Shown: piece by piece, positions 1-64,000 of the stretch
Layout of the letters: each line of letters opens with the position of its first letter
How positions within the stretch are numbered: position 1 is the stretch's first letter
NCBI GenBank assembly: GCA_903953895.1
Contig: CAJBLH010000022.1
Location: forward strand, 1 to 64,000
Length of the DNA stretch: 64,000 bases
Direction of reading: 5' to 3'
DNA from: an uncultured Desulfobacteraceae bacterium
GTDB taxonomy: Bacteria > Desulfobacterota > Desulfobacteria > Desulfobacterales > Desulfatirhabdiaceae
Translations under genes and position numbers: made by a program
Notes under the pieces: generated by a model
What the model saw: the letters and a program-made list of their open reading frames with translations, nothing else
The model's database searches: none
What the model was told of the DNA's origin: nothing

Positions 1-136
1 CAAGTCCGGTTCTGTGAGGGGTATTGAAGTTCCTCACATGGTTTGAATGATGTGACACTCCGCAGACCGAAAGGGCGGAGAAACAGGGAATACAAAGTAA
101 ACCTAAATGATAGGAACCATATTATGCCTACTCGAC
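1..136 (+). mobile_element. 3' end of a group II intron (domain V strand, domain VI), partial
   Basis: The first 20 bases read like the 3' strand of a group II intron domain V (core GTCCGGTTCTGTGAGGGG). Bases 127-136 (CCTACTCGAC) resemble a frequent bacterial group II intron 3' terminus. Between them are two clear hairpins (arms 34-39/50-55 and 58-63/75-80) and an outer pairing GTTCC 29-33 with GGAAC 113-117, so domain VI would be unusually long. The reverse-transcriptase ORF and the rest of the intron would lie upstream of the window. Recognition is from memory of the domain V consensus; the intron boundary at 136 is inferred. Confidence 0.5.
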
Positions 137-238
137 AATAATCTTCCAGGTATGGCACGGGCTATGCATTAAATATCGACAACACAGCAACTATCCGGGT
201 TTCAGACGAAAACCTGTCTCTGTTTAGAAGGAGGAAAT

Positions 239-466
239 ATGCAGTTAAACATGATTCCGATTCAGCTTGAAGATGCCAATCTGGAAATCATCGCCAGAAT
301 CGCCAAGGCCACATCGCGTAAATACAATTGTGATATGGAAATCGACTTCAGCAACGGCTTTCGAAAAGTGGTTTTTATGGGTGACGAAGAGATGAAAACC
401 CATATTGCCGGCGAAGTTCTGGAGATTTTTGATTCCTCGAAAGCGGATGTATGCAGTCTAAGCTAA
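239..466 (+). CDS. Small hypothetical protein (75 aa)
   Basis: I do not recognise this family. The gene has a strong ribosome binding site, AAGGAGG at 228-234, four bases before the ATG. The product is soluble with mixed alpha/beta character: residues 10-30 could form a helix (LEDANLEIIARIAKA), followed by a strand-rich part (MEIDFSNGFRKVVFMG) and another helix. There is no signal peptide or membrane segment. It lies just downstream of the putative intron end and converges on the 622-residue gene, with a nested inverted repeat between them. It could be a genuine small gene or the truncated start of one split by the intron; the good ribosome binding site favours expression. Confidence 0.55.
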   Translation: MQLNMIPIQLEDANLEIIARIAKATSRKYNCDMEIDFSNGFRKVVFMGDEEMKTHIAGEVLEIFDSSKADVCSLS

Positions 467-493
467 CACAGGAATTCATTATTGCGGACAAAC

Positions 494-545
494 GCTGTCA
501 GTATATTGACCGTTGGTTGTTGCAACCAGCGATTCTTCTGACAGC
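494..545. repeat. Nested inverted repeat between convergent genes
   Basis: The outer arms GCTGTCAG (494-501) and CTGACAGC (538-545) match perfectly. An inner stem pairs 511-519 with 523-531 (CGTTGGTTG with CAACCAGCG, one G-U pair) around a three-base loop. It lies between the convergent 75-aa gene (ends 466) and the 622-aa gene (ends 564), so it may act as a bidirectional transcription barrier. There is no clear T-run on either side, so a classical intrinsic terminator is not shown. Confidence 0.5.
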
Positions 546-563
546 ATGCCACCCCTTCTGTCT

Positions 564-2429
564 TCACTTGAGCGGGTGATTGAAATACCCGAACGCCTCC
601 AACCGTTTTTTGACCTTGTTCAGGTTTGGAGCGGAAATAATGACATGATAGTCTTCGGCTTTCAGGATATTTTTTTTCAGGATGTCGTCCATGGCCATCA
701 GTTCAATCAGTTCCGGATGTTCCTTCAGTCGGAAAACCAGCAAATCCGGCTCGGGGGTGAGCGGATCTATTTTATTCAAAATATCGTTCAGAAAATTCTC
801 CCAGATACGGGGCGGTTTTGCCGACACCTGTTTTCTGAACAACCCGATTTTCGTTTCGATATCTTTCTGCGTGGTGCATGATTTTAGAAATGAACCACAG
901 GTTACCTTGTAGCAGGTTTCGCTGACTTTCTCCGCAAGCTGTCCCAACGTGATGGCTTTGAGCTGGTCTGTTCTATCCAAAGTGATCAACAGCCTTTTAT
1001 CGTCCAACACCAGATTGGCGCTCTCGATCTCGCTTTTGAATGCATATTTTCTTGCCAGACCCACGATATAAGCTCCCAGGGGGGTCAGGCGGATATATTG
1101 GAGACCGTCAAAAACGGAAAGATAGTCTTTTTCGTTCTTTTGAATGCTGCTGTTTTTGGGAAAATTGAACGCGATATCCACAATGCCGAACGCCGCCAGC
1201 AGGAACATGAAGCCCTTGAAAAAAGGCTCGACCAACGCTTGCTGATAAATTGGCGTGGAGATTTCCGCAATCCGGTATGAATCCCCATAGCCACGATGTC
1301 CATCGTCATGTCGAATATCGACCGTCAGGTACCTCGATGCAAACGATCTATCCACAATTTCCAGATCAATCTCCCGAAAAAAGCAATATTCCAGCAGTTT
1401 TTGAACGGAATACCACAGCCCCGGCTGCAATGCTCTCAGCAGATTCTGGAGGGATACCCGAACATTGTGCTCATTTCTTTGACGGATCTGTTCATGATAT
1501 CCGCTTTGTAAATTATGGATCCCCTTGATGTGGAAAAGAAGTCTGTTTAAGTGAAAATCCCACGAATCAGGCAGTTTTTTGAAAAATTGGTCAAAAATCT
1601 GCTTCAGGAATTCGGGTGCAGCCTGGGTTTCCTTGATGGATTGGTTTTTAAGAAAATCGACGATCAGAGTGGTCTTCAGATGCTCCATATCCGGATTTTT
1701 TTCAACAAAAAATTCTTGGATATGACAATTAGCCGCCATTTCCCTGGCGGATGTTTTTAGAATTTTCTCACCATTTTTTGAATACTTCAGGCTTCCCTGG
1801 CCGATATAAGTGCAAATCAGGTGTAGTTGATGAAGTGTCTGACTTCCGTCTTCATATAAAAAATCGGTTTTGTCGATGGTGTCCATACCCTTCAGGTGGT
1901 AGCCTTCAGGAGGGGGCAGAAGTTGTTTTAATTGGTCTCGAACCAGATCCGGGAGATACAAGAGGATGGAATGGTAATCGTAAAAGGATCGATAGCTATA
2001 ATTTTTTTTGGCTGGAATGATGGCGTAGCAGGGGTTGATCGTTTCTTTGGATATGAGCTTGCCATTCCACGTTTCAACTGTCTCGATGAAAAACGGCGGA
2101 TCGAGCGGTTCGGTGAAGGACTCGATGGGATGCTCGCCTTTGTGCCACGTCAATCGGTTCAACACCTGAAGCACCCCCGGCGGAAGAATCGACAATAATT
2201 TTTCAAACAGCTCTTTTTGGGAAAATGTCTGGCCAATCGCCCATGCCACATGCCGCTTTGCCAGTTTACCGACAGAAAATGAGCCTCTCTCCTTAAAATC
2301 GCTTGCCTGAAACAAGGACTTAAGATAACGCCCGTAAATAATCTGTAAACTATCCGTAGAATAACAACCAAGGATAGCGGTTTCCAGAGGAGGCTGTTCA
2401 GTGGGAAAGGGGATTACCTTGCTTTTCAT
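564..2429 (-). CDS. Hypothetical partner of the adjacent SNF2 helicase (winged-helix-rich, 622 aa)
   Basis: A large soluble protein of uncertain function encoded directly after the SNF2 helicase gene (63 bp between the helicase stop and this ATG). The C-terminal third contains a stretch beginning ANLVLDDKRLLITLDR and continuing to VTCGSFLKSCTTQKDIETKI. Its spacing resembles the C-terminal domain that accompanies XPB/Ssl2-like helicases (Helicase_C_3 type), in which a buried strand is followed by a winged-helix segment; this is only a weak resemblance. The region around residues 330-450 also looks like tandem winged helices. I chose the ATG at 2429, preceded by AAGGG; an in-frame TTG at 2450 would add seven residues. 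Function unknown; the neighbour suggests a DNA or nucleoprotein remodelling partner. Confidence 0.75.
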   Translation of the reverse strand: MKSKVIPFPTEQPPLETAILGCYSTDSLQIIYGRYLKSLFQASDFKERGSFSVGKLAKRHVAWAIGQTFSQKELFEKLLSILPPGVLQVLNRLTWHKGEHPIESFTEPLDPPFFIETVETWNGKLISKETINPCYAIIPAKKNYSYRSFYDYHSILLYLPDLVRDQLKQLLPPPEGYHLKGMDTIDKTDFLYEDGSQTLHQLHLICTYIGQGSLKYSKNGEKILKTSAREMAANCHIQEFFVEKNPDMEHLKTTLIVDFLKNQSIKETQAAPEFLKQIFDQFFKKLPDSWDFHLNRLLFHIKGIHNLQSGYHEQIRQRNEHNVRVSLQNLLRALQPGLWYSVQKLLEYCFFREIDLEIVDRSFASRYLTVDIRHDDGHRGYGDSYRIAEISTPIYQQALVEPFFKGFMFLLAAFGIVDIAFNFPKNSSIQKNEKDYLSVFDGLQYIRLTPLGAYIVGLARKYAFKSEIESANLVLDDKRLLITLDRTDQLKAITLGQLAEKVSETCYKVTCGSFLKSCTTQKDIETKIGLFRKQVSAKPPRIWENFLNDILNKIDPLTPEPDLLVFRLKEHPELIELMAMDDILKKNILKAEDYHVIISAPNLNKVKKRLEAFGYFNHPLK

Positions 2430-2492
2430 CGAACCCTTCGATACGGACAAGAATTGTTGAAAGTTATGCCTGCTGCGTGATCATCGTGATGT

Positions 2493-5348
2493 TCAATTTC
2501 CCAGAACGAACTCCACATCCTTTTCATTCAACGATTTAATCGAGGCCCCGTCGCTGGAGATCAGGCGGTCAAAGAGTTCGCTTTTCTGCTCTTGGAGCAA
2601 AAGGATTTTCTCCTCGATGGTTCCGCGGGTGATCAGTTTATATGCAAAAACGGTTTTATCCTGTCCGATGCGATGGGTCCGGTCGATGGCCTGGTTTTCG
2701 GCTGATTTGTTCCACCAGGGATCGAAGATAAAAATATAGTCGGCAGCGGTCAGATTGAGTCCGATGCCGCCGGTTTTCAGGGTCATGAGAAAAACCTTGA
2801 AGGTGTCATCTTCCTGGAACTGTTCCACCAGAATCTTCCGGTCACGGGTCGCGCCGGTCATCATCAGGTATTTTATGCCGTCTTTTTCCAGATCCTCGGC
2901 AATACAGTCGAGCGCATTGAGAAAATTGGCGAATACCAGTACCTTATGGTTATTGATGGCTAAGTCTCGTATCTGATCCACAAGGACTTCCCGTTTTGGA
3001 GAAATGATGCCGTTTTCGCTCTTGGATTCCGGGATGCTGGCAATCTGGCGCAGCTCGCTGAGGGCCTGAAGGATGAAAAACTGGGATTTTTGAATTCCGT
3101 TCTGAGCAATCTGGGCTTTGACGGTTTCATAGTAAAACCGGCGGCGCTGCTCATAAAAAATCTTCTGCTCATCGCTCATATCCACATACAGGGTCTGCTC
3201 CACTTTTTCGGGGAGTTCCTTGAGGACATCCCGTTTCAGACGCCTGAGGATAAATGGATATATTTTTTTCTTCAGTTCGTGCAGTGCATCTTTGTCATCG
3301 TTTTTCTGAACGGGAATGGCGTAGTTTCGGTTGAACTCTTCCGGGGAACCGAACATGGCCGGGTTGAGAAATCGAAAGAGCGCATAGAGTTCACTGAGGT
3401 TGTTTTCAATGGGGGTTCCGCTGAGGGCCAGCCTGTGTTCGGCATTCAGAAGCATCACGGCCTTGGACACCTGGGAATTGAGATTTTTGATGTTTTGCGA
3501 TTCATCCAGGATCACATAGTAGAACGCTTCCGATCGAAACATCTCGATATCGTTTCGTACCGTGGCATAGGTGGTGATGATCAGATGCTTTTCCCGGGCA
3601 GCCGCCAGATCCCGGATCGAACCATGATGAATGGCATAGGTCAGCTCGGGTTTGAACTTCAGGATTTCATTTTCCCAGTTGAACAAGAGGCTTTTGGGAA
3701 CGATTACCAGCGATGGCTTTTTTTGCCTGGGATAAATACCTGCCAGAAGCGCGATTGCCTGGAGGGTTTTTCCCAACCCCATGTCATCGGCCAGACATCC
3801 TCCGAGTCCGTGTTGATGCAGATAATTCGCCCATTTATAGCCCTGCTTCTGGTAGCCCCTCAAGGTTGCCCGAAGCTCGGGTATCTCGCATGCAGACTTT
3901 GCCAGCTTGTTGAAGCCCAGAAAAATTTCTCGGGACTTCTTGAATGCGGTTTCCGCGATTTTCTCATCGATCAGTTCTTCGACCAGGGGCAGATCGAAAA
4001 AAGAGACTTTGACCTTGTCTTTGCGTTTTTTGAAAAGGCGCATCAACCGGGCCATATAACTCTGATTGACAACCGCATGGGTGCCGTCGCTCAGGGTGAT
4101 GTAAGCGTTTTGCTGATACTGGTTCAACGCATCGAACAGAGACAGGGTGTACCCTTCGATCTCCAGACTGGCATCGCCTTCAAGAAAATCGATGCCATGA
4201 GACAGAGACAGTCTCAGTTTCGGGGTGACAGCCCGCATCTTGTAGGATTTGAGTTTGTCTGTTCCCAGAATTGAGAATCGAGATATCAGATTGGGCAGCT
4301 CTGCATAGATAAAGGCACCGGCCAGGGATTCCTCGATAATAAAGAGATTATCGTCCATGAAAAAGCCGGGAACATCCTGTAAGGCCCGCTTGTGTTTTTT
4401 TAGCAGTTTTTCAATTTCGGAAAAGACGGAAACTACTTCTGCATGCTGAACATCGGATACCGCGATCTTTTTTTCCAGATCGTTGATCGATGCCACCCGG
4501 GTAACATCATAGGATTCCATGAAATCCGGATCAAGCCCTGGCAAAGACGTGGAAACCCGCAAATGCAGCGCATTGTCTGAATCGATCTTTTCGATCATCA
4601 GCGTGGGCCGGGCCTGCTTGGGCTCTCCGTACGTTACGGTATAGCCCTGGTAACGTACGGAGATATTGCTGAAATAAGAAAAGAGAAGAGAAAAATAGCG
4701 TTCCAGACTGTTGGGCAGCAACACGGTCTGGAAAAGCGGCAGCACCCGGAAGTTTTCGCTCAAGGCCTGAATCGGGTAAATGATGCCATCGCTGAAAGCG
4801 TGGCTTTCATTCAGGAGTTGAACAGGTTCTATATGTTTTCCCCCGTGAGACAGTACGATCCGGCTTTTAAGCATCGCTTTTTGGTTCTCTGCGATGAGTA
4901 CCCGGATTCGGCTTTCTTCATCGGAAAAACGGAGGCGGTTCATGCCGGGGTCAACGAAATTGTCGCAGTGCCGCAGCGGCCAGAACAGGTAGTCGTGTTC
5001 GCTCAGATAAACCTGTGCGCTGGATCTGTTCCAGTCTATCCGGAAGCTGTTCTGTTTTTTGATGCTTTCGATGGATTTCAGAACTTCACGGGTCGGGCCC
5101 GAGAAATATTCGTGACCGGGACTGACCGGTTTTCCCTTTTCGTTGACCACATCAATATACGCACCATTGGCATCGAAGTTGAGCTGAAAAAAGACCTTCA
5201 GGTCAGATTTTTCTTTTGATATCAAAGGTTTGGTGCGTTTAAGAACTTCAAAGATGTCGGTTGGTGTTTCCTTCATCGGGGGCGCCTGTACCGGTGGGGT
5301 GTTTGGGGTCGTTTTACCCGAAACATTTTTTTGTGAGTTGCGTGTCAT
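2493..5348 (-). CDS. SNF2-family DEAD/DEAH-box helicase (951 aa)
   Basis: An ATP-dependent double-stranded DNA translocase of the Swi2/Snf2 superfamily (SF2). Visible motifs in order: Walker A loop DDMGLGKT after GGCLA, motif Ia SLVIVPKSLLFNWE, motif II VILDESQNIKN (a DESQ form of the DEAH box), motif III ALSGTPIENNLSEL, motif V LKTGGIGLNLTAADYI and motif VI NQAIDRTHRIGQ. The N-terminal 480 residues carry no motif I can name; many bacterial homologues have a SWIM zinc finger there, but no CxCx(n)CxH pattern is visible here. The following gene is probably co-transcribed. Such proteins are found in housekeeping transcription recycling (RapA type) and in defence systems; no nuclease or methylase gene is adjacent, so neither role is shown. 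Confidence 0.92.
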   Translation of the reverse strand: MTRNSQKNVSGKTTPNTPPVQAPPMKETPTDIFEVLKRTKPLISKEKSDLKVFFQLNFDANGAYIDVVNEKGKPVSPGHEYFSGPTREVLKSIESIKKQNSFRIDWNRSSAQVYLSEHDYLFWPLRHCDNFVDPGMNRLRFSDEESRIRVLIAENQKAMLKSRIVLSHGGKHIEPVQLLNESHAFSDGIIYPIQALSENFRVLPLFQTVLLPNSLERYFSLLFSYFSNISVRYQGYTVTYGEPKQARPTLMIEKIDSDNALHLRVSTSLPGLDPDFMESYDVTRVASINDLEKKIAVSDVQHAEVVSVFSEIEKLLKKHKRALQDVPGFFMDDNLFIIEESLAGAFIYAELPNLISRFSILGTDKLKSYKMRAVTPKLRLSLSHGIDFLEGDASLEIEGYTLSLFDALNQYQQNAYITLSDGTHAVVNQSYMARLMRLFKKRKDKVKVSFFDLPLVEELIDEKIAETAFKKSREIFLGFNKLAKSACEIPELRATLRGYQKQGYKWANYLHQHGLGGCLADDMGLGKTLQAIALLAGIYPRQKKPSLVIVPKSLLFNWENEILKFKPELTYAIHHGSIRDLAAAREKHLIITTYATVRNDIEMFRSEAFYYVILDESQNIKNLNSQVSKAVMLLNAEHRLALSGTPIENNLSELYALFRFLNPAMFGSPEEFNRNYAIPVQKNDDKDALHELKKKIYPFILRRLKRDVLKELPEKVEQTLYVDMSDEQKIFYEQRRRFYYETVKAQIAQNGIQKSQFFILQALSELRQIASIPESKSENGIISPKREVLVDQIRDLAINNHKVLVFANFLNALDCIAEDLEKDGIKYLMMTGATRDRKILVEQFQEDDTFKVFLMTLKTGGIGLNLTAADYIFIFDPWWNKSAENQAIDRTHRIGQDKTVFAYKLITRGTIEEKILLLQEQKSELFDRLISSDGASIKSLNEKDVEFVLGN

Positions 5349-5402
5349 GCTGTTAAAATATCACAATTAGCTCCCTAAGGAAACGAAAACGTTTCAGGCG
5401 TA

Positions 5403-6143
5403 TTATCCTTCTTTGACGTCAATAACCTTTCCCTTGATGCCGATAACGACCTCGGTCAGTGGAATGGCAGCACCTGATGCGTGAAGCCCTTTTCTGACGA
5501 TTGTCGGCAGGCCCGAGCAACAGGGAACTTCCATGCTCAGCACCGTGATGCTGTTCAATCCGGCGCGGGCGAATACAGCAGCAAATTTGTCGATATAGCT
5601 CTGGGCATCATCGAATTTGGGGCATCCCATCATCACGACCCGGCCCGCCATGAAGTCTTTGTGGATGGAAGAATAGGCCACCGGAACGCAATCGGCCACC
5701 ACCAACAGATCTGCTCCACGTAAAAACGGTGCATCGGCGGGAACCAGGCGGATCTGAACCGGCCAGTGCGACAGGGCGGAATCTTCTCCGGATTGGTGCG
5801 ATGCCGGGTGATTGGCTTTTTCACAGGCCGAAGGGTGCGAAAACATCTGTAGCCTGGCAGACGGACAGCCGCTGGGCTGGGCCGTCTCGTTTTCATGTTT
5901 ATGCTCAAGAAGTGCTTCCACCGCTGCTTCGTCAAACTCATCGGCTTCCCGCTCGATAATGGTCAACGCGCCCGTGGGGCATTCGCCGATACAGGCGCCC
6001 AGACCATCGCAGTATTTGTCGGCAACAACGCGCACCTTGCCGTCAGCCAGTTGCAACGCACCTTCCGCACATCCCAGTATACACTGACCGCAGCCATCGC
6101 AGCGTTCTTCATCGATCTGGATAATTTTTCGCAGTACTTTCAT
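5403..6143 (-). CDS. Two-cluster 4Fe-4S ferredoxin-domain protein of the hcp cluster (246 aa)
   Basis: The N-terminal 60 residues carry two [4Fe-4S] binding motifs: CDGCGQCILGCAEGA and CDGLGACIGECPTGA. The remaining ~180 residues are a separate domain with conserved-looking cysteines in VADCVP, MGCPKFDD and EVPCCSG, which may bind another metal centre. The likely role is electron delivery to or from a redox enzyme, with Hcp as the obvious partner (inference). I chose the ATG at 6143, preceded by AAGGGA eight bases upstream and 13 bases beyond the HD gene stop. A TTG at 6182 would overlap the upstream gene and add a His/Cys-rich leader (MHGKHCCHKGKC). Confidence 0.85.
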   Translation of the reverse strand: MKVLRKIIQIDEERCDGCGQCILGCAEGALQLADGKVRVVADKYCDGLGACIGECPTGALTIIEREADEFDEAAVEALLEHKHENETAQPSGCPSARLQMFSHPSACEKANHPASHQSGEDSALSHWPVQIRLVPADAPFLRGADLLVVADCVPVAYSSIHKDFMAGRVVMMGCPKFDDAQSYIDKFAAVFARAGLNSITVLSMEVPCCSGLPTIVRKGLHASGAAIPLTEVVIGIKGKVIDVKEG

Positions 6144-6156
6144 CGCGCATTTCCCT

Positions 6157-6885
6157 TTATGACAGCAGTGTTTCCCGTGCAACCCTGCGTCCGCTTTCGG
6201 TTAAAAAGGATTTTTCCACCACTTTCCGGAGATGTTCCGAAGAAGACGGTGATTCCTTATGGTTTTCTTCGATATTGGTGATCAGGTCGGCATCAAAGAG
6301 AACCTGAAAATTGACGGTCTCTTCTGACCGGGGATGATGGTGATGACCCACGATATCGCAGACTTCATCGATCAACTCCGTTTTGGCTCCCAGTTTGATA
6401 AGAATGGATCGGGCAATGGGCGGGCCTTCGCGCTCCTGAAACCGGCCGGCCGTGCTGCCGTGTTTACGCTCCGCCTCGTGAATGCCGATGTCATGCAGAT
6501 AGGCCGCGCACAGAATGACCGCCATATTGCCTTTCTCGGTTTTGGCAATCCGCTCTGCATAGCGGGCCACCCGGGAAGCATGGCCAATCCGTTTGAAATC
6601 GGTTTTGAAATACCGTTTCATTTCTATGGCTACCCGGTCTTTCAGCAAGTCTTCTTTTTGGGCCAGGAGTTCCGACGGCATGGACCCCAGGCACTGTTCG
6701 GCAAACTGACAATATGCCGCGCATCCGAAATCCATGTTGGGGTTGACGAAACGATGTTCGCAGTGCGGACATTTGCGGGTGGTGTCATCCTTGAAAAATT
6801 CGACGATGCCGCCGCACTTGGGGCAGGCGGCTTCAAAAATCGCACCTGGTTTCCAGTACTGGGTATCTTGTCCCGGGCATTTCAT
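6157..6885 (-). CDS. Zinc-ribbon HD-domain phosphohydrolase (242 aa)
   Basis: The N-terminus has two CxxC pairs (CPKCGG and CPHCEHR) that form a zinc ribbon. A further cysteine group, CAAYCQFAEQC, could hold a metal or Fe-S centre. An HD hydrolase domain follows: HASRVARYAERIA, the diagnostic HD pair in AAYLHDIGI, HHHHPR, and DADLI. These residues bind the divalent metals of HD phosphatases and nucleotidases; the substrate is unknown. The gene lies between hcp and the ferredoxin gene on the same strand, separated from hcp by 103 bp that hold a large inverted repeat. The cysteine-rich front end suggests redox or metal sensing (inference). Confidence 0.85.
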   Translation of the reverse strand: MKCPGQDTQYWKPGAIFEAACPKCGGIVEFFKDDTTRKCPHCEHRFVNPNMDFGCAAYCQFAEQCLGSMPSELLAQKEDLLKDRVAIEMKRYFKTDFKRIGHASRVARYAERIAKTEKGNMAVILCAAYLHDIGIHEAERKHGSTAGRFQEREGPPIARSILIKLGAKTELIDEVCDIVGHHHHPRSEETVNFQVLFDADLITNIEENHKESPSSSEHLRKVVEKSFLTESGRRVARETLLS

Positions 6886-6929
6886 CTTGGTTGTTCTCCC
6901 AAAAGGTTATCAGTGTATGGGGCTTAACG

Positions 6930-6974
6930 CGACCGTCTGGTCAGGGTGGGTTTCAGCCCCCGACCAGACGGTCG
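6930..6974. repeat. Perfect 13-bp inverted repeat downstream of hcp
   Basis: The arms CGACCGTCTGGTC (6930-6942) and GACCAGACGGTCG (6962-6974) match perfectly around a 19-base loop that can itself pair GGG with CCC. It lies 15 bases beyond the hcp stop and 45 bases before the HD gene. In the direction of hcp transcription the hairpin is not followed by a U-run, so attenuation, RNA processing or mRNA 3' end protection is more likely than simple termination. Confidence 0.7.
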
Positions 6975-6988
6975 TTCGTAACTATCAA

Positions 6989-8602
6989 TTATCCCAAAAT
7001 CGCTTTCAGATCTTCATCCGGCGTTTTGATGGGCATGATGTTGAAGTTTTTCACCAGCACATCCAGCACATTCGGAGTGATAAAGGCCGGAAGACTTGGC
7101 CCCAAGCGAATGTCTTTGATGCCAAGATGGAGCAGCGTCAGCAAAATGGCGCAGGCTTTCTGTTCATACCAGGACAGAATCATGGACAGCGGCAGGTCGT
7201 TGACCCCACAGCCGAATGCATTGGCCAGAGCCACTGCGATCTGTACCGCTGAATAAGCATCGTTGCACTGCCCGATATCCAGAAGCCTGGGGATGCCGCC
7301 GATCGCGCCCAAATCCTTGTCAAAAAAACGAAATTTTCCGCACGCAAGGGTCAGCACCACACAGTCTGAAGGCACTTTCTCGACGAATTCCGTGTAGTAA
7401 TCCCTGCCGGATTTAGCGCCATCGCAGCCGCCGACCAGGAAGAAATGACGGATGGCTTTGTTCTTGACGGCATCGATGACCGCCCCTGCAACCCCCATGA
7501 CGGCGTTTCTGCCAAAGCCGACCATTACGGACTTACCCGCGACATCCTCCGCAAATCCCGGCAATGCCAGGGCTTTTTCAATGACCGGAGCAAAATTTTT
7601 ATCGGCGATATGTCGGACACCTGGCCAGCCTACCAGGCCGGTCGTGAAAATGTTGTCATGATAGGTTTCTTTGGGTTTTTGAATACAGTTGGTCGTCATT
7701 AAAATGGCGCCGGGAAAGGCCGCAAATTCTTTGGCCTGATTCTGCCAGGCGGTTCCATAATGGCCGTAGAAATGCGCATATTTTTTGAGTTCCGGGTACC
7801 CATGGCAGGGAAGCATTTCACCGTGTGTGTAAATATTGATCCCTTTTCCCTCGGTCTGTTTGAGAATATCCGCCAGGTCTTTCAGATCATGGCCGGAGAC
7901 GAGAATGGCCTTGCCTTTTTTGACCCCCAGGGAAACGGCTGTCGGAACTGGATGGCCATATGTTCCGGTATTGCCGGCATCCAGAAGCTCCATGGCCCGC
8001 AGATTGACTTCACCGCATTTCAAGGCCAACCCCACCAGTTCGTTGATACCCAGGCTTTTGTCGAGCGTTGCGGCCATGGCTTCTTGAATGAAGGCATAGA
8101 CAGTATCGTCGTTCTGACCGAGAATTGCGGCATGATCGGCATAGGCTGCCAGCCCCTTGATTCCGTAAATCAGCAGTTGCTGGAGAGAAAGAATGTCGGG
8201 GTTTGCGGATGCATCTGATTTGACACCGACGGATTCGCCTTGTTTCACCATTCCCTCCAGGGTTCCGGCCGGGATAAAATCCGCCGGACCCACGGGAAAG
8301 GCTGCCTGAACGTTACGCTTCAGCGCATCGCGTTTGGCAGTACATTCACGGATCAGCGTGACAAAACGGTCCGGATCAAAGTCCACATTGGTCAGCGTTG
8401 AAAAAATGGCTTCACAGGTAAAGCGGTTGGTGCTATCATCCACCACTCCGGCTTTACGGGCAGCAACAGCCACCTGAGACAAGCCTTTTACCGAATAAAT
8501 CAGCAGATCCTGAAGGGCTGCCACTTCTGGCTGCTTGCCGCAAACGCCGATTTTGGTGCATCCTTCGCCTTTAGACGTCTGTTCGCATTGAAAACAAAAC
8601 AT
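6989..8602 (-). CDS. hcp: Hydroxylamine reductase / hybrid-cluster protein (537 aa)
   Basis: Hybrid-cluster protein (prismane) reduces hydroxylamine in vitro and, in E. coli, acts as an NO reductase and protein S-nitrosylase. The N-terminus MFCFQCEQT...GCTKIGVCGK supplies the four cysteines (3, 6, 15, 21) of the proximal [4Fe-4S] cluster. Ligands of the hybrid 4Fe-2S-2O cluster are recognisable in TGEMLPCHGYPELKK-like and CDGAKSGRDYY contexts and in the C-terminal half. The 537-aa length is normal for the class found in anaerobes. The start has a good AAAGGAG site. It is divergent from hcpR, and the HD and ferredoxin genes follow it. Confidence 0.97.
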   Translation of the reverse strand: MFCFQCEQTSKGEGCTKIGVCGKQPEVAALQDLLIYSVKGLSQVAVAARKAGVVDDSTNRFTCEAIFSTLTNVDFDPDRFVTLIRECTAKRDALKRNVQAAFPVGPADFIPAGTLEGMVKQGESVGVKSDASANPDILSLQQLLIYGIKGLAAYADHAAILGQNDDTVYAFIQEAMAATLDKSLGINELVGLALKCGEVNLRAMELLDAGNTGTYGHPVPTAVSLGVKKGKAILVSGHDLKDLADILKQTEGKGINIYTHGEMLPCHGYPELKKYAHFYGHYGTAWQNQAKEFAAFPGAILMTTNCIQKPKETYHDNIFTTGLVGWPGVRHIADKNFAPVIEKALALPGFAEDVAGKSVMVGFGRNAVMGVAGAVIDAVKNKAIRHFFLVGGCDGAKSGRDYYTEFVEKVPSDCVVLTLACGKFRFFDKDLGAIGGIPRLLDIGQCNDAYSAVQIAVALANAFGCGVNDLPLSMILSWYEQKACAILLTLLHLGIKDIRLGPSLPAFITPNVLDVLVKNFNIMPIKTPDEDLKAILG

Positions 8603-8719
8603 GGTAATCTCCTTTCGCTATGAGGTTTTATGAGGGGTTCAGGCCGAAAACGCAATCGGACAAATATGTCGATACCTTCCGCCTGTTTGATCGAATCTTT
8701 TTTGTTGTCATTGTTGAAT

Positions 8720-8733
8720 CGGGTTTTAACCCG
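8720..8733. promoter_or_regulatory. Inverted repeat in the hcp-hcpR intergenic region
   Basis: CGGGTT and AACCCG form a perfect inverted repeat around TT, 118 bp upstream of hcp and 56 bp upstream of hcpR. It could be a second operator, or part of a core promoter structure for hcp. No matching protein is known to me. Confidence 0.35.
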
Positions 8734-8750
8734 AACGCCGTATAACTTCC

Positions 8751-8764
8751 TTGACTTAAGTCAA
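8751..8764. promoter_or_regulatory. Putative HcpR/FNR-type operator
   Basis: TTGACTTAAGTCAA is a perfect 14-bp palindrome in the divergent region, fitting the TTGAC-N4-GTCAA half-site arrangement described for HcpR in sulfate reducers. It ends 24 bp before the hcpR ATG and starts 148 bp before the hcp ATG. This placement suggests activation of hcp and autoregulation of hcpR, the usual arrangement for nitrosative-stress regulators of the Crp/Fnr family. The match is to a consensus I recall; binding is inferred. Confidence 0.75.
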
Positions 8765-8788
8765 CTTATCCTAAAAATTCGAAAATAA

Positions 8789-9493
8789 ATGAAAAATTCA
8801 TTCATTGCCGCAACAGAGATCATTTCAAAAACCCCACTTTTCAGCGGGCTGGAAGAGAGTGTACTGCAGAAATTCGCTGCGATAACCGTCTGTAAGGACT
8901 ATGATAAAGGCCAGATCATTTTTTCAGAAGGAGATGCCGGCGACGGTTTTTATACCGTCGTCAGCGGAAGAGTGAAGATTTTTAAAGTTGCACCCGAAGG
9001 CAAAGAGCAGATTCTGCATATTTTCGGGCCCGGAGAACCCTTTGGTGAAGTTCCCGTATTTACGGGTAGGCCGTTTCCCGCAACTGCCCAAGCCATTGCA
9101 GGAACCCGCCTGCTTTTTTTTCCCAAGGCAGCGTTTGTGGCGTTGATTCATCACAGCCCATCTTTGGCCTTGAGCATGTTGGGGGTTTTGTCTCTTCGGC
9201 TTCGGGAGTTTACGGTACAGATCGAAAATCTATCGTTGAAGGAAGTCCCCGGCCGCCTGTCTTCTTATTTGCTGTATCTGTCGGAAGAGCAGGAAAACCC
9301 GCATTCCGTTTCACTGGCCATATCCAAAAGCCAACTGGCCAGTCTGCTGGGAACGATTCCGGAAACGCTGTCCCGCATCCTCACCCGAATGGCGACGGCG
9401 CGACTGATCAGTGTCCAGGGTGGTGATATTCAGCTTCTGAACAGAAGTGGGCTGGAGGATCTGGCTGAAAACAGCAAGCTTCCGGAAAAATGA
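8789..9493 (+). CDS. hcpR: Crp/Fnr-family regulator, HcpR type (234 aa)
   Basis: Residues ~15-130 form a cyclic-nucleotide-binding-type beta roll with GDAGDGFYTVVSGRVKI and the phosphate-cassette-like region GPGEPFGEVPVF. A C-terminal winged helix carries the recognition segment SKSQLASLLGTIPETLSRIL. The typical cAMP-binding RxS pair and the FNR N-terminal cysteine cluster are absent, as in HcpR proteins, which sense NO through heme. Divergence from hcp and the palindrome in between support the HcpR assignment. Its stop codon overlaps the first bases of a bidirectional terminator. The ribosome binding site is weak. Confidence 0.85.
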   Translation: MKNSFIAATEIISKTPLFSGLEESVLQKFAAITVCKDYDKGQIIFSEGDAGDGFYTVVSGRVKIFKVAPEGKEQILHIFGPGEPFGEVPVFTGRPFPATAQAIAGTRLLFFPKAAFVALIHHSPSLALSMLGVLSLRLREFTVQIENLSLKEVPGRLSSYLLYLSEEQENPHSVSLAISKSQLASLLGTIPETLSRILTRMATARLISVQGGDIQLLNRSGLEDLAENSKLPEK

Positions 9494-9519
9494 TACCCCC
9501 TTTTTAAAAGGGGGGTATC
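9492..9519. terminator. Bidirectional intrinsic terminator
   Basis: GATACCCCC (9492-9500) and GGGGGTATC (9511-9519) form a perfect nine-base stem around a T/A-rich loop. It is located between the convergent hcpR (stop at 9491-9493) and the ferritin-like gene (stop at 9525). The stem overlaps the hcpR stop codon. Confidence 0.75.
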
Positions 9520-9524
9520 TTCGT

Positions 9525-9998
9525 CTATTTCAAAGCCACAAGTTCTTTGCTGAGCAGCCGGATGTGCCCCATTTCTTCCTTGATGATTCCGTCTATCCGA
9601 TTTTTTCCCAGACCTTCGGGAACCACATCCTTCATCCCCAGGTAAAATACGATGGAATCCTTTTCCGCCTCGATGGCAGCCTTCAGAATTTCTTTCATGG
9701 ATTTTAGATCAATCGTTTTTTCAAAAAATACTCGGGTATCGGCCAGAGCCCGCAGGTACAGCACGGCCTCATGTTCAGGATCGAACACCGTGGCGGCTTT
9801 TTCTTTCTCATTTAGAATGGCGCGCATCGACTGATAGGTCTTTTCATGCTGCTCTTCCATCTGCGACAACTGGATCAGAAATTTTTTGGATTGCGGATCC
9901 GCCACATTCTCGGATGCACTCCGGTAAAATCTGGCGCCGTTTCGTTCCAGTTGTTCGGCCATCTCAAAAATATCGTCCGCATTGAAATCAAAGCTCAT
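9525..9998 (-). CDS. Ferritin-like di-iron protein, rubrerythrin family (157 aa)
   Basis: A four-helix-bundle protein with the di-iron ligands expected of ferritin-like/rubrerythrin domains: FEMAEQLERNGARFY, MEEQHEKTY (ExxH), AIEAEKDSIVFY and KEEMGHIRLL (second ExxH). No C-terminal rubredoxin CxxC domain is present, so it is an erythrin-vestige type. Such proteins reduce peroxide or store iron in anaerobes; the position beside hcp/hcpR suggests a stress role. I chose the ATG at 9998 because AAAGGA lies nine bases upstream; the ATG at 10004 is only three bases from it, and a frame extending to 10094 has no family-like leader. Confidence 0.85.
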   Translation of the reverse strand: MSFDFNADDIFEMAEQLERNGARFYRSASENVADPQSKKFLIQLSQMEEQHEKTYQSMRAILNEKEKAATVFDPEHEAVLYLRALADTRVFFEKTIDLKSMKEILKAAIEAEKDSIVFYLGMKDVVPEGLGKNRIDGIIKEEMGHIRLLSKELVALK

Positions 9999-10130
9999 GG
10001 TCATGTTTCCTTTCGATAAAAGGTGGCGGGCATGGCGGATGCAACCGGCAGCCCTTTCAAGAAATCCTGTTTGTTGCCATGGACAGATCGACACCCACAG
10101 CGGGTGTGAATTTTCAGATCAATAAAAATG

Positions 10131-11660
10131 TTATCCTGGTTGCAGATTGGAATTAGCCATTCCGCAGATTTTCAGAATCATGTTGTCGAGAATCATCTCG
10201 GGATTCAGTTTACTGGACTTGAGGCTTAAATTCGCCTGGTCCATGCCGATGATGGCCGCAACCAGTTCCGTTCGGGTAAAACGATCGGATTTTTGCATCA
10301 ACAGGTAGAGTGGATACGGATTGACGGGCTGTTTAACGAGCAGCATATCGGTTGCGGGCGCGGCGGGTTTTTTCTCGGCAGCAGCCGATTTTTTCTTTCT
10401 TTTATCCGGAGGCGGTACATCGGATTCTGATTTTGCGTGCAACCGGGTTTCCCATTCACCGAGACGTGAGATCAGCATCGCATCATGCGCCTGAAGCGCC
10501 GGCTGAATGGTCTGGGGAAACTGCTTTTTGAAGTGATCGAACGGCAGGCCTGGCCGCCAGAATTTTCCGGCCGGACTGTCGAGGAAATCTTTGACGATCA
10601 GCACTTTTCTGATCTGGTTGACGATGCCCGAAACGACCTGAAGCGGGAAAAACCCTCTTGAAAGCAGCGATTTCAGATAAAATGCAGCAGCCTCATAATT
10701 GCGGTCGGTGACGGCATTGGTCAACTCGAAGATCGGGTCCTGACGGGTGCGGGGAAGCGCAGATTCCACATCTTCCACACCTATGGTTTTGCGCTCTCCA
10801 ACATACTGCACCAGCTTTTCAAGATTTCCCGCAAACATCCGAAGATCAAATCCCGTCATCTCGACAAGCTTTTGAAACGACGCCTTGTCCATCGTTTTAC
10901 CGAAAGGCGACAGAATGGTCTTCATCTGTTCGGCCAGTACGGCATCCTGCGCCTGTCGATCCGCCCACTTTTCCCCCTTCGGCACGGAACAATCGACTGC
11001 CAGACCTTTTTCCACGATCAGCTTGTATAACCCTTTTCGTTTGTCCACCAAATCCGTGGTGAGGATCAGATGATTGCCCTTGGGGAATCCCTTTTCAACC
11101 GCCTGCTGAAGGATCTTGACAGGGTCTGAATCGGATGTTTCCAAGGCGGGGTTCTCCGCGCAATAATCCACCAGACTGTCGAGCCATGCCGTATCCCCGA
11201 CGGCGTCCATATCGATATTCAACCCGGCATAGGTTTTGTAGCGAACATCGTCAAAAGAAAGGCCCGCTACCGACAGCAGACTGAAAAAACAGCGGCTTGC
11301 TGTTTTGAAATCCTTTTCGGTGTATGCTTCTTTTGCTTTATCCAGGATCTCGGCGGTGTTTTTTTTGGCATAAAAGATTCGTGTATCCAAAAATCCGACG
11401 ACTTTTTGACTCGAAAAAAAAGAATAAGTGTTGATCTTTTCAATCATCGGGTAAACATTTTCTGGAATGCCATCCACCGGTTCATAGCTGAATGCCTGTT
11501 TTTCAGGAGGAATCATCACGTCCAGCAAGGTCTGAAGTGCGGATTTATAAAGCATTTCATCTCCGAAGATCAGCATGACCGACGGTAAAGGACTACCGGC
11601 GGACTCGGCTTTCAGCGCCGTCAGATAAGATTTGATTTGAGAATACAATATCTCTGGCAT
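10131..11660 (-). CDS. holA: DNA polymerase III delta subunit, long form (509 aa)
   Basis: HolA is the clamp-loader subunit that opens the beta sliding clamp. Family features are the N-terminal PSVMLIFGDEMLYKSAL region, DLRMFAGNLEKLVQYVG in the middle, and the C-terminal helical domain DPIFELTNAVTDRNYEAAAFYLKSLL with VVSGIVNQIRKVLIVKDF. At 509 residues it is about 160 longer than E. coli or Bacillus HolA. The extra sequence is an insertion near residues 115-175 and a Lys/Ala/Pro-rich stretch (KRKKKSAAAEKKPAAP) before the last domain. It lies 18 bp downstream of mlaA on the same strand and is probably co-transcribed with it. Confidence 0.9.
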   Translation of the reverse strand: MPEILYSQIKSYLTALKAESAGSPLPSVMLIFGDEMLYKSALQTLLDVMIPPEKQAFSYEPVDGIPENVYPMIEKINTYSFFSSQKVVGFLDTRIFYAKKNTAEILDKAKEAYTEKDFKTASRCFFSLLSVAGLSFDDVRYKTYAGLNIDMDAVGDTAWLDSLVDYCAENPALETSDSDPVKILQQAVEKGFPKGNHLILTTDLVDKRKGLYKLIVEKGLAVDCSVPKGEKWADRQAQDAVLAEQMKTILSPFGKTMDKASFQKLVEMTGFDLRMFAGNLEKLVQYVGERKTIGVEDVESALPRTRQDPIFELTNAVTDRNYEAAAFYLKSLLSRGFFPLQVVSGIVNQIRKVLIVKDFLDSPAGKFWRPGLPFDHFKKQFPQTIQPALQAHDAMLISRLGEWETRLHAKSESDVPPPDKRKKKSAAAEKKPAAPATDMLLVKQPVNPYPLYLLMQKSDRFTRTELVAAIIGMDQANLSLKSSKLNPEMILDNMILKICGMANSNLQPG

Positions 11661-11678
11661 AAGTGCATCACTTCCAAA

Positions 11679-12431
11679 TCACGGCTGATCGATCTTCTGT
11701 TTTCGATATTGAATATACCCGTCTTTGAACGACTCGTAGGGAATAATGGCGGCATCCTTCAATTCCTCGTATTGGCCGATTCGAAACGACAGATCGTTGA
11801 TGGATTCACCGATCTTCAGCGACCAGCCAACAACAGCCGGATCGATAAATGCCGTGGGGGTGAAAACAACATCTCCTGCCATGCCCGCAACATCCCGCAG
11901 CGTGGATGGCCCGATGACGGGCAGCACCAGATAGATACCATTACCAATACCGAAGCGGCCCAGCGTCTGCCCGAAATCCTTGTTGGGCGGATTCAGGTGG
12001 GGGTATTCTTTTGCCGGATCCCAGAATCCCAGTACGCCAAAAGTCGTGTTATAAACCAATCGGCACATCTCAGACGCCATATCGTCCATCTTACCCTGTA
12101 ATAAGCTGTTACCTATCCGGATCGGTGACCCAAGATTGTGCAAAAAATTTCTGAAACACTGACGAACCGGTGTTGGAACCACCGCTCTAAATCCCTGAGC
12201 AACAGGTTTCAACACCCAGAAATACAATTTGTCATTGAATTCAAACACGGCCTGGTTCAGTTCGAACAACGGATCGGCAACCGTGATGCGCGGCGCATCC
12301 TCTTCGAGGTATTCTTCATCGTCGGGTGAACGGGTCTGGAGGGTTGGTGAATCGTCGGAATAAACAGCCTGAACACCCGGCAGAAACATGAACATACCGG
12401 ACAGCATCAGGATGACCACAGTCTTTTTCAA
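11679..12431 (-). CDS. mlaA: MlaA/VacJ-family outer-membrane lipid-asymmetry protein (250 aa)
   Basis: MlaA removes misplaced phospholipids from the outer leaflet of the outer membrane and passes them to MlaC. Family signatures are DPLFELNQAVFEFNDKLYFWVLKPVAQGF, RNFLHNLGSPIRIGNSLLQGK and FGQTLGRFGIGNGIYLVLPVIGPS. I prefer a TTG start at 12431 (TGAGG seven bases upstream), which gives the signal peptide MKKTVVILMLSGMFMFLPGVQA. An ATG at 12464 would add 11 residues before it. No lipobox cysteine follows the hydrophobic core, so unlike E. coli MlaA it is probably not a lipoprotein. It follows mlaC by a few bases. Confidence 0.9.
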   Translation of the reverse strand: MKKTVVILMLSGMFMFLPGVQAVYSDDSPTLQTRSPDDEEYLEEDAPRITVADPLFELNQAVFEFNDKLYFWVLKPVAQGFRAVVPTPVRQCFRNFLHNLGSPIRIGNSLLQGKMDDMASEMCRLVYNTTFGVLGFWDPAKEYPHLNPPNKDFGQTLGRFGIGNGIYLVLPVIGPSTLRDVAGMAGDVVFTPTAFIDPAVVGWSLKIGESINDLSFRIGQYEELKDAAIIPYESFKDGYIQYRKQKIDQP

Positions 12432-12469
12432 AGAAACCTCATTTCCGATGGGTCGGTCACACATACGCT

Positions 12470-13096
12470 TTAATTTCCGATTTTAATATCGACTTTCTTC
12501 TTGAGCCGTTCGATCAACTGCACCGGGGTTTCCTTGGTGAGAATCTGATCGAACTGGGTGCGATAATTCTTGATCAGGCTGACGCCTTCGATGTTGACAT
12601 CGTATACCCGCCACTGATTATCGACGGTCAGCATGCTGTAATCCACGGAGATCGGGCTGGGCTCGCGTTCGACTTTGGTTGTCACCATGGCTTTTCCTTC
12701 GGCAATCATCTCCTGATTCAGAAAAACGATCGTTTCCCCCTTGTACTCGCCCTGTACCTTATCCATATAGGTGTTGCTGAGATGGTCAGCAAAAACATCG
12801 ACAAATTGCAGTTGCTCCTGAGGGCTGAAGGATTTCCAGTTACGGGCAAGGGCCCGCTTGGACATTTCGGTAAAATCGAACAGCGTATGGGTAATCTCCA
12901 GAATCTTGTTCCGTTGCTGCTGACGGTGTGCCGGGTCCTTATATTTCGGATCTTTTAATAGACTCAATACGGTTTCGATTGGAATCTTCAGCGCTTCCAT
13001 GGGTGAGGTGACCGCAGACAGGCCCGACTTCCCTGTCAAGAGAAGCACAATCGCCAAAATCAATACAGAAAAACAACGGATTCGTGTTGTAAACAT
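12470..13096 (-). CDS. mlaC: MlaC/Ttg2D periplasmic phospholipid-binding protein (208 aa)
   Basis: A soluble periplasmic carrier that shuttles phospholipid between MlaA and the inner-membrane MlaEFD complex. An N-terminal signal peptide (IRCFSVLILAIVLLLTGKSGLSA) precedes the Tol-tolerance-family domain: EITHTLFDFTEMSKRALARNW, FADHLSNTYMDKVQGEY and WRVYDVNIEGVSLIKNYRTQF. I chose the ATG at 13096 because TAGGAG lies seven bases upstream; an in-frame start at 13138 lacks such a site. It is divergent from mlaE, so the Mla genes form two back-to-back units sharing one control region. Confidence 0.93.
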   Translation of the reverse strand: MFTTRIRCFSVLILAIVLLLTGKSGLSAVTSPMEALKIPIETVLSLLKDPKYKDPAHRQQQRNKILEITHTLFDFTEMSKRALARNWKSFSPQEQLQFVDVFADHLSNTYMDKVQGEYKGETIVFLNQEMIAEGKAMVTTKVEREPSPISVDYSMLTVDNQWRVYDVNIEGVSLIKNYRTQFDQILTKETPVQLIERLKKKVDIKIGN

Positions 13097-13231
13097 GAGT
13101 ACACTCCTACAAGCCGAGAAAAAAGAATAGATTCCCAACTTTAATAAAAATTGTTATTTCAAACCCAGTATTCTTAGTGTCAGCCATTTGAAAAAGCAAG
13201 CGATATTTTGGACAGTTGCAGAAATCCGAAT

Positions 13232-13252
13232 CAAGTCAATGGCATTGGCTTG
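13232..13252. promoter_or_regulatory. Palindromic operator-like site upstream of the mla genes
   Basis: Arms CAAGTCAATG (13232-13241) and CATTGGCTTG (13243-13252) are inverted repeats with 9 of 10 positions matching around one central base. The right arm overlaps the -35 hexamer of the plus-strand promoter, which is the placement expected for a repressor site. The site lies 63 bp before mlaE and 136 bp before mlaC. The regulator is unknown; the length and symmetry suit a TetR- or GntR-type dimer. Confidence 0.6.
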
Positions 13253-13279
13253 ACACATCCGGATCGTTCACTGTAGTAT
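13250..13279 (+). promoter_or_regulatory. Sigma70-like promoter for mlaEFD
   Basis: TTGACA at 13250-13255 matches the -35 consensus perfectly and is followed, after 18 bases, by TAGTAT (13274-13279, four of six). The mlaE ATG is 36 bases further on, preceded by AAAGGGG. It overlaps the palindrome described separately. Confidence 0.55.
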
Positions 13280-13314
13280 GCGCCAAAAAAGCTTGTTGAG
13301 CAAAGGGGTTATCC

Positions 13315-14118
13315 ATGGCAATCCTGTCCACTGTCAAACTGTCGGTTTGCGTTTTGGGCCAAATGACGATGTCGCCTGTCCAGAGATTGGGCAAAATGAC
13401 CGTATTTTTTTTCTGGGGGCTGATTCATATCTTTTCGTTGCCGCTCCAGATATATAAAATCGTGGAACAGATTTTTTTCATCGGCATGAAGTCGGTTTTC
13501 GTCATCTGCCTGACCGCAGCATTTACTGGCATGGTGCTGGGACTTCAGGGGTACTACACCCTGGTGAAATTCGGCTCCGAAGGCATGCTCGGCGCAGCCG
13601 TGGCACTGTCTCTGGTTCGGGAAATGGGGCCGGTTCTGACCGCCATCATGGTTATCGGAAGAGCTGGGTCCGCCATGGCGGCCGAAATCGGCATCATGCG
13701 GATATCCGAGCAGATCGATGCGCTGGAAACCATGGATATCAATCCGGTAAGATATCTGGTCAGTCCCCGCATCGCTGCTGCACTCATCAGCTTTCCGCTG
13801 TTGACGGCCCTGTTCGACGTCATCGGCATTTTCGGAGGATATATAACAGGCTCGCTGCTTTTGGGAATCAATCCTGGTGTTTATTTTGCACGGGTTGAAT
13901 CCAGCGTGGTGATGAAAGACATATCCGGCGGTTTTTCAAAATCCATCGTATTTGCATTGGTGGTGGTGACCGTTTGCTGTTTCAAAGGGTATTTCACCCA
14001 TTTGCAGACCGATGGGTTCGGCTCCAAGGGCGTCAGTCTTTCAACGACCTCCGCAGTAGTCTTGTCGTGCGTTCTGGTACTGATTGCGGACTATGTGCTG
14101 ACTTCAATTCTGCTTTAG
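13315..14118 (+). CDS. mlaE: MlaE-family ABC transporter permease (267 aa)
   Basis: Inner-membrane permease of the MlaFEDB-type phospholipid transporter. Hydrophobic segments include VFFFWGLIHIFSLPLQIYKIV, SVFVICLTAAFTGMVLGLQ, ALISFPLLTALFDVIGIFGGY, SIVFALVVVTVCCFKGYF and AVVLSCVLVLIADYVLTSIL. The conserved motif ALSLVREMGPVLTAIMVIGRAGSAMAAEIG..RISEQIDALETMDI is present. It starts the plus-strand unit mlaE-mlaF-mlaD, nine bp before mlaF. The ribosome binding site AAAGGGG fixes the ATG. Confidence 0.95.
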   Translation: MAILSTVKLSVCVLGQMTMSPVQRLGKMTVFFFWGLIHIFSLPLQIYKIVEQIFFIGMKSVFVICLTAAFTGMVLGLQGYYTLVKFGSEGMLGAAVALSLVREMGPVLTAIMVIGRAGSAMAAEIGIMRISEQIDALETMDINPVRYLVSPRIAAALISFPLLTALFDVIGIFGGYITGSLLLGINPGVYFARVESSVVMKDISGGFSKSIVFALVVVTVCCFKGYFTHLQTDGFGSKGVSLSTTSAVVLSCVLVLIADYVLTSILL

Positions 14119-14127
14119 GGGCCATTC

Positions 14128-15339
14128 ATGAAAACACCGCTGATCCAACTGAACGATATTTATAAAACATTCGGCGCCAACAGAGTTCTGGATGGCATAA
14201 CGCTCAGCATTTATCAGGGGGAGATCACCACCATCATCGGCAAGAGCGGCGGCGGAAAAAGCGTGCTGCTGAAACACATCATCGGCCTGCTGGAGCCGGA
14301 TGCCGGGCATATCCTCTTTAACGGACACCCCCTTTCCGAAATGAAACGCCCTGAACGAAAAATCCTGAAACGAAAATTCAGCTATATGTTTCAGGGAAAC
14401 GCCCTGTTCGATTCACTCACGGTGTATGAAAACGTGGCATTGCCGCTGAAAGAAACAGCCGTTCTGCCGGAAAAGGAAATCCGCCGGCGTGCCGCTGAAA
14501 AAATGGCGCATCTCGATATTCTGGGAAATGAAGACAAATACCCGTCACAACTCTCCGGTGGCATGAGAAAACGGGTTGCACTGGCACGCGCATTGATGAC
14601 CGACCCGGAAATCATCCTTTTTGACGAACCCACGACCGGCCTGGACCCCATTCGGAAAAACGCGGTTCTCAGCATGATATCCGACTATCAGAAGAAGTTC
14701 GGATTTACAGGCGTTGTGGTCAGTCATGAAATCCCGGATATTTTTTATATCTCTCAGCGCATTGCCATGCTGAATGACGGCCGAATTCTGTTCGAGGGCA
14801 GCCCGGAGGAAATTCAACGCAGCCCTGTTACAGAAATCCGAAATTTCATTTATGGGTATGAGGCCCCGCAGGGTGCTTATTCCGGTAGAAACAATCAGCC
14901 TTATGTCGAGCGGCGTTTTCTGCAGGAAATGGCTCGGCTGCAGAATCACGACATTGCATTTTCACTGGTTATTTTTACATTCGACAATATCGATGAGATT
15001 TATGAACACGCAGAACATATCGCCGGCCAGACCGTCATTGAAAACCTGGCTCTTAAAATTCGCCATAAAATTGCGATTACCGATTCCTGTTCTCGGCTTG
15101 GGCTGAACAAAATCGTTCTGCTGATTACAAATGCCGACAGAGTCCAGGCCCGTGCATTCTGTGAAGGGTTGGCCCGTGACATTCAAGCCAATGACTTTAT
15201 CAAACCTAAGCCCAGTCCGGATTTCTGTTTTTCCTTCAGCGTCGGCTTTGCCCAGGCAACCCGGGACAGCAGCCTGGAATCGCTGCTGGAAACCGCAGAG
15301 TCCAGCTCAAACCCGTTTTATCAATTCAAAGTCTGCTGA
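14128..15339 (+). CDS. mlaF: MlaF-family ABC ATPase fused to a degenerate GGDEF domain (403 aa)
   Basis: Residues 1-245 are a complete ABC ATPase: Walker A GKSGGGKS (38-45), signature LSGGM (142-146), Walker B IILFDEP (162-168) and switch histidine 200. This drives the MlaE/MlaD phospholipid transporter. MlaF is normally ~270 residues; here another 150 follow. Residues ~276-402 match the plan of a GGDEF domain: FSLVIFTFDNIDEIYEHAEH, then GQTVIENLALKIRHKI, then SRLGLNKIVLLI where catalytic enzymes have RxGGDEF, then CFSFSVGFAQA (the SxG strand), LESLLETAESS and FYQFKVC. The GG(D/E)EF loop is lost, so cyclic-di-GMP synthesis is not expected; a regulatory nucleotide-binding role is inferred. Confidence 0.93.
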   Translation: MKTPLIQLNDIYKTFGANRVLDGITLSIYQGEITTIIGKSGGGKSVLLKHIIGLLEPDAGHILFNGHPLSEMKRPERKILKRKFSYMFQGNALFDSLTVYENVALPLKETAVLPEKEIRRRAAEKMAHLDILGNEDKYPSQLSGGMRKRVALARALMTDPEIILFDEPTTGLDPIRKNAVLSMISDYQKKFGFTGVVVSHEIPDIFYISQRIAMLNDGRILFEGSPEEIQRSPVTEIRNFIYGYEAPQGAYSGRNNQPYVERRFLQEMARLQNHDIAFSLVIFTFDNIDEIYEHAEHIAGQTVIENLALKIRHKIAITDSCSRLGLNKIVLLITNADRVQARAFCEGLARDIQANDFIKPKPSPDFCFSFSVGFAQATRDSSLESLLETAESSSNPFYQFKVC

Positions 15340-15351
15340 TCCGGAGGAACA

Positions 15352-15798
15352 ATGCAAAAGACATCCATTGAAATGGCCGTTGGGGTATTCATGCTGATCG
15401 GAATTGCCTGCGTGGGATATTTAACCATTCAACTCGGCAAGATGCAGTGGCTCGGCGATGATTTTTATTCGCTGGATGCCAGATTCAAGTCTGCTGCAGG
15501 CCTGAAGTCCGGCTCTCAGGTGGAAATCGCAGGCGTACAGGTGGGGCAGGTCGGCTCCATCCAATTCGATCCGAACCGCCAGATGGCCCTGGTTCGATTG
15601 AAAATACAGAAAGATATCGTTCTGACCGATGATGTCATTGCATCCGTAAAGACGTCTGGTCTGATCGGAGACCGGTACATCAAACTCACCCCGGGCGGAT
15701 CGGATATGGTGCTGAAATCCGGAGATCAGATCATTGAAACCGAGTCAGCCATCGATTTCGAGGAGTTGATCAGCAAATACGTCTTTGGGAAGGTCTAA
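15352..15798 (+). CDS. mlaD: MlaD-family MCE-domain protein (148 aa)
   Basis: An inner-membrane-anchored periplasmic MCE-domain protein that forms the hexameric lipid-binding ring of the Mla transporter. One N-terminal membrane anchor (IEMAVGVFMLIGIACVGYLTIQL) is followed by the MCE core: DARFKSAAGLKSGSQVEIAGVQVGQV, MALVRLKI and VKTSGLIGDRYIKLTPGGSD. The length is near the E. coli protein (183) but with a shorter tail. It lies 12 bp after mlaF with GGAGG before the ATG. MlaB has no gene here, as is common outside gammaproteobacteria. Confidence 0.95.
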   Translation: MQKTSIEMAVGVFMLIGIACVGYLTIQLGKMQWLGDDFYSLDARFKSAAGLKSGSQVEIAGVQVGQVGSIQFDPNRQMALVRLKIQKDIVLTDDVIASVKTSGLIGDRYIKLTPGGSDMVLKSGDQIIETESAIDFEELISKYVFGKV

Positions 15799-15859
15799 GG
15801 CCGATTGGGATGAATATAGACTTGATTTTTAAAACTTTCATGGATATTTAATACTTTTA

Positions 15860-17524
15860 ATGAAACAGCTACTTGAACATCTTATCATACAAGCACTGAC
15901 ATCGGCGCATGAAAACGGCCTGGTTACGTCACCGGCATTTCCGGATTTCGTGATCGAAGTTCCCAAAAACATCTCTCACGGAGATTATTCTTCCAATATC
16001 GCCATGGTTTCGGCTGCAATTCAAAAAATATCCCCCCGAAAGATAGCCGAATCGATCATTCGGCACATTCAGGATACGCAAGGGGTGATCGACCATGTCG
16101 ATATTGCTGGCCCGGGGTTTATCAATTTTTATCTTCGCCCGGAATCCTGGATACGTTTTTTGAAGAGGGTTCCTGAACTTGGTTCCCGGTACGGCTCTGA
16201 AAATATCGGCAACGGAAAAAAAATTCAGGTTGAATTCGTCAGCTCCAATCCCACGGGTCCCCTGCATGTCGGTCACGGTCGCGGGGCGGCCGTCGGCGAC
16301 AGCGTATCCAACATCCTGTCCTTTTGCGGATATGATGTTCAGAAGGAATACTATATCAACGATTCCGGAAGACAGATCAACACTCTGGGCAGATCGGTAT
16401 TCCTTCGGTATCAGGAGCTTCTTGGGGAGTCCGTTCGGTTTCCGGATGACTGCTATCAGGGCGACTATATCCGGGATATCGCCGGCCGGATCATGGATAT
16501 GAAAGGCCCTGATCTGCTGGATCAGCCTGATGAAAAAGCCGTGATGTTCTGCGCCCGATATGCCGCCGATCTGATTCTGGAAGACATGAAACAGGATCTG
16601 GAATCGTTCGGTGTTTTTTTTGATCGCTGGTTCAGCGAACAGGGTCTGTACGATTCAGGAAAAGTTGCCGACGTCATCGAATCGTTTCGGAACCGCAACA
16701 TCATCTATGAAAAGGACGGAGCCCTGTGGTTCGACACCACCTCCCACGGGGATGAAAAAGACCGGGTCGTTGTCCGCAATAATGGGCAGACCACTTATTT
16801 TGCATCCGATATCGCCTATCACTACGACAAATACGACAGGGGGTTCGAGAAGGTCATCGATGTGTGGGGGGCGGACCATCACGGCTACATCCCCCGAGTG
16901 ACGGCCGCCATCGTGTCCGGAGGGTACCGAAAAGAGCAGTTTCAAGTCGTCCTGGTGCAGCTTGTCAGTCTGCTGCGGGCCGGTATACCTGTGGCCATGT
17001 CTACCCGCGCCGGAGAGTTTGTGACTCTTCGGGATGTGATTCAGGAAGTCGGCAGGGATGCAGCCAGATTCATTTTTTTGACACGAAGCTCCGACAACAC
17101 GCTGGAGTTCGATCTTGAACTGGCAAAACAAAAAACCAACGACAATCCGGTCTATTACGTTCAGTATGTTCATGCCAGAATTTGCAGTATCGTTCGGAAA
17201 AGCACCGAAATGGGGATCAGTGTTATCGTCCCGGACGATGCGGCCCTGTGTCTTCTGAATACGCCGGAAGATATCGCACTGATCAAAATGATGATAAAAT
17301 ATCCGGAAATCGTCCGGTCCAGTGCGGAACTGCTGGAACCGCACCGCATCACATTTTATCTGATGGAACTGGCTGCGTCGTTTCATGCCTATTACAACCG
17401 GCAGCGGGTTTTAACCGATGATATTCCGCTGACCCTTGCCCGACTCTACCTGATGAAGGCTGTCAGACAGGTCATTGCCAACGGCCTGTCACTTCTGGGT
17501 GTTTCTGCTCCGGAATCCATGTAA
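15860..17524 (+). CDS. argS: Arginyl-tRNA synthetase (554 aa)
   Basis: A class Ia aminoacyl-tRNA synthetase that charges tRNA-Arg. The N-terminal additional domain precedes VEFVSSNPTGPLHVGHGRGA, where HVGH is the HIGH signature. VWGADHHGYIPRV is the family's conserved block. The KMSKS equivalent is AMSTRAGEF, as in many ArgS proteins that lack a canonical KMSKS. A C-terminal anticodon-binding (DALR) domain ends the protein. It follows mlaD by 61 bp on the same strand, so argS may be read with the mla unit. Confidence 0.97.
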   Translation: MKQLLEHLIIQALTSAHENGLVTSPAFPDFVIEVPKNISHGDYSSNIAMVSAAIQKISPRKIAESIIRHIQDTQGVIDHVDIAGPGFINFYLRPESWIRFLKRVPELGSRYGSENIGNGKKIQVEFVSSNPTGPLHVGHGRGAAVGDSVSNILSFCGYDVQKEYYINDSGRQINTLGRSVFLRYQELLGESVRFPDDCYQGDYIRDIAGRIMDMKGPDLLDQPDEKAVMFCARYAADLILEDMKQDLESFGVFFDRWFSEQGLYDSGKVADVIESFRNRNIIYEKDGALWFDTTSHGDEKDRVVVRNNGQTTYFASDIAYHYDKYDRGFEKVIDVWGADHHGYIPRVTAAIVSGGYRKEQFQVVLVQLVSLLRAGIPVAMSTRAGEFVTLRDVIQEVGRDAARFIFLTRSSDNTLEFDLELAKQKTNDNPVYYVQYVHARICSIVRKSTEMGISVIVPDDAALCLLNTPEDIALIKMMIKYPEIVRSSAELLEPHRITFYLMELAASFHAYYNRQRVLTDDIPLTLARLYLMKAVRQVIANGLSLLGVSAPESM

Positions 17525-17594
17525 GGAATGCAACCGGGAGCGTCGGGCCGTCGGCTTTTCAAGGATTCCTGATTGTTTTTACGGAAAAAATCCA

Positions 17595-18455
17595 ATGAAG
17601 ACCAAAAATCATTCTCAAAACGAGCAGTCGCCAGCTCACCAATCCGATCCACACCAGAAGAGGTCTGTACTGTGGCTTGTACTCATTCTATTTATTTCCG
17701 GCTGGATGTTTTTTCTCGGCGTCATCGTCGGCAGAGGAACAGCACCTGCCATGTTTGATTATCAAAAAATCGAAACTGAAATCGCCGCGCTTACCAAGAC
17801 GTTTACGGAAAGCCGGAAGACAAAAAATGATATTGATACGGACATTCTAACAACGCAGGCCGAGTTGGAATATCCCGAAGAACTCAAAAAGAAAACAGAT
17901 GATCCGGCCAGAATGCTGATACCGACACCAACATCGGCCAAGCCTGCTGCTGAAACGCCAAAAACCGTTCATCAGGAACCGGCTTCGGCCGTACCGCTTT
18001 CCCCTGTAAAACCGGACTTACGTGCAGCCGCCAAGCCCGAATCTTTCGAATCTGCACCGGACGCCATCAAAACGGCGCCTGAAGTCAAGATTAAATCCAT
18101 GTATGATATCAAAGCGATTCAGGCCAGAGAATCGGCTCCGGAAAAAGCCGCACCGCCAGCTCCGGAACGAACGCCTGCAGCAGTTCCCAAACCCCAACCC
18201 CCGGCTCCCGACAACAAGACGGTATCATCGATGCCGGTTACCGTTCAGATGCCGTCTCTGCTGGATAAAAAATCCGCCGACGCGCTTATCGAAAGCCTGC
18301 GAAGTAAAGGCATATCAGCTTCAAAGACACCGAAAATGGTTCAGGGCAAAGGCATCTGGTACACGGTCGTCATTGGCAAATACACCAGTTCTACTGAAGC
18401 GGAAGCCGTGATGAATCGTTTGAAACAGGAGAACGTGGATGCAGTCAAGCAGTGA
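17595..18455 (+). CDS. SPOR-domain membrane protein (286 aa)
   Basis: A single membrane segment near residues 23-47 (VLWLVLILFISGWMFFLGVIVG) precedes a long Pro/Ala/Lys-rich linker. The C-terminal SPOR domain begins about residue 220 (PVTVQMPSLLDKKSADALIESLRSKG...WYTVVIGKYTSSTEAEAVMNRL). SPOR domains bind denuded peptidoglycan at division sites, so an envelope or cell-division role is expected. The frame is open upstream into argS; I chose the ATG at 17595 because the cytoplasmic leader and membrane segment follow it normally. Its ribosome binding site is poor. Confidence 0.85.
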   Translation: MKTKNHSQNEQSPAHQSDPHQKRSVLWLVLILFISGWMFFLGVIVGRGTAPAMFDYQKIETEIAALTKTFTESRKTKNDIDTDILTTQAELEYPEELKKKTDDPARMLIPTPTSAKPAAETPKTVHQEPASAVPLSPVKPDLRAAAKPESFESAPDAIKTAPEVKIKSMYDIKAIQARESAPEKAAPPAPERTPAAVPKPQPPAPDNKTVSSMPVTVQMPSLLDKKSADALIESLRSKGISASKTPKMVQGKGIWYTVVIGKYTSSTEAEAVMNRLKQENVDAVKQ

Positions 18456-18564
18456 GGCGTTATGAATGGTATAATTCCTTCGCTGGAGAAGGCGTGGCGG
18501 AGCAATCTCCCATCGTTGTTTTTTTTAAACTCACAGGGCTTCAAAATAAAGTCACAGGCAACAT

Positions 18565-18852
18565 ATGAAAATATCGAAAAAAGATGTCGTTCATGTCGCA
18601 AACCTGGCCCGTCTCGAGCTGGATGATGCAGCGGTCGAAAAATTTTCTCTTCAGATCGGGGCCATCCTCGATTATGTGGATACCCTGAACCGGCTGGATA
18701 CCACTGGCGTCCGCTCTACCTCTCATGCCATTTTCTTGACCAATGCTTTTCGTGATGACAGAATCAAGCAACACTTGGGGCAGGAACTGGCGCTTGCCAA
18801 TGCGCCGGAAAAAGATGACAGCACATTTTGGGTTCCAAGAGTGATCGGTTAA
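18565..18852 (+). CDS. gatC: Asp/Glu-tRNA(Asn/Gln) amidotransferase subunit C (95 aa)
   Basis: GatC stabilises the GatCAB amidotransferase that converts misacylated Glu-tRNA(Gln) or Asp-tRNA(Asn). The small helical protein has the family start [15 protein letters not shown] and the central [20 protein letters not shown]. It precedes gatA by 13 bp. No gatB gene lies in the window, so that subunit must be encoded elsewhere. Confidence 0.95.
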
Positions 18853-18865
18853 CAGGACAAAAAAT

Positions 18866-20326
18866 ATGAAACTGTATGAATTGACAATCAGTCAGGCGGC
18901 AGCCCTGCTCAGCGAGCGCCGGTTAACGTCCCGGGAACTGACGCAGGCAGTTCTGGAGCGAATCGATGCGGTCGAAGACCGGATCAGCGCCTTTATCACG
19001 CTTAATGCAGACCTGGCCATGGCTCAGGCGGACAGCGCAGACAAAACCATTTCAGAAGGAAGGGGCACGGCCCTGACCGGCATCCCCCTGGCCATCAAGG
19101 ATATCATCTGCACCCAGGGAATTCGGACGACCTGCGCTTCCAGAATTCTGGAGAATTTCATTCCGCCTTACGATGCCACGGTTGTTCAGAAACTGAAGGC
19201 AGCCGGTGCTGTCCTGATCGGTAAGCTCAACATGGATGAATTCGCCATGGGATCGACCACAGAGAATTCCGCCTTCAAAACAACGCACAATCCCTGGGAT
19301 TTGACCCGGATTCCCGGCGGCTCCAGTGGCGGGTCCGCAGCGGCCGTTGCTGCAGACATGTGTCTCGGCTCTCTGGGGTCGGATACCGGCGGATCGATTC
19401 GTCAGCCGGCATCGCATTGCGGCGTGGTCGGTATGAAACCGACATATGGCCGGGTATCCCGTTTCGGACTGGTGGCGTTTGCCTCTTCCCTGGATCAGAT
19501 CGGGCCGCTCGCCAAGGATACCCGGGACTGCGCCCTGCTGATGAATGCCATTTCCGGCCATGATCCCCAAGACTCCACATCGGTTCCGGAACCGGTTCCG
19601 GATTTCACGGGTTTTCTGAATGGCGACCTCAAAGGCCTGGTTGCCGGCATTCCCAAAGAGTACCACGCCTCCAGCGGCCTTGATCCGGAAGTGATGCAAG
19701 CGGTGAACCGCGCTGTTCAAACCCTTAAAGACCTTGGCGTCCGCTGTGTCGATGTCTCGCTTCCCCATACCGAGTATGCCGTAGCCGCCTATTATGTCAT
19801 CGCTCCCTGCGAAGCCAGTTCCAATCTGGCCAGGTATGACGGCGTCAAATACGGATTCCGGGACAAGACTGCCGGCACACTCATCGACATGTACCGAAAT
19901 ACCCGCTCCAAAGGATTTGGCACTGAAGTTCAGCGCCGGATCCTTCTGGGCACCTATTCCCTTTCTGCGGGATATTATGATGCCTATTACGGCAAGGCGT
20001 CCCAGGTACGCTCCCTGATTATGGACGATTTCAAAAAAGTGTTTCAATCCTGTGATCTGCTGCTCTCGCCTGTGGCTCCCACACCGGCCTTTGCCATCGG
20101 CGACCATATGGATGATCCGCTGACCATGTATCTGTCGGATGTGTTCACGCTTTCGGCGAATCTGGCGGGAATACCGGGCATGTCTGTTCCCTGTGGATTC
20201 TCCAGCAAAGGACTCCCCATCGGACTTCAGCTCGTGGGGCCGCATTTCAGCGAGGGCATTTTGCTAAAAACAGCATATCATTTTGAACAAGCAACCGATT
20301 TTCATCAAAAAAAGGCGATATTATGA
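18866..20326 (+). CDS. gatA: Asp/Glu-tRNA(Asn/Gln) amidotransferase subunit A (486 aa)
   Basis: Amidase-signature glutaminase subunit of GatCAB. The Ser-cisSer-Lys triad is visible: Lys in [14 protein letters not shown], and serines in the glycine/serine motif [32 protein letters not shown]. Length and order are typical. Its last four bases overlap the next small gene (ATGA), indicating translational coupling. Confidence 0.97.
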
Positions 20327-20508
20327 CAACTATTCTACCCGAAGGCGAAGACCTGAGAAAAGCGATCCGGTGGATCACCGAAGAGCGCAGCGCTTATCCC
20401 CTGAAAAGCGCCAAGGAACTGATTGAGGGGGCGTGTTTGCAATTTGATTTATCCCCCCTGGATGCCGAATTTATCGAACGGTTTGTCCGGGAAAAACTGT
20501 TTACGTGA
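20323..20508 (+). CDS. Small conserved-looking protein between gatA and mutL (61 aa)
   Basis: A short acidic, mostly helical protein ([55 protein letters not shown]). Its ATG overlaps the gatA stop by four bases and its stop lies three bases before the mutL ATG, so it is translated inside the operon. I know of no assigned function; the tight coupling to both neighbours argues that it is real. Confidence 0.8.
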
Positions 20509-20511
20509 CCC

Positions 20512-22308
20512 ATGACCCGAATCCGAATTCTTCCCGAAATACTCTCCAATAAAATTGCAGCCGGAGAAGTGGTGGAGCGCCCGGCGTCTGTTATCAAGGA
20601 ACTGGTCGAGAACGCCCTGGATGCCGCAAGCACCCGAATCGTGGTTGAGGTGGAAAAAGGCGGAAGGTCTCTCATTCGGGTCAGCGACAACGGTAGCGGC
20701 ATGAGCCGGGACGATGCCCTGTTGTCCATCGAACGCTATGCCACCAGCAAGATTTATGCGGACAGCGACTTGTTTGCTATTGCCACACTGGGCTTTCGGG
20801 GAGAGGCCCTTCCGAGCATTGCCTCGGTATCCCGATTGACACTGGTCACACGAGAAGAAACAGCGGAATCGGGAACGGAAATCGTCATGGAAGGCGGAAA
20901 GCTTCTGAAAGTGCTGGATACCGGCTCTCCTGCTGGCACCCAGATCACGGTCAAACACCTGTTTTTCAACACCCCGGCCCGACAGAAATTTTTAAAAACC
21001 ATCCTTACGGAAATGGGGCACATCTCCGATGTTATTTCCAGCATGGCCCTGGGGTGGCCGAATATCCATTTCAAGCTGATTCATAACGGTACGGTTCTTC
21101 AGAACTGGTCTGCCGCTGCCGACCCGAGTGGGAGAATCACCGATATTCTTGGAAAAGAGTTTGCATCCGGCTTTTTCACTGTTCACACGAAAGACGAGGG
21201 TATTTCACTTTCCGGCTGGATGTCGCTTCCCCGCATTACCCGAACCACTTCTCAGGGGATTTACGTTTTTGTCAACAGCAGGCCGGTTCGCTGCAGGATG
21301 GTTCAGCACGCCTTGATTCAGGCTTACGGCGGGCGCTTGATGAAAGGGCAGTTTCCGCAGGCGGTTCTGTTTATTACGGTTCCCTGCGATCAGGTGGATG
21401 TCAATGTTCATCCGACCAAACATGAAATCCGCTTTTCCCGTCAGCAATATATTTATGACGCCATCGTCGCCGCGGTTTCCGCCGGACTTGTCCGTGAAGA
21501 AAAACCGTCTTGGGAGCCATCTAAAATCCATGCTCAACCAACCGTATCCGAGGAACGGGTTTGCGCTGAAAAAAAATATTCCGATCCCTCCCCTGCCTCC
21601 GACAGTATTACGCCTGCCATGAGTTCGGGCCTGAAACCCGTTCCGCTACCAGGCCCGTCGTCTGATCCGCTGGCGCCCTTCAGTCCGCCAATACCCAAAG
21701 ATCAGCCCCAGTTATGGAAATCGCCGAATGCCGTCCATCTGACGCCCATCGGCCAGTTTTATGACGCTTATATCATTTGCGAATCCGGGGGAAATTTGAT
21801 TCTGCTGGATCAGCATGCGGCCCATGAGCGGATTCTTTACGAGAAATTAGCGGACAAATCCCTGGATAGACGACTTCCGGTCCAGCGGCTGCTGATTCCG
21901 GAAACCCTGGATATGGGCTACCGCCAGGCGCAGATTCTGGAAAAACTGATTCCGGAACTCGACCGATACGGCTTTGAGATCGCGCTTTTTGGAAAGGATT
22001 CATTTGTGATAAAATCCGTACCGGCAATTCTTTCCGGAAGAGAGATCAAGCCTCTGGTAATCGACATGGTGGATCGTATCCTGGAGACCGGCCTGTCGGC
22101 AAATCTGGACAAATCCCTGGATGCCTGCCTGAAGCTGATGGCCTGTCACGGTGCTGTTCGCGCCAATCAGTCCTTGACCTCTGCCGAAATGATGGCCTTG
22201 ATCAAAGATCTTGAATCCTGCGAAATCCCCGCCCACTGCCCCCATGGCCGCCCTACCTGGATCGAGTGGTCTATACAAGAAGTCAATCGTCTGTTCAAAC
22301 GGACATGA
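20512..22308 (+). CDS. mutL: DNA mismatch repair protein MutL, endonuclease type (598 aa)
   Basis: GHKL ATPase with the N-terminal motifs GEVVERPASVIKELVENALDA, DNGSGMS and GFRGEALPSIASV. The C-terminal dimerisation domain holds the endonuclease metal site DQHAAHERILYEKL and the companion motifs CHGAVRANQ and CPHGRPTW. It is therefore the nicking MutL found in organisms without MutH. A Pro/Ser-rich linker joins the halves. It ends the plus-strand run and converges on pilX with five bases between the stops. Confidence 0.97.
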   Translation: MTRIRILPEILSNKIAAGEVVERPASVIKELVENALDAASTRIVVEVEKGGRSLIRVSDNGSGMSRDDALLSIERYATSKIYADSDLFAIATLGFRGEALPSIASVSRLTLVTREETAESGTEIVMEGGKLLKVLDTGSPAGTQITVKHLFFNTPARQKFLKTILTEMGHISDVISSMALGWPNIHFKLIHNGTVLQNWSAAADPSGRITDILGKEFASGFFTVHTKDEGISLSGWMSLPRITRTTSQGIYVFVNSRPVRCRMVQHALIQAYGGRLMKGQFPQAVLFITVPCDQVDVNVHPTKHEIRFSRQQYIYDAIVAAVSAGLVREEKPSWEPSKIHAQPTVSEERVCAEKKYSDPSPASDSITPAMSSGLKPVPLPGPSSDPLAPFSPPIPKDQPQLWKSPNAVHLTPIGQFYDAYIICESGGNLILLDQHAAHERILYEKLADKSLDRRLPVQRLLIPETLDMGYRQAQILEKLIPELDRYGFEIALFGKDSFVIKSVPAILSGREIKPLVIDMVDRILETGLSANLDKSLDACLKLMACHGAVRANQSLTSAEMMALIKDLESCEIPAHCPHGRPTWIEWSIQEVNRLFKRT

Positions 22309-22313
22309 CCGCA

Positions 22314-23570
22314 CTATCTGCGCACGTCTAACCATGACGCCATCACCACATCCTTTGTTAGATATTTGTTTTTCAGTGCGCTGTCGAAATAAAAATTGCC
22401 TGCGTTTTTCATAGCGACCGTTCTGGCAACAACGGCGCCGTAGATCGTCGCACGGTTATATATCTCGATATCTGCATACGGAGCATAAACGGTGCCATAA
22501 AACGGGTTTGCATTGGATAACGATATGGGATCGGCCGTGTCGGAAAATATGGCGAATTTCTTGGGATCACCCCCGGCATGGGTGATCGTTCCGGATTTTC
22601 CGTTCAATTCTCCGGACAGATAGATGTTGACAGGTCCTGCCGAAGTGTCAATCGACAGGACCGCATTTTTTTTCAATTCAATTTTGGTAAAATAGTAGTT
22701 GGCGCCACCGGGTTTTCCTTTCAACGTTATAGACTGGCCGAGTTCAAGAATCAGTTGCGATGGAATCATGCCGTTATCATTGTAAGTACGACTATCATCG
22801 AATTTCTGGGCATAAGCTCCGCCGGCAACCCCCAGCGGATCAGGGGTGATGCGCCCGACAGATCGCTCCGCATCCCCATCCGCATAAATCAGCGGCTCCG
22901 GATTTCCACTCGGGATATACACGGCATCGGTTATTCCGTTGTTACCCAGTCCGATGTATCCGTGAATTTGTGTGTTTCCCGATAAATTCACGTTGCTGTT
23001 AGAGCCGACATGACACTGATTGTTTCCGTCGTCTCCGGCCGGCGTTAACGTTTCAGTACTGTCATACCCATAATAATTGGTATATTCCGCAGATACGACC
23101 CCCTGGTCACCGAATACGCCGTATTTGAAAGCAGTATCGTTTCTGAGAGTCACGCTGATATCTGCATCCGCATTTCTGGAACCATACCCACGAACTGTGA
23201 ACTGATAGAGATTTTCTGCGATCCACATCAGGACAGGCGCATCGATCGGCAAATATTCGAAGTGAATGTCTGTAATGTCTTCATCGGACGGCAGCGTATA
23301 GGACGACAGCGAAATCACACCCCCATCCGTTGAAGGAAGTACCAGGGTATTTGATTTGAGGTCCGCCTCGATGGATTTTATCGCAAAATTCACCCCGGCT
23401 TCAGCGCTGTAAAAAGCCTGCCGGGAAACTTCGAGGTTTACCGCTATGGCCGAGTCGTTTGCAGTAATGACATAAGCGATAGCCCCAAGGATTGACATGA
23501 TCAGGACAAACAGAAGGGCAGTGAACAATACCACGCCACGATCGTGATTCAAAATTCTTGCAGCATCCAA
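22314..23570 (-). CDS. pilX: PilX-like type IV pilus assembly protein (418 aa)
   Basis: The N-terminal hydrophobic segment RGVVLFTALLFVLIMSILGAIAYVI followed by YSAEAGVNFAIKSI is the PilX N-terminal motif of pilus assembly proteins. The remaining ~350 residues form a long repetitive beta-rich domain with many Gly/Asn/Asp turns (GNTQIHGYIGLGNN, FYGTVYAPYADIEIYNRATIYGAVVAR) like a right-handed beta solenoid. Such domains occur in extracellular pilus-tip or adhesin components. It ends the minus-strand fimT-pilV-pilW-pilX run. No pilY1 follows; the next gene is convergent mutL. Confidence 0.8.
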   Translation of the reverse strand: MDAARILNHDRGVVLFTALLFVLIMSILGAIAYVITANDSAIAVNLEVSRQAFYSAEAGVNFAIKSIEADLKSNTLVLPSTDGGVISLSSYTLPSDEDITDIHFEYLPIDAPVLMWIAENLYQFTVRGYGSRNADADISVTLRNDTAFKYGVFGDQGVVSAEYTNYYGYDSTETLTPAGDDGNNQCHVGSNSNVNLSGNTQIHGYIGLGNNGITDAVYIPSGNPEPLIYADGDAERSVGRITPDPLGVAGGAYAQKFDDSRTYNDNGMIPSQLILELGQSITLKGKPGGANYYFTKIELKKNAVLSIDTSAGPVNIYLSGELNGKSGTITHAGGDPKKFAIFSDTADPISLSNANPFYGTVYAPYADIEIYNRATIYGAVVARTVAMKNAGNFYFDSALKNKYLTKDVVMASWLDVRR

Positions 23571-23619
23571 TAAAGGCCATCCCTGTACCGTGAAAATATC
23601 CGGAAGTGCATGCCGATCA

Positions 23620-24297
23620 CTACAGCCGCAAATTGCGGGGAAAGACTTCCTCAGCCAGAGTCAAGGTTGCGTATCCGCTCTCCGGGTGATCGGGATGCGA
23701 CTTGACCGTTCTTGCGGTAATAATGATCCTGATTTTTCGCACCGCACTATCCGTTGAAACAGGACTGCCGGCAGCGTCCAGATACTCAAACGTGAAAGCT
23801 TGAATATTTTCGGCAAAAGGCTGTGCGCCGCCGCCGCTGTTTCTTCGAATCATCCGCTTGGCTGAATCGAAGGTATAGATGATGTGTTCATTCATATCGT
23901 CGGTAGCGCCATCACCGGTCAGATCGGCCAGAATCTCGAGTCGCGAACTTGAAACCGGAATGCCCACGAAATCGGGATCGGTCGCATGTTCTCGCTGCAT
24001 AGGAACCATGGGACTATAATATCCAGCCATTCGGACTTCTCTGCCGATCATGTCCATCGCAGCTCTAGCTGTCTGCGTCATTTCGATTACCTGTTCCTGG
24101 GTGCTGTATGCTTTCCGCTGAAGGATAAACGTCGCGGTGAGGGCTCCGATAACGATCATGCCGATTGTAAGCGCTACCATCAATTCGATGAGCATCAGTC
24201 CGTTGGATGAGCCGATAGAATCATTCCACAAGAATCTTGCCCTCCTTTTTTCGCATCCACAAAATCCGCATGAAAAATACAGCCATCTCTCTTTCAC
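23620..24297 (-). CDS. pilW: PilW-like minor type IV pilin (225 aa)
   Basis: A prepilin-like N-terminal segment LMLIELMVALTIGMIVIGALTATFIL follows the leader glycine in SNG, with glutamate at position 5 after cleavage. The leader is long (about 33 residues) and the start is GTG, whose first base overlaps the last base of the pilV stop; no better start is available. The mature part resembles PilW (TQTARAAMDMIGREVRMAGYYSP). Minor pilins prime pilus assembly and are part of the initiation complex. Confidence 0.8.
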   Translation of the reverse strand: MKERWLYFSCGFCGCEKRRARFLWNDSIGSSNGLMLIELMVALTIGMIVIGALTATFILQRKAYSTQEQVIEMTQTARAAMDMIGREVRMAGYYSPMVPMQREHATDPDFVGIPVSSSRLEILADLTGDGATDDMNEHIIYTFDSAKRMIRRNSGGGAQPFAENIQAFTFEYLDAAGSPVSTDSAVRKIRIIITARTVKSHPDHPESGYATLTLAEEVFPRNLRL

Positions 24298-24692
24298 TAA
24301 TCCGGGCCGGTTTTTGACAGAATGGATTGGAGTCGTACCCGTCGATTGTCATTGTTCCAATAAACGTCAACCGTGATGAGTTTCATGCCTGAATCGGGCT
24401 TATTGACTTTGATGTCGGTGATACGCTTGAATGTCAGGCCATCCAGCAGAGAATCATAGTCTTCGGTGATGGTTTGCGACATTGAAGAAATATCCGCATA
24501 TCCCATTGTCATGGTTTCTTCCATTTTATCCTGAGCCAGTGTGATGGCTGCTGTTTTATCCCCGGTGTTCCTGTTGACGGATACGGTAATATTGATCAAA
24601 CCGGCCATTCCCAGCAAAACGACAGATAAAACAGCCATTGCAATAAAAACTTCAATAAGGTTGAATCCATGATCATTAAAGATCTTACGCAT
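24297..24692 (-). CDS. pilV: PilV-like minor type IV pilin (131 aa)
   Basis: A short leader MRKIFNDHG is followed by FNLIEVFIAMAVLSVVLLGMAGL, a standard prepilin cleavage site (G/F) and hydrophobic helix with glutamate 5. The mature domain is short. The gene overlaps pilW by one base and follows fimT by 31 bp. Fits the PilV slot of the minor-pilin order. Confidence 0.85.
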   Translation of the reverse strand: MRKIFNDHGFNLIEVFIAMAVLSVVLLGMAGLINITVSVNRNTGDKTAAITLAQDKMEETMTMGYADISSMSQTITEDYDSLLDGLTFKRITDIKVNKPDSGMKLITVDVYWNNDNRRVRLQSILSKTGPD

Positions 24693-24723
24693 GTGAATCC
24701 ATCGGTATGTATAAATGGAAGCC

Positions 24724-25158
24724 TCAACTCGATTTTACGCGACCGGTGATTGCAACCGTAATGGTCTTTATGCCGGCGGCATTTTGAATGGTAATCGTTC
24801 GCGGGGATGACGTTCCGCGAGAGGAAAATAAAATCGTTGTAAACTTAAGGGTGGTTCCCGGAAAATTCGGTTGCAGATCAAATGTTTTCGGTTCCTGACT
24901 TCCGATGGTTATTGCATATGAATGATTGTTTACAGGCGATACGGCAACACTGACGTTCTCTTTGACAGAAGACATCCGCGCTGAAATTAAATCGCTCATC
25001 ACCTGACGAACCGCTCCATTCAGGCGAATTCCGGGTATCCAGGCCATGTAATTCTGATATGAGATTGCAGATATTATGGCAAGAATTGCCATAACGACAA
25101 CGACTTCAAGCAAAGAATATCCGCATTTCGATCTGATTCCATTTCCCATTGAATGCAT
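24724..25158 (-). CDS. fimT: FimT/GspH-like minor pseudopilin (144 aa)
   Basis: The leader ends in CG before YSLLEVVVVMAILAIISAISYQNY, a prepilin cleavage site with glutamate 5. The C-terminal GspH domain includes VRQVMSDLISARMSSVKENVSV and FSSRGTSSPRTITIQNAAG...VAITGRV. I chose the ATG at 25158 with GAGAG upstream; a frame open to 25212 has no leader-like sequence. This is the first gene of the four-gene minor-pilin run. Confidence 0.85.
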   Translation of the reverse strand: MHSMGNGIRSKCGYSLLEVVVVMAILAIISAISYQNYMAWIPGIRLNGAVRQVMSDLISARMSSVKENVSVAVSPVNNHSYAITIGSQEPKTFDLQPNFPGTTLKFTTILFSSRGTSSPRTITIQNAAGIKTITVAITGRVKSS

Positions 25159-25254
25159 ACGCTCTCTTTGCAATACATTTCCGATTATAGAATGTCGGCA
25201 GATGCAAAGCAAACACGAATGGACGCCCGAAATTCATCCGGGTGGGCTGAAGAA

Positions 25255-26094
25255 CTATCCCATCGCTGTGATCTGAAAAGTTTTATAGCGAAAAATATTC
25301 GGATACAGTCTGGATGCATATGCTTCCACTTCCGGCGTGTAATGATAGCCTACCATCACGGCAGTGATCTGCCCTTTCAGAACGTTTTGCAGGCGTTCAA
25401 TCCTTTTAGCGAATCGGTCAAAATCCTTTTTTCCCGGTTGCGCTTTACTCTCTCCGATCAGAAAAACCGGGAGGCTGTCTTTTTTCCCCTCGACGTACAG
25501 ATTGACTTCATCGTATTTACCATCGGGATAGACGATGTTTCGACGGTCCACAAGGGTGACTTCTATTCCGAATTCCTGTAATGCAAACCGATGCAAATGC
25601 GGCATGAGCCGATCTTCAATCCCGTACCCGACAGTCATGGAAAGGCCACCGACCTGGGAGCGCAAATCTTTCATGCCCACCGACAAGGCATTGACGGATA
25701 TCTCGGTCTGTTTCTGGGCTTCGGCAAGCTCTTCAAGCCGGTGTTCTGTTCGACTCTGGGCTTCGGCAAGCTCTTCAATCCGGTGTTCTGTTCGACTCTG
25801 AGCTTCGGCAAGCTCTTCGAGCCGGTGTTCTGTTCGATTCTGAGCTTCGGCAAGCTCTTCAAGCCGGTGTTCTGTTCGACTCTGGGCTTCGGCAAGCTCT
25901 TCAATTCGGTGCCCAGTACGGTTCTGAGTCTCGGCAAGCTGACGAACGATATCTTTGAGTTCATCGAAATCGCTTCGTCCGACAGAAATAATCCTGGTTT
26001 TTTCATCGACCTCCTCCATGAAGCACAAAAAGACATCCTTCATTTTCGGATCGATATCTTCCAATTTTCGAATTAAAACGGCGCTGAGATTCAT
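25255..26094 (-). CDS. Heptad-repeat coiled-coil protein with a C-terminal PD-(D/E)xK-like domain (279 aa)
   Basis: Residues ~45-135 consist of 14-residue near-identical repeats (core RTEHRLEELAEAQS), which form a long coiled coil. The C-terminal ~120 residues hold a domain with a KYDEVNLYVEG strand and GESKAQPGKKDF. The D...ExK pattern is typical of PD-(D/E)xK nuclease folds in DUF3782-type proteins. Those proteins are of unknown function and often have variable repeat numbers. I chose the ATG at 26094, preceded by GAGGAG at seven bases; the longer frame to 26160 lacks this. The protein is about 279 residues. Confidence 0.75.
   Translation of the reverse strand: MNLSAVLIRKLEDIDPKMKDVFLCFMEEVDEKTRIISVGRSDFDELKDIVRQLAETQNRTGHRIEELAEAQSRTEHRLEELAEAQNRTEHRLEELAEAQSRTEHRIEELAEAQSRTEHRLEELAEAQKQTEISVNALSVGMKDLRSQVGGLSMTVGYGIEDRLMPHLHRFALQEFGIEVTLVDRRNIVYPDGKYDEVNLYVEGKKDSLPVFLIGESKAQPGKKDFDRFAKRIERLQNVLKGQITAVMVGYHYTPEVEAYASRLYPNIFRYKTFQITAMG
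25718..25927 (-). repeat. Five tandem 42-bp repeats within a coding region
   Basis: Units of 42 bp (beginning GCTTCGGCAAGCTCTTC on the plus strand) start at 25718, 25760, 25802, 25844 and 25886, with partly degenerate copies on both sides. Each encodes 14 residues, two heptads, so copy-number change keeps the frame. The repeats are highly similar at the DNA level, which suggests recent expansion. Confidence 0.9.
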
Positions 26095-26318
26095 TATTGG
26101 ACTCCTCGGGTTTTTAATCTCAGGAACGGATACGCCAGAGTACCATGCGTATACTGTCATCTGTCAAAGAATGATGTGGGAATGTAACATCATTATTTTA
26201 TCAATAATTCAAGCTTTTTTTTGCAGGAAGACAAATTTCTTGATTGCTTCGTAAAAACTCAGTAAATGGTTCTTTCAGTCATTTTCGGTCAACGATTGAA
26301 TCCAGAGCCTTCAACTGG

Positions 26319-26450
26319 TTATGGACTCCGTCTTTCGCTGGAGCGGAGATTGTCTTTATATTTTTCGGATTCATCAATTTTGTAGGAATTCAGTTCTGAA
26401 TAAAGATTGGCATACTGCGAACGGGCATAATCTGAAATTTCCTCATGCAC
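26319..26450 (-). pseudogene. Short polar open frame, possible gene remnant (43 aa)
   Basis: In a 440-bp stretch without a clear gene, this frame reads from a GTG as HEEISDYARSQYANLYSEL, then an acidic helix ending RSSERRSP. The composition is protein-like (Glu/Ser/Tyr-rich amphipathic helix). A one-base shift continues with HNQLKALDSIVDRK, suggesting a broken gene. The GTG adjoins a G-rich repeat. No family is recognised. The rest of 26095-26537 shows nothing else I can support. Confidence 0.25.
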
Positions 26451-26478
26451 CCTTCCCCAGCGGGGGGAGGGTGGGGGG
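26450..26478. repeat. GC-rich interspersed stem-loop repeat
   Basis: A C-rich arm (CCCTTCCCC) and a G-rich arm (GGGGGGAGGGTGGGGGG) separated by a short AGC loop. This resembles short GC-rich intergenic repeats scattered in many genomes. A related element lies at 48153-48172. No coding potential. Confidence 0.5.
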
Positions 26479-26537
26479 CTCAAAAATTAATATTATGACC
26501 GTTGGCAGTATACTGAAGATGAGACGGAGGCATAGAC

Positions 26538-27173
26538 ATGAACATCATCGCAATTTTCGGAAGCCCCCGGTTGAACGGTAATACCGCCATGCTGATGCAT
26601 CAAGCTGTCAAAGGCGCCAGGGAGGCAGGGGTACATGTCGAGGAAATTGTTCTGAGGCAATTAAAGATATCTCCCTGCCTGGAAATCTATGGCTGCAAAT
26701 CAACGGGTCGCTGCGCCATACAGGATGATTTTCAGAAAGTTCAGGAGCTTTTGCTGGCTGCCGACGGGATCATGCTGGCCTCCCCCATATTTTTTTATAC
26801 CGTCAGCGCCCACACGAAAATATTGATGGACCGGTGCCAGTCTCTGTGGGTAAAAAAATACTGGATCGATAAGGTTCAGGCCGGCAAATGGACACCCAAA
26901 AGAAAGGGTTTATTCATTTCCGTCGGCGCGACTCAGGGCAAAAAACTGTTTGAAGGCTCGTTGCTTACGGTAAAGTATTTTCTCGATGTTCTGGATGCGG
27001 AACTCTGGAGATCTCTTCTTTACCGGGGGCTGGACTTTGAAGGCGATGTATTGAAACACCCTGAATATCTTCAGGAGGCCTTCGATTCCGGCAAAGCATT
27101 GGCGCAATCCCTGGCGGACATGAATCAAAATGTCACCACACTCCTTACGGCAGCATATTCCCCTGATTCATGA
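26538..27173 (+). CDS. Flavodoxin/NADPH-dependent FMN reductase family protein (211 aa)
   Basis: The N-terminus MNIIAIFGSPRLNGNTAML is the phosphate-binding start of a flavodoxin-like fold that binds FMN. SPCLEIYGCKSTGRCAIQDDF supplies cysteines as in iron-sulfur flavoproteins of anaerobes. ADGIMLASPIFFYTVSAHTKILMDR is the second signature. The role is likely electron transfer or quinone/nitro reduction; the substrate is unknown. A GAGACGGAGG-type site precedes the ATG. Its 3' end overlaps the convergent CoA-transferase gene by 29 bp. Confidence 0.88.
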   Translation: MNIIAIFGSPRLNGNTAMLMHQAVKGAREAGVHVEEIVLRQLKISPCLEIYGCKSTGRCAIQDDFQKVQELLLAADGIMLASPIFFYTVSAHTKILMDRCQSLWVKKYWIDKVQAGKWTPKRKGLFISVGATQGKKLFEGSLLTVKYFLDVLDAELWRSLLYRGLDFEGDVLKHPEYLQEAFDSGKALAQSLADMNQNVTTLLTAAYSPDS

Positions 27174-28629
27174 GGTTCCGGTGCAGTTCATAGCATCGGA
27201 TCAGATCATGCCGAATATGGCCGGTGCGAGATTCCCGCACATAGCGATTCAGATAATCCCGAAACATCGGATGGGCGCAGTTATTGATAATGGCTTCTGC
27301 GCGCCGGCTGGGCCCCAGTCCACGAAGATCCGCCAGACCCTGCTCGGTAACGATGACCTGAACCGAGTGTTCATTATGGTCGATATGAGGACACATGGGA
27401 ACTATGGAGGAAATTTTTCCGCCTTTTGCGATGGAAGCCGACATCATCATCGTCAGATAACCGTTACGGGTGAATTCTCCGCTTCCGCCGATACCGTTAA
27501 TCACATCCATTCCATACAGATGGGTGGAATTAACATTGCCGTAAATATCGGCTTCCAGGGCCGTATTCATCGCTATGACCCCAAGCCTGCGAATGATTCC
27601 CGGGTGATTGGATATCTCCTGGGGCCGAAGCACGATGCGTGATGCAAAATAATCCATGTTCCCAATGATTTGCTGTAATTTGCTCCAGGAAACCGTCAGG
27701 CTGCATGCACTGGCTCCGGTCAGTTTTCCCTCGGCCATGATATCCACCATGGAATCCTGAAACACTTCGGAATACATGCTGAACGGCGGAATATCCGGAT
27801 GTTTCCCCAACGCAGCCATTACCCCGTTGGCCACACTGCCGACGCCGGCCTGAAGCGGCAGCAGGTTTTTCGGCAGTCGACCGGCAGTAACCTCATCGCA
27901 CAAGAACTTCACCACATGCTGAGCGATCAGATGGCTGACCGCATCCGGAGGGGGCAGCTCACCGACGTGATCCGGCTCGTCATTTATCACGATGCCCAGA
28001 ACCTTCTTCGGATTCACCGCGGCATAAGGCCACCCGATCCGGGTCAGGGGCTCGTGAATCGCTATGGGATCTCGGTATGGCGGAGGCGGCATGACGATAA
28101 TATCCGCCATTTCTCTGAGCCTGGGAGAATGTTTTTTGTTAATCTCGATAATCACCTTATCGGCATATTTCAGAAATGTCGGGGAAGCGCCGATAGAAGA
28201 GGTCAGATATACCCGGCCGTCTCGGGTGATTTCCGTGGCTTCTACAACGGAGACATCCAGTTTTCCCAGAAAACCGTAAGCCAGCATCTGGGGAACATGG
28301 GAAAGATGAATATCCACATATTCAACTTCTTCACGATTGATTTTCTGCCTTAAGCTGGTCTCTCCCTGATAGGGCGCACGCCAGGATACGGCGTCGGCTT
28401 TGGCCAGTTCATCATCGATACTCTGGCCGCTGGAGGCGCCTGTCAGGATTCTGAGCTTGAATGGCCGATTTTTCTCGTGTTCCTGTTTTGCCCGATTGGC
28501 CAGTGCAACCGGAACAACTTTTGCCGCACCAGCCGGAGAAAATCCACTGAAAGCCACTGTATTGCCATGTTGAATGAATGCCACTGCTTCTTCAGGTGTT
28601 AAAACGGGGTAGGAATCTTTTCGAATCAT
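27145..28629 (-). CDS. Acetyl-CoA hydrolase/transferase family CoA transferase (494 aa)
   Basis: A class I CoA-transferase of the succinyl-CoA:acetate / acetyl-CoA hydrolase type. Visible features are an N-terminal domain (FSGFSPAGAAKVVPVALANR), the glycine-rich loop QAGVGSVANGVMAALG and the catalytic glutamate in FSMYSEVFQDSM. The C-terminal end has GIGGSGEFTRNGYLT and VTEQGLADLRGLGPSRRAEAII. In sulfate reducers such enzymes activate acetate by exchange with succinyl-CoA or use it for energy coupling. It follows the receiver gene by 48 bp on the same strand. Confidence 0.92.
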   Translation of the reverse strand: MIRKDSYPVLTPEEAVAFIQHGNTVAFSGFSPAGAAKVVPVALANRAKQEHEKNRPFKLRILTGASSGQSIDDELAKADAVSWRAPYQGETSLRQKINREEVEYVDIHLSHVPQMLAYGFLGKLDVSVVEATEITRDGRVYLTSSIGASPTFLKYADKVIIEINKKHSPRLREMADIIVMPPPPYRDPIAIHEPLTRIGWPYAAVNPKKVLGIVINDEPDHVGELPPPDAVSHLIAQHVVKFLCDEVTAGRLPKNLLPLQAGVGSVANGVMAALGKHPDIPPFSMYSEVFQDSMVDIMAEGKLTGASACSLTVSWSKLQQIIGNMDYFASRIVLRPQEISNHPGIIRRLGVIAMNTALEADIYGNVNSTHLYGMDVINGIGGSGEFTRNGYLTMMMSASIAKGGKISSIVPMCPHIDHNEHSVQVIVTEQGLADLRGLGPSRRAEAIINNCAHPMFRDYLNRYVRESRTGHIRHDLIRCYELHRNLMNQGNMLP

Positions 28630-28677
28630 CGATCACCTTTTATATTTGGTTGCAGGCATAAGCATATGATGGGTGGT

Positions 28678-29100
28678 TTACCGAAGCAGTTCCTTGATCT
28701 TGAGATTCCGAATCTTATGAGAATGGAGATCTTTTTTTTCAAATGCCAAAGAAAGCTTTACCAGAAGCTCTTCTAACTTGATCGGTTTCAGCAGATAATC
28801 GAAAGCGCCCAGTTTCAGCCCTTCGATGCTGGTCTCAACGGACCCGTGGCCCGTCAACAGAACAATTTCAGCAAGAGGCTGGATTTTTTTCATTTCCCGC
28901 AGGGTCTCGATGCCGTCCATTCCGCCCGGCATCTTGATATCCAGAACAACTGCATCAAACAAGTTGTCCTTCATGATCTTCAGTGCTTCTTCACCACTGG
29001 CTGCGCCAAGGGTATCAATATCGCGCTTCTTCAACCGATTGACCAACGTTTCCAGAAAGTCCTGCTCATCATCCACCACCAGAACCTTAAATTTTTCCAT
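28678..29100 (-). CDS. Receiver-only response regulator (140 aa)
   Basis: A CheY-like receiver domain with VLVVDDEQDF, phosphoacceptor Asp54 in VVLDIKMPGGMDG, TGHGS and the conserved Lys in LLKPIKLEEL. Only ~15 helical residues follow, so there is no output domain. It probably acts as a phospho-relay or protein-binding switch for the histidine kinase encoded 50 bp upstream. CoA-transferase follows in the same run. Confidence 0.93.
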   Translation of the reverse strand: MEKFKVLVVDDEQDFLETLVNRLKKRDIDTLGAASGEEALKIMKDNLFDAVVLDIKMPGGMDGIETLREMKKIQPLAEIVLLTGHGSVETSIEGLKLGAFDYLLKPIKLEELLVKLSLAFEKKDLHSHKIRNLKIKELLR

Positions 29101-29150
29101 AATTACCCCGTGTTATATAAAAGTAAATAACAACTTTCTTCATGATATCA

Positions 29151-30812
29151 TTATTTCTTTTCAGGTGTCGTAATTGGAATTTCCACCGTAAACGTCGCAC
29201 CTTTTCCGACCTCGCTTTTCAGGCCGATTCTGCCGCCGAGTTTTTCGACAATGCTGTAACTGACCCAAAGCCCAAGACCGGTTCCTTTTCCGGCTTCCTT
29301 TGTTGTGAAAAATGGATCGAAAATCCGCTTTTGCTTGTCTTCCGGAATCCCCGGTCCATCATCCTTGATGCTGACAGTAACCTGATCATCTGAAATACGG
29401 CTGATGACTTCAATCAGGCCGTCTTTTCCAATGGCGTCGATGGCATTGGAAATCAGATTCAAAAAAACCTGCTGCAATTGAGCTTGATCGCTGGCGATAA
29501 TAGGAAGGCGCGATGAAAGATCGGTCTGAATATCGATATTGTTGTTTCTTGCATAGTTCTCAAGCAGACTGATTGTTTGATTGATGGTATCGTTGATGTC
29601 TACATCCTCTAGGTGAGGCTCCATTTTTCGCGCATAGCCCAGCATGTTGTGAACCACTTTTCGAGCCCGTTCCACATGTTCTTCGATTTTTCGAATGGAC
29701 GACTTGAATTCGTTAAGATTGTCACTAGCTTGGAAATCTTCTTCTAACAAAAGGTCTTCCATCCACCCGGTCTTCTGGAGAATGACCGCCAGCGGATTGT
29801 TGATCTCATGGGCCACCCCGGCAGCCATTTTACCGAGGGCCGCCAGTTTGTCCGACTGCATAAGCTGAGCATTGAGTTCATTCATCCTGGCGTCGTTGGC
29901 GATCAATCGGTTAATGGTCATGCGGGTGGTCAGTACGGTTGTCAGGATGATGGCCAGGACACCGGAGAGAACAATGAATATCTCCATATATTGGGTTTCA
30001 AAAAGGTTTTCCATTTCATCGGACACTTCCTGACTGATGACCAGAAGCCATTTGTTGTTTTTCAGCCAGCTTCCAGCATAAAGAAGTCGCCTTCCGCTCT
30101 TTCCGTCAGCCGAAAGCACTGCTGTACCGCTGCCGAACAGAGAAGGCTGAATCAACGACTTGGACAGGATTTCACCATCGAAGCGGGGCAGAGTCTGATA
30201 GACGCCTTCTGAATTGACGATATAGGCATCACCTGTTTTTCCGACCTGGGCGGATCGGACGATTTCGCCGAACACCTCCGGGTCGATGGTGGCGCGAAGA
30301 ATCCATGTCTGCTGATTTTCCTGGCGGCGCACCGCGATGATAAAGTGCGGCAATTTTCGGTAACCGGTATAAACGTTACTGATATAAATCCCTTTACTCA
30401 TCACCTCATCAAACCAGGGTTCATGAAAATAATTAAATTTTTTGATATCATACGGACCCACGTAAGCTCTGTGCTGACCGACGTTGTCTATCACGCCCAG
30501 ATCCACGAAATTGCCCTGCCTGAGGTTCATGATTTGAAAGAGCTGAGAAAGATAATTTTCATCGGTCATCTGCCAGAATGAATGCGTATCCGCCATCGCC
30601 CCTAGAATGGCCATTCGGGTTTTCAAAAACCGGTCAACCGCCTCGGCCTGTGCCTGAGAACGATATTTGATCTGCTCTTCAATTTTTTCCCTGTACATTT
30701 TCTCGAATTGATAATAAATGGTGGCGCCCAGCAGAATCAGAGGCGCCAGCGATACAATCAAGGTCAGTAAAATGATTTTTCTTCTCAGACTGCTGTATAA
30801 TGTATTTTTCAT
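29151..30812 (-). CDS. Membrane histidine kinase with periplasmic Cache-type sensor (553 aa)
   Basis: Two membrane segments (residues ~12-34 and ~275-297) bracket a ~240-residue periplasmic dCache-like domain ([41 protein letters not shown]). This typically binds small carboxylates or amino acids. After the second segment come the H-box [16 protein letters not shown], the N-box [11 protein letters not shown], and the G-boxes [10 protein letters not shown] and GKGTGLGL. All catalytic elements are intact. It is the first gene of a kinase/receiver/CoA-transferase run, which suggests sensing of organic acids (inference). Confidence 0.93.
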
Positions 30813-30992
30813 CTGGACGGATGGCCTCCACAGTGTTATCTCGAAATATCACCAAAGAAAGTACGATAGCAATCAATATGCCACACAAATGAGAATCATT
30901 TTTTTAAGGACATATCTGCAAGAAATAATTGCCAAAGACTGGAAACATCTCCAAAGCATGCTCAGCAGGCAGCCTCCAATCTGTCAATGTTC

Positions 30993-31007
30993 TTTACAGG
31001 CTGTAAA
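30993..31007. promoter_or_regulatory. 15-bp palindrome in the kinase-rnhA intergenic region
   Basis: TTTACAG-G-CTGTAAA is a perfect inverted repeat about 170 bp before rnhA. The surrounding 363-bp gap (30813-31175) contains no other supported gene. It also has a Fur-like sequence (AATGAGAATCATTTTTT, from 30889) near the kinase start. No regulator is assigned. Confidence 0.35.
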
Positions 31008-31175
31008 AGACAGATGAGACTCTAAGAACATAAAAGACTACCATATCCTGAAATTCAATAAAATAACAAGTTTCGTTTTAACTTCAGAGCTCGTTAATTC
31101 GAGTCGAAAACAGTGAACGGGAAACCGTGATCTAAAAATCGGTTCATTCAACATATTCACGAGACAGAGGAAACG

Positions 31176-31856
31176 ATGATGAAAACGCCAGATTCCGGCT
31201 GGATACGCATGCGGTTCAAGCAGAACAAGGTTTGGGTAGCCGTCGATGCAGATGAAAAAATTCTTGTTGATAACGGCAAGGTACTGATCAAGTATCAGAA
31301 AGAACAGGATTATGAGTACCGGGTTCGCCACTCAGATATCCTGCCATTGGATGCCCCACCCGGCGATGGCCCTGCTTCATCAAAAACACGCGAAAAATCC
31401 GAAAAAAACCGAAAGACCATTCTGCCTGTGGCCTGCCCTCCTGACCCGGAAGACGTAGATTGCATTACTATTTATGCGGACGGCGCTTCATCGGGAAACC
31501 CCGGACCGTCTGGGATCGGGGTGCTGCTTCGCTACCGGGAGCATGAAAAGGAAATCTCGCGGCATATCGGATTGGGTACCAACAACATTGCAGAGCTTGA
31601 AGCCATTCGAACCGGTCTTAGCGAAGTAAAAAATCCCGATTTGCCGGTCAGGGTCTATACGGACAGCGGCTATGCCTTCGGACTTCTGACACTGGGCTGG
31701 AAAGCCCAAAAAAACACGGAGCTTGTCAATGACATTCGTATACTGATGAAACGGTTCAAAAACCTGAAATTTTTTAAAGTCAAAGGGCATTCTGGGATAG
31801 AAGGCAATGAAAGGGCGGATAAACTAGCGACTTCAGCAATTCTTCAGAAGGCGTAA
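31176..31856 (+). CDS. rnhA: RNase HI with an N-terminal extension (226 aa)
   Basis: Residues ~90-226 are RNase HI, which cleaves RNA in RNA-DNA hybrids: IYADGASSGNPGPSGIG, NIAELEAIR, VYTDSGYAFG and KGHSGIEGNERADKLA carry the four metal-binding acidic residues and the catalytic His. The extra ~80-residue N-terminal part (MRFKQNKVWVAVDADEKILVDNGKVLIKYQ) looks like a separate small beta domain rather than the usual hybrid-binding domain, followed by a Lys/Pro linker. A GAGG site precedes the ATG. A terminator follows. Confidence 0.93.
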   Translation: MMKTPDSGWIRMRFKQNKVWVAVDADEKILVDNGKVLIKYQKEQDYEYRVRHSDILPLDAPPGDGPASSKTREKSEKNRKTILPVACPPDPEDVDCITIYADGASSGNPGPSGIGVLLRYREHEKEISRHIGLGTNNIAELEAIRTGLSEVKNPDLPVRVYTDSGYAFGLLTLGWKAQKNTELVNDIRILMKRFKNLKFFKVKGHSGIEGNERADKLATSAILQKA

Positions 31857-31864
31857 AAGGAAAA

Positions 31865-31896
31865 GGAGTATTGGCGCCAGCCAGTACTCCTTTATT
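31865..31896 (+). terminator. Intrinsic terminator after rnhA
   Basis: Stem GGAGTATTGG (31865-31874) pairs with CCAGTACTCC (31881-31890) with one G-U pair, loop CGCCAG, and a TTTATT tail. It is correctly placed eight bases after the rnhA stop. Confidence 0.8.
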
Positions 31897-31974
31897 CCGG
31901 AAGGAAACAGCTAACTCCCGGAGGATGCCGGGAATAGCCGAGAGATTTTTGTAAATGAAATGGATCGTCGGAAA

Positions 31975-32256
31975 TCAGGCCTTGTCGGACTTCAATGTCG
32001 CAATTTCTTTTTTCAGATCATCAATTTCCTGTTTGTATTTATCGGGGCCGTCGGCAGAAGGTGCTGATGCCGGTTTGTCATCTTTTTTCCAGGTATCTTT
32101 CAGCTCATCAAATCCCAGGTAAAGCGCCAGACCTCCTCCAAGAAGCAGCATGATAGGAAGCACGCCGGCCAGAATCTGCAAGAATTCTTTAAACCAAATA
32201 GAAACACCAATAAGTCCCAATACTGCAGCTACTGCACCACCGATCAAAGTTTTCAT
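31975..32256 (-). CDS. Small membrane protein with C-terminal coiled coil (93 aa)
   Basis: Two hydrophobic segments (LIGGAVAAVLGLIGVSIWF and ILAGVLPIMLLLGGGLALYLGF) are followed by a charged region and a coiled coil (KYKQEIDDLKKEIATLK). The architecture suggests a membrane-anchored oligomer. No family is recognised. An AGGAGGGGG-type site precedes the ATG, and a palindrome lies 54 bp upstream. It converges on rnhA. Confidence 0.8.
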   Translation of the reverse strand: MKTLIGGAVAAVLGLIGVSIWFKEFLQILAGVLPIMLLLGGGLALYLGFDELKDTWKKDDKPASAPSADGPDKYKQEIDDLKKEIATLKSDKA

Positions 32257-32309
32257 AGAAAATACCCCCTCCTTTAATGTTATCCGTTATTTGAGATGCT
32301 GCAAAATTG

Positions 32310-32328
32310 ACCATGCAGACTGCATGGT
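32310..32328. promoter_or_regulatory. Palindromic operator-like site upstream of the small membrane protein
   Basis: ACCATGCAG-A-CTGCATGGT is a perfect inverted repeat with nine-base arms, 54 bp upstream of the 93-aa gene start and outside any gene. It could be a repressor or activator site for that gene. No T-run follows on either strand, so a terminator is unlikely. The rest of 32257-32495 shows nothing else. Confidence 0.5.
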
Positions 32329-32495
32329 AATAATTTCAACCAGATATTTAAAATAGTCGTTAAAAAACCCGATTAGCAAAAAATTAACACAAGATCAGGC
32401 TTTACGCAAGTTCAAAATTGTCTATTCGTTATTGTCTACACGTTAATAGGCCACCATCTGAATTTTCAGCTCCCCCCTCTGCCGCTCGCCTATCA

Positions 32496-33953
32496 TCACT
32501 CCAGACAATCCTTGGTGAGACCGGCATCGAACGCTACCGGATAGCACCCGTCGAAGCAGGCCTTGCAAAAACATTCTTCGGGGTCTTCAATGCCGGTTGC
32601 CGCCAGAAGTCCTCCCAGACTCAGATAATGCAGCGAATCGAGCCCCAGAAAATCCCTGAGTTCGTTTACCTGCATGCGGGATGCGATCAATTCGCCTTTG
32701 GTCGAGAAATCGATGCCGTAATGACAGGGAAAACGGTGGGCCGGGCCACTGACCCGAAGGTGGACTTTTTTGACCCCGAGTTCCCGAAGCGCCTTGACGC
32801 GGGTTCGCACGGTCGTACCCCGGATAATGGAATCTTCGATAATGACGATATCCTTGCCCTTGAGGAGTTCCTTGACGGGGTTGAGTTTGATGCGAACGCC
32901 GAAATCCCGCATACTCTGGGTCGGTTGAATAAACGTCCTTCCCACATAGTGGTTGCGGATCATACCCATTTCAAATGGAATGCCGGAAGCTTCGGAATAT
33001 CCCAGCGCCGCATATGTGCCGGAATCCGGGAACGGCATGATCAGATCGGCCTGAACCGGGGCCTCGCGCGCCAACTGTCGGCCGTGGGCCTTTCGGGTGA
33101 GATAAACGTTTCTTCCGAATATGGTGCTGTCGGGTCTGGCAAAATAGATAAACTCGAATATGCAGAAAGACCGGCAGGTTGCGGCCGGTATTTGCAGGCT
33201 GCGAATACCCTCCTGATTGATGATGACGATTTCCCCCGGGTTCAATTCCCGGATAAACTCGGCTTCCACCAGATCCAGTGCGCAGGTTTCCGATGCCAAC
33301 ACATAATGGCCGTTTAACCGGCCCAGGCAGAGGGGCCTGAATCCATTGGGGTCCTTGATACCGACGATCTCGCCCCTGTTTGTCATCACAATCAGTGAAA
33401 ACGCCCCTTTGATGCGAGAAACTGCTTCTAACAGGGCTTTTTCAAAACCCAATCCCAGATTTTTGACGAAGAGGTGAAGAAACACTTCGCTGTCCATCGT
33501 GGTTTGAAAAATGGAACCCGATGCTTCCAGTTCGTTTTTCAAAACATGGGCATTGACGAGATTTCCATTATGGGCGACGGCATAGGAACGCTGCCGATGG
33601 TGAACGACAAAGGGTTGGGCATTGGTCAGAATAGAGCTGCCGGTGGTCGAGTACCGTACATGACCGATGGCGGTGTCCCCATTCAGCAGTTCCATGTAGG
33701 GCTTTTTAAATACATCCGAAACCAGTCCCATCCCCTTGTGGGCGATGATCTGATTGTTCTGAATCACGGCAATGCCAGCACTTTCCTGTCCTCGGTGCTG
33801 CAGCGCGTAGAGTCCGAAATAGGTCAGACGGGCCGCATCCGGATGGCCATGGATGCCGAACAAGCCGCATGCCTCGCGGGGCTTGTCTTCCTCGTAAATT
33901 TCTTCGAATTCAAAACGGGGTGTCTCGATCATGATTGATTTCTTATCTTTCAA
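32496..33953 (-). CDS. purF: Amidophosphoribosyltransferase (485 aa)
   Basis: The first enzyme of purine synthesis makes 5-phosphoribosylamine from PRPP and glutamine. A propeptide of 28 residues precedes the nucleophile cysteine 29 in [13 protein letters not shown]. Glutaminase features include [13 protein letters not shown] and [10 protein letters not shown]. The PRPP loop is [18 protein letters not shown]. The C-terminal [13 protein letters not shown] adds cysteines for the [4Fe-4S] cluster of the Bacillus-type enzyme. It overlaps carB by four bases (ATGA) and ends a minus-strand nitrogen run. Confidence 0.97.
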
Positions 33954-36900
33954 TATTCCTGAAGGGATTTCACCGAAAGATCCTTCTGCCTCATGGCGGA
34001 AATGGCCTTTGCCATTGCAATGGCGCCGGCCAGAGTTGTGGTGTAGGGAATGTTGTATTTTATGGCTGCGCGCCGTAAGTGATATCCGTCGCGTTTGGTT
34101 TCATTGCCGAATCCGGTGTTGATGATAAGCTGGATTTCCCGGTTCATGATGGCATCCACCACATGGGGTCTGCCTGCAGACACCTTGTTGACTATTTTGC
34201 TGGGAATGCCGCTGCTTTCAAAATACTTCCCGGTGCCGTGGGTGGTCATAAGCGTAAAACCGAGTTCATAAAGCTGTCCGGCCACAGCCAGCGCGCCGGG
34301 TTTATCCCGGTCTTTGACGCTGATAAAGATCATACCGTTCAGGGGTAGATTCTGGCCGGCGCCAAGCTGAGCTTTGGCATAAGCTGATCCCAGATCTTCA
34401 TCGATACCCATGACTTCACCGGTGGATTTCATCTCGGGGCCCAGCAGCGTATCCACATCCGGAAACCGGTTAAACGGCATGACCGCTTCCTTGACCGATA
34501 TGTGGGACGGGATTCGTTCTGCCGTCACCCCCAGCTCTTTCAATGTTTTGCCAAGCATGATTTTAGTGGCCAGTTTGGCCAGAGGAACGCCTGTGGCTTT
34601 GCTGACAAAGGGAATGGTTCTCGATGCCCTCGGATTGACTTCCAGAACAAAAAGGCTGTCGTTTTTGACCGCATACTGCACATTCATCAGGCCGATCACA
34701 TTCAGTTCCGCAGCCATGGCTTTCGTCGCCCGGGTGATTTCGGCAATGATTTCCGGTTTCAGGCTGTAAGGCGGCAGCACACAGGCGGAATCGCCGGAAT
34801 GAATGCCGGCTTCCTCGATATGTTCCATGATGCCGCCGATGATCGTACTCTCTCCGTCGGAAATGGCATCTACATCCACTTCCACCGCATCTTCCAGAAA
34901 TTTATCGATCAAAACCGGATGATCCGGCGATGCGGCAATGGCCAGCAGGGTGAAGTTCTCGAGTTCCTTCGGGTCATACACGATCTTCATGGCCCTTCCG
35001 CCCAGAACATAAGAAGGCCGAACCACGACCGGATATCCGATGGCGTCCGCCACAGTCACGGCCTCGGCCACAGAGACGGCGGTACCGTTTTCCGGCTGAA
35101 TCAGCCCGAGCTTATGGAGCATGGCCTGAAAGAGTTTCCGGTCTTCTGCCCGATCGATGCTTTCCGGCTGGGTTCCCAGAATGGGCACGCCGGCCTTGTA
35201 AAGGGATGTGGACAGATTGAGCGGCGTCTGGCCCCCAAACTGAACAATCACGCCGAAGGGCTTTTCCGTTTCCACGATGTGCAGCACATCTTCAAGGGTC
35301 AGAGGCTCAAAATAGAGTTTATCGGAGGTATCATAATCCGTGCTGACAGTTTCAGGATTGCTGTTGACCATGATGCTTTCGACCCCCTCTTCCCGAAGGG
35401 CGAACGAGGCATGCACACAGCAGTAGTCGAATTCGATCCCCTGGCCGATCCGGTTGGGCCCTCCTCCCAGAATCATGACTTTTTTCCGGTCTGACACTCT
35501 GGCTTCATTTTCTGTTTCATAAGTGGAATAATAATAGGGTGTTGCGGCTTGAAATTCGGCGGCGCATGTGTCCACCAGTTTATAGACTGGAAGAATCCCC
35601 TCCTGCATGCGCCGCTGCCTGACAGACGCTTCATCGGACCCCAAAAGGGCGGCGATCTGAATGTCGGAAAACCCCATGGTCTTGGCATGCCTGAGAAGCA
35701 CGGCAGACATGTTTTTTCCGGATGCGGCAAGGGTATTCTCCATCTCTACGATCTGCTGGATCTGGTACAGAAACCACGGATCGATCCGGGTCAGCGCGTA
35801 AATGGCCTGGATATCCATGCCGGCCTTCAATGCGTGCCGGAGATAGAATATCCGCTGCGAGTTAGGGGTTGCCAGATATTGTTCTATCCGGCTTTTCGTC
35901 GGAAGCACGGCAGGGTCTTTTCCATCCGCCCCCAGACCATATCGCCCGATCTCGAGGGACCGGAGGCCTTTCTGTAGAGCTTCCTTGAACGTTCGACCGA
36001 TGGACATGGTCTCTCCCACGGATTTCATGGCCGTTGTCAGATAATCCGGGGTTTCCGGAAATTTCTCAAACGTCCATCTGGGGATTTTGATGACGCAGTA
36101 ATCGATGGTCGGCTCAAAGGATGCCATGGTTTCGCCAGTGATGTCATTCGGGATTTCATCCAGCGTATACCCAACGGCCAGTTTGGCCGCAATTTTGGCA
36201 ATGGGATATCCGGTGGCTTTGGATGCCAGGGCGGAACTGCGGGATACCCGTGGATTCATTTCGACCACGATCATTTCGCCGGTATCAGGATGAACGGCGA
36301 ATTGAACATTGGATCCACCCGTATCCACGCCGATCTCGCGAAGAATGGCGATGGCGGCATTTCGCATCTGCTGGTACTCTTTATCGGTCAGGGTCTGAGC
36401 CGGCGCCACGGTGATGCTGTCTCCGGTATGCACACCCATGGGGTCCATATTTTCAATGGAACAGATGATCACCACATTGTCGTTGTGATCCCGCATGACC
36501 TCAAGTTCGTATTCTTTCCAGCCGAGAACAGACTCTTCGAGCATCACCTGCGTGATCATGCTGGCATCGAGACCGGCCTTGGCGATGACATCCAGATCTT
36601 CCGCATTATAGGCCACCCCGCCGCCGGTTCCGCCCAGGGTAAAGCTGGGCCGGACAATGATCGGAAATCCGATGTCGGCGACAATGGCCCGGCACTGATC
36701 CATGTCCGTAGCGATACCGCTTCGGGGAATCCGCAGACCGATTCTCTCCATGGCCTGTCGAAACAAATCCCGATCTTCGGCTTTTCGGATGGATGGAATT
36801 GTGGCCCCGATCATTTCAACGCCGTATTTTTCCAGAATTCCCATTTCCGCAACCCCGATCGCCGTGTTCAAGCCGGTCTGGCCGCCCATCGTTGGCAGGA

Positions 36901-37156
36901 TGGCGCAGGGTCGCTCCCGTTCGACAATTTTGGCAACGGTTTCCGGAGTAATCGGCTCGATGTAGGTCCGGTCGGCCATATCGGGATCAGTCATGATGGT
37001 GGCCGGATTGCTGTTGATCAGGACCACTTCATATCCTTCTTCCTTCAAAGCCTTGCATGCCTGGGTTCCGGAATAATCGAATTCACAGCCCTGGCTGATG
37101 ATGATGGGGCCTGCGCCGATGATCAGGATTTTATGAATGTCTGTGCGTTTGGGCAT
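33950..37156 (-). CDS. carB: Carbamoyl-phosphate synthase large subunit (1068 aa)
   Basis: Makes carbamoyl phosphate for arginine and pyrimidine synthesis. The duplicated ATP-grasp halves are visible: [22 protein letters not shown] and [33 protein letters not shown] and [33 protein letters not shown] and [20 protein letters not shown]. The MGS-like regulatory domain is at the end. I chose the ATG at 37156 ([10 protein letters not shown]) because homologues start here; the frame is open to a TTG at 37201. It follows carA by 72 bp. Confidence 0.97.
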
Positions 37157-37228
37157 ATCTCTAAATGATGAAGTATGATTGATGAGGTATGAAAGGAACA
37201 ATTAAACATTCATACTTCATCATTATTT

Positions 37229-38371
37229 CTATTGGTCGGCCATCAGTCGGTTGAATTCGGTAAAAAGATACTGGGCATCGTGGGGGCCTGGAGAGGCTTC
37301 CGGGTGATACTGCACGGCAAAGACCGGCAGAGTGCGATGCCGGAATCCTTCCAGCGTCTGATCATTGAGATTGATGTGGGTGATTTCGGCATCGTTTGGG
37401 TTCAGGGTGGTAAGGTCAACGGCAAAGCCATGATTCTGGGAAGTGATTTCAATCCGCCCGGTCTTCAGGTTTTTGACCGGCTGGTTTGCTCCGCGATGAC
37501 CGAATTTCAGTTTGTAGGTTTTTCCACCCATGGCGCGGGCCAGAAGCTGGATTCCCAGACAAATGCCGAAGATAGGCCGGAACCCAAGCAATTCCCGAAT
37601 CGTCTGAATTGCATAATCTAAAGGTTCCGGATCTCCGGGGCCGTTTGACAGAAAAATCCCGTCCGGCGCCATACTCCGAATCGTGTCGGCGGATGTTGCC
37701 GCCGGAACAACAATCACTTCGCATCCGGCCTGATCGAGACATCTCAGGATATTGGTTTTGATGCCGAAATCGAACGCCACCACGCTGCGCAGATTACCCC
37801 GGTGTTTCCAGACTGATGAAGTCAGCGCCGTCTCAATGTTTTCGATGGGAAGGATTCCGCTATGCATCCATCGGTAAGGCAGGCGGGAGGAAACCACGGA
37901 GGCTAGATCCTGGCCGATCATGCTGGGAAGCAAGCGGGCCTTTTCCACACAGGAAAGCGGATCGGAATCTTCGGTGGAAATAAATACCCGCATGGCGCCG
38001 GAATTTCTGAGATGGAGGGTCAGTGCTCGGGTATCCAACCCATCGATTCCCATAATATACTGGGCTTTCAGGTAATCGGACAATGAACTTTTGGAGCGGT
38101 AATTACTGGGAAAATATTGATACTCCCGGACCACAAACGCCGACACCTGTATCCGATCCGATTCGACATCCTCGGGATTGACGCCGTAATTGCCGATCAG
38201 CGGATAGGTCATGGTCACTACTTGACCCCGGTATGACGGATCGGTCAGGACTTCCTGGTATCCGGTCATGCTGGTATTGAACACGGCTTCGCCGCCTGCC
38301 TCACCGGATCCGGTAAAGCAGCGGCAGTCGAAGGTGCGTCCATCTTCCAATGCCAATATTGCTTTTTTCAT
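37229..38371 (-). CDS. carA: Carbamoyl-phosphate synthase small subunit (380 aa)
   Basis: Class I glutamine amidotransferase that feeds ammonia to CarB. The N-terminal domain ([17 protein letters not shown]) and the glutaminase nucleophile in [16 protein letters not shown] are present, as are the His/Glu in [10 protein letters not shown] chose the ATG at 38371 ([11 protein letters not shown]), which aligns with other CarA starts; an ATG at 38392 overlaps the upstream stop by four bases (ATGA) and would add seven residues. Both are possible. It directly follows the glutamate-synthase genes. Confidence 0.96.
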
Positions 38372-38388
38372 ATCAATTTCTGCTTCTA

Positions 38389-40716
38389 TCATTCCATCGG
38401 CTGGTTTTCAACAAGATTCCACACACCGCAGGGACAGGCCCCGGCGCAGAACCCGCATCCGATGCACCGGTTTTCATCCACTTTGTATTCATAACCAGCC
38501 GGAATGATTTCCATCCGGCGGATGGCCGCCTGGGGGCAGACCGCCGTGCAGATGCCGCAATCCCGGCAGGCCCCGCAGGAAGAACATTGGGAGCCACAGG
38601 TATCCACATCCTTGAATTCAACAATCCGAGGGTCGAAATATTCCAGAGAAACTCGCCTGGTTTCGATTGCCGGGCGAAGGTCCATCTCGATCGGTTCACC
38701 TTCGATGAGCTTGAGAATGGCGAATGCCGCTTTCCGGCCCGATCCGATGGCATCGGTCAGCAGTCCGGGCTTGACGGCGTCTCCGATGGCAAAAACCGTG
38801 GGAACCGCTGTTTGATAGTGGGCGTTGACCTGAATGAAGCCTTTGTCCGTCATTATCTCTTCCGAGAGAAAACCCAGGTCTGGTGCATCTCCGATCGAGA
38901 TGACCACCCTATCCGCCGGAATGGTTTCGCCGGTGGTCAGAACAACGCCTTCGGAGGTGATCTCCCGGGTGAAGCAGGGCCAGCGAAAGACGGCTCCGGC
39001 GGCCTCTGCATCTTGCCTTTCCTTTCCAAAAGAGGCCGGTTCCTGTACATCGATGAGTGTAATGGCATCCGCCCCCAGCCGTTTGGCTTCGGTGGCCACA
39101 TCACAGCCCACGTTTCCGGCCCCGATGATGACCACCTGTTTTCCGGGGGAAAGGTTTCCAGCCTTGGATTGTATCAGAAAATCCATGGCAGTTATGGTCA
39201 TATCTTTGCCAGGAACAGGCAGGGTTCGGGGTTTTTGGGCGCCGACCGCGATCACCATATAATCGTAATCCGCCTGAAGCCTCTCAAAATCGGCTCTTTC
39301 CAGCCGCTGCTGCAGATGCACATGGGCAATGGCCTTTCGAATCCGTTCCAGCTCGGCTGTCACCACAGCTTCGGGAATCCGGCTTTCCGGGATGACGGAA
39401 GCAATTTTTCCCCCGAGAGATGCGGACGTATCGAACACCGTGACATCATGTCCTTTCAGTCGCAGTTGCCAGGCAACGGACAGTCCTGCAGGCCCTGCCC
39501 CGATGATCCCGATGGATTTGCCGCTGATTTCCGGAAGCTGCGGCAGGCCGGCGGAAATGCTGGCTTTTCCCAGTCGGGCGATATCCACGGACGCCATGCC
39601 ATGGGTCTGACGGGTGCATGCCTGCATGCAAGGATTCGGACACAGATATCCGCAAACGGTCGCCGGAAACGGGGTATAACTGAGGGCCAGATTCACAGCC
39701 TCATCCACACGGCCCTCGCGAACCAGGCGCCACCTGTCATGAACCGGAATGCCGGTCGGACACTCGGCCTCACAGGGAGACTTGTACTTGCGGTTTTCCC
39801 ACATCGGTACATAACGCCGCAGACCGCCGGTGGGTATCAACGGAATGGGGCTTCGGTCGAAGCTGACCAGATCCCCGATCAGACCCCCTTTTCCCAGCTC
39901 CTTGTCCCAGACATCGGCGCGAAATGACGCCAGAGATCGCTGTTGTCGTAATGTTTTTTCCTTGGGCGTTCGGGCCGTGATCCGTTGCCAGGCATCGGCA
40001 TTCGCCAGTTCGGAAAGCAGCTCGATTCTGCCAATTCTGCCGAGAAACAGTTCCAGATTCGATATCAGCCAGTCCCAGTCCGCCGGTTCGATGGGCGAGA
40101 TTCTGGCGTCCGCCTGGCTGAATCCGTGATGCGGCCCCCGAAAGAAAACCTTGCCGCCTACCATGCCGACCAGAGGTCGGTACCCCAGAATATTGTCGGG
40201 GTCCTGGGGATGGACGCCGCAGACAACAGCAATGCCGCCGGCCATGAATTCCCCGAAATAATCCCCGACCGATCCCAGCACCCACAACTCGGGCGGGGCA
40301 AATCGCGGATTCTGCTTGGTCATGGTCATACCGCGGGAACCGATATTGCCGCCGACAAAGACCTTGCCCTGGGCCATGGCATTGCACGCGCCGTTTCCCG
40401 CATGACCGTGGACCACGATCTGAGCACCGGCATTCAGCCAACCAACATCGTCGGAGGCCGGCCCGTCAATCTCGATCACAGTGTTCGGAAAACCCAGAGA
40501 ACCCAACCGCTGTCCGGAATGACCTTCCACTTTCACGTGGACCGGATCATTTCCGGCTCGCCAGAGTCTGCCGCCGATGCCATGCTGCCCGTACGCCTGG
40601 ATTGTCAGATGCCGGTATCCGCCGGCAATCGCTTCCTGAATCCGCTCTTCCAGGATTCTGGAATCCAGCCGGAGCCCGCCTGTTTTTCCTGAAATCGTTA
40701 TAATATTGTTTTCCAT
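38389..40716 (-). CDS. Fused glutamate synthase GXGXG domain and GltD-like oxidoreductase with ferredoxin tail (775 aa)
   Basis: The N-terminal ~230 residues are the GXGXG (alpha-subunit C-terminal) domain of glutamate synthase: [43 protein letters not shown] and [12 protein letters not shown] linker leads into a GltD-like small subunit: [36 protein letters not shown], the FAD motif [17 protein letters not shown], the NADPH motif [14 protein letters not shown], and [16 protein letters not shown]. The end carries two [4Fe-4S] motifs ([18 protein letters not shown] and [14 protein letters not shown]). The ATG at 40716 was chosen because GGAG precedes it; an ATG at 40764 is unsupported. The product passes electrons to the FMN subunit. 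Confidence 0.93.
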
Positions 40717-40825
40717 TGACACGTCACTCCAAAAACAGCTATGAATTGCAAAGGTAACTGACATGAAACAATCTTTGCGATCGTGGTAGATTTATAATGA
40801 ATTTTCTGAAAGTCTATAATTCATC

Positions 40826-42460
40826 CTAAACCACATAATTGATGCTCAGTCGTTCGCTGATATGGTAGTCGTTGATTCCCAAGGCATCGGACATGCCCAC
40901 CGGCAGCGACGTCGATCGGCCCAGAGGCGCAATGATTTTTTTGAGTTCCGTATCAAAGCTAAGAAACACATCCACCACGCGCTGGGCCACCTGTTCCGGG
41001 TCCAGCCGGCGATACAGCCGAGGATCCTGGGAGGTGATCCCCTTGGGGCACTGGCCGATGTTGCAGATATTGCAGCGATCACTTTCGGACCCCAGACATC
41101 CGGCGGCTGCCTGCATGATGTATTTTCCGATCTGAATCCCGCTGGCGCCCAGCATGATGAGGGCTGCCGCATTGGCGGCCAGATTGCCGCTTTTACCGAT
41201 ACCGCCTCCGGCGATGAGAGGTATTTCATTCTGCATGCCGGCCGTCACCAGGCCCAGATAGGCATCCCGGATATTACTCGCGATGGGATAGCCCATGTGA
41301 TTCATGGAAATGTTGTAGGCCGCCCCGGTGCCGCCGTCCTCTCCGTCGATGCCGAGACCGCCGGCAAAGGGGTTCCGGGTCAGGTTGTTTAGAACCGCCA
41401 AGGCTGTGGATGTTCCGGATATCTTGGGATAAACTGGCACCCTGAAACCCCAGGCCATGGCCATAGACTGAATCATCTTGGCCACGGACTCCTCGATAGA
41501 ATACTGGGTCTGATGTGTGGGCGGACTCGGCAGGCTGACCCCGATCGGAACCCCCCGGATCGCTGCAATGAGACGGTTGACCTTATACCACATCAACAGC
41601 CCGCCGTCTCCGGGTTTGGCGCCCTGGCCGTATTTAATTTCGATGGCGCAGGGGTCTTCCTTCATTTCCGGAAGGGCATGGATGATCTCATCCCAGCCGA
41701 AATACCCGCTGGCGATCTGAAGGATTACATATTTCAAAAAGCGGGACCGCAGGAGCCGCGGCGGGCATCCGCCTTCGCCGGTGCTGATCCGTACCGGCAT
41801 CCCCATCTCTTCGTTCAGGTAGGCCACACCCATTTGAATGCCTTCCCACATATTGGGAGACAAGGCGCCGAACGACATGCCGCCGATCATCAGGGGATAG
41901 ATTTCCCGAACCGGCGGAATCCACCCGTTCTGCCGAATGAATTTCAGGTTTTCTTCCGGCGGCAGGACCCGTCCGAGCAGGGTTCGAATTTCAAATTCAT
42001 GCCTTCCGGCATCGAGCGCCGGGTCTGTCAGCATGGAAATCCGGATGAATTTGATCTGATCCAGAACCGTTCCTGCCACATTCCGGCGGCCGCCCCGGCT
42101 GCGCGGCAGTCCGCCGCGGTCCCGGTGAAAAACGAGTTTATCGGCTTCGTCGCTGCTGCAGGGGGTGATGGCGCCGTTCGGACAGACCAGGTTGCACATG
42201 GCGCATCCCACGCAGATGTAGGCCGGATCTGTTTTCTGGCGGATACCATAATAAATCTGCATCGTGCTTTCAGGTGGTTTCGTGAAACCCGGAGACATAT
42301 CCAGGGCTCTTTTCCGGAATACCCCCAGTTCAATGGCCTGAACCGGACACACAGCCGTACACTGCCCGCAGAGAGTGCATTTGTCCTTGTTCCAGTCGAT
42401 CTGCCATGGAAGATCCTTGACGCTCAGCGTGGAAGGGGTAATGGGGATGTTTGACGGCAT
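40826..42460 (-). CDS. Glutamate synthase FMN-binding domain with N-terminal ferredoxin (544 aa)
   Basis: Two 4Fe-4S motifs (CTLCGQCTAVCPVQAIE and CVGCAMCNLVCPNGAI) precede the glutamate synthase central and FMN domains: MSFGALSPNMWEGI, the phosphate-binding GGLGIDGEDGGTGAAY and LIAGGGIGKSGNLAANAAALIMLGA, and the [3Fe-4S] cysteines CNICNIGQCPKGI. It catalyses the reductive transfer of ammonia to 2-oxoglutarate in an archaeal-type split glutamate synthase. It is encoded between the amidotransferase and GltD-like genes. The first 37 bp overlap the end of the amidotransferase gene. Confidence 0.93.
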   Translation of the reverse strand: MPSNIPITPSTLSVKDLPWQIDWNKDKCTLCGQCTAVCPVQAIELGVFRKRALDMSPGFTKPPESTMQIYYGIRQKTDPAYICVGCAMCNLVCPNGAITPCSSDEADKLVFHRDRGGLPRSRGGRRNVAGTVLDQIKFIRISMLTDPALDAGRHEFEIRTLLGRVLPPEENLKFIRQNGWIPPVREIYPLMIGGMSFGALSPNMWEGIQMGVAYLNEEMGMPVRISTGEGGCPPRLLRSRFLKYVILQIASGYFGWDEIIHALPEMKEDPCAIEIKYGQGAKPGDGGLLMWYKVNRLIAAIRGVPIGVSLPSPPTHQTQYSIEESVAKMIQSMAMAWGFRVPVYPKISGTSTALAVLNNLTRNPFAGGLGIDGEDGGTGAAYNISMNHMGYPIASNIRDAYLGLVTAGMQNEIPLIAGGGIGKSGNLAANAAALIMLGASGIQIGKYIMQAAAGCLGSESDRCNICNIGQCPKGITSQDPRLYRRLDPEQVAQRVVDVFLSFDTELKKIIAPLGRSTSLPVGMSDALGINDYHISERLSINYVV

Positions 42461-43554
42461 ACCGCAACCTCCTGTCGATTCGGACCGACAATGGCCGTGT
42501 CCAGATGCATGGGTTGAAAATCCAGGGTTTTATCGCGATCCGGAATGGCGGCATCCAGACCACATATCTCGGAGGAAAATGCATATCTTCCGGGCCTGCC
42601 GCCCACCACACCGGGACGGAGTTTTTTGCGATCCTGAACCATGAACAGGGTGTGATCCGGAAGGCATCCGATGACGCAGTTGGGCCCGTCGATGATCAGC
42701 CGCCGGCAGGACTGCTTGAGCTGCTGAAGCAGCTTTGCGTCCGGGTGCATTGCGATGTCCGCATCTTGAAGCGGCGTGATGATGTGTTTGTAGGCTTCGA
42801 TGCCCAGCCCCAGACGCTCCAGGGTATAGTGCAGAATATGGGTAAAGACTTCGGAATCCGACTGATACCCGGTGTAGCCGGGAAATCCCCGGGACTGAAG
42901 GTAGTCCCGGACCGGAATGAATGCCGTGTTCTCGCCGTTGGTCATGGTGGAGAAGCCCTGAAGGAAAAACGGATGGCAGGCATAGAGATTGATGGCGTAA
43001 TTGGTGTTCTGGCGTCCCTGGGCCATGATGACTCTGGCCTGGATGTCTTTACGATCCAGCTTGAGGTGCTGAGCGACCTTGAGCGGCTCGCCGATTTCCT
43101 TGATCATGATGACATCGGGCCAGAAGGAAAACACCATCATGTCGCCTTCAGCCCGGCCCATTTCCCGGAGCTGCAGGCGGATGTTGACCAGGCGGTTATG
43201 AAGCTCCAGTTGGTCTAAACCATCCCATTCCTCCGGGTATTCATAGGCCCGAATCAGATATATATCCCGCTTGGGTACACCAGCAGGCGGTGTTTTGGAT
43301 ACTTTTATCGGCAATTTGTATTTGGTCATGAAGCCCAGATTCATCATGAAGGCATCCAGGCGTTTCAGACCGTTTTCGGTAAAAATGCCGGAGAGGATTG
43401 GCGCGTCCTTCATGTCTTCAAACGGGCCGCCCAGATCGCGAAGGAAGAGTCCTACGCCGGAGCCGTCGTGGCCTTCACGCATGACATCAAGGGCTTCAAA
43501 GGCAACCATCGGCGAAAGGGGCTCTTCGCTGGTTATGGAAAACAAACGACACAT
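42424..43554 (-). CDS. Glutamate synthase class II glutamine amidotransferase subunit (376 aa)
   Basis: The mature protein begins at Cys2 (MCRLFSITSEEPLSP), the N-terminal nucleophile of class II amidotransferases. EALDVMREGHDGSGVGLF continues the Ntn-type fold, and NYAINLYACHPFFLQGFSTMTNGENTAF matches the glutamate synthase GlnN part. It hydrolyses glutamine and channels ammonia to the FMN subunit. It overlaps the next gene by 37 bp. This is the first gene of the nitrogen run that continues through carA, carB and purF. Confidence 0.9.
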   Translation of the reverse strand: MCRLFSITSEEPLSPMVAFEALDVMREGHDGSGVGLFLRDLGGPFEDMKDAPILSGIFTENGLKRLDAFMMNLGFMTKYKLPIKVSKTPPAGVPKRDIYLIRAYEYPEEWDGLDQLELHNRLVNIRLQLREMGRAEGDMMVFSFWPDVIMIKEIGEPLKVAQHLKLDRKDIQARVIMAQGRQNTNYAINLYACHPFFLQGFSTMTNGENTAFIPVRDYLQSRGFPGYTGYQSDSEVFTHILHYTLERLGLGIEAYKHIITPLQDADIAMHPDAKLLQQLKQSCRRLIIDGPNCVIGCLPDHTLFMVQDRKKLRPGVVGGRPGRYAFSSEICGLDAAIPDRDKTLDFQPMHLDTAIVGPNRQEVAVCRQTSPLPLPR

Positions 43555-43769
43555 GCTGTTTTTCTCCTGTAAAAAAGCGCATCACTGAAAAAACAATCGG
43601 CATTTATTTCGATACCATGAAAACGCTTGAGGATACTCTCAAAAAATATGTCAAGCAAGATCGAATTTATCAGGACAGGGCGGACAATCCTGAAGCATTT
43701 AGATAAAAAATCGTGTAATTTTGATTTGTTATCATAAAAATCGATCTTTTTTCGGTCAATCCGTCACGG

Positions 43770-44252
43770 TCAGATGGCAACCGTGACAAGAACAGGATGT
43801 AAAGACCGAATCATATCCCGGGGTGTCAGGCAGAGAAGAAGCCCCCTTTTGCCGGCATTGATGTAAATTTCCGGCAGATTTTCGATGGAGGCTTCCATGT
43901 AAACCGGAAGCAACTGCCGGGTACCAAAAGGGGAAATACCACCCACGGTATATCCGGTCATTTTTTCGGCTTTCTGCGGCGTACATGGTTGAACCGTTTT
44001 AACGCCCATTTGCCTGGCCAATGCCTTGGCGGAAACCTGTTTGTCTCCATGCATCAGAATGATGAACGGTTTCCGGCAATCTTCCTCCATCACCAGCGTC
44101 TTGATGACAGCGTACTCTGCAACACCCAGGGCCATCGAAGCCGTTGCCGTTCCCCCTTTTTCTTCATAGGCATACGGATGAAGCGAAAATGTAATAGATT
44201 CAGCCTTGAGCTTGCGGATTGCCGCAGTTACAGGAAGTTTTTGATGGGTCAT
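43770..44252 (-). CDS. ybaK: YbaK/EbsC-family Cys-tRNA(Pro) deacylase (160 aa)
   Basis: Hydrolyses mischarged Cys-tRNA(Pro) in trans. Family features: MTHQKLPVTAAIRKLKAESITF, TATASMALGVAEYAVIKTLV, HGDKQVSAKALARQMG and TGYTVGGISPFGTRQLLPVYM. I chose the ATG at 44252 by comparison with homologues; the frame is open to 44318. It is divergent from ntrY with ~100 bp between. The ribosome binding site is weak. The 215-bp region 43555-43769 holds no supported gene. Confidence 0.9.
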   Translation of the reverse strand: MTHQKLPVTAAIRKLKAESITFSLHPYAYEEKGGTATASMALGVAEYAVIKTLVMEEDCRKPFIILMHGDKQVSAKALARQMGVKTVQPCTPQKAEKMTGYTVGGISPFGTRQLLPVYMEASIENLPEIYINAGKRGLLLCLTPRDMIRSLHPVLVTVAI

Positions 44253-44358
44253 TTTTTTCGGTGAATCCGATCGCATATGTGCCAGACAACATGATCGTGC
44301 ATGAGTCTTTTTACTCAATCATTGCAAAATCAGTCGGGCAGCGGTAAAATTTGCCGTT

Positions 44359-46593
44359 ATGAATCGAAATCGCTTCAAAACGGCTTCTTCCTTTATCTCT
44401 TCCGAAGATCGCAAACGACGAAAGCGAGAGATGATTATCATCGCAGCCATTATCGTGGTGGTTGCGCTGATGACATACGCTCAGAACAAGCTCATCCATT
44501 TCGGCGCCGATTTTCCCATCTCCAATACCATTTTGATGTTTACGATGACAAACATCAATCTGCTGTTGCTGATTCTAATGATTTTTCTGGTTTTTCGCAA
44601 CCTGGTAAAACTGCTGTACGATCGCAGACGAAAGGTGATGGGATCGAAGTTGCGAACCCGGCTGGTGATCGCCTTTGTCTCGCTGACCCTGATTCCGGCA
44701 GGTGTGATGTTTTTCTTTTCCATGGGGTTTATTACAACGAGCATTGATTTCTGGTTCAATGTTCCGGTCGAGCAGGCCCTTGAAAATTCGCTGCACGTGG
44801 GGCGGCAGATCTATGGGATTACCGAAAACAGCAATGCGTTTTATCTGGAGAAGGCCGCCTACCAGATCAAGACCCGAAAACTTCTGGAGTCCGCAAGAGC
44901 CAAGGAATTGTTCCAGTACGTCGAAGTCGTACAGCGGTCATTCAATCTGGATGCGGTGGAAGTATATGATGCCCATGCCGGACGAATCACCCAGTCACTG
45001 GGGCGCGATCTGAACAATCAAATACTGCAGCCGGTCTCCTTGGAACAGCTTCGCAAAGAATTTTATCCCAAATCAGTGACATCCTTCTCTCAGGTCATCT
45101 CCAAGGGAGAGGTGATTCGAACCGTCGGACCCATTCCTTTCGGCGTCAAATCTACTGAAGCAGAGGCATTTCTTGTTTTGACGGTTGTGATTCCGCCGTA
45201 TCTTTCAGAAAATATGGCGTCCATTTCACGGGGCTTTGAAGAGTATCAGCAGATCAAGCTTCTGAAAAAACCCATTCAAATATCCTATTATATCACACTT
45301 TCCGTGGTAGGTCTTCTGGTGGTGTTCTGCGCAGTGTGGTTCGGGTTTTATCTGGCAAAATCCATCAGCATTCCCATCAAGGAATTGGGCGAAGGAACCC
45401 GCCGGGTTGCCGAAGGCGATTTAAGTTTTCAGATCGGGCCGGTTGGCGATGATGAAATTGGCAGCCTGGTGGATTCTTTCAACAAGATGACCCGTGATCT
45501 GCGGCTCAACAGAGATCAACTGGAGCTGACATCCAACAAGCTTCGCGAACAGAATCTCGAAATCGAAGAAAAACGTCAGTACATGGAAATCGTTCTGAAA
45601 AATGTGTCCGCAGGGGTGGTGACACTGGATGAAAACGGGTTCATTACAACGATCAATAAATCGGCTGAAAAAATGCTGAATATCTCGGCGGCGCAGGTTG
45701 TCGGGAAAAACCACGTTCGCCTTCTGCAAGCCCGCTATCTGAAAATGGCTGAAAAGATCATTCATGGATTCAAAGGCATTCACAATGATTCTGTTGAATT
45801 GCCGTTGAGGGTAACGATCGATGGCCGGCCCAGAAGCTTTATGCTCCATATCAGCTCGCTGAAGAACGACAGCGGACGGCATATCGGAATCGTTGTGGTG
45901 TTCGATGATCTGACGGAGCTTGAAAAAGCTCAGCGGACGGCTGCGTGGCGGGAAGTCGCCAGACGGATCGCCCATGAAGTAAAAAATCCGTTGACACCCA
46001 TTACCCTTTCCGCTCAACGCCTGAAACGAAGATATTCCCGGCTGATCCAGGAGCCTGTTTTTGACGAATGCACGCAGATGATCATTGATCATGTTGATAT
46101 CATTAGAAATCTTGTCAATGAATTTTCATCGTTCGCCAGATTTCCTTCGGCAAACCCAAAACCGGGGGAGATTCTGCCCATTATTGAAGAAACCGTTGCG
46201 CTGTTCCGTGAAGGCCATACGGCTGTCCGGTTTGAAATCATAAAATTGGGGAACCTCCCTGTTATCAATATAGACCGCGAACAGATAAAACGGGCCATGA
46301 TCAATCTTGTCGACAACGCCGTCGCCGCCATTCATTCAGATGGAGCCATCACGATTTCTCTTTCTCATGGTGCTGTGCAAAAAAGGGTTCGTGTTGAAGT
46401 GGCGGACACCGGCCACGGCATTTCCGATGAAGACAAGACCCGGCTTTTCGAACCGGATTTTTCAACCAAGGTTACCGGCATGGGACTGGGGCTGGCCATT
46501 GTCAACACCATTGTGATGGATCATCATGGAACGATCCGCGCCGAAGACAATCAGCCCAGAGGGGCCAGATTTATTATCGAGCTGCCTGCGTAA
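44359..46593 (+). CDS. ntrY: NtrY-like nitrogen-regulation sensor histidine kinase (744 aa)
   Basis: The N-terminus has several membrane segments (IIIAAIIVVVALMTYAQ, ILMFTMTNINLLLLILMIFLVF, LVIAFVSLTLIPAGVMFFFSMGFI) and SKLRTRLVIAFVSLTLIPAG, a block characteristic of NtrY. A periplasmic region precedes another membrane segment, a HAMP domain (RVAEGDLSFQIGPVGDDEIGSLV) and a PAS domain (ITTINKSAEKMLN). The kinase core follows: H-box WREVARRIAHEVKNPLTPITLS, N-box NLVDNAVAAIHSD, G-boxes DTGHGISDEDKTRLFEPDFSTK and MGLGLAIV. It phosphorylates the NtrX encoded 150 bp downstream. Confidence 0.93.
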   Translation: MNRNRFKTASSFISSEDRKRRKREMIIIAAIIVVVALMTYAQNKLIHFGADFPISNTILMFTMTNINLLLLILMIFLVFRNLVKLLYDRRRKVMGSKLRTRLVIAFVSLTLIPAGVMFFFSMGFITTSIDFWFNVPVEQALENSLHVGRQIYGITENSNAFYLEKAAYQIKTRKLLESARAKELFQYVEVVQRSFNLDAVEVYDAHAGRITQSLGRDLNNQILQPVSLEQLRKEFYPKSVTSFSQVISKGEVIRTVGPIPFGVKSTEAEAFLVLTVVIPPYLSENMASISRGFEEYQQIKLLKKPIQISYYITLSVVGLLVVFCAVWFGFYLAKSISIPIKELGEGTRRVAEGDLSFQIGPVGDDEIGSLVDSFNKMTRDLRLNRDQLELTSNKLREQNLEIEEKRQYMEIVLKNVSAGVVTLDENGFITTINKSAEKMLNISAAQVVGKNHVRLLQARYLKMAEKIIHGFKGIHNDSVELPLRVTIDGRPRSFMLHISSLKNDSGRHIGIVVVFDDLTELEKAQRTAAWREVARRIAHEVKNPLTPITLSAQRLKRRYSRLIQEPVFDECTQMIIDHVDIIRNLVNEFSSFARFPSANPKPGEILPIIEETVALFREGHTAVRFEIIKLGNLPVINIDREQIKRAMINLVDNAVAAIHSDGAITISLSHGAVQKRVRVEVADTGHGISDEDKTRLFEPDFSTKVTGMGLGLAIVNTIVMDHHGTIRAEDNQPRGARFIIELPA

Positions 46594-46743
46594 GTATCCA
46601 AGGCAGGAAATCTGATGTAATAAAGCATTAAACCACAAATACATGAAACAAAAACACTTCGCGGTTTCGCGTGCAATAACTTTTCATTCGCCGGGGTGAC
46701 ACCCGCGTGTCATGAAAGTTCAACAGTCAACAAAGGACACACC

Positions 46744-48120
46744 ATGTATCCATCTGTTATGATCGTCGATGATGAACCTTCCATACTGCAGTCCCTGAGT
46801 GGAATTCTCTCTGACGAGGGGTTTGAGATTTTTACCGCTTCAAACGGCTACGAAGCGCTTAAACGTATCGAGGAAGAAGCTCCGGATCTGGTTTTGCTCG
46901 ACATCTGGATGCCGGGTCTGGACGGCATCGAGACCCTGAAGGAGATAAAAAAAGACAATCCGGTGATTCAGGTCATCATCATTACCGGACATGGCACTAT
47001 TGAAACCGCAGTGAGCGCCACCAAACTGGGAGCCTTCGATCTGATCGAAAAACCGCTTTCCATCGACAAGGTGATCGTGGCCATCAATCGGGCGCTGAAT
47101 TATCGCAGGCTTGAAGAAGAAAACAAATATCTGCGAAAAAAGACCATTGAAAAAAATTCCATTACCGGAAACAGTCCGGCGACTCTCGCGCTGAAGAAAC
47201 AGATTGCCGTGGCCGGCCCCACCGATGCATGGATACTGATTACCGGAGAAAACGGATGCGGCAAGGAATTGGTTGCCCGTACCATCCATCAGCTCAGCAG
47301 CCGCGCCCATGAACCGCTGCTGGATGTCAACTGTGCCGCCATTCCCGAGGATATGATCGAAAGCGAGCTTTTCGGCCATGAAAGAGGGGCCTTTCCCGGT
47401 GCAACCAGCAAAAAAAGGGGTAATTTCGAGCTGGCCGGCAACGGAACGCTGTTTCTGGATGAAATCGGGGATTTGAGCTTGAAGTCTCAGGGGAAAATGC
47501 TGCGCGTTCTTCAGGAAAAACAATTTCATCGTATCGGAGGCAGCCGGACACTGGAGATGAATGTTCGGATCATCGCTGCCACCAACAAGGACATAGAAGC
47601 TGAAATCACCAGGGGAACATTTCGGGAAGACCTGTATTTCCGGCTCAATGTCATTCCTATCGAGGTTCCACCACTGCGGCAGCGGATCGATGACCTACCG
47701 CTTCTGGTGGATATTTTTCTCGGTGAAATCGCTCGGCAGAATCACTCTGTCGGAAAAACACTGGCGCCAGCGGCGATCGATCTGCTTAGCGGTTATGCAT
47801 GGCCCGGAAATGTCAGGGAGCTGAAAAACCTGCTCGAACGGCTGTCCATCATGGTGGAAGGCGAGGTGATCACCGAAAAGGATATCCCTTTTCCCATCCA
47901 TTCCGGCGAGAAAAATGAAAACGCCGCACGAATGGAAACATCGCTGTTTTCCCTCTTCCGGCTCAAGGATGCACAGAAAGCCTTTGAAGCAGAATTCATC
48001 CGGCGGAAGCTGCTTCAGAACAATCAGGATGTTGCCGAAACCGCCAGAGCCATCGGCGTCGGGCAGAATCACATCAGAAATTATTTAAAGCAGGTGCAGA
48101 AGATAAGCGATTCGCTGTGA
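46744..48120 (+). CDS. ntrX: NtrX-like sigma-54-type response regulator with GAFPGA loop (458 aa)
   Basis: Receiver domain (DDEP at 9-12, phosphoacceptor Asp53 in LLDIWMPGLDG), then an AAA+ domain with Walker A GENGCGKE (168-175) and FLDEIGDLSLKSQGKMLRVLQEK, then a Fis-like helix-turn-helix end (DVAETARAIGVGQNHIRNYL). The sigma-54 contact loop reads GAFPGA at 215-220, where GAFTGA is the norm. I start at the ATG at 46744, with AAGGA six bases upstream. It is the partner of NtrY. The recognition helix (NHIRNYLKQ) also differs from the common NLYRKL form. Confidence 0.92.
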   Translation: MYPSVMIVDDEPSILQSLSGILSDEGFEIFTASNGYEALKRIEEEAPDLVLLDIWMPGLDGIETLKEIKKDNPVIQVIIITGHGTIETAVSATKLGAFDLIEKPLSIDKVIVAINRALNYRRLEEENKYLRKKTIEKNSITGNSPATLALKKQIAVAGPTDAWILITGENGCGKELVARTIHQLSSRAHEPLLDVNCAAIPEDMIESELFGHERGAFPGATSKKRGNFELAGNGTLFLDEIGDLSLKSQGKMLRVLQEKQFHRIGGSRTLEMNVRIIAATNKDIEAEITRGTFREDLYFRLNVIPIEVPPLRQRIDDLPLLVDIFLGEIARQNHSVGKTLAPAAIDLLSGYAWPGNVRELKNLLERLSIMVEGEVITEKDIPFPIHSGEKNENAARMETSLFSLFRLKDAQKAFEAEFIRRKLLQNNQDVAETARAIGVGQNHIRNYLKQVQKISDSL

Positions 48121-48152
48121 ACCTGACCCTCTTTTTGACCGGCCCCCGCCGA

Positions 48153-48172
48153 CCTCCCCCGCGGGGGGGGAG
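48153..48172. repeat. GC-rich stem-loop repeat between ntrX and the metallo-hydrolase gene
   Basis: CTCCCCC (48154-48160) pairs with GGGGGAG (48166-48172) around a GC-rich loop. It sits between two convergent genes and resembles the element at 26450. It may stop transcription from both sides, but no U-run is visible. Confidence 0.5.
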
Positions 48173-48214
48173 TAAAGGGAAGGGAACGGCACGTCAATCA
48201 ATGCCAGGAATTTT

Positions 48215-48838
48215 CTACATGGATGCAAACGGATTGAAACGCTTTTCCCTGCCGATCGTGGTTTCCGGACCATGTCCGGTATAGACGACCACCTGATCTC
48301 CGAGCGAAAAAAGCTTGTTTCGAATGCTCGCTATCAGGGTATCGAAATCCCCGCCGGGAAAGTCGGTGCGGCCGATGGACCCGGCAAAAAGCGTATCGCC
48401 GACAAATACCATACCGTCCGTATGCAAAGATATACCGCCTGGCGTATGTCCCGGCGTGTGAAGCACTTTAAGCGTGATCTCCCCGAATTGCAGGGAATCG
48501 CCATCCTGAACCGTCTGATCCGGGGGCGGGGAGTTTTCGACTGACATTCCGAATGCGGCGGAAGTTTCCGAAAGAACACTCAGCATGTTCTGATCGAGTG
48601 CATGGATCACCAGCTTGGCGCCGGTGGCGTCCTTCATCTTCCGATTGGCGCCGACATGATCGAAATGGCCGTGTGTGTTGATGATATACTCGACCGTCAG
48701 TTTCTGTTCGGCCAGCTTCATCAGTATCCGGCTCGATTCGGCGCCGGGATCGATGACAGCCGCTTTTCGTGTTTTTTCACAACCCAAAATGAAACAATTC
48801 GCCATAATTGGCCCAACAGCCAGGGATTGAAGAATCAA
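48215..48838 (-). CDS. Metallo-beta-lactamase-fold hydrolase, glyoxalase II-like (207 aa)
   Basis: The zinc-binding motif THGHFDHVG and downstream HTPGHTPGGISLH, FVGDTLF and YTGHGPETTIG place it in the MBL hydrolase family, close to hydroxyacylglutathione hydrolase-like proteins of anaerobes. The substrate is unknown; other options are persulfide dioxygenase-like or general thioester hydrolases. Length is typical of the short type that lacks the C-terminal substrate domain. Confidence 0.92.
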   Translation of the reverse strand: MILQSLAVGPIMANCFILGCEKTRKAAVIDPGAESSRILMKLAEQKLTVEYIINTHGHFDHVGANRKMKDATGAKLVIHALDQNMLSVLSETSAAFGMSVENSPPPDQTVQDGDSLQFGEITLKVLHTPGHTPGGISLHTDGMVFVGDTLFAGSIGRTDFPGGDFDTLIASIRNKLFSLGDQVVVYTGHGPETTIGREKRFNPFASM

Positions 48839-48901
48839 AGCAAGCTCCTAAAAGTAGGTTATATAGCTTTCAGGATAAAAATTTTGGGTGCGTTATCGCT
48901 T

Positions 48902-48931
48902 GGGGATGTACGAAAAAAAAGTACGATCCCC
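48902..48931. terminator. Hairpin between trpB and the metallo-hydrolase gene
   Basis: GGGGATGTAC (48902-48911) and GTACGATCCCC (48921-48931) pair with one bulged base around a loop of one G and eight A. It lies after the trpB2 stop (49014) in the direction of transcription. On the minus strand the loop is U-rich but no U-run follows the stem, so termination is only possible. Confidence 0.35.
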
Positions 48932-49013
48932 TTCCTGTTGCCTGCCCAAAGCTATTATCTTGAAACCTATGGGTTGCAGATTACAGGTAATGGGTATTCC
49001 ATTGCCTGCATTT

Positions 49014-50390
49014 TTACCGGCTTTTCAAAAGCGCGGGTTTAGGAAAATTTTCAAACACCTGGCTGGATTGACAGATGTCATCATCGGTCATTTCATAATT
49101 TTTCAGCTCGCCTGAAAAGTATTTTTCGTATGCCCCGAAATCCAGCAGTCCATGGCCGCTCCAGTTAAACAGAATCACTTTTTCCTTGCCTTCCAGTTTG
49201 GCTTTCCGGGCTTCTTCCACCACACAGGCCAGGGCATGCGTGGTTTCAGGCGCGGGGATAATCCCTTCGGTCCGGGCGGTAAGAATGCCTGCGTCATAGG
49301 CCTGAATCTGCTGAACCGATCGCGGGGTGATGATCCCTTCTACAGCAAGCTGGCTGACGGTCGGCGCCATGCCGTGATACCGAAGTCCCCCGGCATGAAA
49401 CGGCGGCGGAACAAAGGCATGTCCGAGGCTGTGCATGGCCAGCAGTGGCGTGTAGCAGGACGTATCCCCATGGTCATACACAAAGGGCGCCCGCGTCAGG
49501 GTAGGGCAGGCCGCCGGTTCAACCGGATAGATGTCAATGTGCTTTCCATTGATTTTATCCAGGATAAACGGAAATGCAAGTCCGGCGAAATTGCTGCCGC
49601 CGCCGGCGCAGCCGATGATGACATCCGGATATTCCCCTATTTTTTTCAGTTGCTTTTTGGCTTCCAGGCCGATGATGGTCTGATGCAGCATGACATGGTT
49701 CAGCACACTTCCCAGGGAATACCGGGTTTTGCCGCTCGTGTCGCTGACCGCCGCCTCGATGGCTTCGCTGATTGCAATCCCCAAGCTTCCCGGCGTGTCG
49801 GGATCTTTCGCCAGCGCGTCCCGGCCTGCCCGGGTTTCCATGCTGGGGCTGGCCACGCATTTTCCGCCCCAGGTTTCCATCATGGCCTTACGATACGGTT
49901 TCTGATCAAAACTGACGCGGACCATGTACACCTTGCATTCCAGGCCGAACTGACAGCAGGCAAACGACAGGGCGCTGCCCCATTGGCCGGCGCCGGTTTC
50001 CGTTGTCATCTTTTTGATGCCGAAAATTTTGTTGTAATAGGCCTGAGGAACGGCGGTATTGGGTTTATGGCTTCCGGGCGGACTGACGCTTTCATTTTTG
50101 AAATATATCCGCGCCGGGGTGTCCAGGGCTTTTTCCAGAGAGAGCGCTCGTACCAGGGGGGAAGGCCGCCAGATGCGGTAAACATCCAGTACCGGCTCAG
50201 GAATATCGATCCACCGGTCCGTGCTGACCTCCTGCTCTATCAGGTTCATGGGGAAAACCGGCGCCAGCGCTTCAGGCCCAATCGGTTTTCCATCCGGACC
50301 CAGCGGGGGGTTCATTTTGATGTCCGCAAGAATATTGTACCATTGGCGCGGCATTTCATCTTCGGTTAATAATATCTTTCTGTCGTTCAT
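49014..50390 (-). CDS. trpB: Tryptophan synthase beta chain, TrpB2 type (458 aa)
   Basis: PLP enzyme that joins indole and serine to tryptophan. The long N-terminal region ([43 protein letters not shown]) marks the TrpB2 subclass found in archaea and many anaerobes, usually without trpA next door. The PLP lysine is in [17 protein letters not shown] and the phosphate-binding loop is in [12 protein letters not shown]. Its stop is followed by a hairpin. It starts 37 bp after the nusB stop, so it may be the last gene of the riboflavin run. Confidence 0.95.
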
Positions 50391-50427
50391 GAATACTCCT
50401 TTGACCTATGTCAGGCTTCAGATGATT

Positions 50428-51066
50428 TTATGGGCGAATCAAGGTTCTTCTGGGCCGTTTCATTGCAGGGATACCGGGTTCCGACGGCTGATCTTTGGAA
50501 CCGTCGCCATTCTGCGGGTAAAATTCGGGTTTGGGTTCAACGGAAAAACTTGGCGTTGTTTCATTTTCCCCTTCAAGCTCGGAATCCTGCCCGGACAGGT
50601 CGGGCTCAGGCGCATCCGGAATGTATGCGCAGTCCACGCGAATCGGAATGGACAGGTTCTCCTTTTCCATTGCCAGTCGAATACTATCCAGGATGCCGTT
50701 TACGAAAGCGCCGGATTCTTCGGTGCCGAATTTTTTTCCCAGATCGATGGCCTCATTGATGGATACCTTGGAGGGAATGTCCTGACAACACAGCATCTCA
50801 AACACAGCCACCCGCAAAACATTGCGATCGACTCCGGACATCCGGCTGATCTTCCAGTGACTCGAAAATCGCTCGATGAGCGCATCGATTTCAGCTCTGG
50901 CCGTTGAAACGCCGCGGACAAGATGCAGAAAAAAAGGACGAGTCTGAGCGGATGGCAAAAAATTATCGCAGAAAAGGGATAATTTCTCTTCTGCGAAACG
51001 GTCATTCATATCCATAAAAAAAAGAGCCTGGATGGCAAGCTCCCGCGATTTGCGTCGATTTCCCAT
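50428..51066 (-). CDS. nusB: Transcription antitermination factor NusB with acidic C-terminal tail (212 aa)
   Basis: NusB binds BoxA RNA with NusE to keep RNA polymerase from terminating on rRNA operons. The helical core is clear: RRKSRELAIQALFFMD, SSHWKISRMSGVDRNVLRVAVFEML and SINEAIDLGKKFGTEESGAFVNGILDSI. About 65 residues are added after the core, acidic then Pro/Lys/Arg-rich (PEPDLSGQDSELEGENE). The last gene of the rib run, three bp after ribH. Confidence 0.95.
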   Translation of the reverse strand: MGNRRKSRELAIQALFFMDMNDRFAEEKLSLFCDNFLPSAQTRPFFLHLVRGVSTARAEIDALIERFSSHWKISRMSGVDRNVLRVAVFEMLCCQDIPSKVSINEAIDLGKKFGTEESGAFVNGILDSIRLAMEKENLSIPIRVDCAYIPDAPEPDLSGQDSELEGENETTPSFSVEPKPEFYPQNGDGSKDQPSEPGIPAMKRPRRTLIRP

Positions 51067-51069
51067 AGA

Positions 51070-51543
51070 TTATGCCTGGTCGATGTTCTGGATCAAATTC
51101 GCCATTTCGATGGCGGCAACCGCTGCATGCCACCCTTTGTTTCCAGCCTTGGTTCCGGCGCGCTCGATGGCCTGTTCGATGGTGTCGGTTGTGACAATCC
51201 CAAAAATTACCGGGATTTCAAACTCGAGGCTGACCATGGCAATGCCTTTGGTAACTTCCGCACTCACATACTCAAAATGAGGCGTTGCACCGCGAATGAC
51301 GGCACCCAGACAGATGATAGCATGATATTTGCCTTTTTTCGCCATTTTTTTGGCGATAAGCGGGATTTCAAAAGCACCCGGCACTTTGATGATGTCGATA
51401 TTTTCGGTTGCAGCGCCTGAACGGACAAGTGCATCAACAGCCCCTCCCACCAGTCTGTCGGTGATGAAATCATTGAAACGGCTGACCACGAGGGCGAATT
51501 TTTTACCTTCGGCAAGCAGATTGGCCTCGATCATGTTGGGCAT
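51070..51543 (-). CDS. ribH: 6,7-dimethyl-8-ribityllumazine synthase (157 aa)
   Basis: Condenses the pyrimidine from RibAB/RibD with dihydroxybutanone phosphate. Motifs: [55 protein letters not shown] and [17 protein letters not shown]. The ATG at 51543 has AAGGAGG nine bases upstream; the frame is open to 51621 but without support. It follows ribAB by 14 bp. Confidence 0.97.
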
Positions 51544-51557
51544 GAAATAAATCCTCC

Positions 51558-52772
51558 TTAAGGGGTTTCGTCGATATGCAGCAGATGTCCCATTTTGTGT
51601 TTTTTGCATTCCAGATAGCACCGGTTGAACTCATTGGGTTCAATTTCAATGGGAATCTGCTCGATAATACTCAGGCCATATCCGTCCAGTCCGATCATTT
51701 TTTTAGGATTATTGGTGAGAAGTCTCATTTTTTTGACACCAAGATCCACCAGCACCTGGGCGCCGATGCCGTAATTACGCATATCTGCCTGAAATCCGAG
51801 TTCAAGGTTGGCATCCACCGTATCCATCCCTTGGTCCTGGAGTACATACGCCTTCAGCTTATTGACCAGACCGATGCCGCGGCCTTCCTGCCGCATATAG
51901 AGCAGAATCCCCGATCCCTCCCTGTCCATCATTTCCATGGCCTTGTGCAGTTGATCACCGCAGTCGCACCGCATGGAACCGAATACATCACCGGTCAGGC
52001 ATTCGGAGTGAACCCGAACCAGAATCGGCTGATTGGCAAAGATCTCTCCTTTGACCAGTGCGACGTGCATCAGATCATCGACGTCGTTTTCGTATACGAT
52101 CACTTTGAATTCGCCGGCAAAGGCTGTGGGAATGGTAGCTTCCGCAGACCGGCGGACAAAGGATTCCATCCGCATCCGGTATTCGATCAGATCGGCGATG
52201 GTACAGATGCCGATGCCGTGTTCTTCACTGAAAATTTCAAGGGATGGCATTCTGGCCATAGAGCCGTCATCATTCATGATTTCACAGATGACGCCTGCCG
52301 GCTTCAGTCCGGCCAATCTGGCCAGATCGACAGAGCCTTCCGTCTGACCGGCCCGCACCATCACTCCGCCTTTTCTGGCCCTCAGCGGGAAAATATGACC
52401 TGGCCGCACCAGGTCGCTGGGTTTAGTGTCGTCGGCAATGGCGGTCAGGATCGTGGTGGCGCGATCCGCTGCCGAGATGCCGGTGGTAACCCCCCGCCGG
52501 GCTTCGATGGACACGGTGAATCCTGTATTGAACGGAGAGGTGTTGTCCTTGACCATCATCGGCAGATTCAGGCTGTCCAGCTTTTCGCCGGTCATGGACA
52601 GGCATACCAGCCCCCGACCGTATCTGGCCATAAAATTGATGATCTCCGGAGTGACCTTTTCCGCTGCAATGGTCAAATCGCCTTCATTTTCGCGATCTTC
52701 ATCATCCACCAGAATCACCATTTTTCCGGCTTTTATATCTCCAATCGCTTGTTCTATGGATATCAATGGCAT
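51558..52772 (-). CDS. ribAB: Bifunctional 3,4-dihydroxy-2-butanone-4-phosphate synthase / GTP cyclohydrolase II (404 aa)
   Basis: The N-terminal half is DHBP synthase ([57 protein letters not shown]). The C-terminal half is GTP cyclohydrolase [22 protein letters not shown] with the zinc cysteines, then [14 protein letters not shown]. It feeds both branches of riboflavin synthesis. It is preceded by an 89-bp gap from ribE, in which I see no FMN riboswitch. Confidence 0.97.
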
Positions 52773-52861
52773 GTAATAAAAAGTTTCTCCTTAATTGACT
52801 AAAATTATATTTAAAAATGGATGGATAAATGGCCTGACCGAAACGATGATCAGTGCCCAAA

Positions 52862-53521
52862 TTATATGAATCCGGATTTTGTCAGAAATTGCATATCCAG
52901 ACCAGACGTGGTTTCCGGTGTCTTGGGGTGATGATGGGGCGACAAAAATTGCTCCACGTATTTTCCGATCATATCGGTTTCAATGTTTACGGGAGCGCCG
53001 GCCGTCTTGAACCCGATGGTGGTCAGCTTTGCAGTGTGGGGAATGATACTGACTTCAAAATATCCTTCTGAACACTGATTGATGGTCAGGCTGATGCCGT
53101 CCACGGCAACGGAGCCTTTTTGAATCATGTAGCGCGAAAGCGATTCTGGAACCTTGATGGTGATGATAACGGCATTGCCGGCGGATTTTTTCCGATCGAT
53201 GGTGCCCATGCCGTCGATGTGGCCGGAAACCAGATGGCCGTCCAATCGGTCGGAAAGCCGGAGCGCCCGTTCCAGGTTGACCCTCTCGCCGACAACTGCT
53301 TTTCCAAAAGTCGTCCGGCTTAAGGTTTCCGGAGAGACATCGGCCACAAATCGGCGAGTTCCCAGTTCCACTGCGGTCAGGCAGGCGCCGTTGACGGCGA
53401 TGCTGTCGCCAATCCGACTCTGCTGAATGTCAAAATTACTGGTAACGGTCAGGCGACTGCCTTTTCCCGTGGTTTGAATGGCGGTGATGGTTCCCAGTCC
53501 TTCGATAATTCCAGTAAACAT
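52862..53521 (-). CDS. ribE: Riboflavin synthase alpha chain (219 aa)
   Basis: Two lumazine-binding domains; the start MFTGIIEGLGTI is the canonical N-terminus, so the ATG at 53521 is preferred to one at 53536. Further signs are DSIAVNGACLTAV, DVSPETLSRTTFG, RLSDRLDGHLVSGHIDG and VAVDGISLTIN. It dismutates two lumazines to riboflavin. It is three bases short of overlapping the ribD region upstream. Confidence 0.96.
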   Translation of the reverse strand: MFTGIIEGLGTITAIQTTGKGSRLTVTSNFDIQQSRIGDSIAVNGACLTAVELGTRRFVADVSPETLSRTTFGKAVVGERVNLERALRLSDRLDGHLVSGHIDGMGTIDRKKSAGNAVIITIKVPESLSRYMIQKGSVAVDGISLTINQCSEGYFEVSIIPHTAKLTTIGFKTAGAPVNIETDMIGKYVEQFLSPHHHPKTPETTSGLDMQFLTKSGFI

Positions 53522-53539
53522 ATTCAATCCCATCAAATT

Positions 53540-54652
53540 TTATTTCAGGTATCCTTCGATGAGGATGTCCGGGTCGAAATGCCGGACCGACATCGAATTG
53601 ACCGGAATGCAGTCTTTCATGAATTCAGGGCCAGGCCCTTGGCAGATCGGTACGCCGTCATCCCCTCCTGAAATTTTCGGAGCGAAAAAAAAGAGAACCT
53701 TGTCAACGATACCGGCGGCCAGTGCTCCGGCTATCACCCGACTGCCGCCTTCAATGAAAAGGCTTATCACCCCCATATTTCCCAAGATACCCATCAGCGC
53801 ATTCAGATCGATCCGCCCGTCTTTCAGGGGGGACTCCAGAATCCGAACGTTTGGTTGCCGGGTCAGGGTGTTTTTTCTCCTGGAATCGATCGGCCCGGTA
53901 ACGATCAGGGTTTCTGCCTCGGATTCGGAGCAAAGCACGCCGGCCGTATCCGGAAGGGTCAGTCGGGTATCCAGAATGATTCGCAGGGGATCTTTCGGCT
54001 TTCTGCCATCGGGAGAAGCCGGTATCCGGGTCGTCAGCCTGGGATTGTCTGCTTTGACGGTTCCCCCCCCAACCAGAATGGCGTCATATTCATGCCTGAG
54101 ACTGTGAACATAAGTCCGGGAAGTTTCCCCCGTTATCCATCTGGAGTCTCCGGTACGTGTCGCCAGCCTGCCGTCGAGGGTGGCCGCACATTTCAGGACG
54201 ACAAACGGTCTGCGGGTGGTAATGAACTTGATGAACGATTCATTCAGCCGTTTTGCCTGTTCTTCACACACGCCTGTCGTAATTTGAACGCCCCGAGAAG
54301 CCAGAAAGGAATTGCCGCCGCCTTCGACCCGTGGGTTGGGATCAGTCATGGCGACCACCACATGGGCGATTCCCGCTTCCAGAATTTTTTGCGTACAAGG
54401 AGGTGTTCGTCCGAAATGATTGCAGGGTTCCAGGGTGACAAACAGCGTCGCCCCCCTGGCGGCCGGACCGGCGTCATCGATGGCATGGACTTCAGCGTGG
54501 GGTCCACCGACCGACCGGTGATATCCCTTTCCAATGATCCGTCCGTCTGAATCCACGACAACGGCCCCAACCATCGGGTTGGGAGAAGTGTAGCCCGCCC
54601 CTTTTGCAGCCAGATCGAGGGCCATCTGCATGTAAACGCCCGGGTCCTTCAC
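53540..54652 (-). CDS. ribD: Bifunctional riboflavin deaminase/reductase (370 aa)
   Basis: The N-terminal deaminase domain has HAEVHAIDDAG and EPCNHFGRTPPCTQKI, the zinc-binding His and Cys pair. The C-terminal reductase domain has PFVVLKCAATLDGRLATRTGDSRWITG, VGGGTVKADNPRLTTR and LFIEGGSRVIAGALAAGIVD. It performs the second and third steps of the pyrimidine branch. It overlaps nrdR by four bases. Confidence 0.97.
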   Translation of the reverse strand: MKDPGVYMQMALDLAAKGAGYTSPNPMVGAVVVDSDGRIIGKGYHRSVGGPHAEVHAIDDAGPAARGATLFVTLEPCNHFGRTPPCTQKILEAGIAHVVVAMTDPNPRVEGGGNSFLASRGVQITTGVCEEQAKRLNESFIKFITTRRPFVVLKCAATLDGRLATRTGDSRWITGETSRTYVHSLRHEYDAILVGGGTVKADNPRLTTRIPASPDGRKPKDPLRIILDTRLTLPDTAGVLCSESEAETLIVTGPIDSRRKNTLTRQPNVRILESPLKDGRIDLNALMGILGNMGVISLFIEGGSRVIAGALAAGIVDKVLFFFAPKISGGDDGVPICQGPGPEFMKDCIPVNSMSVRHFDPDILIEGYLK

Positions 54653-55110
54653 GATCGGTTACTCTCCAGCATCAGTTTCAGTTCCTGAACAAAATCGTTC
54701 ACATCTTTAAATTCCCGGTAGACAGAGGCAAACCGCACATAGGCGATTTCATCCAGTTCGTGCAGCCGATTCATGACCCGTTCTCCCACGACAGCGGATG
54801 AAATTTCCTTCTTTCCGGTTTCCCGAAGCTCCTGTTCCAGTTCGTCGAGGAAATCCTCGATACTGTTCATGCTGACATTGCGTTTTTCACAGGCTTTGGT
54901 AATGCCGCTGCGAATTTTATCCCTGTTGAATTCTTCCCGCCGGCCGTCTTTTTTGATGATCATCAAGGGAATTTCTTCAATCCGCTCATAGGTTGTAAAG
55001 CGACGGTTGCATGCCAGACATTCCCTGCGCCGGCGAATGACGTGCCCTTCCTTGCTCAACCTGGAGTCGATGACTTTATTTTCCATATCTGCGCAAAACG
55101 GACATTTCAT
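54649..55110 (-). CDS. nrdR: Transcriptional repressor NrdR (153 aa)
   Basis: Zinc-ribbon/ATP-cone repressor of ribonucleotide reductase genes. N-terminal MKCPFCADMENKVIDSRLSKEG and RRRECLACNRRFTTYERIE hold the four zinc cysteines; the ATP-cone follows (KKDGRREEFNRDKIRSGITKACEKR). The ATG at 55110 is the family start; the frame is open to 55224. Overlap with ribD by ATGA indicates coupling. Confidence 0.97.
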   Translation of the reverse strand: MKCPFCADMENKVIDSRLSKEGHVIRRRRECLACNRRFTTYERIEEIPLMIIKKDGRREEFNRDKIRSGITKACEKRNVSMNSIEDFLDELEQELRETGKKEISSAVVGERVMNRLHELDEIAYVRFASVYREFKDVNDFVQELKLMLESNRS

Positions 55111-55123
55111 CGGGCAAATTCCC

Positions 55124-55621
55124 TCAAATTGTCTGAATGACCTCAACGCCTGCTTCTCTGAGCATCGACAGCGACAGCTCGTCAGCATAGCCTTCCTGGT
55201 AGAATATTCGACAGATCCCGGCATTGATGATCATCTTGGTGCAAATGACACAGGGAAGATTGGTACAATACAGAATGGCGTTTTTTATGGAGAAACCATG
55301 GCAGGCGGCCTGAATGATGGCATTTTGTTCCGCATGTATCCCCCGACATAGTTCATGTCTCTGGCCGGACGCCACATTGAGCTGTTCCCGGAGGCACCCG
55401 ATATCCAGGCAATGCGCCAGGCCTGAAGGCGCTCCATTGTAACCTGTTGCAAGAATCCGTTTGTCCTTGACGATGACGGCTCCAACGGACCGTCGTAGAC
55501 AGGTGGAACGACTGGCGACCAGCAGGGCGATATCCATGAAATAGGTTTCCCATGAAGGTCTGCCGCCGCTTTTTTTTTCTGCTGCATCTATCTGCGGATT
55601 CCGGTTTGCCGGTTCCTCCAT
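55124..55621 (-). CDS. Deoxycytidylate deaminase-type protein (165 aa)
   Basis: Zinc-dependent dCMP deaminase-like enzyme (ComEB family) that makes dUMP for thymidylate synthesis. The core is [45 protein letters not shown] with the catalytic Glu, and [15 protein letters not shown] with the zinc cysteines. The ATG at 55621 is preferred to one at 55657. It starts six bases after the glyA stop. Confidence 0.93.
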
Positions 55622-55626
55622 TGTCG

Positions 55627-56871
55627 TCAATCCTGATAAATCGGAAACGCCCGGCAAAGTTCATGAACTTTTTTTCGGGTCTGTGAGATGATGGTTTCGT
55701 CTAATGGATTTTTCAGCACAGAAACGATCATGTTGGCGATCAGCGCCATTTCCGACGCCTTCATCCCCCGGGTGGTCACGGTTGGGGTTCCGATGCGGAT
55801 GCCGCTGGTGATCTGCGGACTGCGGGTCTCAAATGGAATCGAATTTTTGTTGACCGTAATCCCGGATCGGCCCAGGGCCATTTCAGCATCTTTGCCGGTG
55901 ATGTTTACATTGGTGAGATCCACCAGCATCATATGGTTGTCGGTGCCGTTCGACACCAGATCGACGCCCTGCTCCATGAGGCAGGCGGCAAGTGTAGCGG
56001 CATTGCCCACGACCTGCTGCTGGTAGGTTTTGAATTCATCCATCAGCGCCAGCTTGAAGGCGACGGCTTTGGCGGCGATGACATGCATGAGCGGGCCCCC
56101 CTGAATGCCGGGAAAAACCTGCCGGTTCAGTTTGTCGCTGCAGGGTGTGGCCGATATGATCAAACCACCGCGAGGGCCCCTGAGTGTTTTATGGGTCGTT
56201 GAGGTAACAACATCGGCATGCGGTACCGGTGAAGGATGCAGCCCTGCAGCCACAAGACCCGCAATATGCGCCATATCCACCATGAAATAGGCGCCCACAG
56301 ATCTGGCGATTCGGGCGAATGCTTCGAAATCAATGATTCTGGCATAGGCGCTGGCGCCAGCGACAATCAGATTCGGCTTGACTTTATGGGCAATTTCTTC
56401 AACCGCGTTGTAGTCTATACATCCCGTCCGGGGATCGACGCCGTAGTGGGCGGTTTTATAAAGTCTGCCGGAAAAACTGACCGGGCTGCCGTGCGTCAGA
56501 TGTCCGCCATGGGAAAGGTTCATTCCGAGAATGGTATCTCCGGGGTTCAGAAATGCAAAATAGACGGCCATGTTGGCCTGTGATCCCGAGTGGGGCTGAA
56601 CATTGGCATATGTGGATTGGAACAGCAAGTTGGCTCTTTCAATGGCCAGGCTTTCCGCCATATCGACCCATTCGCAACCGCCGTAATACCGTTTATTTGG
56701 ATATCCTTCGGCATATTTGTTGGTCAGCACGCTGCCCTGGGCATCCATAACAGCCTGACCGGCGATATTTTCCGAAGCAATCAGCTCCAGCGTGTTCTCT
56801 TGTCTTTCATACTCACTGGCAATCACCCTGGCGATATCCGGGTCAATGCGTTCGATGGTGGATAAAATCAA
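55627..56871 (-). CDS. glyA: Serine hydroxymethyltransferase (414 aa)
   Basis: PLP enzyme interconverting serine and glycine with tetrahydrofolate. Motifs: [63 protein letters not shown], and the PLP lysine in [16 protein letters not shown]. The start is a TTG at 56871 ([12 protein letters not shown]); AGAGG lies seven bases upstream, and the longer frame to 57003 is not family-like. It follows rpiB by 19 bp. Confidence 0.96.
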
Positions 56872-56890
56872 CGTGGTACCTCTGAACGGG

Positions 56891-57373
56891 TTATGGGTTA
56901 TTGGCGGCGGATGCGGCAGCAAGGCATCCCATGTTCTCGAATTTGGCGAGCCTCCGCTGGTGCCGTCCACCTTCAAACGGCGTTTCCATCCACGCGGAAA
57001 CAATTTCTCTTGCCAGCACGTCCCCGATGACTCGCCCGCCCAACACCAGGACGTTGGCGTTGTTGTGGCGCCGGCTCATGATGGCGGAGAACAGGTCGTT
57101 ACACAAGGCGGCGCGGACATGCCGAAATTTATTGGCCACCATGGACATACCGAGTCCGGTGCCGCAGAGCAGAATCCCGCGGGAATATTCTCCGGTGGAA
57201 ACCGCACCGGCCACCAGATATCCAAAATCGGGATAATCGACCGACTCGGCGCTGTACGCCCCCACATCGTGAATTTCAACGCCTTTCTGTTTGATAAACG
57301 CTTTGATGTTTTCCTTCAGATCATAGGCTGCATGATCACAGCCCAGGATAATCGGTGCGCCGCTGTCATCCAT
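56891..57373 (-). CDS. rpiB: Ribose 5-phosphate isomerase B (160 aa)
   Basis: Interconverts ribulose 5-phosphate and ribose 5-phosphate. Diagnostic blocks: [55 protein letters not shown] and [14 protein letters not shown]. The first gene of the minus-strand nucleotide/riboflavin run. The C-terminus is slightly extended. Confidence 0.95.
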
Positions 57374-57576
57374 CGTTGTTTTCCTGAAAAAAATGTGAAA
57401 TTAACCGCCTTACCGGATTAATTATTGAAATATTCCAAAATCCATTTACAATAAATAATATAAAAACACGAGAAAAACAATAATATCTCTTTCATGTCAT
57501 CCGATCCGACACGGTCGCGGTGCTGCAGCAGACGTCTCCCTCCGGCAAGGACCGGGTTTGGATCAACCAGGAAAAT

Positions 57577-57975
57577 ATGGCCAGAAGAAGTGGAAAATCG
57601 GTAAGTTTCGATGCGATGATCAAATTTTTCATGATCCGCTTTGAAATACCCACCCGGCAGGATATTCAAAAAATTGTGAGCCGACTGGATCAACTGGAAA
57701 AAACCATCAAAAAGACTGCTGTCAGCGGAAAATCCAAAAAGTCCGGCAGTCCCAAAACCAGCGGCGGCAGCACCCGCAATTCCGAACGCGACCCGGCGTC
57801 GAACGCTTCAGAAATCATCCTGAAAGCCATCCAGGAATCCGTAGACGGCTTGGACTATGCCGGAATATCTGAAATCACGCATTTCGATGAAAAAAAAATC
57901 CGCAATATCCTGCATCGGCTTCATAAAACCGGTAAAATCCAGCGCAAGCGAAGGGGCCTGTATGTCGCCGATTGA
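57577..57975 (+). CDS. Small winged-helix-like DNA-binding protein, family unknown (132 aa)
   Basis: The N-terminal module (FDAMIKFFMIRFEIPTRQDI, then a coiled coil DIQKIVSRLDQLEKTIKK) is followed by a Ser/Gly/Lys-rich linker. The end (ITHFDEKKIRNILHRLHKTGKIQRKRRGLYV) looks like a winged helix. I recall similar proteins in sulfate reducers without assigned function. The ATG at 57577 has AGGA just upstream; a GTG at 57520 is unsupported. The region 57374-57576 shows no promoter I can support. Its stop abuts the stop of the convergent gene. Confidence 0.75.
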   Translation: MARRSGKSVSFDAMIKFFMIRFEIPTRQDIQKIVSRLDQLEKTIKKTAVSGKSKKSGSPKTSGGSTRNSERDPASNASEIILKAIQESVDGLDYAGISEITHFDEKKIRNILHRLHKTGKIQRKRRGLYVAD

Positions 57976-58689
57976 TCAGTCCAGCTCTTCAGAGAGCAGA
58001 ATGGCTTCCGCAACACTGCGCATGGATTTTCGGGTGGTCATGCTCCGTTTCTGAATCCAGCGATAGGCCTGTTCCCCGGTTTTTCCCCTTCGCAACATCA
58101 GAATCTCTTTGGCCCGTTCAACAAGTTTTCGTGTTTCCAGTTCCTCCTGAATCACGCGGGTTTTCACCATCAATTCGGTGTTGACAATGGCCACCGCCGC
58201 CTGATTGGCGACTGTCTGAATCAGATTGACCTCTGTTTCGGAAAATGCATGCGGTTCTGCCGTAAAACAATTGAGAACGCCAATGACTTTCTCATTTTTG
58301 ACTTGAAGCGGAACACTGACCATGGATACCAGGCCCAAACGTCTGGCCATATCTTTTTCTTTGAAATGCGGCTCATCGAGGACATTCGGAACGATCACCG
58401 GCTTTTTCTGCGCAGCCACATATCCCACGATGCCTTCGTTCATGCTCAGAGATCGATCCTTGAGATAATCCGGATCGATAGCCTGGGTGGCTGTCAGCCG
58501 GATTTTCAGCGGATCGGCGTCTTCATCGATCAGCCACAATGAACAGATTTCCACACCGGTGACCTTGGCGGTTACCATGACGATCAGTTTCAGAATGTCT
58601 TCCTGATAAAGATCCGAGGTAATGGCCCGGCTGATATCCATAATTCCCTTGATGTACTTGTCGTAGGTCTGCGGCGCCAATGTTTCCAT
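57976..58689 (-). CDS. GAF- and ANTAR-domain regulator (237 aa)
   Basis: An N-terminal GAF domain (VTGVEICSLWLIDEDADPLKIRLTAT, IVPNVLDEPHFKEKDMARRLGLVSMVSVPL, IGVLNCFTAEPHAFSETEVNLIQTVANQAAVAI) precedes an ANTAR domain (LVERAKEILMLRRGKTGEQAYRWIQKRSM). ANTAR proteins bind RNA hairpins and prevent transcription termination. The GAF may sense a small ligand. Convergent with the 132-aa gene with no base between stops. Confidence 0.9.
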   Translation of the reverse strand: METLAPQTYDKYIKGIMDISRAITSDLYQEDILKLIVMVTAKVTGVEICSLWLIDEDADPLKIRLTATQAIDPDYLKDRSLSMNEGIVGYVAAQKKPVIVPNVLDEPHFKEKDMARRLGLVSMVSVPLQVKNEKVIGVLNCFTAEPHAFSETEVNLIQTVANQAAVAIVNTELMVKTRVIQEELETRKLVERAKEILMLRRGKTGEQAYRWIQKRSMTTRKSMRSVAEAILLSEELD

Positions 58690-58937
58690 AATCTGTTGCT
58701 ATCCAGTAAAAAATGGTTTATATTTGGAACATATAAGAATCTTAACTACCACAAATACGTTCAGAAAATCCAGAGCTATTGCCGTTTAGTAGAATTCCTC
58801 GGGGTTCGGAATCAACAGGAAATTCCAGCATCTGTTCATCTACAAAGAAATCCCCTGATTTGTCAATATTTAGCATGATAATTATTTGATATTTTTCCAT
58901 TTTTGTTTGCCATAGAACGGCTGTTGAGGTTCACAAG

Positions 58938-60527
58938 ATGCACAGCATTTATACAGATGAAATTAACCGGCGCAGAACCTTTGGGATTATCAGCCATCCC
59001 GATGCCGGAAAAACCACGTTAACCGAAAAATTGCTTCTGTTCGGCGGCGCCATTCAACTGGCCGGAGCCGTCAAGGCCAGAAAAGCCGCTCGGCATGCCA
59101 CCAGCGACTGGATGTCTGTTGAAAAAGAGCGGGGAATTTCCGTTACCACCTCGGTGATGAAATTCAATTACCGGGATTATGAAATCAACCTGCTCGACAC
59201 GCCCGGGCATCAGGATTTTTCCGAAGATACCTACCGCGTACTCACGGCTGTGGACAGCGCGCTCATGGTCATCGACAGCGCCAAAGGCGTCGAGCCCCAA
59301 ACGGAGAAGCTGATGGCAGTCTGCCGCATGCGCAATACGCCCATCATCACCTTTATCAACAAGATGGACAGGGAAGGTATGGCCCCCCTGGATATTCTGG
59401 AAGATATCGAAAACCGCCTTCAAATAGAATGCTCGCCGCTTTCCTGGCCCGTGGGTTCCGGAAAACGATTCAAGGGCGTTTATAACCTTTACCACAAATC
59501 GCTTCATCTGTTTACACCGGGAAGGGAAATCCGCCAGCAGGACGGCATCGTTATCGAAGACATACTAGACCCCCGACTGGATGTACTGCTCGGAGAACAA
59601 GCCAAAGAGCTGCGAGAAGACATCGACCTTCTGATGGGCGCCGCCAATCCCTTTGATCCGGTTGAATATCTCAAGGGAAACCAGAGTCCGGTTTTTTTCG
59701 GCAGCGCCGTCAATAATTTCGGGGTACAGGAACTGCTGGAATCTTTTGTTGAAATGGCGCCCGGCCCCCGGTCCAGACAGACCACAACCCGGGAAGTTCA
59801 TCCGGATGAATCCGATTTTTCAGGTTTTGTATTTAAAATCCAGGCCAACATGGACCCGGCTCACCGGGATCGGATCGCTTTTTTAAGAATCTGTTCAGGA
59901 AAGTTCACCCGAGGGATGAAGGTTCTTCACCACCGAATCGGAAAAGAACTGTCCCTGTCCAATGCCACCATCTTCATGGCTCAGGACAGAGCTCATGTCG
60001 AAGAAGCCTACCCCGGAGACATCATCGGCATTCACAACCATGGCACCATCAAGGTCGGTGATACGTTTACAATCAAAGAACCGTTGAAATTCACCGGTAT
60101 TCCCAACTTCGCTCCGGAACATTTCCGAAGGGTGCGCCTTAAAAATCCTCTCAAAACCAAGCAACTGAGCAAAGGGCTTTACCAACTGGCCGAAGAAGGC
60201 GCAGTTCAGGTGTTTCGTCCGAAACTGGACAACAGCTTCATTTTGGGTGCTGTCGGCGTGCTTCAGTTTGATGTGACCATGGCCCGGTTGAAGGATGAAT
60301 ACGGGGTCGATGCCGTGTATGAGTCCGTCGATTACGCCACCGCCCGCTGGATTTACTGCCCGGACAAAAATCGATTGGCTGTTTTTGAAAAAGAAAACCA
60401 GGCCCGGCTTGCCGGCGACGCTGAAGGTCATCTGGCATACCTGGCCAGGAGCGAATGGAGCCTTGGTTACGAGATGGAGCAATGGCCGGATATCGAATTT
60501 CTCAAGACCCGGGAGCATGGCCAGTGA
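58938..60527 (+). CDS. prfC: Peptide chain release factor 3 (529 aa)
   Basis: GTPase that removes RF1/RF2 from the ribosome. G1 [23 protein letters not shown], the switch region [12 protein letters not shown]3 [15 protein letters not shown]4 NKMD in [12 protein letters not shown]. The RF3-specific C-terminal domain is complete. A 248-bp upstream gap (58690-58937) contains a TTATAT/ATATAA inverted repeat (58718-58736) near the GAF-ANTAR start. It overlaps the convergent TetR gene by 26 bp. Confidence 0.96.
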
Positions 60528-61221
60528 CTTCCGGCGCTTGTTCCTTTATATAAAATGCCTCGATAAAGTTCTGAAGATATGCCGCATACTGATCGACGGA
60601 GATGTTTCTTCTGGCGTGTTTGCTGCGCTTTAGATACCAATCTTGAAGCATGGCCTTGATGATGCCCGCCCCCACCTGCGGGTCATGCGGATAAAATATG
60701 CCTTCCCGCTGACCCTGAACAAGAACATCTCCGATCATTTTTTCAGTTGTCAGGTCGCTGGCCACGGCCTTTTCCTTTTCCGTCCGAGACAGGTTTTTGG
60801 CTTCCATAAAGGAAAAATAAAACCACGGCTGCATGGCCTCGCTCAAATAGAGATGGGTGAGAATAGCCGTGCGTAATTTTGCAAAGGGATGGCTTTCCTC
60901 GGCAATGCATTCTTCCAGTATGCGGGCAAAAAAACTGCGATGCTGCTCCTGAAGGGTTTTCAGGAGGTCTTCCTTGCTGGCGAAATAGGTGTACAGTGAG
61001 CCCATGCTCATGCCGGTTTCACGGCTCAGATCCCGCATGGTCATAGCCTGAAAGCCTTTTTTATTGGCGATCTTGAGGGTGGCGCCGTAGATGATATCCA
61101 GATTCTTTACAGCCGTGGCTTCTTTTTTGATGTGAATGGTTTTTCGATTTTCGAGATAGGTTTTTCGACTGATATCCTGCCTGGATAGATCGTATTTTTT
61201 TTGAAATTCCACAAACGTCAT
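60502..61221 (-). CDS. TetR-family transcriptional regulator (239 aa)
   Basis: The helix-turn-helix lies near residues 60-85 ([27 protein letters not shown]), placed after an unusually long ~45-residue N-terminal part with a Lys/Arg-rich stretch. The ligand domain is helical and of normal size. It ends 26 bp inside the convergent prfC gene. Its target is unknown. The palindrome upstream of mla is of TetR type but there is no evidence that links them. Confidence 0.88.
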
Positions 61222-61479
61222 TCACCATCTCCCGGATAGATGAAAACATGAAAAAGGGCTGGAAGAAATCGCTGCAATTTCGCCTACCGATAGGTCAGCA
61301 GAGAAGGTTCTCTTTTCAATAATAGATGATAGATATCATTGAATCCTGCCAGGAAAATTCCCCGGGAGTTGAAATAAAATCGACTGACGGAAGCATTCAT
61401 GACCTGCCATGCCCGGTGCGATCCGCACGACAATTGAAACCGGCGTTTGTCGGTCTGCGTTCGATAGGTGGTCATCCAT

Positions 61480-61644
61480 TTACTTGTCTTCCAGAAGTTT
61501 TTCCACATCCGCCACTGTTCCCACCGCCAGCCGTTCGGAAATAAGAACCTTCGCACAGGCAGGACACATGGGAAGACCGATGGTTACATTGGTGCCCAAA
61601 TCTCTCGGGTTTTCTCTGTTCTGAATGATTCTCCATTGCGGCAT
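61480..61644 (-). CDS. Small CxxC protein (54 aa)
   Basis: A short gene that reads MPQWRIIQNRENPRDLG, then VTIGLPMCPACAKVLISERL and VADVEKLLEDK. The ATG has AAGGAG just upstream. One CxxC pair could bind zinc as a dimer or act in redox. Protein-like composition and the ribosome binding site support it; the family is not recognised. The downstream stretch 61222-61479 holds no other gene that I can support. Confidence 0.6.
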   Translation of the reverse strand: MPQWRIIQNRENPRDLGTNVTIGLPMCPACAKVLISERLAVGTVADVEKLLEDK

Positions 61645-61749
61645 GGTCTCCTTTTCCCAGATTTTTTATCGGGCGGGATCACATGTGCCCCTCATGCTTT
61701 CTATCTCAGAACACCTGCATAAATCAAGACAAAACGGGGATCAGCCTGA

Positions 61750-61770
61750 GGGCAGGCTTCAAACCTGCCC
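61750..61770. repeat. Intergenic stem-loop
   Basis: GGGCAGG (61750-61756) and CCTGCCC (61764-61770) form a perfect seven-base stem with a seven-base loop. It lies in the 500-bp gap 61645-62160, where no other gene is supported, and resembles small dispersed GC-rich repeats. There is no T-run. Confidence 0.5.
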
Positions 61771-62018
61771 CCTACCTCGCCCCACCATGCACGTCTGCGC
61801 TGAGACGTCCCATTTTCCTGCATGCCACTTTTTCTTGACGGTTTCTCTCCCTTGTTGCAATGAAATAACACGAAAATCTCCACGATATCCAACTCAAAAA
61901 CGTTGTTTTGCGAAATAAACGACATTGCAAATTGTCGGTCAACCATGATACTGTTTTATCAAGCTTTATAAGTGTTTCCATGCCATTTTTTGCTGTTTAT
62001 CTTTTTATCCATATCCAT

Positions 62019-62061
62019 CCCCTGCTGGGCGAAACTCTCTGCTCATCACCCCTGCTGGGCG
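62019..62061 (+). repeat. Direct repeat of a 13-base element
   Basis: CCCCTGCTGGGCG occurs at 62019-62031 and again at 62049-62061, a 30-base spacing, just upstream of the truncated DUF362 gene. It could be the footprint of duplication or rearrangement. Confidence 0.5.
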
Positions 62062-62160
62062 GGGAGCTTGTTGGCCGAAGCAAAGATCTAATGGTCCATG
62101 AACAGATAGCAACGCCAGAAATCGAGCGCATTTATTTGCTTTTGGATCAAGGAGAACGTG

Positions 62161-62469
62161 TTGATAAAAACGTGTGTTGCCATTATCCGCTATGAAAAAC
62201 CCCTGGAATCTGTTCGAAAAGTTATTGAACTTTGTTCCGGCCTGGATCACCTGCCCCGGTTCGCAAATGTATTCATCAAGCCCAACATCGCCTTCTGTAC
62301 CCGATCCGTTCAGATTCCAAAATGGGGTGTCGTAACCACATTCCGTGTGGTGGATGACATGGTGGGCGCTTCGGCGCTGGGGCATTCAGGAAGCCCGGCC
62401 GCTTTTTGCACTGCACTCATCGAAAAGGAAGCATCTAAATGTCGATGGCAAATCAAGTCTTCATATTGA
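62161..62469 (+). pseudogene. Truncated DUF362-family gene
   Basis: The first ~68 residues (IIRYEKPLESVRKVIELC, FANVFIKPNIAFCTRS, IPKWGVVTTFRVVDDM) match the N-terminus of DUF362 proteins, which are normally about 300-400 residues. After DDMV the sequence becomes unrelated (GASALGHSGSPAAFCT) and stops. The TTG start has AAGGAG six bases upstream, so translation signals remain. The 3' end overlaps the next gene by 31 bp. A deletion joining the 5' part to unrelated DNA is the likely cause. Confidence 0.7.
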
Positions 62470-63464
62470 TTGTCGAGTCAATGGTCGTTTATTTTCTTGT
62501 CCTTTCGGCGCATTCATTGCGCCATAGGTTCGGACCTGTGCATTTTTATGCATTGATCGGCGGCATCACGGCGATCATGTCCTGGGTAACCGATGCCGGT
62601 GTCGCCATTCGGCTGGGTGGAATCACTTTCGTTATCGGCTCTACGGTATTTTACACGTCGCTGCTGCTGGGTGTTTTTGTCGTTTATGTATTTGACGGAC
62701 CGCATGCCACACGAATCGCCATATCCACGGTCGTCGGCGTTTCCGCCATGGTACCCGTCATCGCGGCAGTCCTTCACATGCAGACGGACCTGATCGGCAG
62801 TGCCAGAATTTCCTATATTCCGTTGCCAAGTCTGAGAATCAATATCGCCTCTGTTGTTACAACGCTGATCGATCTGGTTTTTCTGGCCATGGCCTGGGAA
62901 TATCTTGGGAAACCGGATCTGAATCTGAAATTATGGCTCCGGGCCTTTTTGACCCTGCTAGGTGTAATGTGGCTGGATGTCCTTCTTTTTGCAACCGGCG
63001 CATTTGCCGGAACACCCGGGTATCTCGATATCATGAAAGGCACGATCATCAGCCGGTTGATTGTATCTATTTTTGCCTTGCCTTTCTTGTACGCTTACTT
63101 GTACTGGCAAAGCAGGAAAATCGGGATTAAAATTGAAAACCGACCGGTTCTGGCTATTTTGAAACAGGTGGCCGAAATCAAAATTGAACTTTCCCAGGCA
63201 CAGGAAGACATCGAAAGACGGAAATCAGCAGAAAAAGAACGAGACAAGGTAATAGAGGAACTCAAGAAAGTGCTTTCGGAAGTCAAAACATTGCGGGGGT
63301 TTCTGCCGATCTGCTGTATCTGCAAAAATATTCGAGACGATCAGGGGTACTGGAACCAGATAGAATCGTATATCCGGGATCGATCGGAGGCGGAATTCAG
63401 TCATGGAATCTGCCCGAATTGCGCCAAAAAGCATTATCCCGATTTAATTATTCACGATTCGTGA
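62439..63464 (+). CDS. Multi-spanning membrane protein with coiled coil and C-terminal Cys motif (341 aa)
   Basis: About seven membrane segments fill residues 1-225, like the sensing region of membrane signal proteins. A coiled coil follows (IKIELSQAQEDIERRKSAEKERDKVIEELKKVL). The end has PICCICKNIRDDQGYWNQIE and SHGICPNCAKKHYPD, a CxxC...CxxC motif that is common at the end of PAS or receiver proteins in this phylum and may bind metal. No kinase or cyclase domain is present, so output is unknown. AAGGAAG precedes the ATG. Confidence 0.85.
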   Translation: MSMANQVFILIVESMVVYFLVLSAHSLRHRFGPVHFYALIGGITAIMSWVTDAGVAIRLGGITFVIGSTVFYTSLLLGVFVVYVFDGPHATRIAISTVVGVSAMVPVIAAVLHMQTDLIGSARISYIPLPSLRINIASVVTTLIDLVFLAMAWEYLGKPDLNLKLWLRAFLTLLGVMWLDVLLFATGAFAGTPGYLDIMKGTIISRLIVSIFALPFLYAYLYWQSRKIGIKIENRPVLAILKQVAEIKIELSQAQEDIERRKSAEKERDKVIEELKKVLSEVKTLRGFLPICCICKNIRDDQGYWNQIESYIRDRSEAEFSHGICPNCAKKHYPDLIIHDS

Positions 63465-63520
63465 TGATGCGTGTGTTTTGTGGATAAAAAAAACGAATTT
63501 TATGCTAAGGAGAAAGAGCT

Positions 63521-64000
63521 GTGGAATCTTTCAGCAGAGCGCACAAAGGAAGGCTTGCCATTCGGGCGTTCAAAGTTATTGCCGACGCCATGATCATCCG
63601 TGGAAACTACAAACCCTCCGGCGTATCCGGTCAAACGTTGGAAGCGGCGCTTCGGGATCTCAGCCCGGAAATCTACGGCACCATGAATGATTCCCGCAGC
63701 ATTGAAATCAAGGGTCTGGAATATATTCTGGACCGCCTCCCTCGGGGAATCGAAGACTGCACCCGGATTGTTCTGACAGCTCATGAGGCCTTCGAACACA
63801 CCTCCTTTGAAAGAATTCAGCCCAACAAACGCCGCCGGCTGTCCTATCGGGTCAGCGACCATGAAATGTGTTTTGTCATCACCACCGGCCTCAGCGAAAT
63901 TTATGATGTACTGACCCATATCACTTTTCTGAACATTGAGGCGGGCAAAATTTTCCACCAGATGAAGGAATCCGGCGGCGAATACACCAGCGGCTGGAAA
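63521..64000 (+). CDS. Partial protein of unknown family, runs off the window (160+ aa)
   Basis: A GTG start at 63521 has AAGGAG eight bases upstream and the frame stays open to the end. The sequence (SRAHKGRLAIRAFKVIADAM, IEIKGLEYILDRLPRGIEDC, RIVLTAHEAFEHTSFERIQPN) shows no membrane segment or motif I can name. It follows the membrane sensor by 56 bp on the same strand and may be co-transcribed. Confidence 0.8.
   Translation, partial: MESFSRAHKGRLAIRAFKVIADAMIIRGNYKPSGVSGQTLEAALRDLSPEIYGTMNDSRSIEIKGLEYILDRLPRGIEDCTRIVLTAHEAFEHTSFERIQPNKRRRLSYRVSDHEMCFVITTGLSEIYDVLTHITFLNIEAGKIFHQMKESGGEYTSGWK

Follow-up and report, generated by a model that had tools for sequence, protein, structure and literature searches.

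The mla locus and its fused ATPase

The window analysed here, a stretch of 64,000 nucleotides from an uncultured Desulfobacteraceae bacterium, carries a cluster of mla genes around a fused ATPase gene. The open reading frame at 14128-15339 on the plus strand encodes a protein of 403 aa. Residues 1-245 (14128-14862, plus strand) form an MlaF ABC ATPase domain matched by Pfam ABC_tran, and residues 246-403 (14863-15336, plus strand) form a C-terminal pseudo-GGDEF domain, hereafter the tail. The gene lies in an operon with the mlaE permease gene (13315-14118, plus strand; Pfam MlaE, 261.9 bits) and with mlaD, which encodes an MCE protein (15352-15798, plus strand; Pfam MlaD, 78.5 bits). Close by on the minus strand are mlaC (12470-13138; Pfam MlaC, 154.8 bits), whose start codon is uncertain, and mlaA (11679-12464; Pfam MlaA, 212 bits). 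The mlaE gene gives the sole MlaE match in the assembly, so the cell probably has no Mla ATPase of the MlaE-partnered kind besides the fused protein. Elsewhere in the genome (C229:1323-2357) three MCE (MlaD) matches fall within a single 560-aa open frame that may represent a second system of lipid transport, of the PqiB type.

The ABC domain is itself nearest to MlaF. In the whole protein the ABC_tran match spans residues 21-170 (126.6 bits), and the translation contains GKSGGGKS, LSGGM and DEP, which we take to be the Walker A, signature and Walker B motifs. The top NCBIfam profile is that of MlaF, PRK11831, at 193 bits, under its equivalog cut-off of 441.

The mlaE and mlaD genes adjoin the fused gene in nearly all loci of sufficient length. 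Neither was present within the fetched flanks of L136, L138 and L150, no mlaD was seen in L055 and L067, mlaE lies 2.3 kb off in L141, and the gene order deviates in L133 and L147. In the window (11679-15798) and in its near relatives (L042-L044), mlaA and mlaC are divergent and stand upstream of mlaE-mlaF-mlaD. Many other Desulfobacterales loci have the one-way order mlaE-F-D-C-A.

The predicted fold of the tail

An earlier note on this DNA had described an MlaF ATPase fused to a degenerate GGDEF domain at 14953-15339. That MlaF is joined to a domain of GGDEF fold whose active site is dead is confirmed by Pfam, by the predicted fold and by alignment to cyclases. The note's coordinates begin too late: 14953 corresponds to residue 276, about 25 residues past the true start near residue 250 (about 14875).

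Searched with the whole protein, Pfam GGDEF (PF00990) matches residues 255-392 (14890-15303) at 33.9 bits (E 3.2e-8), above the curated cut-off of 23.8. The tail alone scores 37.1 bits, and it also passes TIGR00254, the general GGDEF model of NCBIfam (41.7 bits, cut-off 37.4). A phmmer search against PDB sequences returned mainly cyclases, with a best E of 3.8e-9. All 32 tails scanned gave a GGDEF match and no other Pfam family at E <=0.001, and a relative from outside the order (L160) reached 85.5 bits; chance is therefore not a fair explanation of the score and was ruled out. Both domains receive their Pfam labels automatically, so any annotation pipeline would show this architecture.

Structure prediction and a fold search, which had been proposed as a check, found a GGDEF fold in the predicted model. 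An AlphaFold2 model of the tail alone, built from 32 sequences, has a mean pLDDT of 78.1 and a pTM of 0.75, and is poor in its first 12 residues and in the stretch 153-157. The top Foldseek match is the GGDEF entry 4zve (E 7.5e-8, probability 1.00, TM 0.72), and the best 50 are all cyclase or GGDEF entries by description, a few carrying a protein name only. VIA-align gives a Z of 17.4 to 6hbz (B. bacteriovorus DgcB) over 142 residues with an rmsd of 2.5, and a Z of 17.3 to PleD. The full-length model (pLDDT 78.7, pTM 0.59) is nearest to E. coli MlaF 6xgy at 36% identity; its best 50 Foldseek rows are all ABC chains and are uninformative on the tail. On the predicted model, the tail domain has a GGDEF fold.

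Loss of the catalytic residues and a rebuilt loop

We sorted 107 distinct fused proteins, which are best matches and not a census, into group A (58 proteins, the window's type), group B (19, from a second operon) and group C (30, from another class). Group A comes mostly from the window's order; L157, L160 and L161 lie outside it. Residues were tabulated for 84 of the 107 together with eight active cyclases of the window's own genome, and in this table group C is represented by seven proteins.

The hallmarks of a diguanylate cyclase are replaced. No GG(D/E)EF-like string occurs in the tail of any of the 107 proteins. Where the eight active cyclases carry R-(Y/F)-G-G-(E/D)-E-F, the window protein has RLGLNKI (residues 323-329; 15094-15114, plus strand), as the earlier note had read. 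Position 284, which we take to be the first metal Asp of cyclases, lies in TFD (residues 284-286; 14977-14985, plus strand) and is Thr here; Asp is found in 8/8 of the own-genome cyclases and 0/107 fused proteins, having mostly given way to Thr or Ser across the family. The place of the guanine-contacting Asp, a role known from PleD, is taken by Q301 (15028-15030, plus strand), with Gln in 50/58 of group A, 16/19 of B and 27/30 of C; a single fused protein, L133, has Asp there (1/107). The second loop Gly, at position 326, is absent from all 107, the loop 326-329 is replaced, and Lys 289 is mostly replaced. At the entry motif DxLTG(L/M) (14872-14889, plus strand) the window reads GAYSGR; in group A its D, L, T and G are kept in 45, 42, 47 and 52 of 58 proteins respectively.

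An active but unusual diguanylate or other nucleotide cyclase would fit the GGDEF fold, and a variant-motif cyclase is on record, with AGDEF in VCA0965, as described in PMC3974145. The loss of Asp 284 and of the second loop Gly throughout the 107 proteins, together with the frequent replacement of Lys 289, makes such activity highly improbable. Judged from the aligned residues, the tail is an old, conserved pseudo-enzyme and no cyclase.

Other parts of the domain are retained. Kept in group A are a GH pair (46 and 37 of 58), R323 (55), A341 (57), G373 (57) and A390 (54). The loop has a consensus of its own, D-x-C-S-R-x-G-(L/M)-(N/D)-K-I, in which D319 is invariant (58/58) and C321, R323, N/D327 and K/R328 are each found in 55/58; positions 327 and 328 correspond to the pair of acidic residues in the cyclase loop. 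Hairpin positions 319, 321, 323 and 328 belong to the 20 most conserved positions of the tail. As this consensus is conserved, the group A loop has not simply decayed; it appears to have been rebuilt and then held. The loop is mostly T-I-N-E-F in group B and variable in group C, for example G-P-E-E-I in L164. Proteins L131-L148 mostly have an LTGL(Y/H)S(R/K) entry near the GGDEF start signature, yet carry the T-I-N-E-F loop.

The rebuilt hairpin and a set of Cys residues raise the question of whether the tail senses something other than c-di-GMP, by binding a metal, a redox signal, another nucleotide or a protein. Besides C321 (15088-15090, plus strand), group A tends to keep C345 (15160-15162), C367 (15226-15228) and C403 (15334-15336), all on the plus strand, in 50/58, 46/58 and 37/58 proteins, and the hairpin conservation given above, including that of N/D327 and K/R328, would suit a binding site. 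Against this, C321 and C345 occur together in 34/43 proteins where about 33 are expected by chance, none of the 19 group B and seven group C proteins tabulated has Cys at position 321, and the conserved Cys may serve core packing. We consider sensing of this kind quite unlikely. A paired metal site formed by the conserved Cys was rejected as something shown, there being no excess co-occurrence among the 43 proteins. A Cys aligned with C403 is also present in 18/19 of group B and in 7/7 tabulated group C proteins.

The c-di-GMP I-site

The primary c-di-GMP site, the I-site, consists of RxxD plus a basic residue 28 positions past the Asp, as in PleD. Its place in the window protein is residues 316-319, AITD (15073-15084, plus strand), so that the Arg is lost in this genome and the three positions read A316, D319 and G347. 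A degenerate GGDEF receptor of c-di-GMP would be expected to retain RxxD there. The own-genome active cyclases have Arg in 7/8, Asp in 8/8 and Lys or Arg at the third position in 7/8. The RxxD motif is present in 39/58 of group A, 0/19 of B and 0/30 of C, and 31/58 of group A combine R316, D319 and K/R347, the D. alkenivorans protein L062 being one example of the full set.

Binding of a nucleotide or second messenger, which the earlier note had suggested, is not supported for this genome, where the metal and guanine positions are replaced and residues 316 and 347 are Ala and Gly. The messenger itself is probably made here, since the genome holds 11 further GGDEF matches and 5 PilZ matches. Elsewhere in the family c-di-GMP control is possible because R316, D319 and K/R347 are all present in those 31 group A proteins.

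Degenerate GGDEF domains that act as receptors or pseudo-enzymes are known from PelD, PopA and FimX, and PelD is an established c-di-GMP receptor of this kind. Like them, the tail has a GGDEF fold without catalysis, and RxxD is intact in some relatives of the window protein. It differs in being fused to an ABC transporter ATPase, in having lost the I-site Arg and in having its own conserved loop motif.

The tail may be proposed as a c-di-GMP receptor whose I-site binds c-di-GMP dimers, bridges two tails and switches MlaF, this being a job of the family that decayed in the window's genus. The I-site residues of group A sit at the positions used by the own-genome cyclases, the other GGDEF and PilZ proteins would provide the signalling context, and PelD-like receptors are a precedent. 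The substitutions in the window and the absence of RxxD from groups B and C weigh against it. In group A, moreover, D319 is invariant despite the loss of the Arg, and K/R347 does not visibly track R316 on the tree, a comparison of low power with only three supported independent pairs. We regard this reading as unlikely, if worth keeping in view. Judged by residues, c-di-GMP control appears unlikely for the window's copy, yet for some members of the family it stays a serious competitor.

Distribution of the fusion

Among the matches listed, the tail is present in all seven genomes of the genus sampled, the window's included. Named relatives with the tail are the type strain Desulfatibacillum alkenivorans DSM 16219 (L062) and a Desulfatirhabdium MAG. 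A search of the class covered 389 genomes, of which 297 had a match at E <=1e-60, and the matches listed all come from the window's order. By hand count at least 95 rows in at least 91 genomes reach through the tail at >=515 bits; the matches listed also include tail-less orthologues and a lower-scoring tailed paralogue. The order also has a second mla operon, which encodes its own pseudo-GGDEF-tailed MlaF (L131-L148).

A search of 395 genomes of the phylum gave at least 10 strong tail matches in MlaF frames outside the order (L157, L160-L164, L166, L169, L172 and L174, labelled by phylum only). In one other class a tailed MlaF was counted by hand in 31/46 genomes among the rows listed, one of them cut at residue 330. 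Collapsing identical proteins reduced 75 to 62, of which 43 have the tail and 19 lack it. L085 and L086 represent truncated or broken copies, L087 and L090 fall outside the family, L207 is cut after residue 330, and L055 has masked bases at its end.

Comparison with related genomes, the other check proposed for the fusion, thus found it in the genus, in the D. alkenivorans type strain and in other classes of the phylum. A local artefact or misassembly was ruled out by its presence in 7/7 genomes of the genus, in the type strain and in the single-contig assemblies G017, G197, G231 and G370. MlaF with a pseudo-GGDEF tail is present in many sulfate-reducing bacteria and their relatives.

Origin, loss and selection

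An IQ-TREE phylogeny was built from 139 ABC domains, including 106 of the 107 tailed proteins; L076, cut at its start, was left out, as were the tail-less L221, L224, L225, L229 and L230, and repeats and short matches were dropped. All 106 tailed rows fall within one clade of 126 rows (support 100/100); the tree's other 13 rows all lack the tail. The tail label needs 10 changes on this tree, against 29.6 for shuffled labels, and with that rooting the 10 changes can be read as one gain and about nine losses, the Desulfosarcina group among them. The tree is soft, with many group A forks open and the bootstrap unsettled, and its well-supported branches force only 4 of the 10 changes. A tree of the tails separates 50 of the 107 from 24 intact-loop GGDEF domains with an SH-aLRT of 100, and its topology fits a single origin. 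As the tail was lost several times, it would seem dispensable for Mla in the loss lineages.

For pairs within the genus that had a computable dS, dN/dS ranges over 0.055-0.32 in the tail and over 0.03-0.11 in the ABC part. The comparison comprises 28 pairs, three of which lack a tail dS (one also an ABC dS), and values of dS above about 1 are near saturation. The tail reaches 0.17-0.32 among the window and L041-L044, roughly 2 to 6.5 times the ABC part in the same pairs, and 0.055-0.070 among L045-L047. In group A the mean entropy is 1.98 bits in the tail versus 1.04 bits in the ABC domain. None of the 95 class-search rows listed as extending across the tail at >=515 bits contains an internal stop. 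At the codon level the tail domain shows purifying selection.

A passive relic, that is, a drifting remnant tolerated on MlaF, would account for the higher dN/dS of the tail in the window and L041-L044 and for the repeated losses. Values well below 1, as low as those of L045-L047, speak against drift, as do the rebuilt-loop residues kept in 55/58 of group A, the uninterrupted frames and the inheritance of the tail across classes. We judge a relic improbable.

The tail and the MlaF dimer

In the available account of E. coli MlaF, the protein ends in an extension of about 25 residues that wraps the partner subunit; without residues 247-269 the protein no longer functions, and most of its function returns when a GCN4 dimeriser is supplied (PMC7367683). 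The same source describes C-terminal domains of other ABC transporters that self-associate beneath the ATPases. Residue 244 of the window protein aligns with position 247 of the MlaF profile PRK11831, so the tail begins at the same boundary as the E. coli extension.

The window protein resembles the MlaF of the E. coli, P. aeruginosa and Acinetobacter MlaFEDB complexes (6xgy, 7cha and 7d06) in its ABC domain, 36% identical to 6xgy, in its partners MlaE, MlaD and MlaC, and in a domain boundary near residue 245. It differs in that E. coli MlaF, as described, has an extension of about 25 aa and the STAS protein MlaB, whereas here a 158-residue GGDEF-fold domain follows. A search with the STAS_2 model found no match, and hence no candidate MlaB partner, on contig C22. 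Six more tailed genomes (G017, G055, G218, G197, G231 and G370) have no STAS_2 match near the group A mlaF, in a survey of 14 genomes that comprised seven tailed, six tail-less (G355, G354, G236, G206, G251 and G100) and the unclassed G088. The tail-less orthologous mlaF genes have no STAS_2 match nearby either, the closest being 84 kb away, in G100. A one-for-one swap of MlaB for the pseudo-GGDEF domain is therefore an insufficient explanation, since tail-less orthologues of the same order also lack a nearby STAS_2 match. MlaB is described as sparsely distributed in diderms (PMC10665443), so its absence is compatible with the identity of the protein as MlaF.

In G370, two STAS_2 matches that score below the cut-off are located 6-8 kb away from a second, group B mlaF, at a third mla-like locus. 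Separate mla-like loci (L137:11572-13000 and L145:9180-11180) carry a tail-less MlaF, and the N-terminal part of the L145 MlaE shows a weak resemblance to STAS that stays under the threshold (20.2 bits, cut-off 22.6). A single genome may contain both the tailed and the STAS-bearing design.

The C-terminal domains of MetN (C2) and ModC offer another comparison. In the account given in PMC10710835 they bind substrate at the dimer interface and halt the transporter cycle. The tail is like them in standing past the ATPase core and, by analogy, in holding or propping the ATPase dimer; it is unlike them in its fold, and MetN and ModC bind their own substrate whereas no ligand is known here. ABC ATPases that bear an accessory domain at the C-terminus are a known design; here that domain is a dead GGDEF. 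Judging by titles and abstract openings, we found no description in the open-licence literature of a fusion of MlaF or any other ABC ATPase to a GGDEF domain.

We favour, at about even odds (roughly 0.5), the reading that the catalytically dead GGDEF-fold tail is a lasting part of the Mla transporter, most likely serving to hold the MlaF dimer or to regulate MlaF, with control by a ligand as a possibility. Two tails would be placed on the MlaF dimer at the site taken by the C-terminal extension in E. coli. There they might clamp the pair of ATPase subunits or fix the distance between them, in the manner of the MetN and ModC C-terminal domains. As the classical c-di-GMP site is absent from this genome, the tail would act here structurally or through a signal not yet known.

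Implications

This fusion adds a transporter ATPase to the settings in which a dead GGDEF domain is retained. Post-translational tuning of Mla transport is open even in E. coli, where the control of active MlaB levels is called an open question (PMC7367683), and a conserved domain of signalling origin on MlaF provides a direct handle on it. The tail hints at a built-in means to hold together or adjust outer-membrane lipid transport. More speculatively, and with a rather small chance of being right, an ancestral pseudo-GGDEF tail in much of the Desulfobacterota might read c-di-GMP or another nucleotide and open or close the MlaF dimer, gating phospholipid traffic between the membranes, with the switch repeatedly dropped or rewired. 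If so, biofilm signalling would be tied to outer-membrane lipid balance without a transcriptional step.
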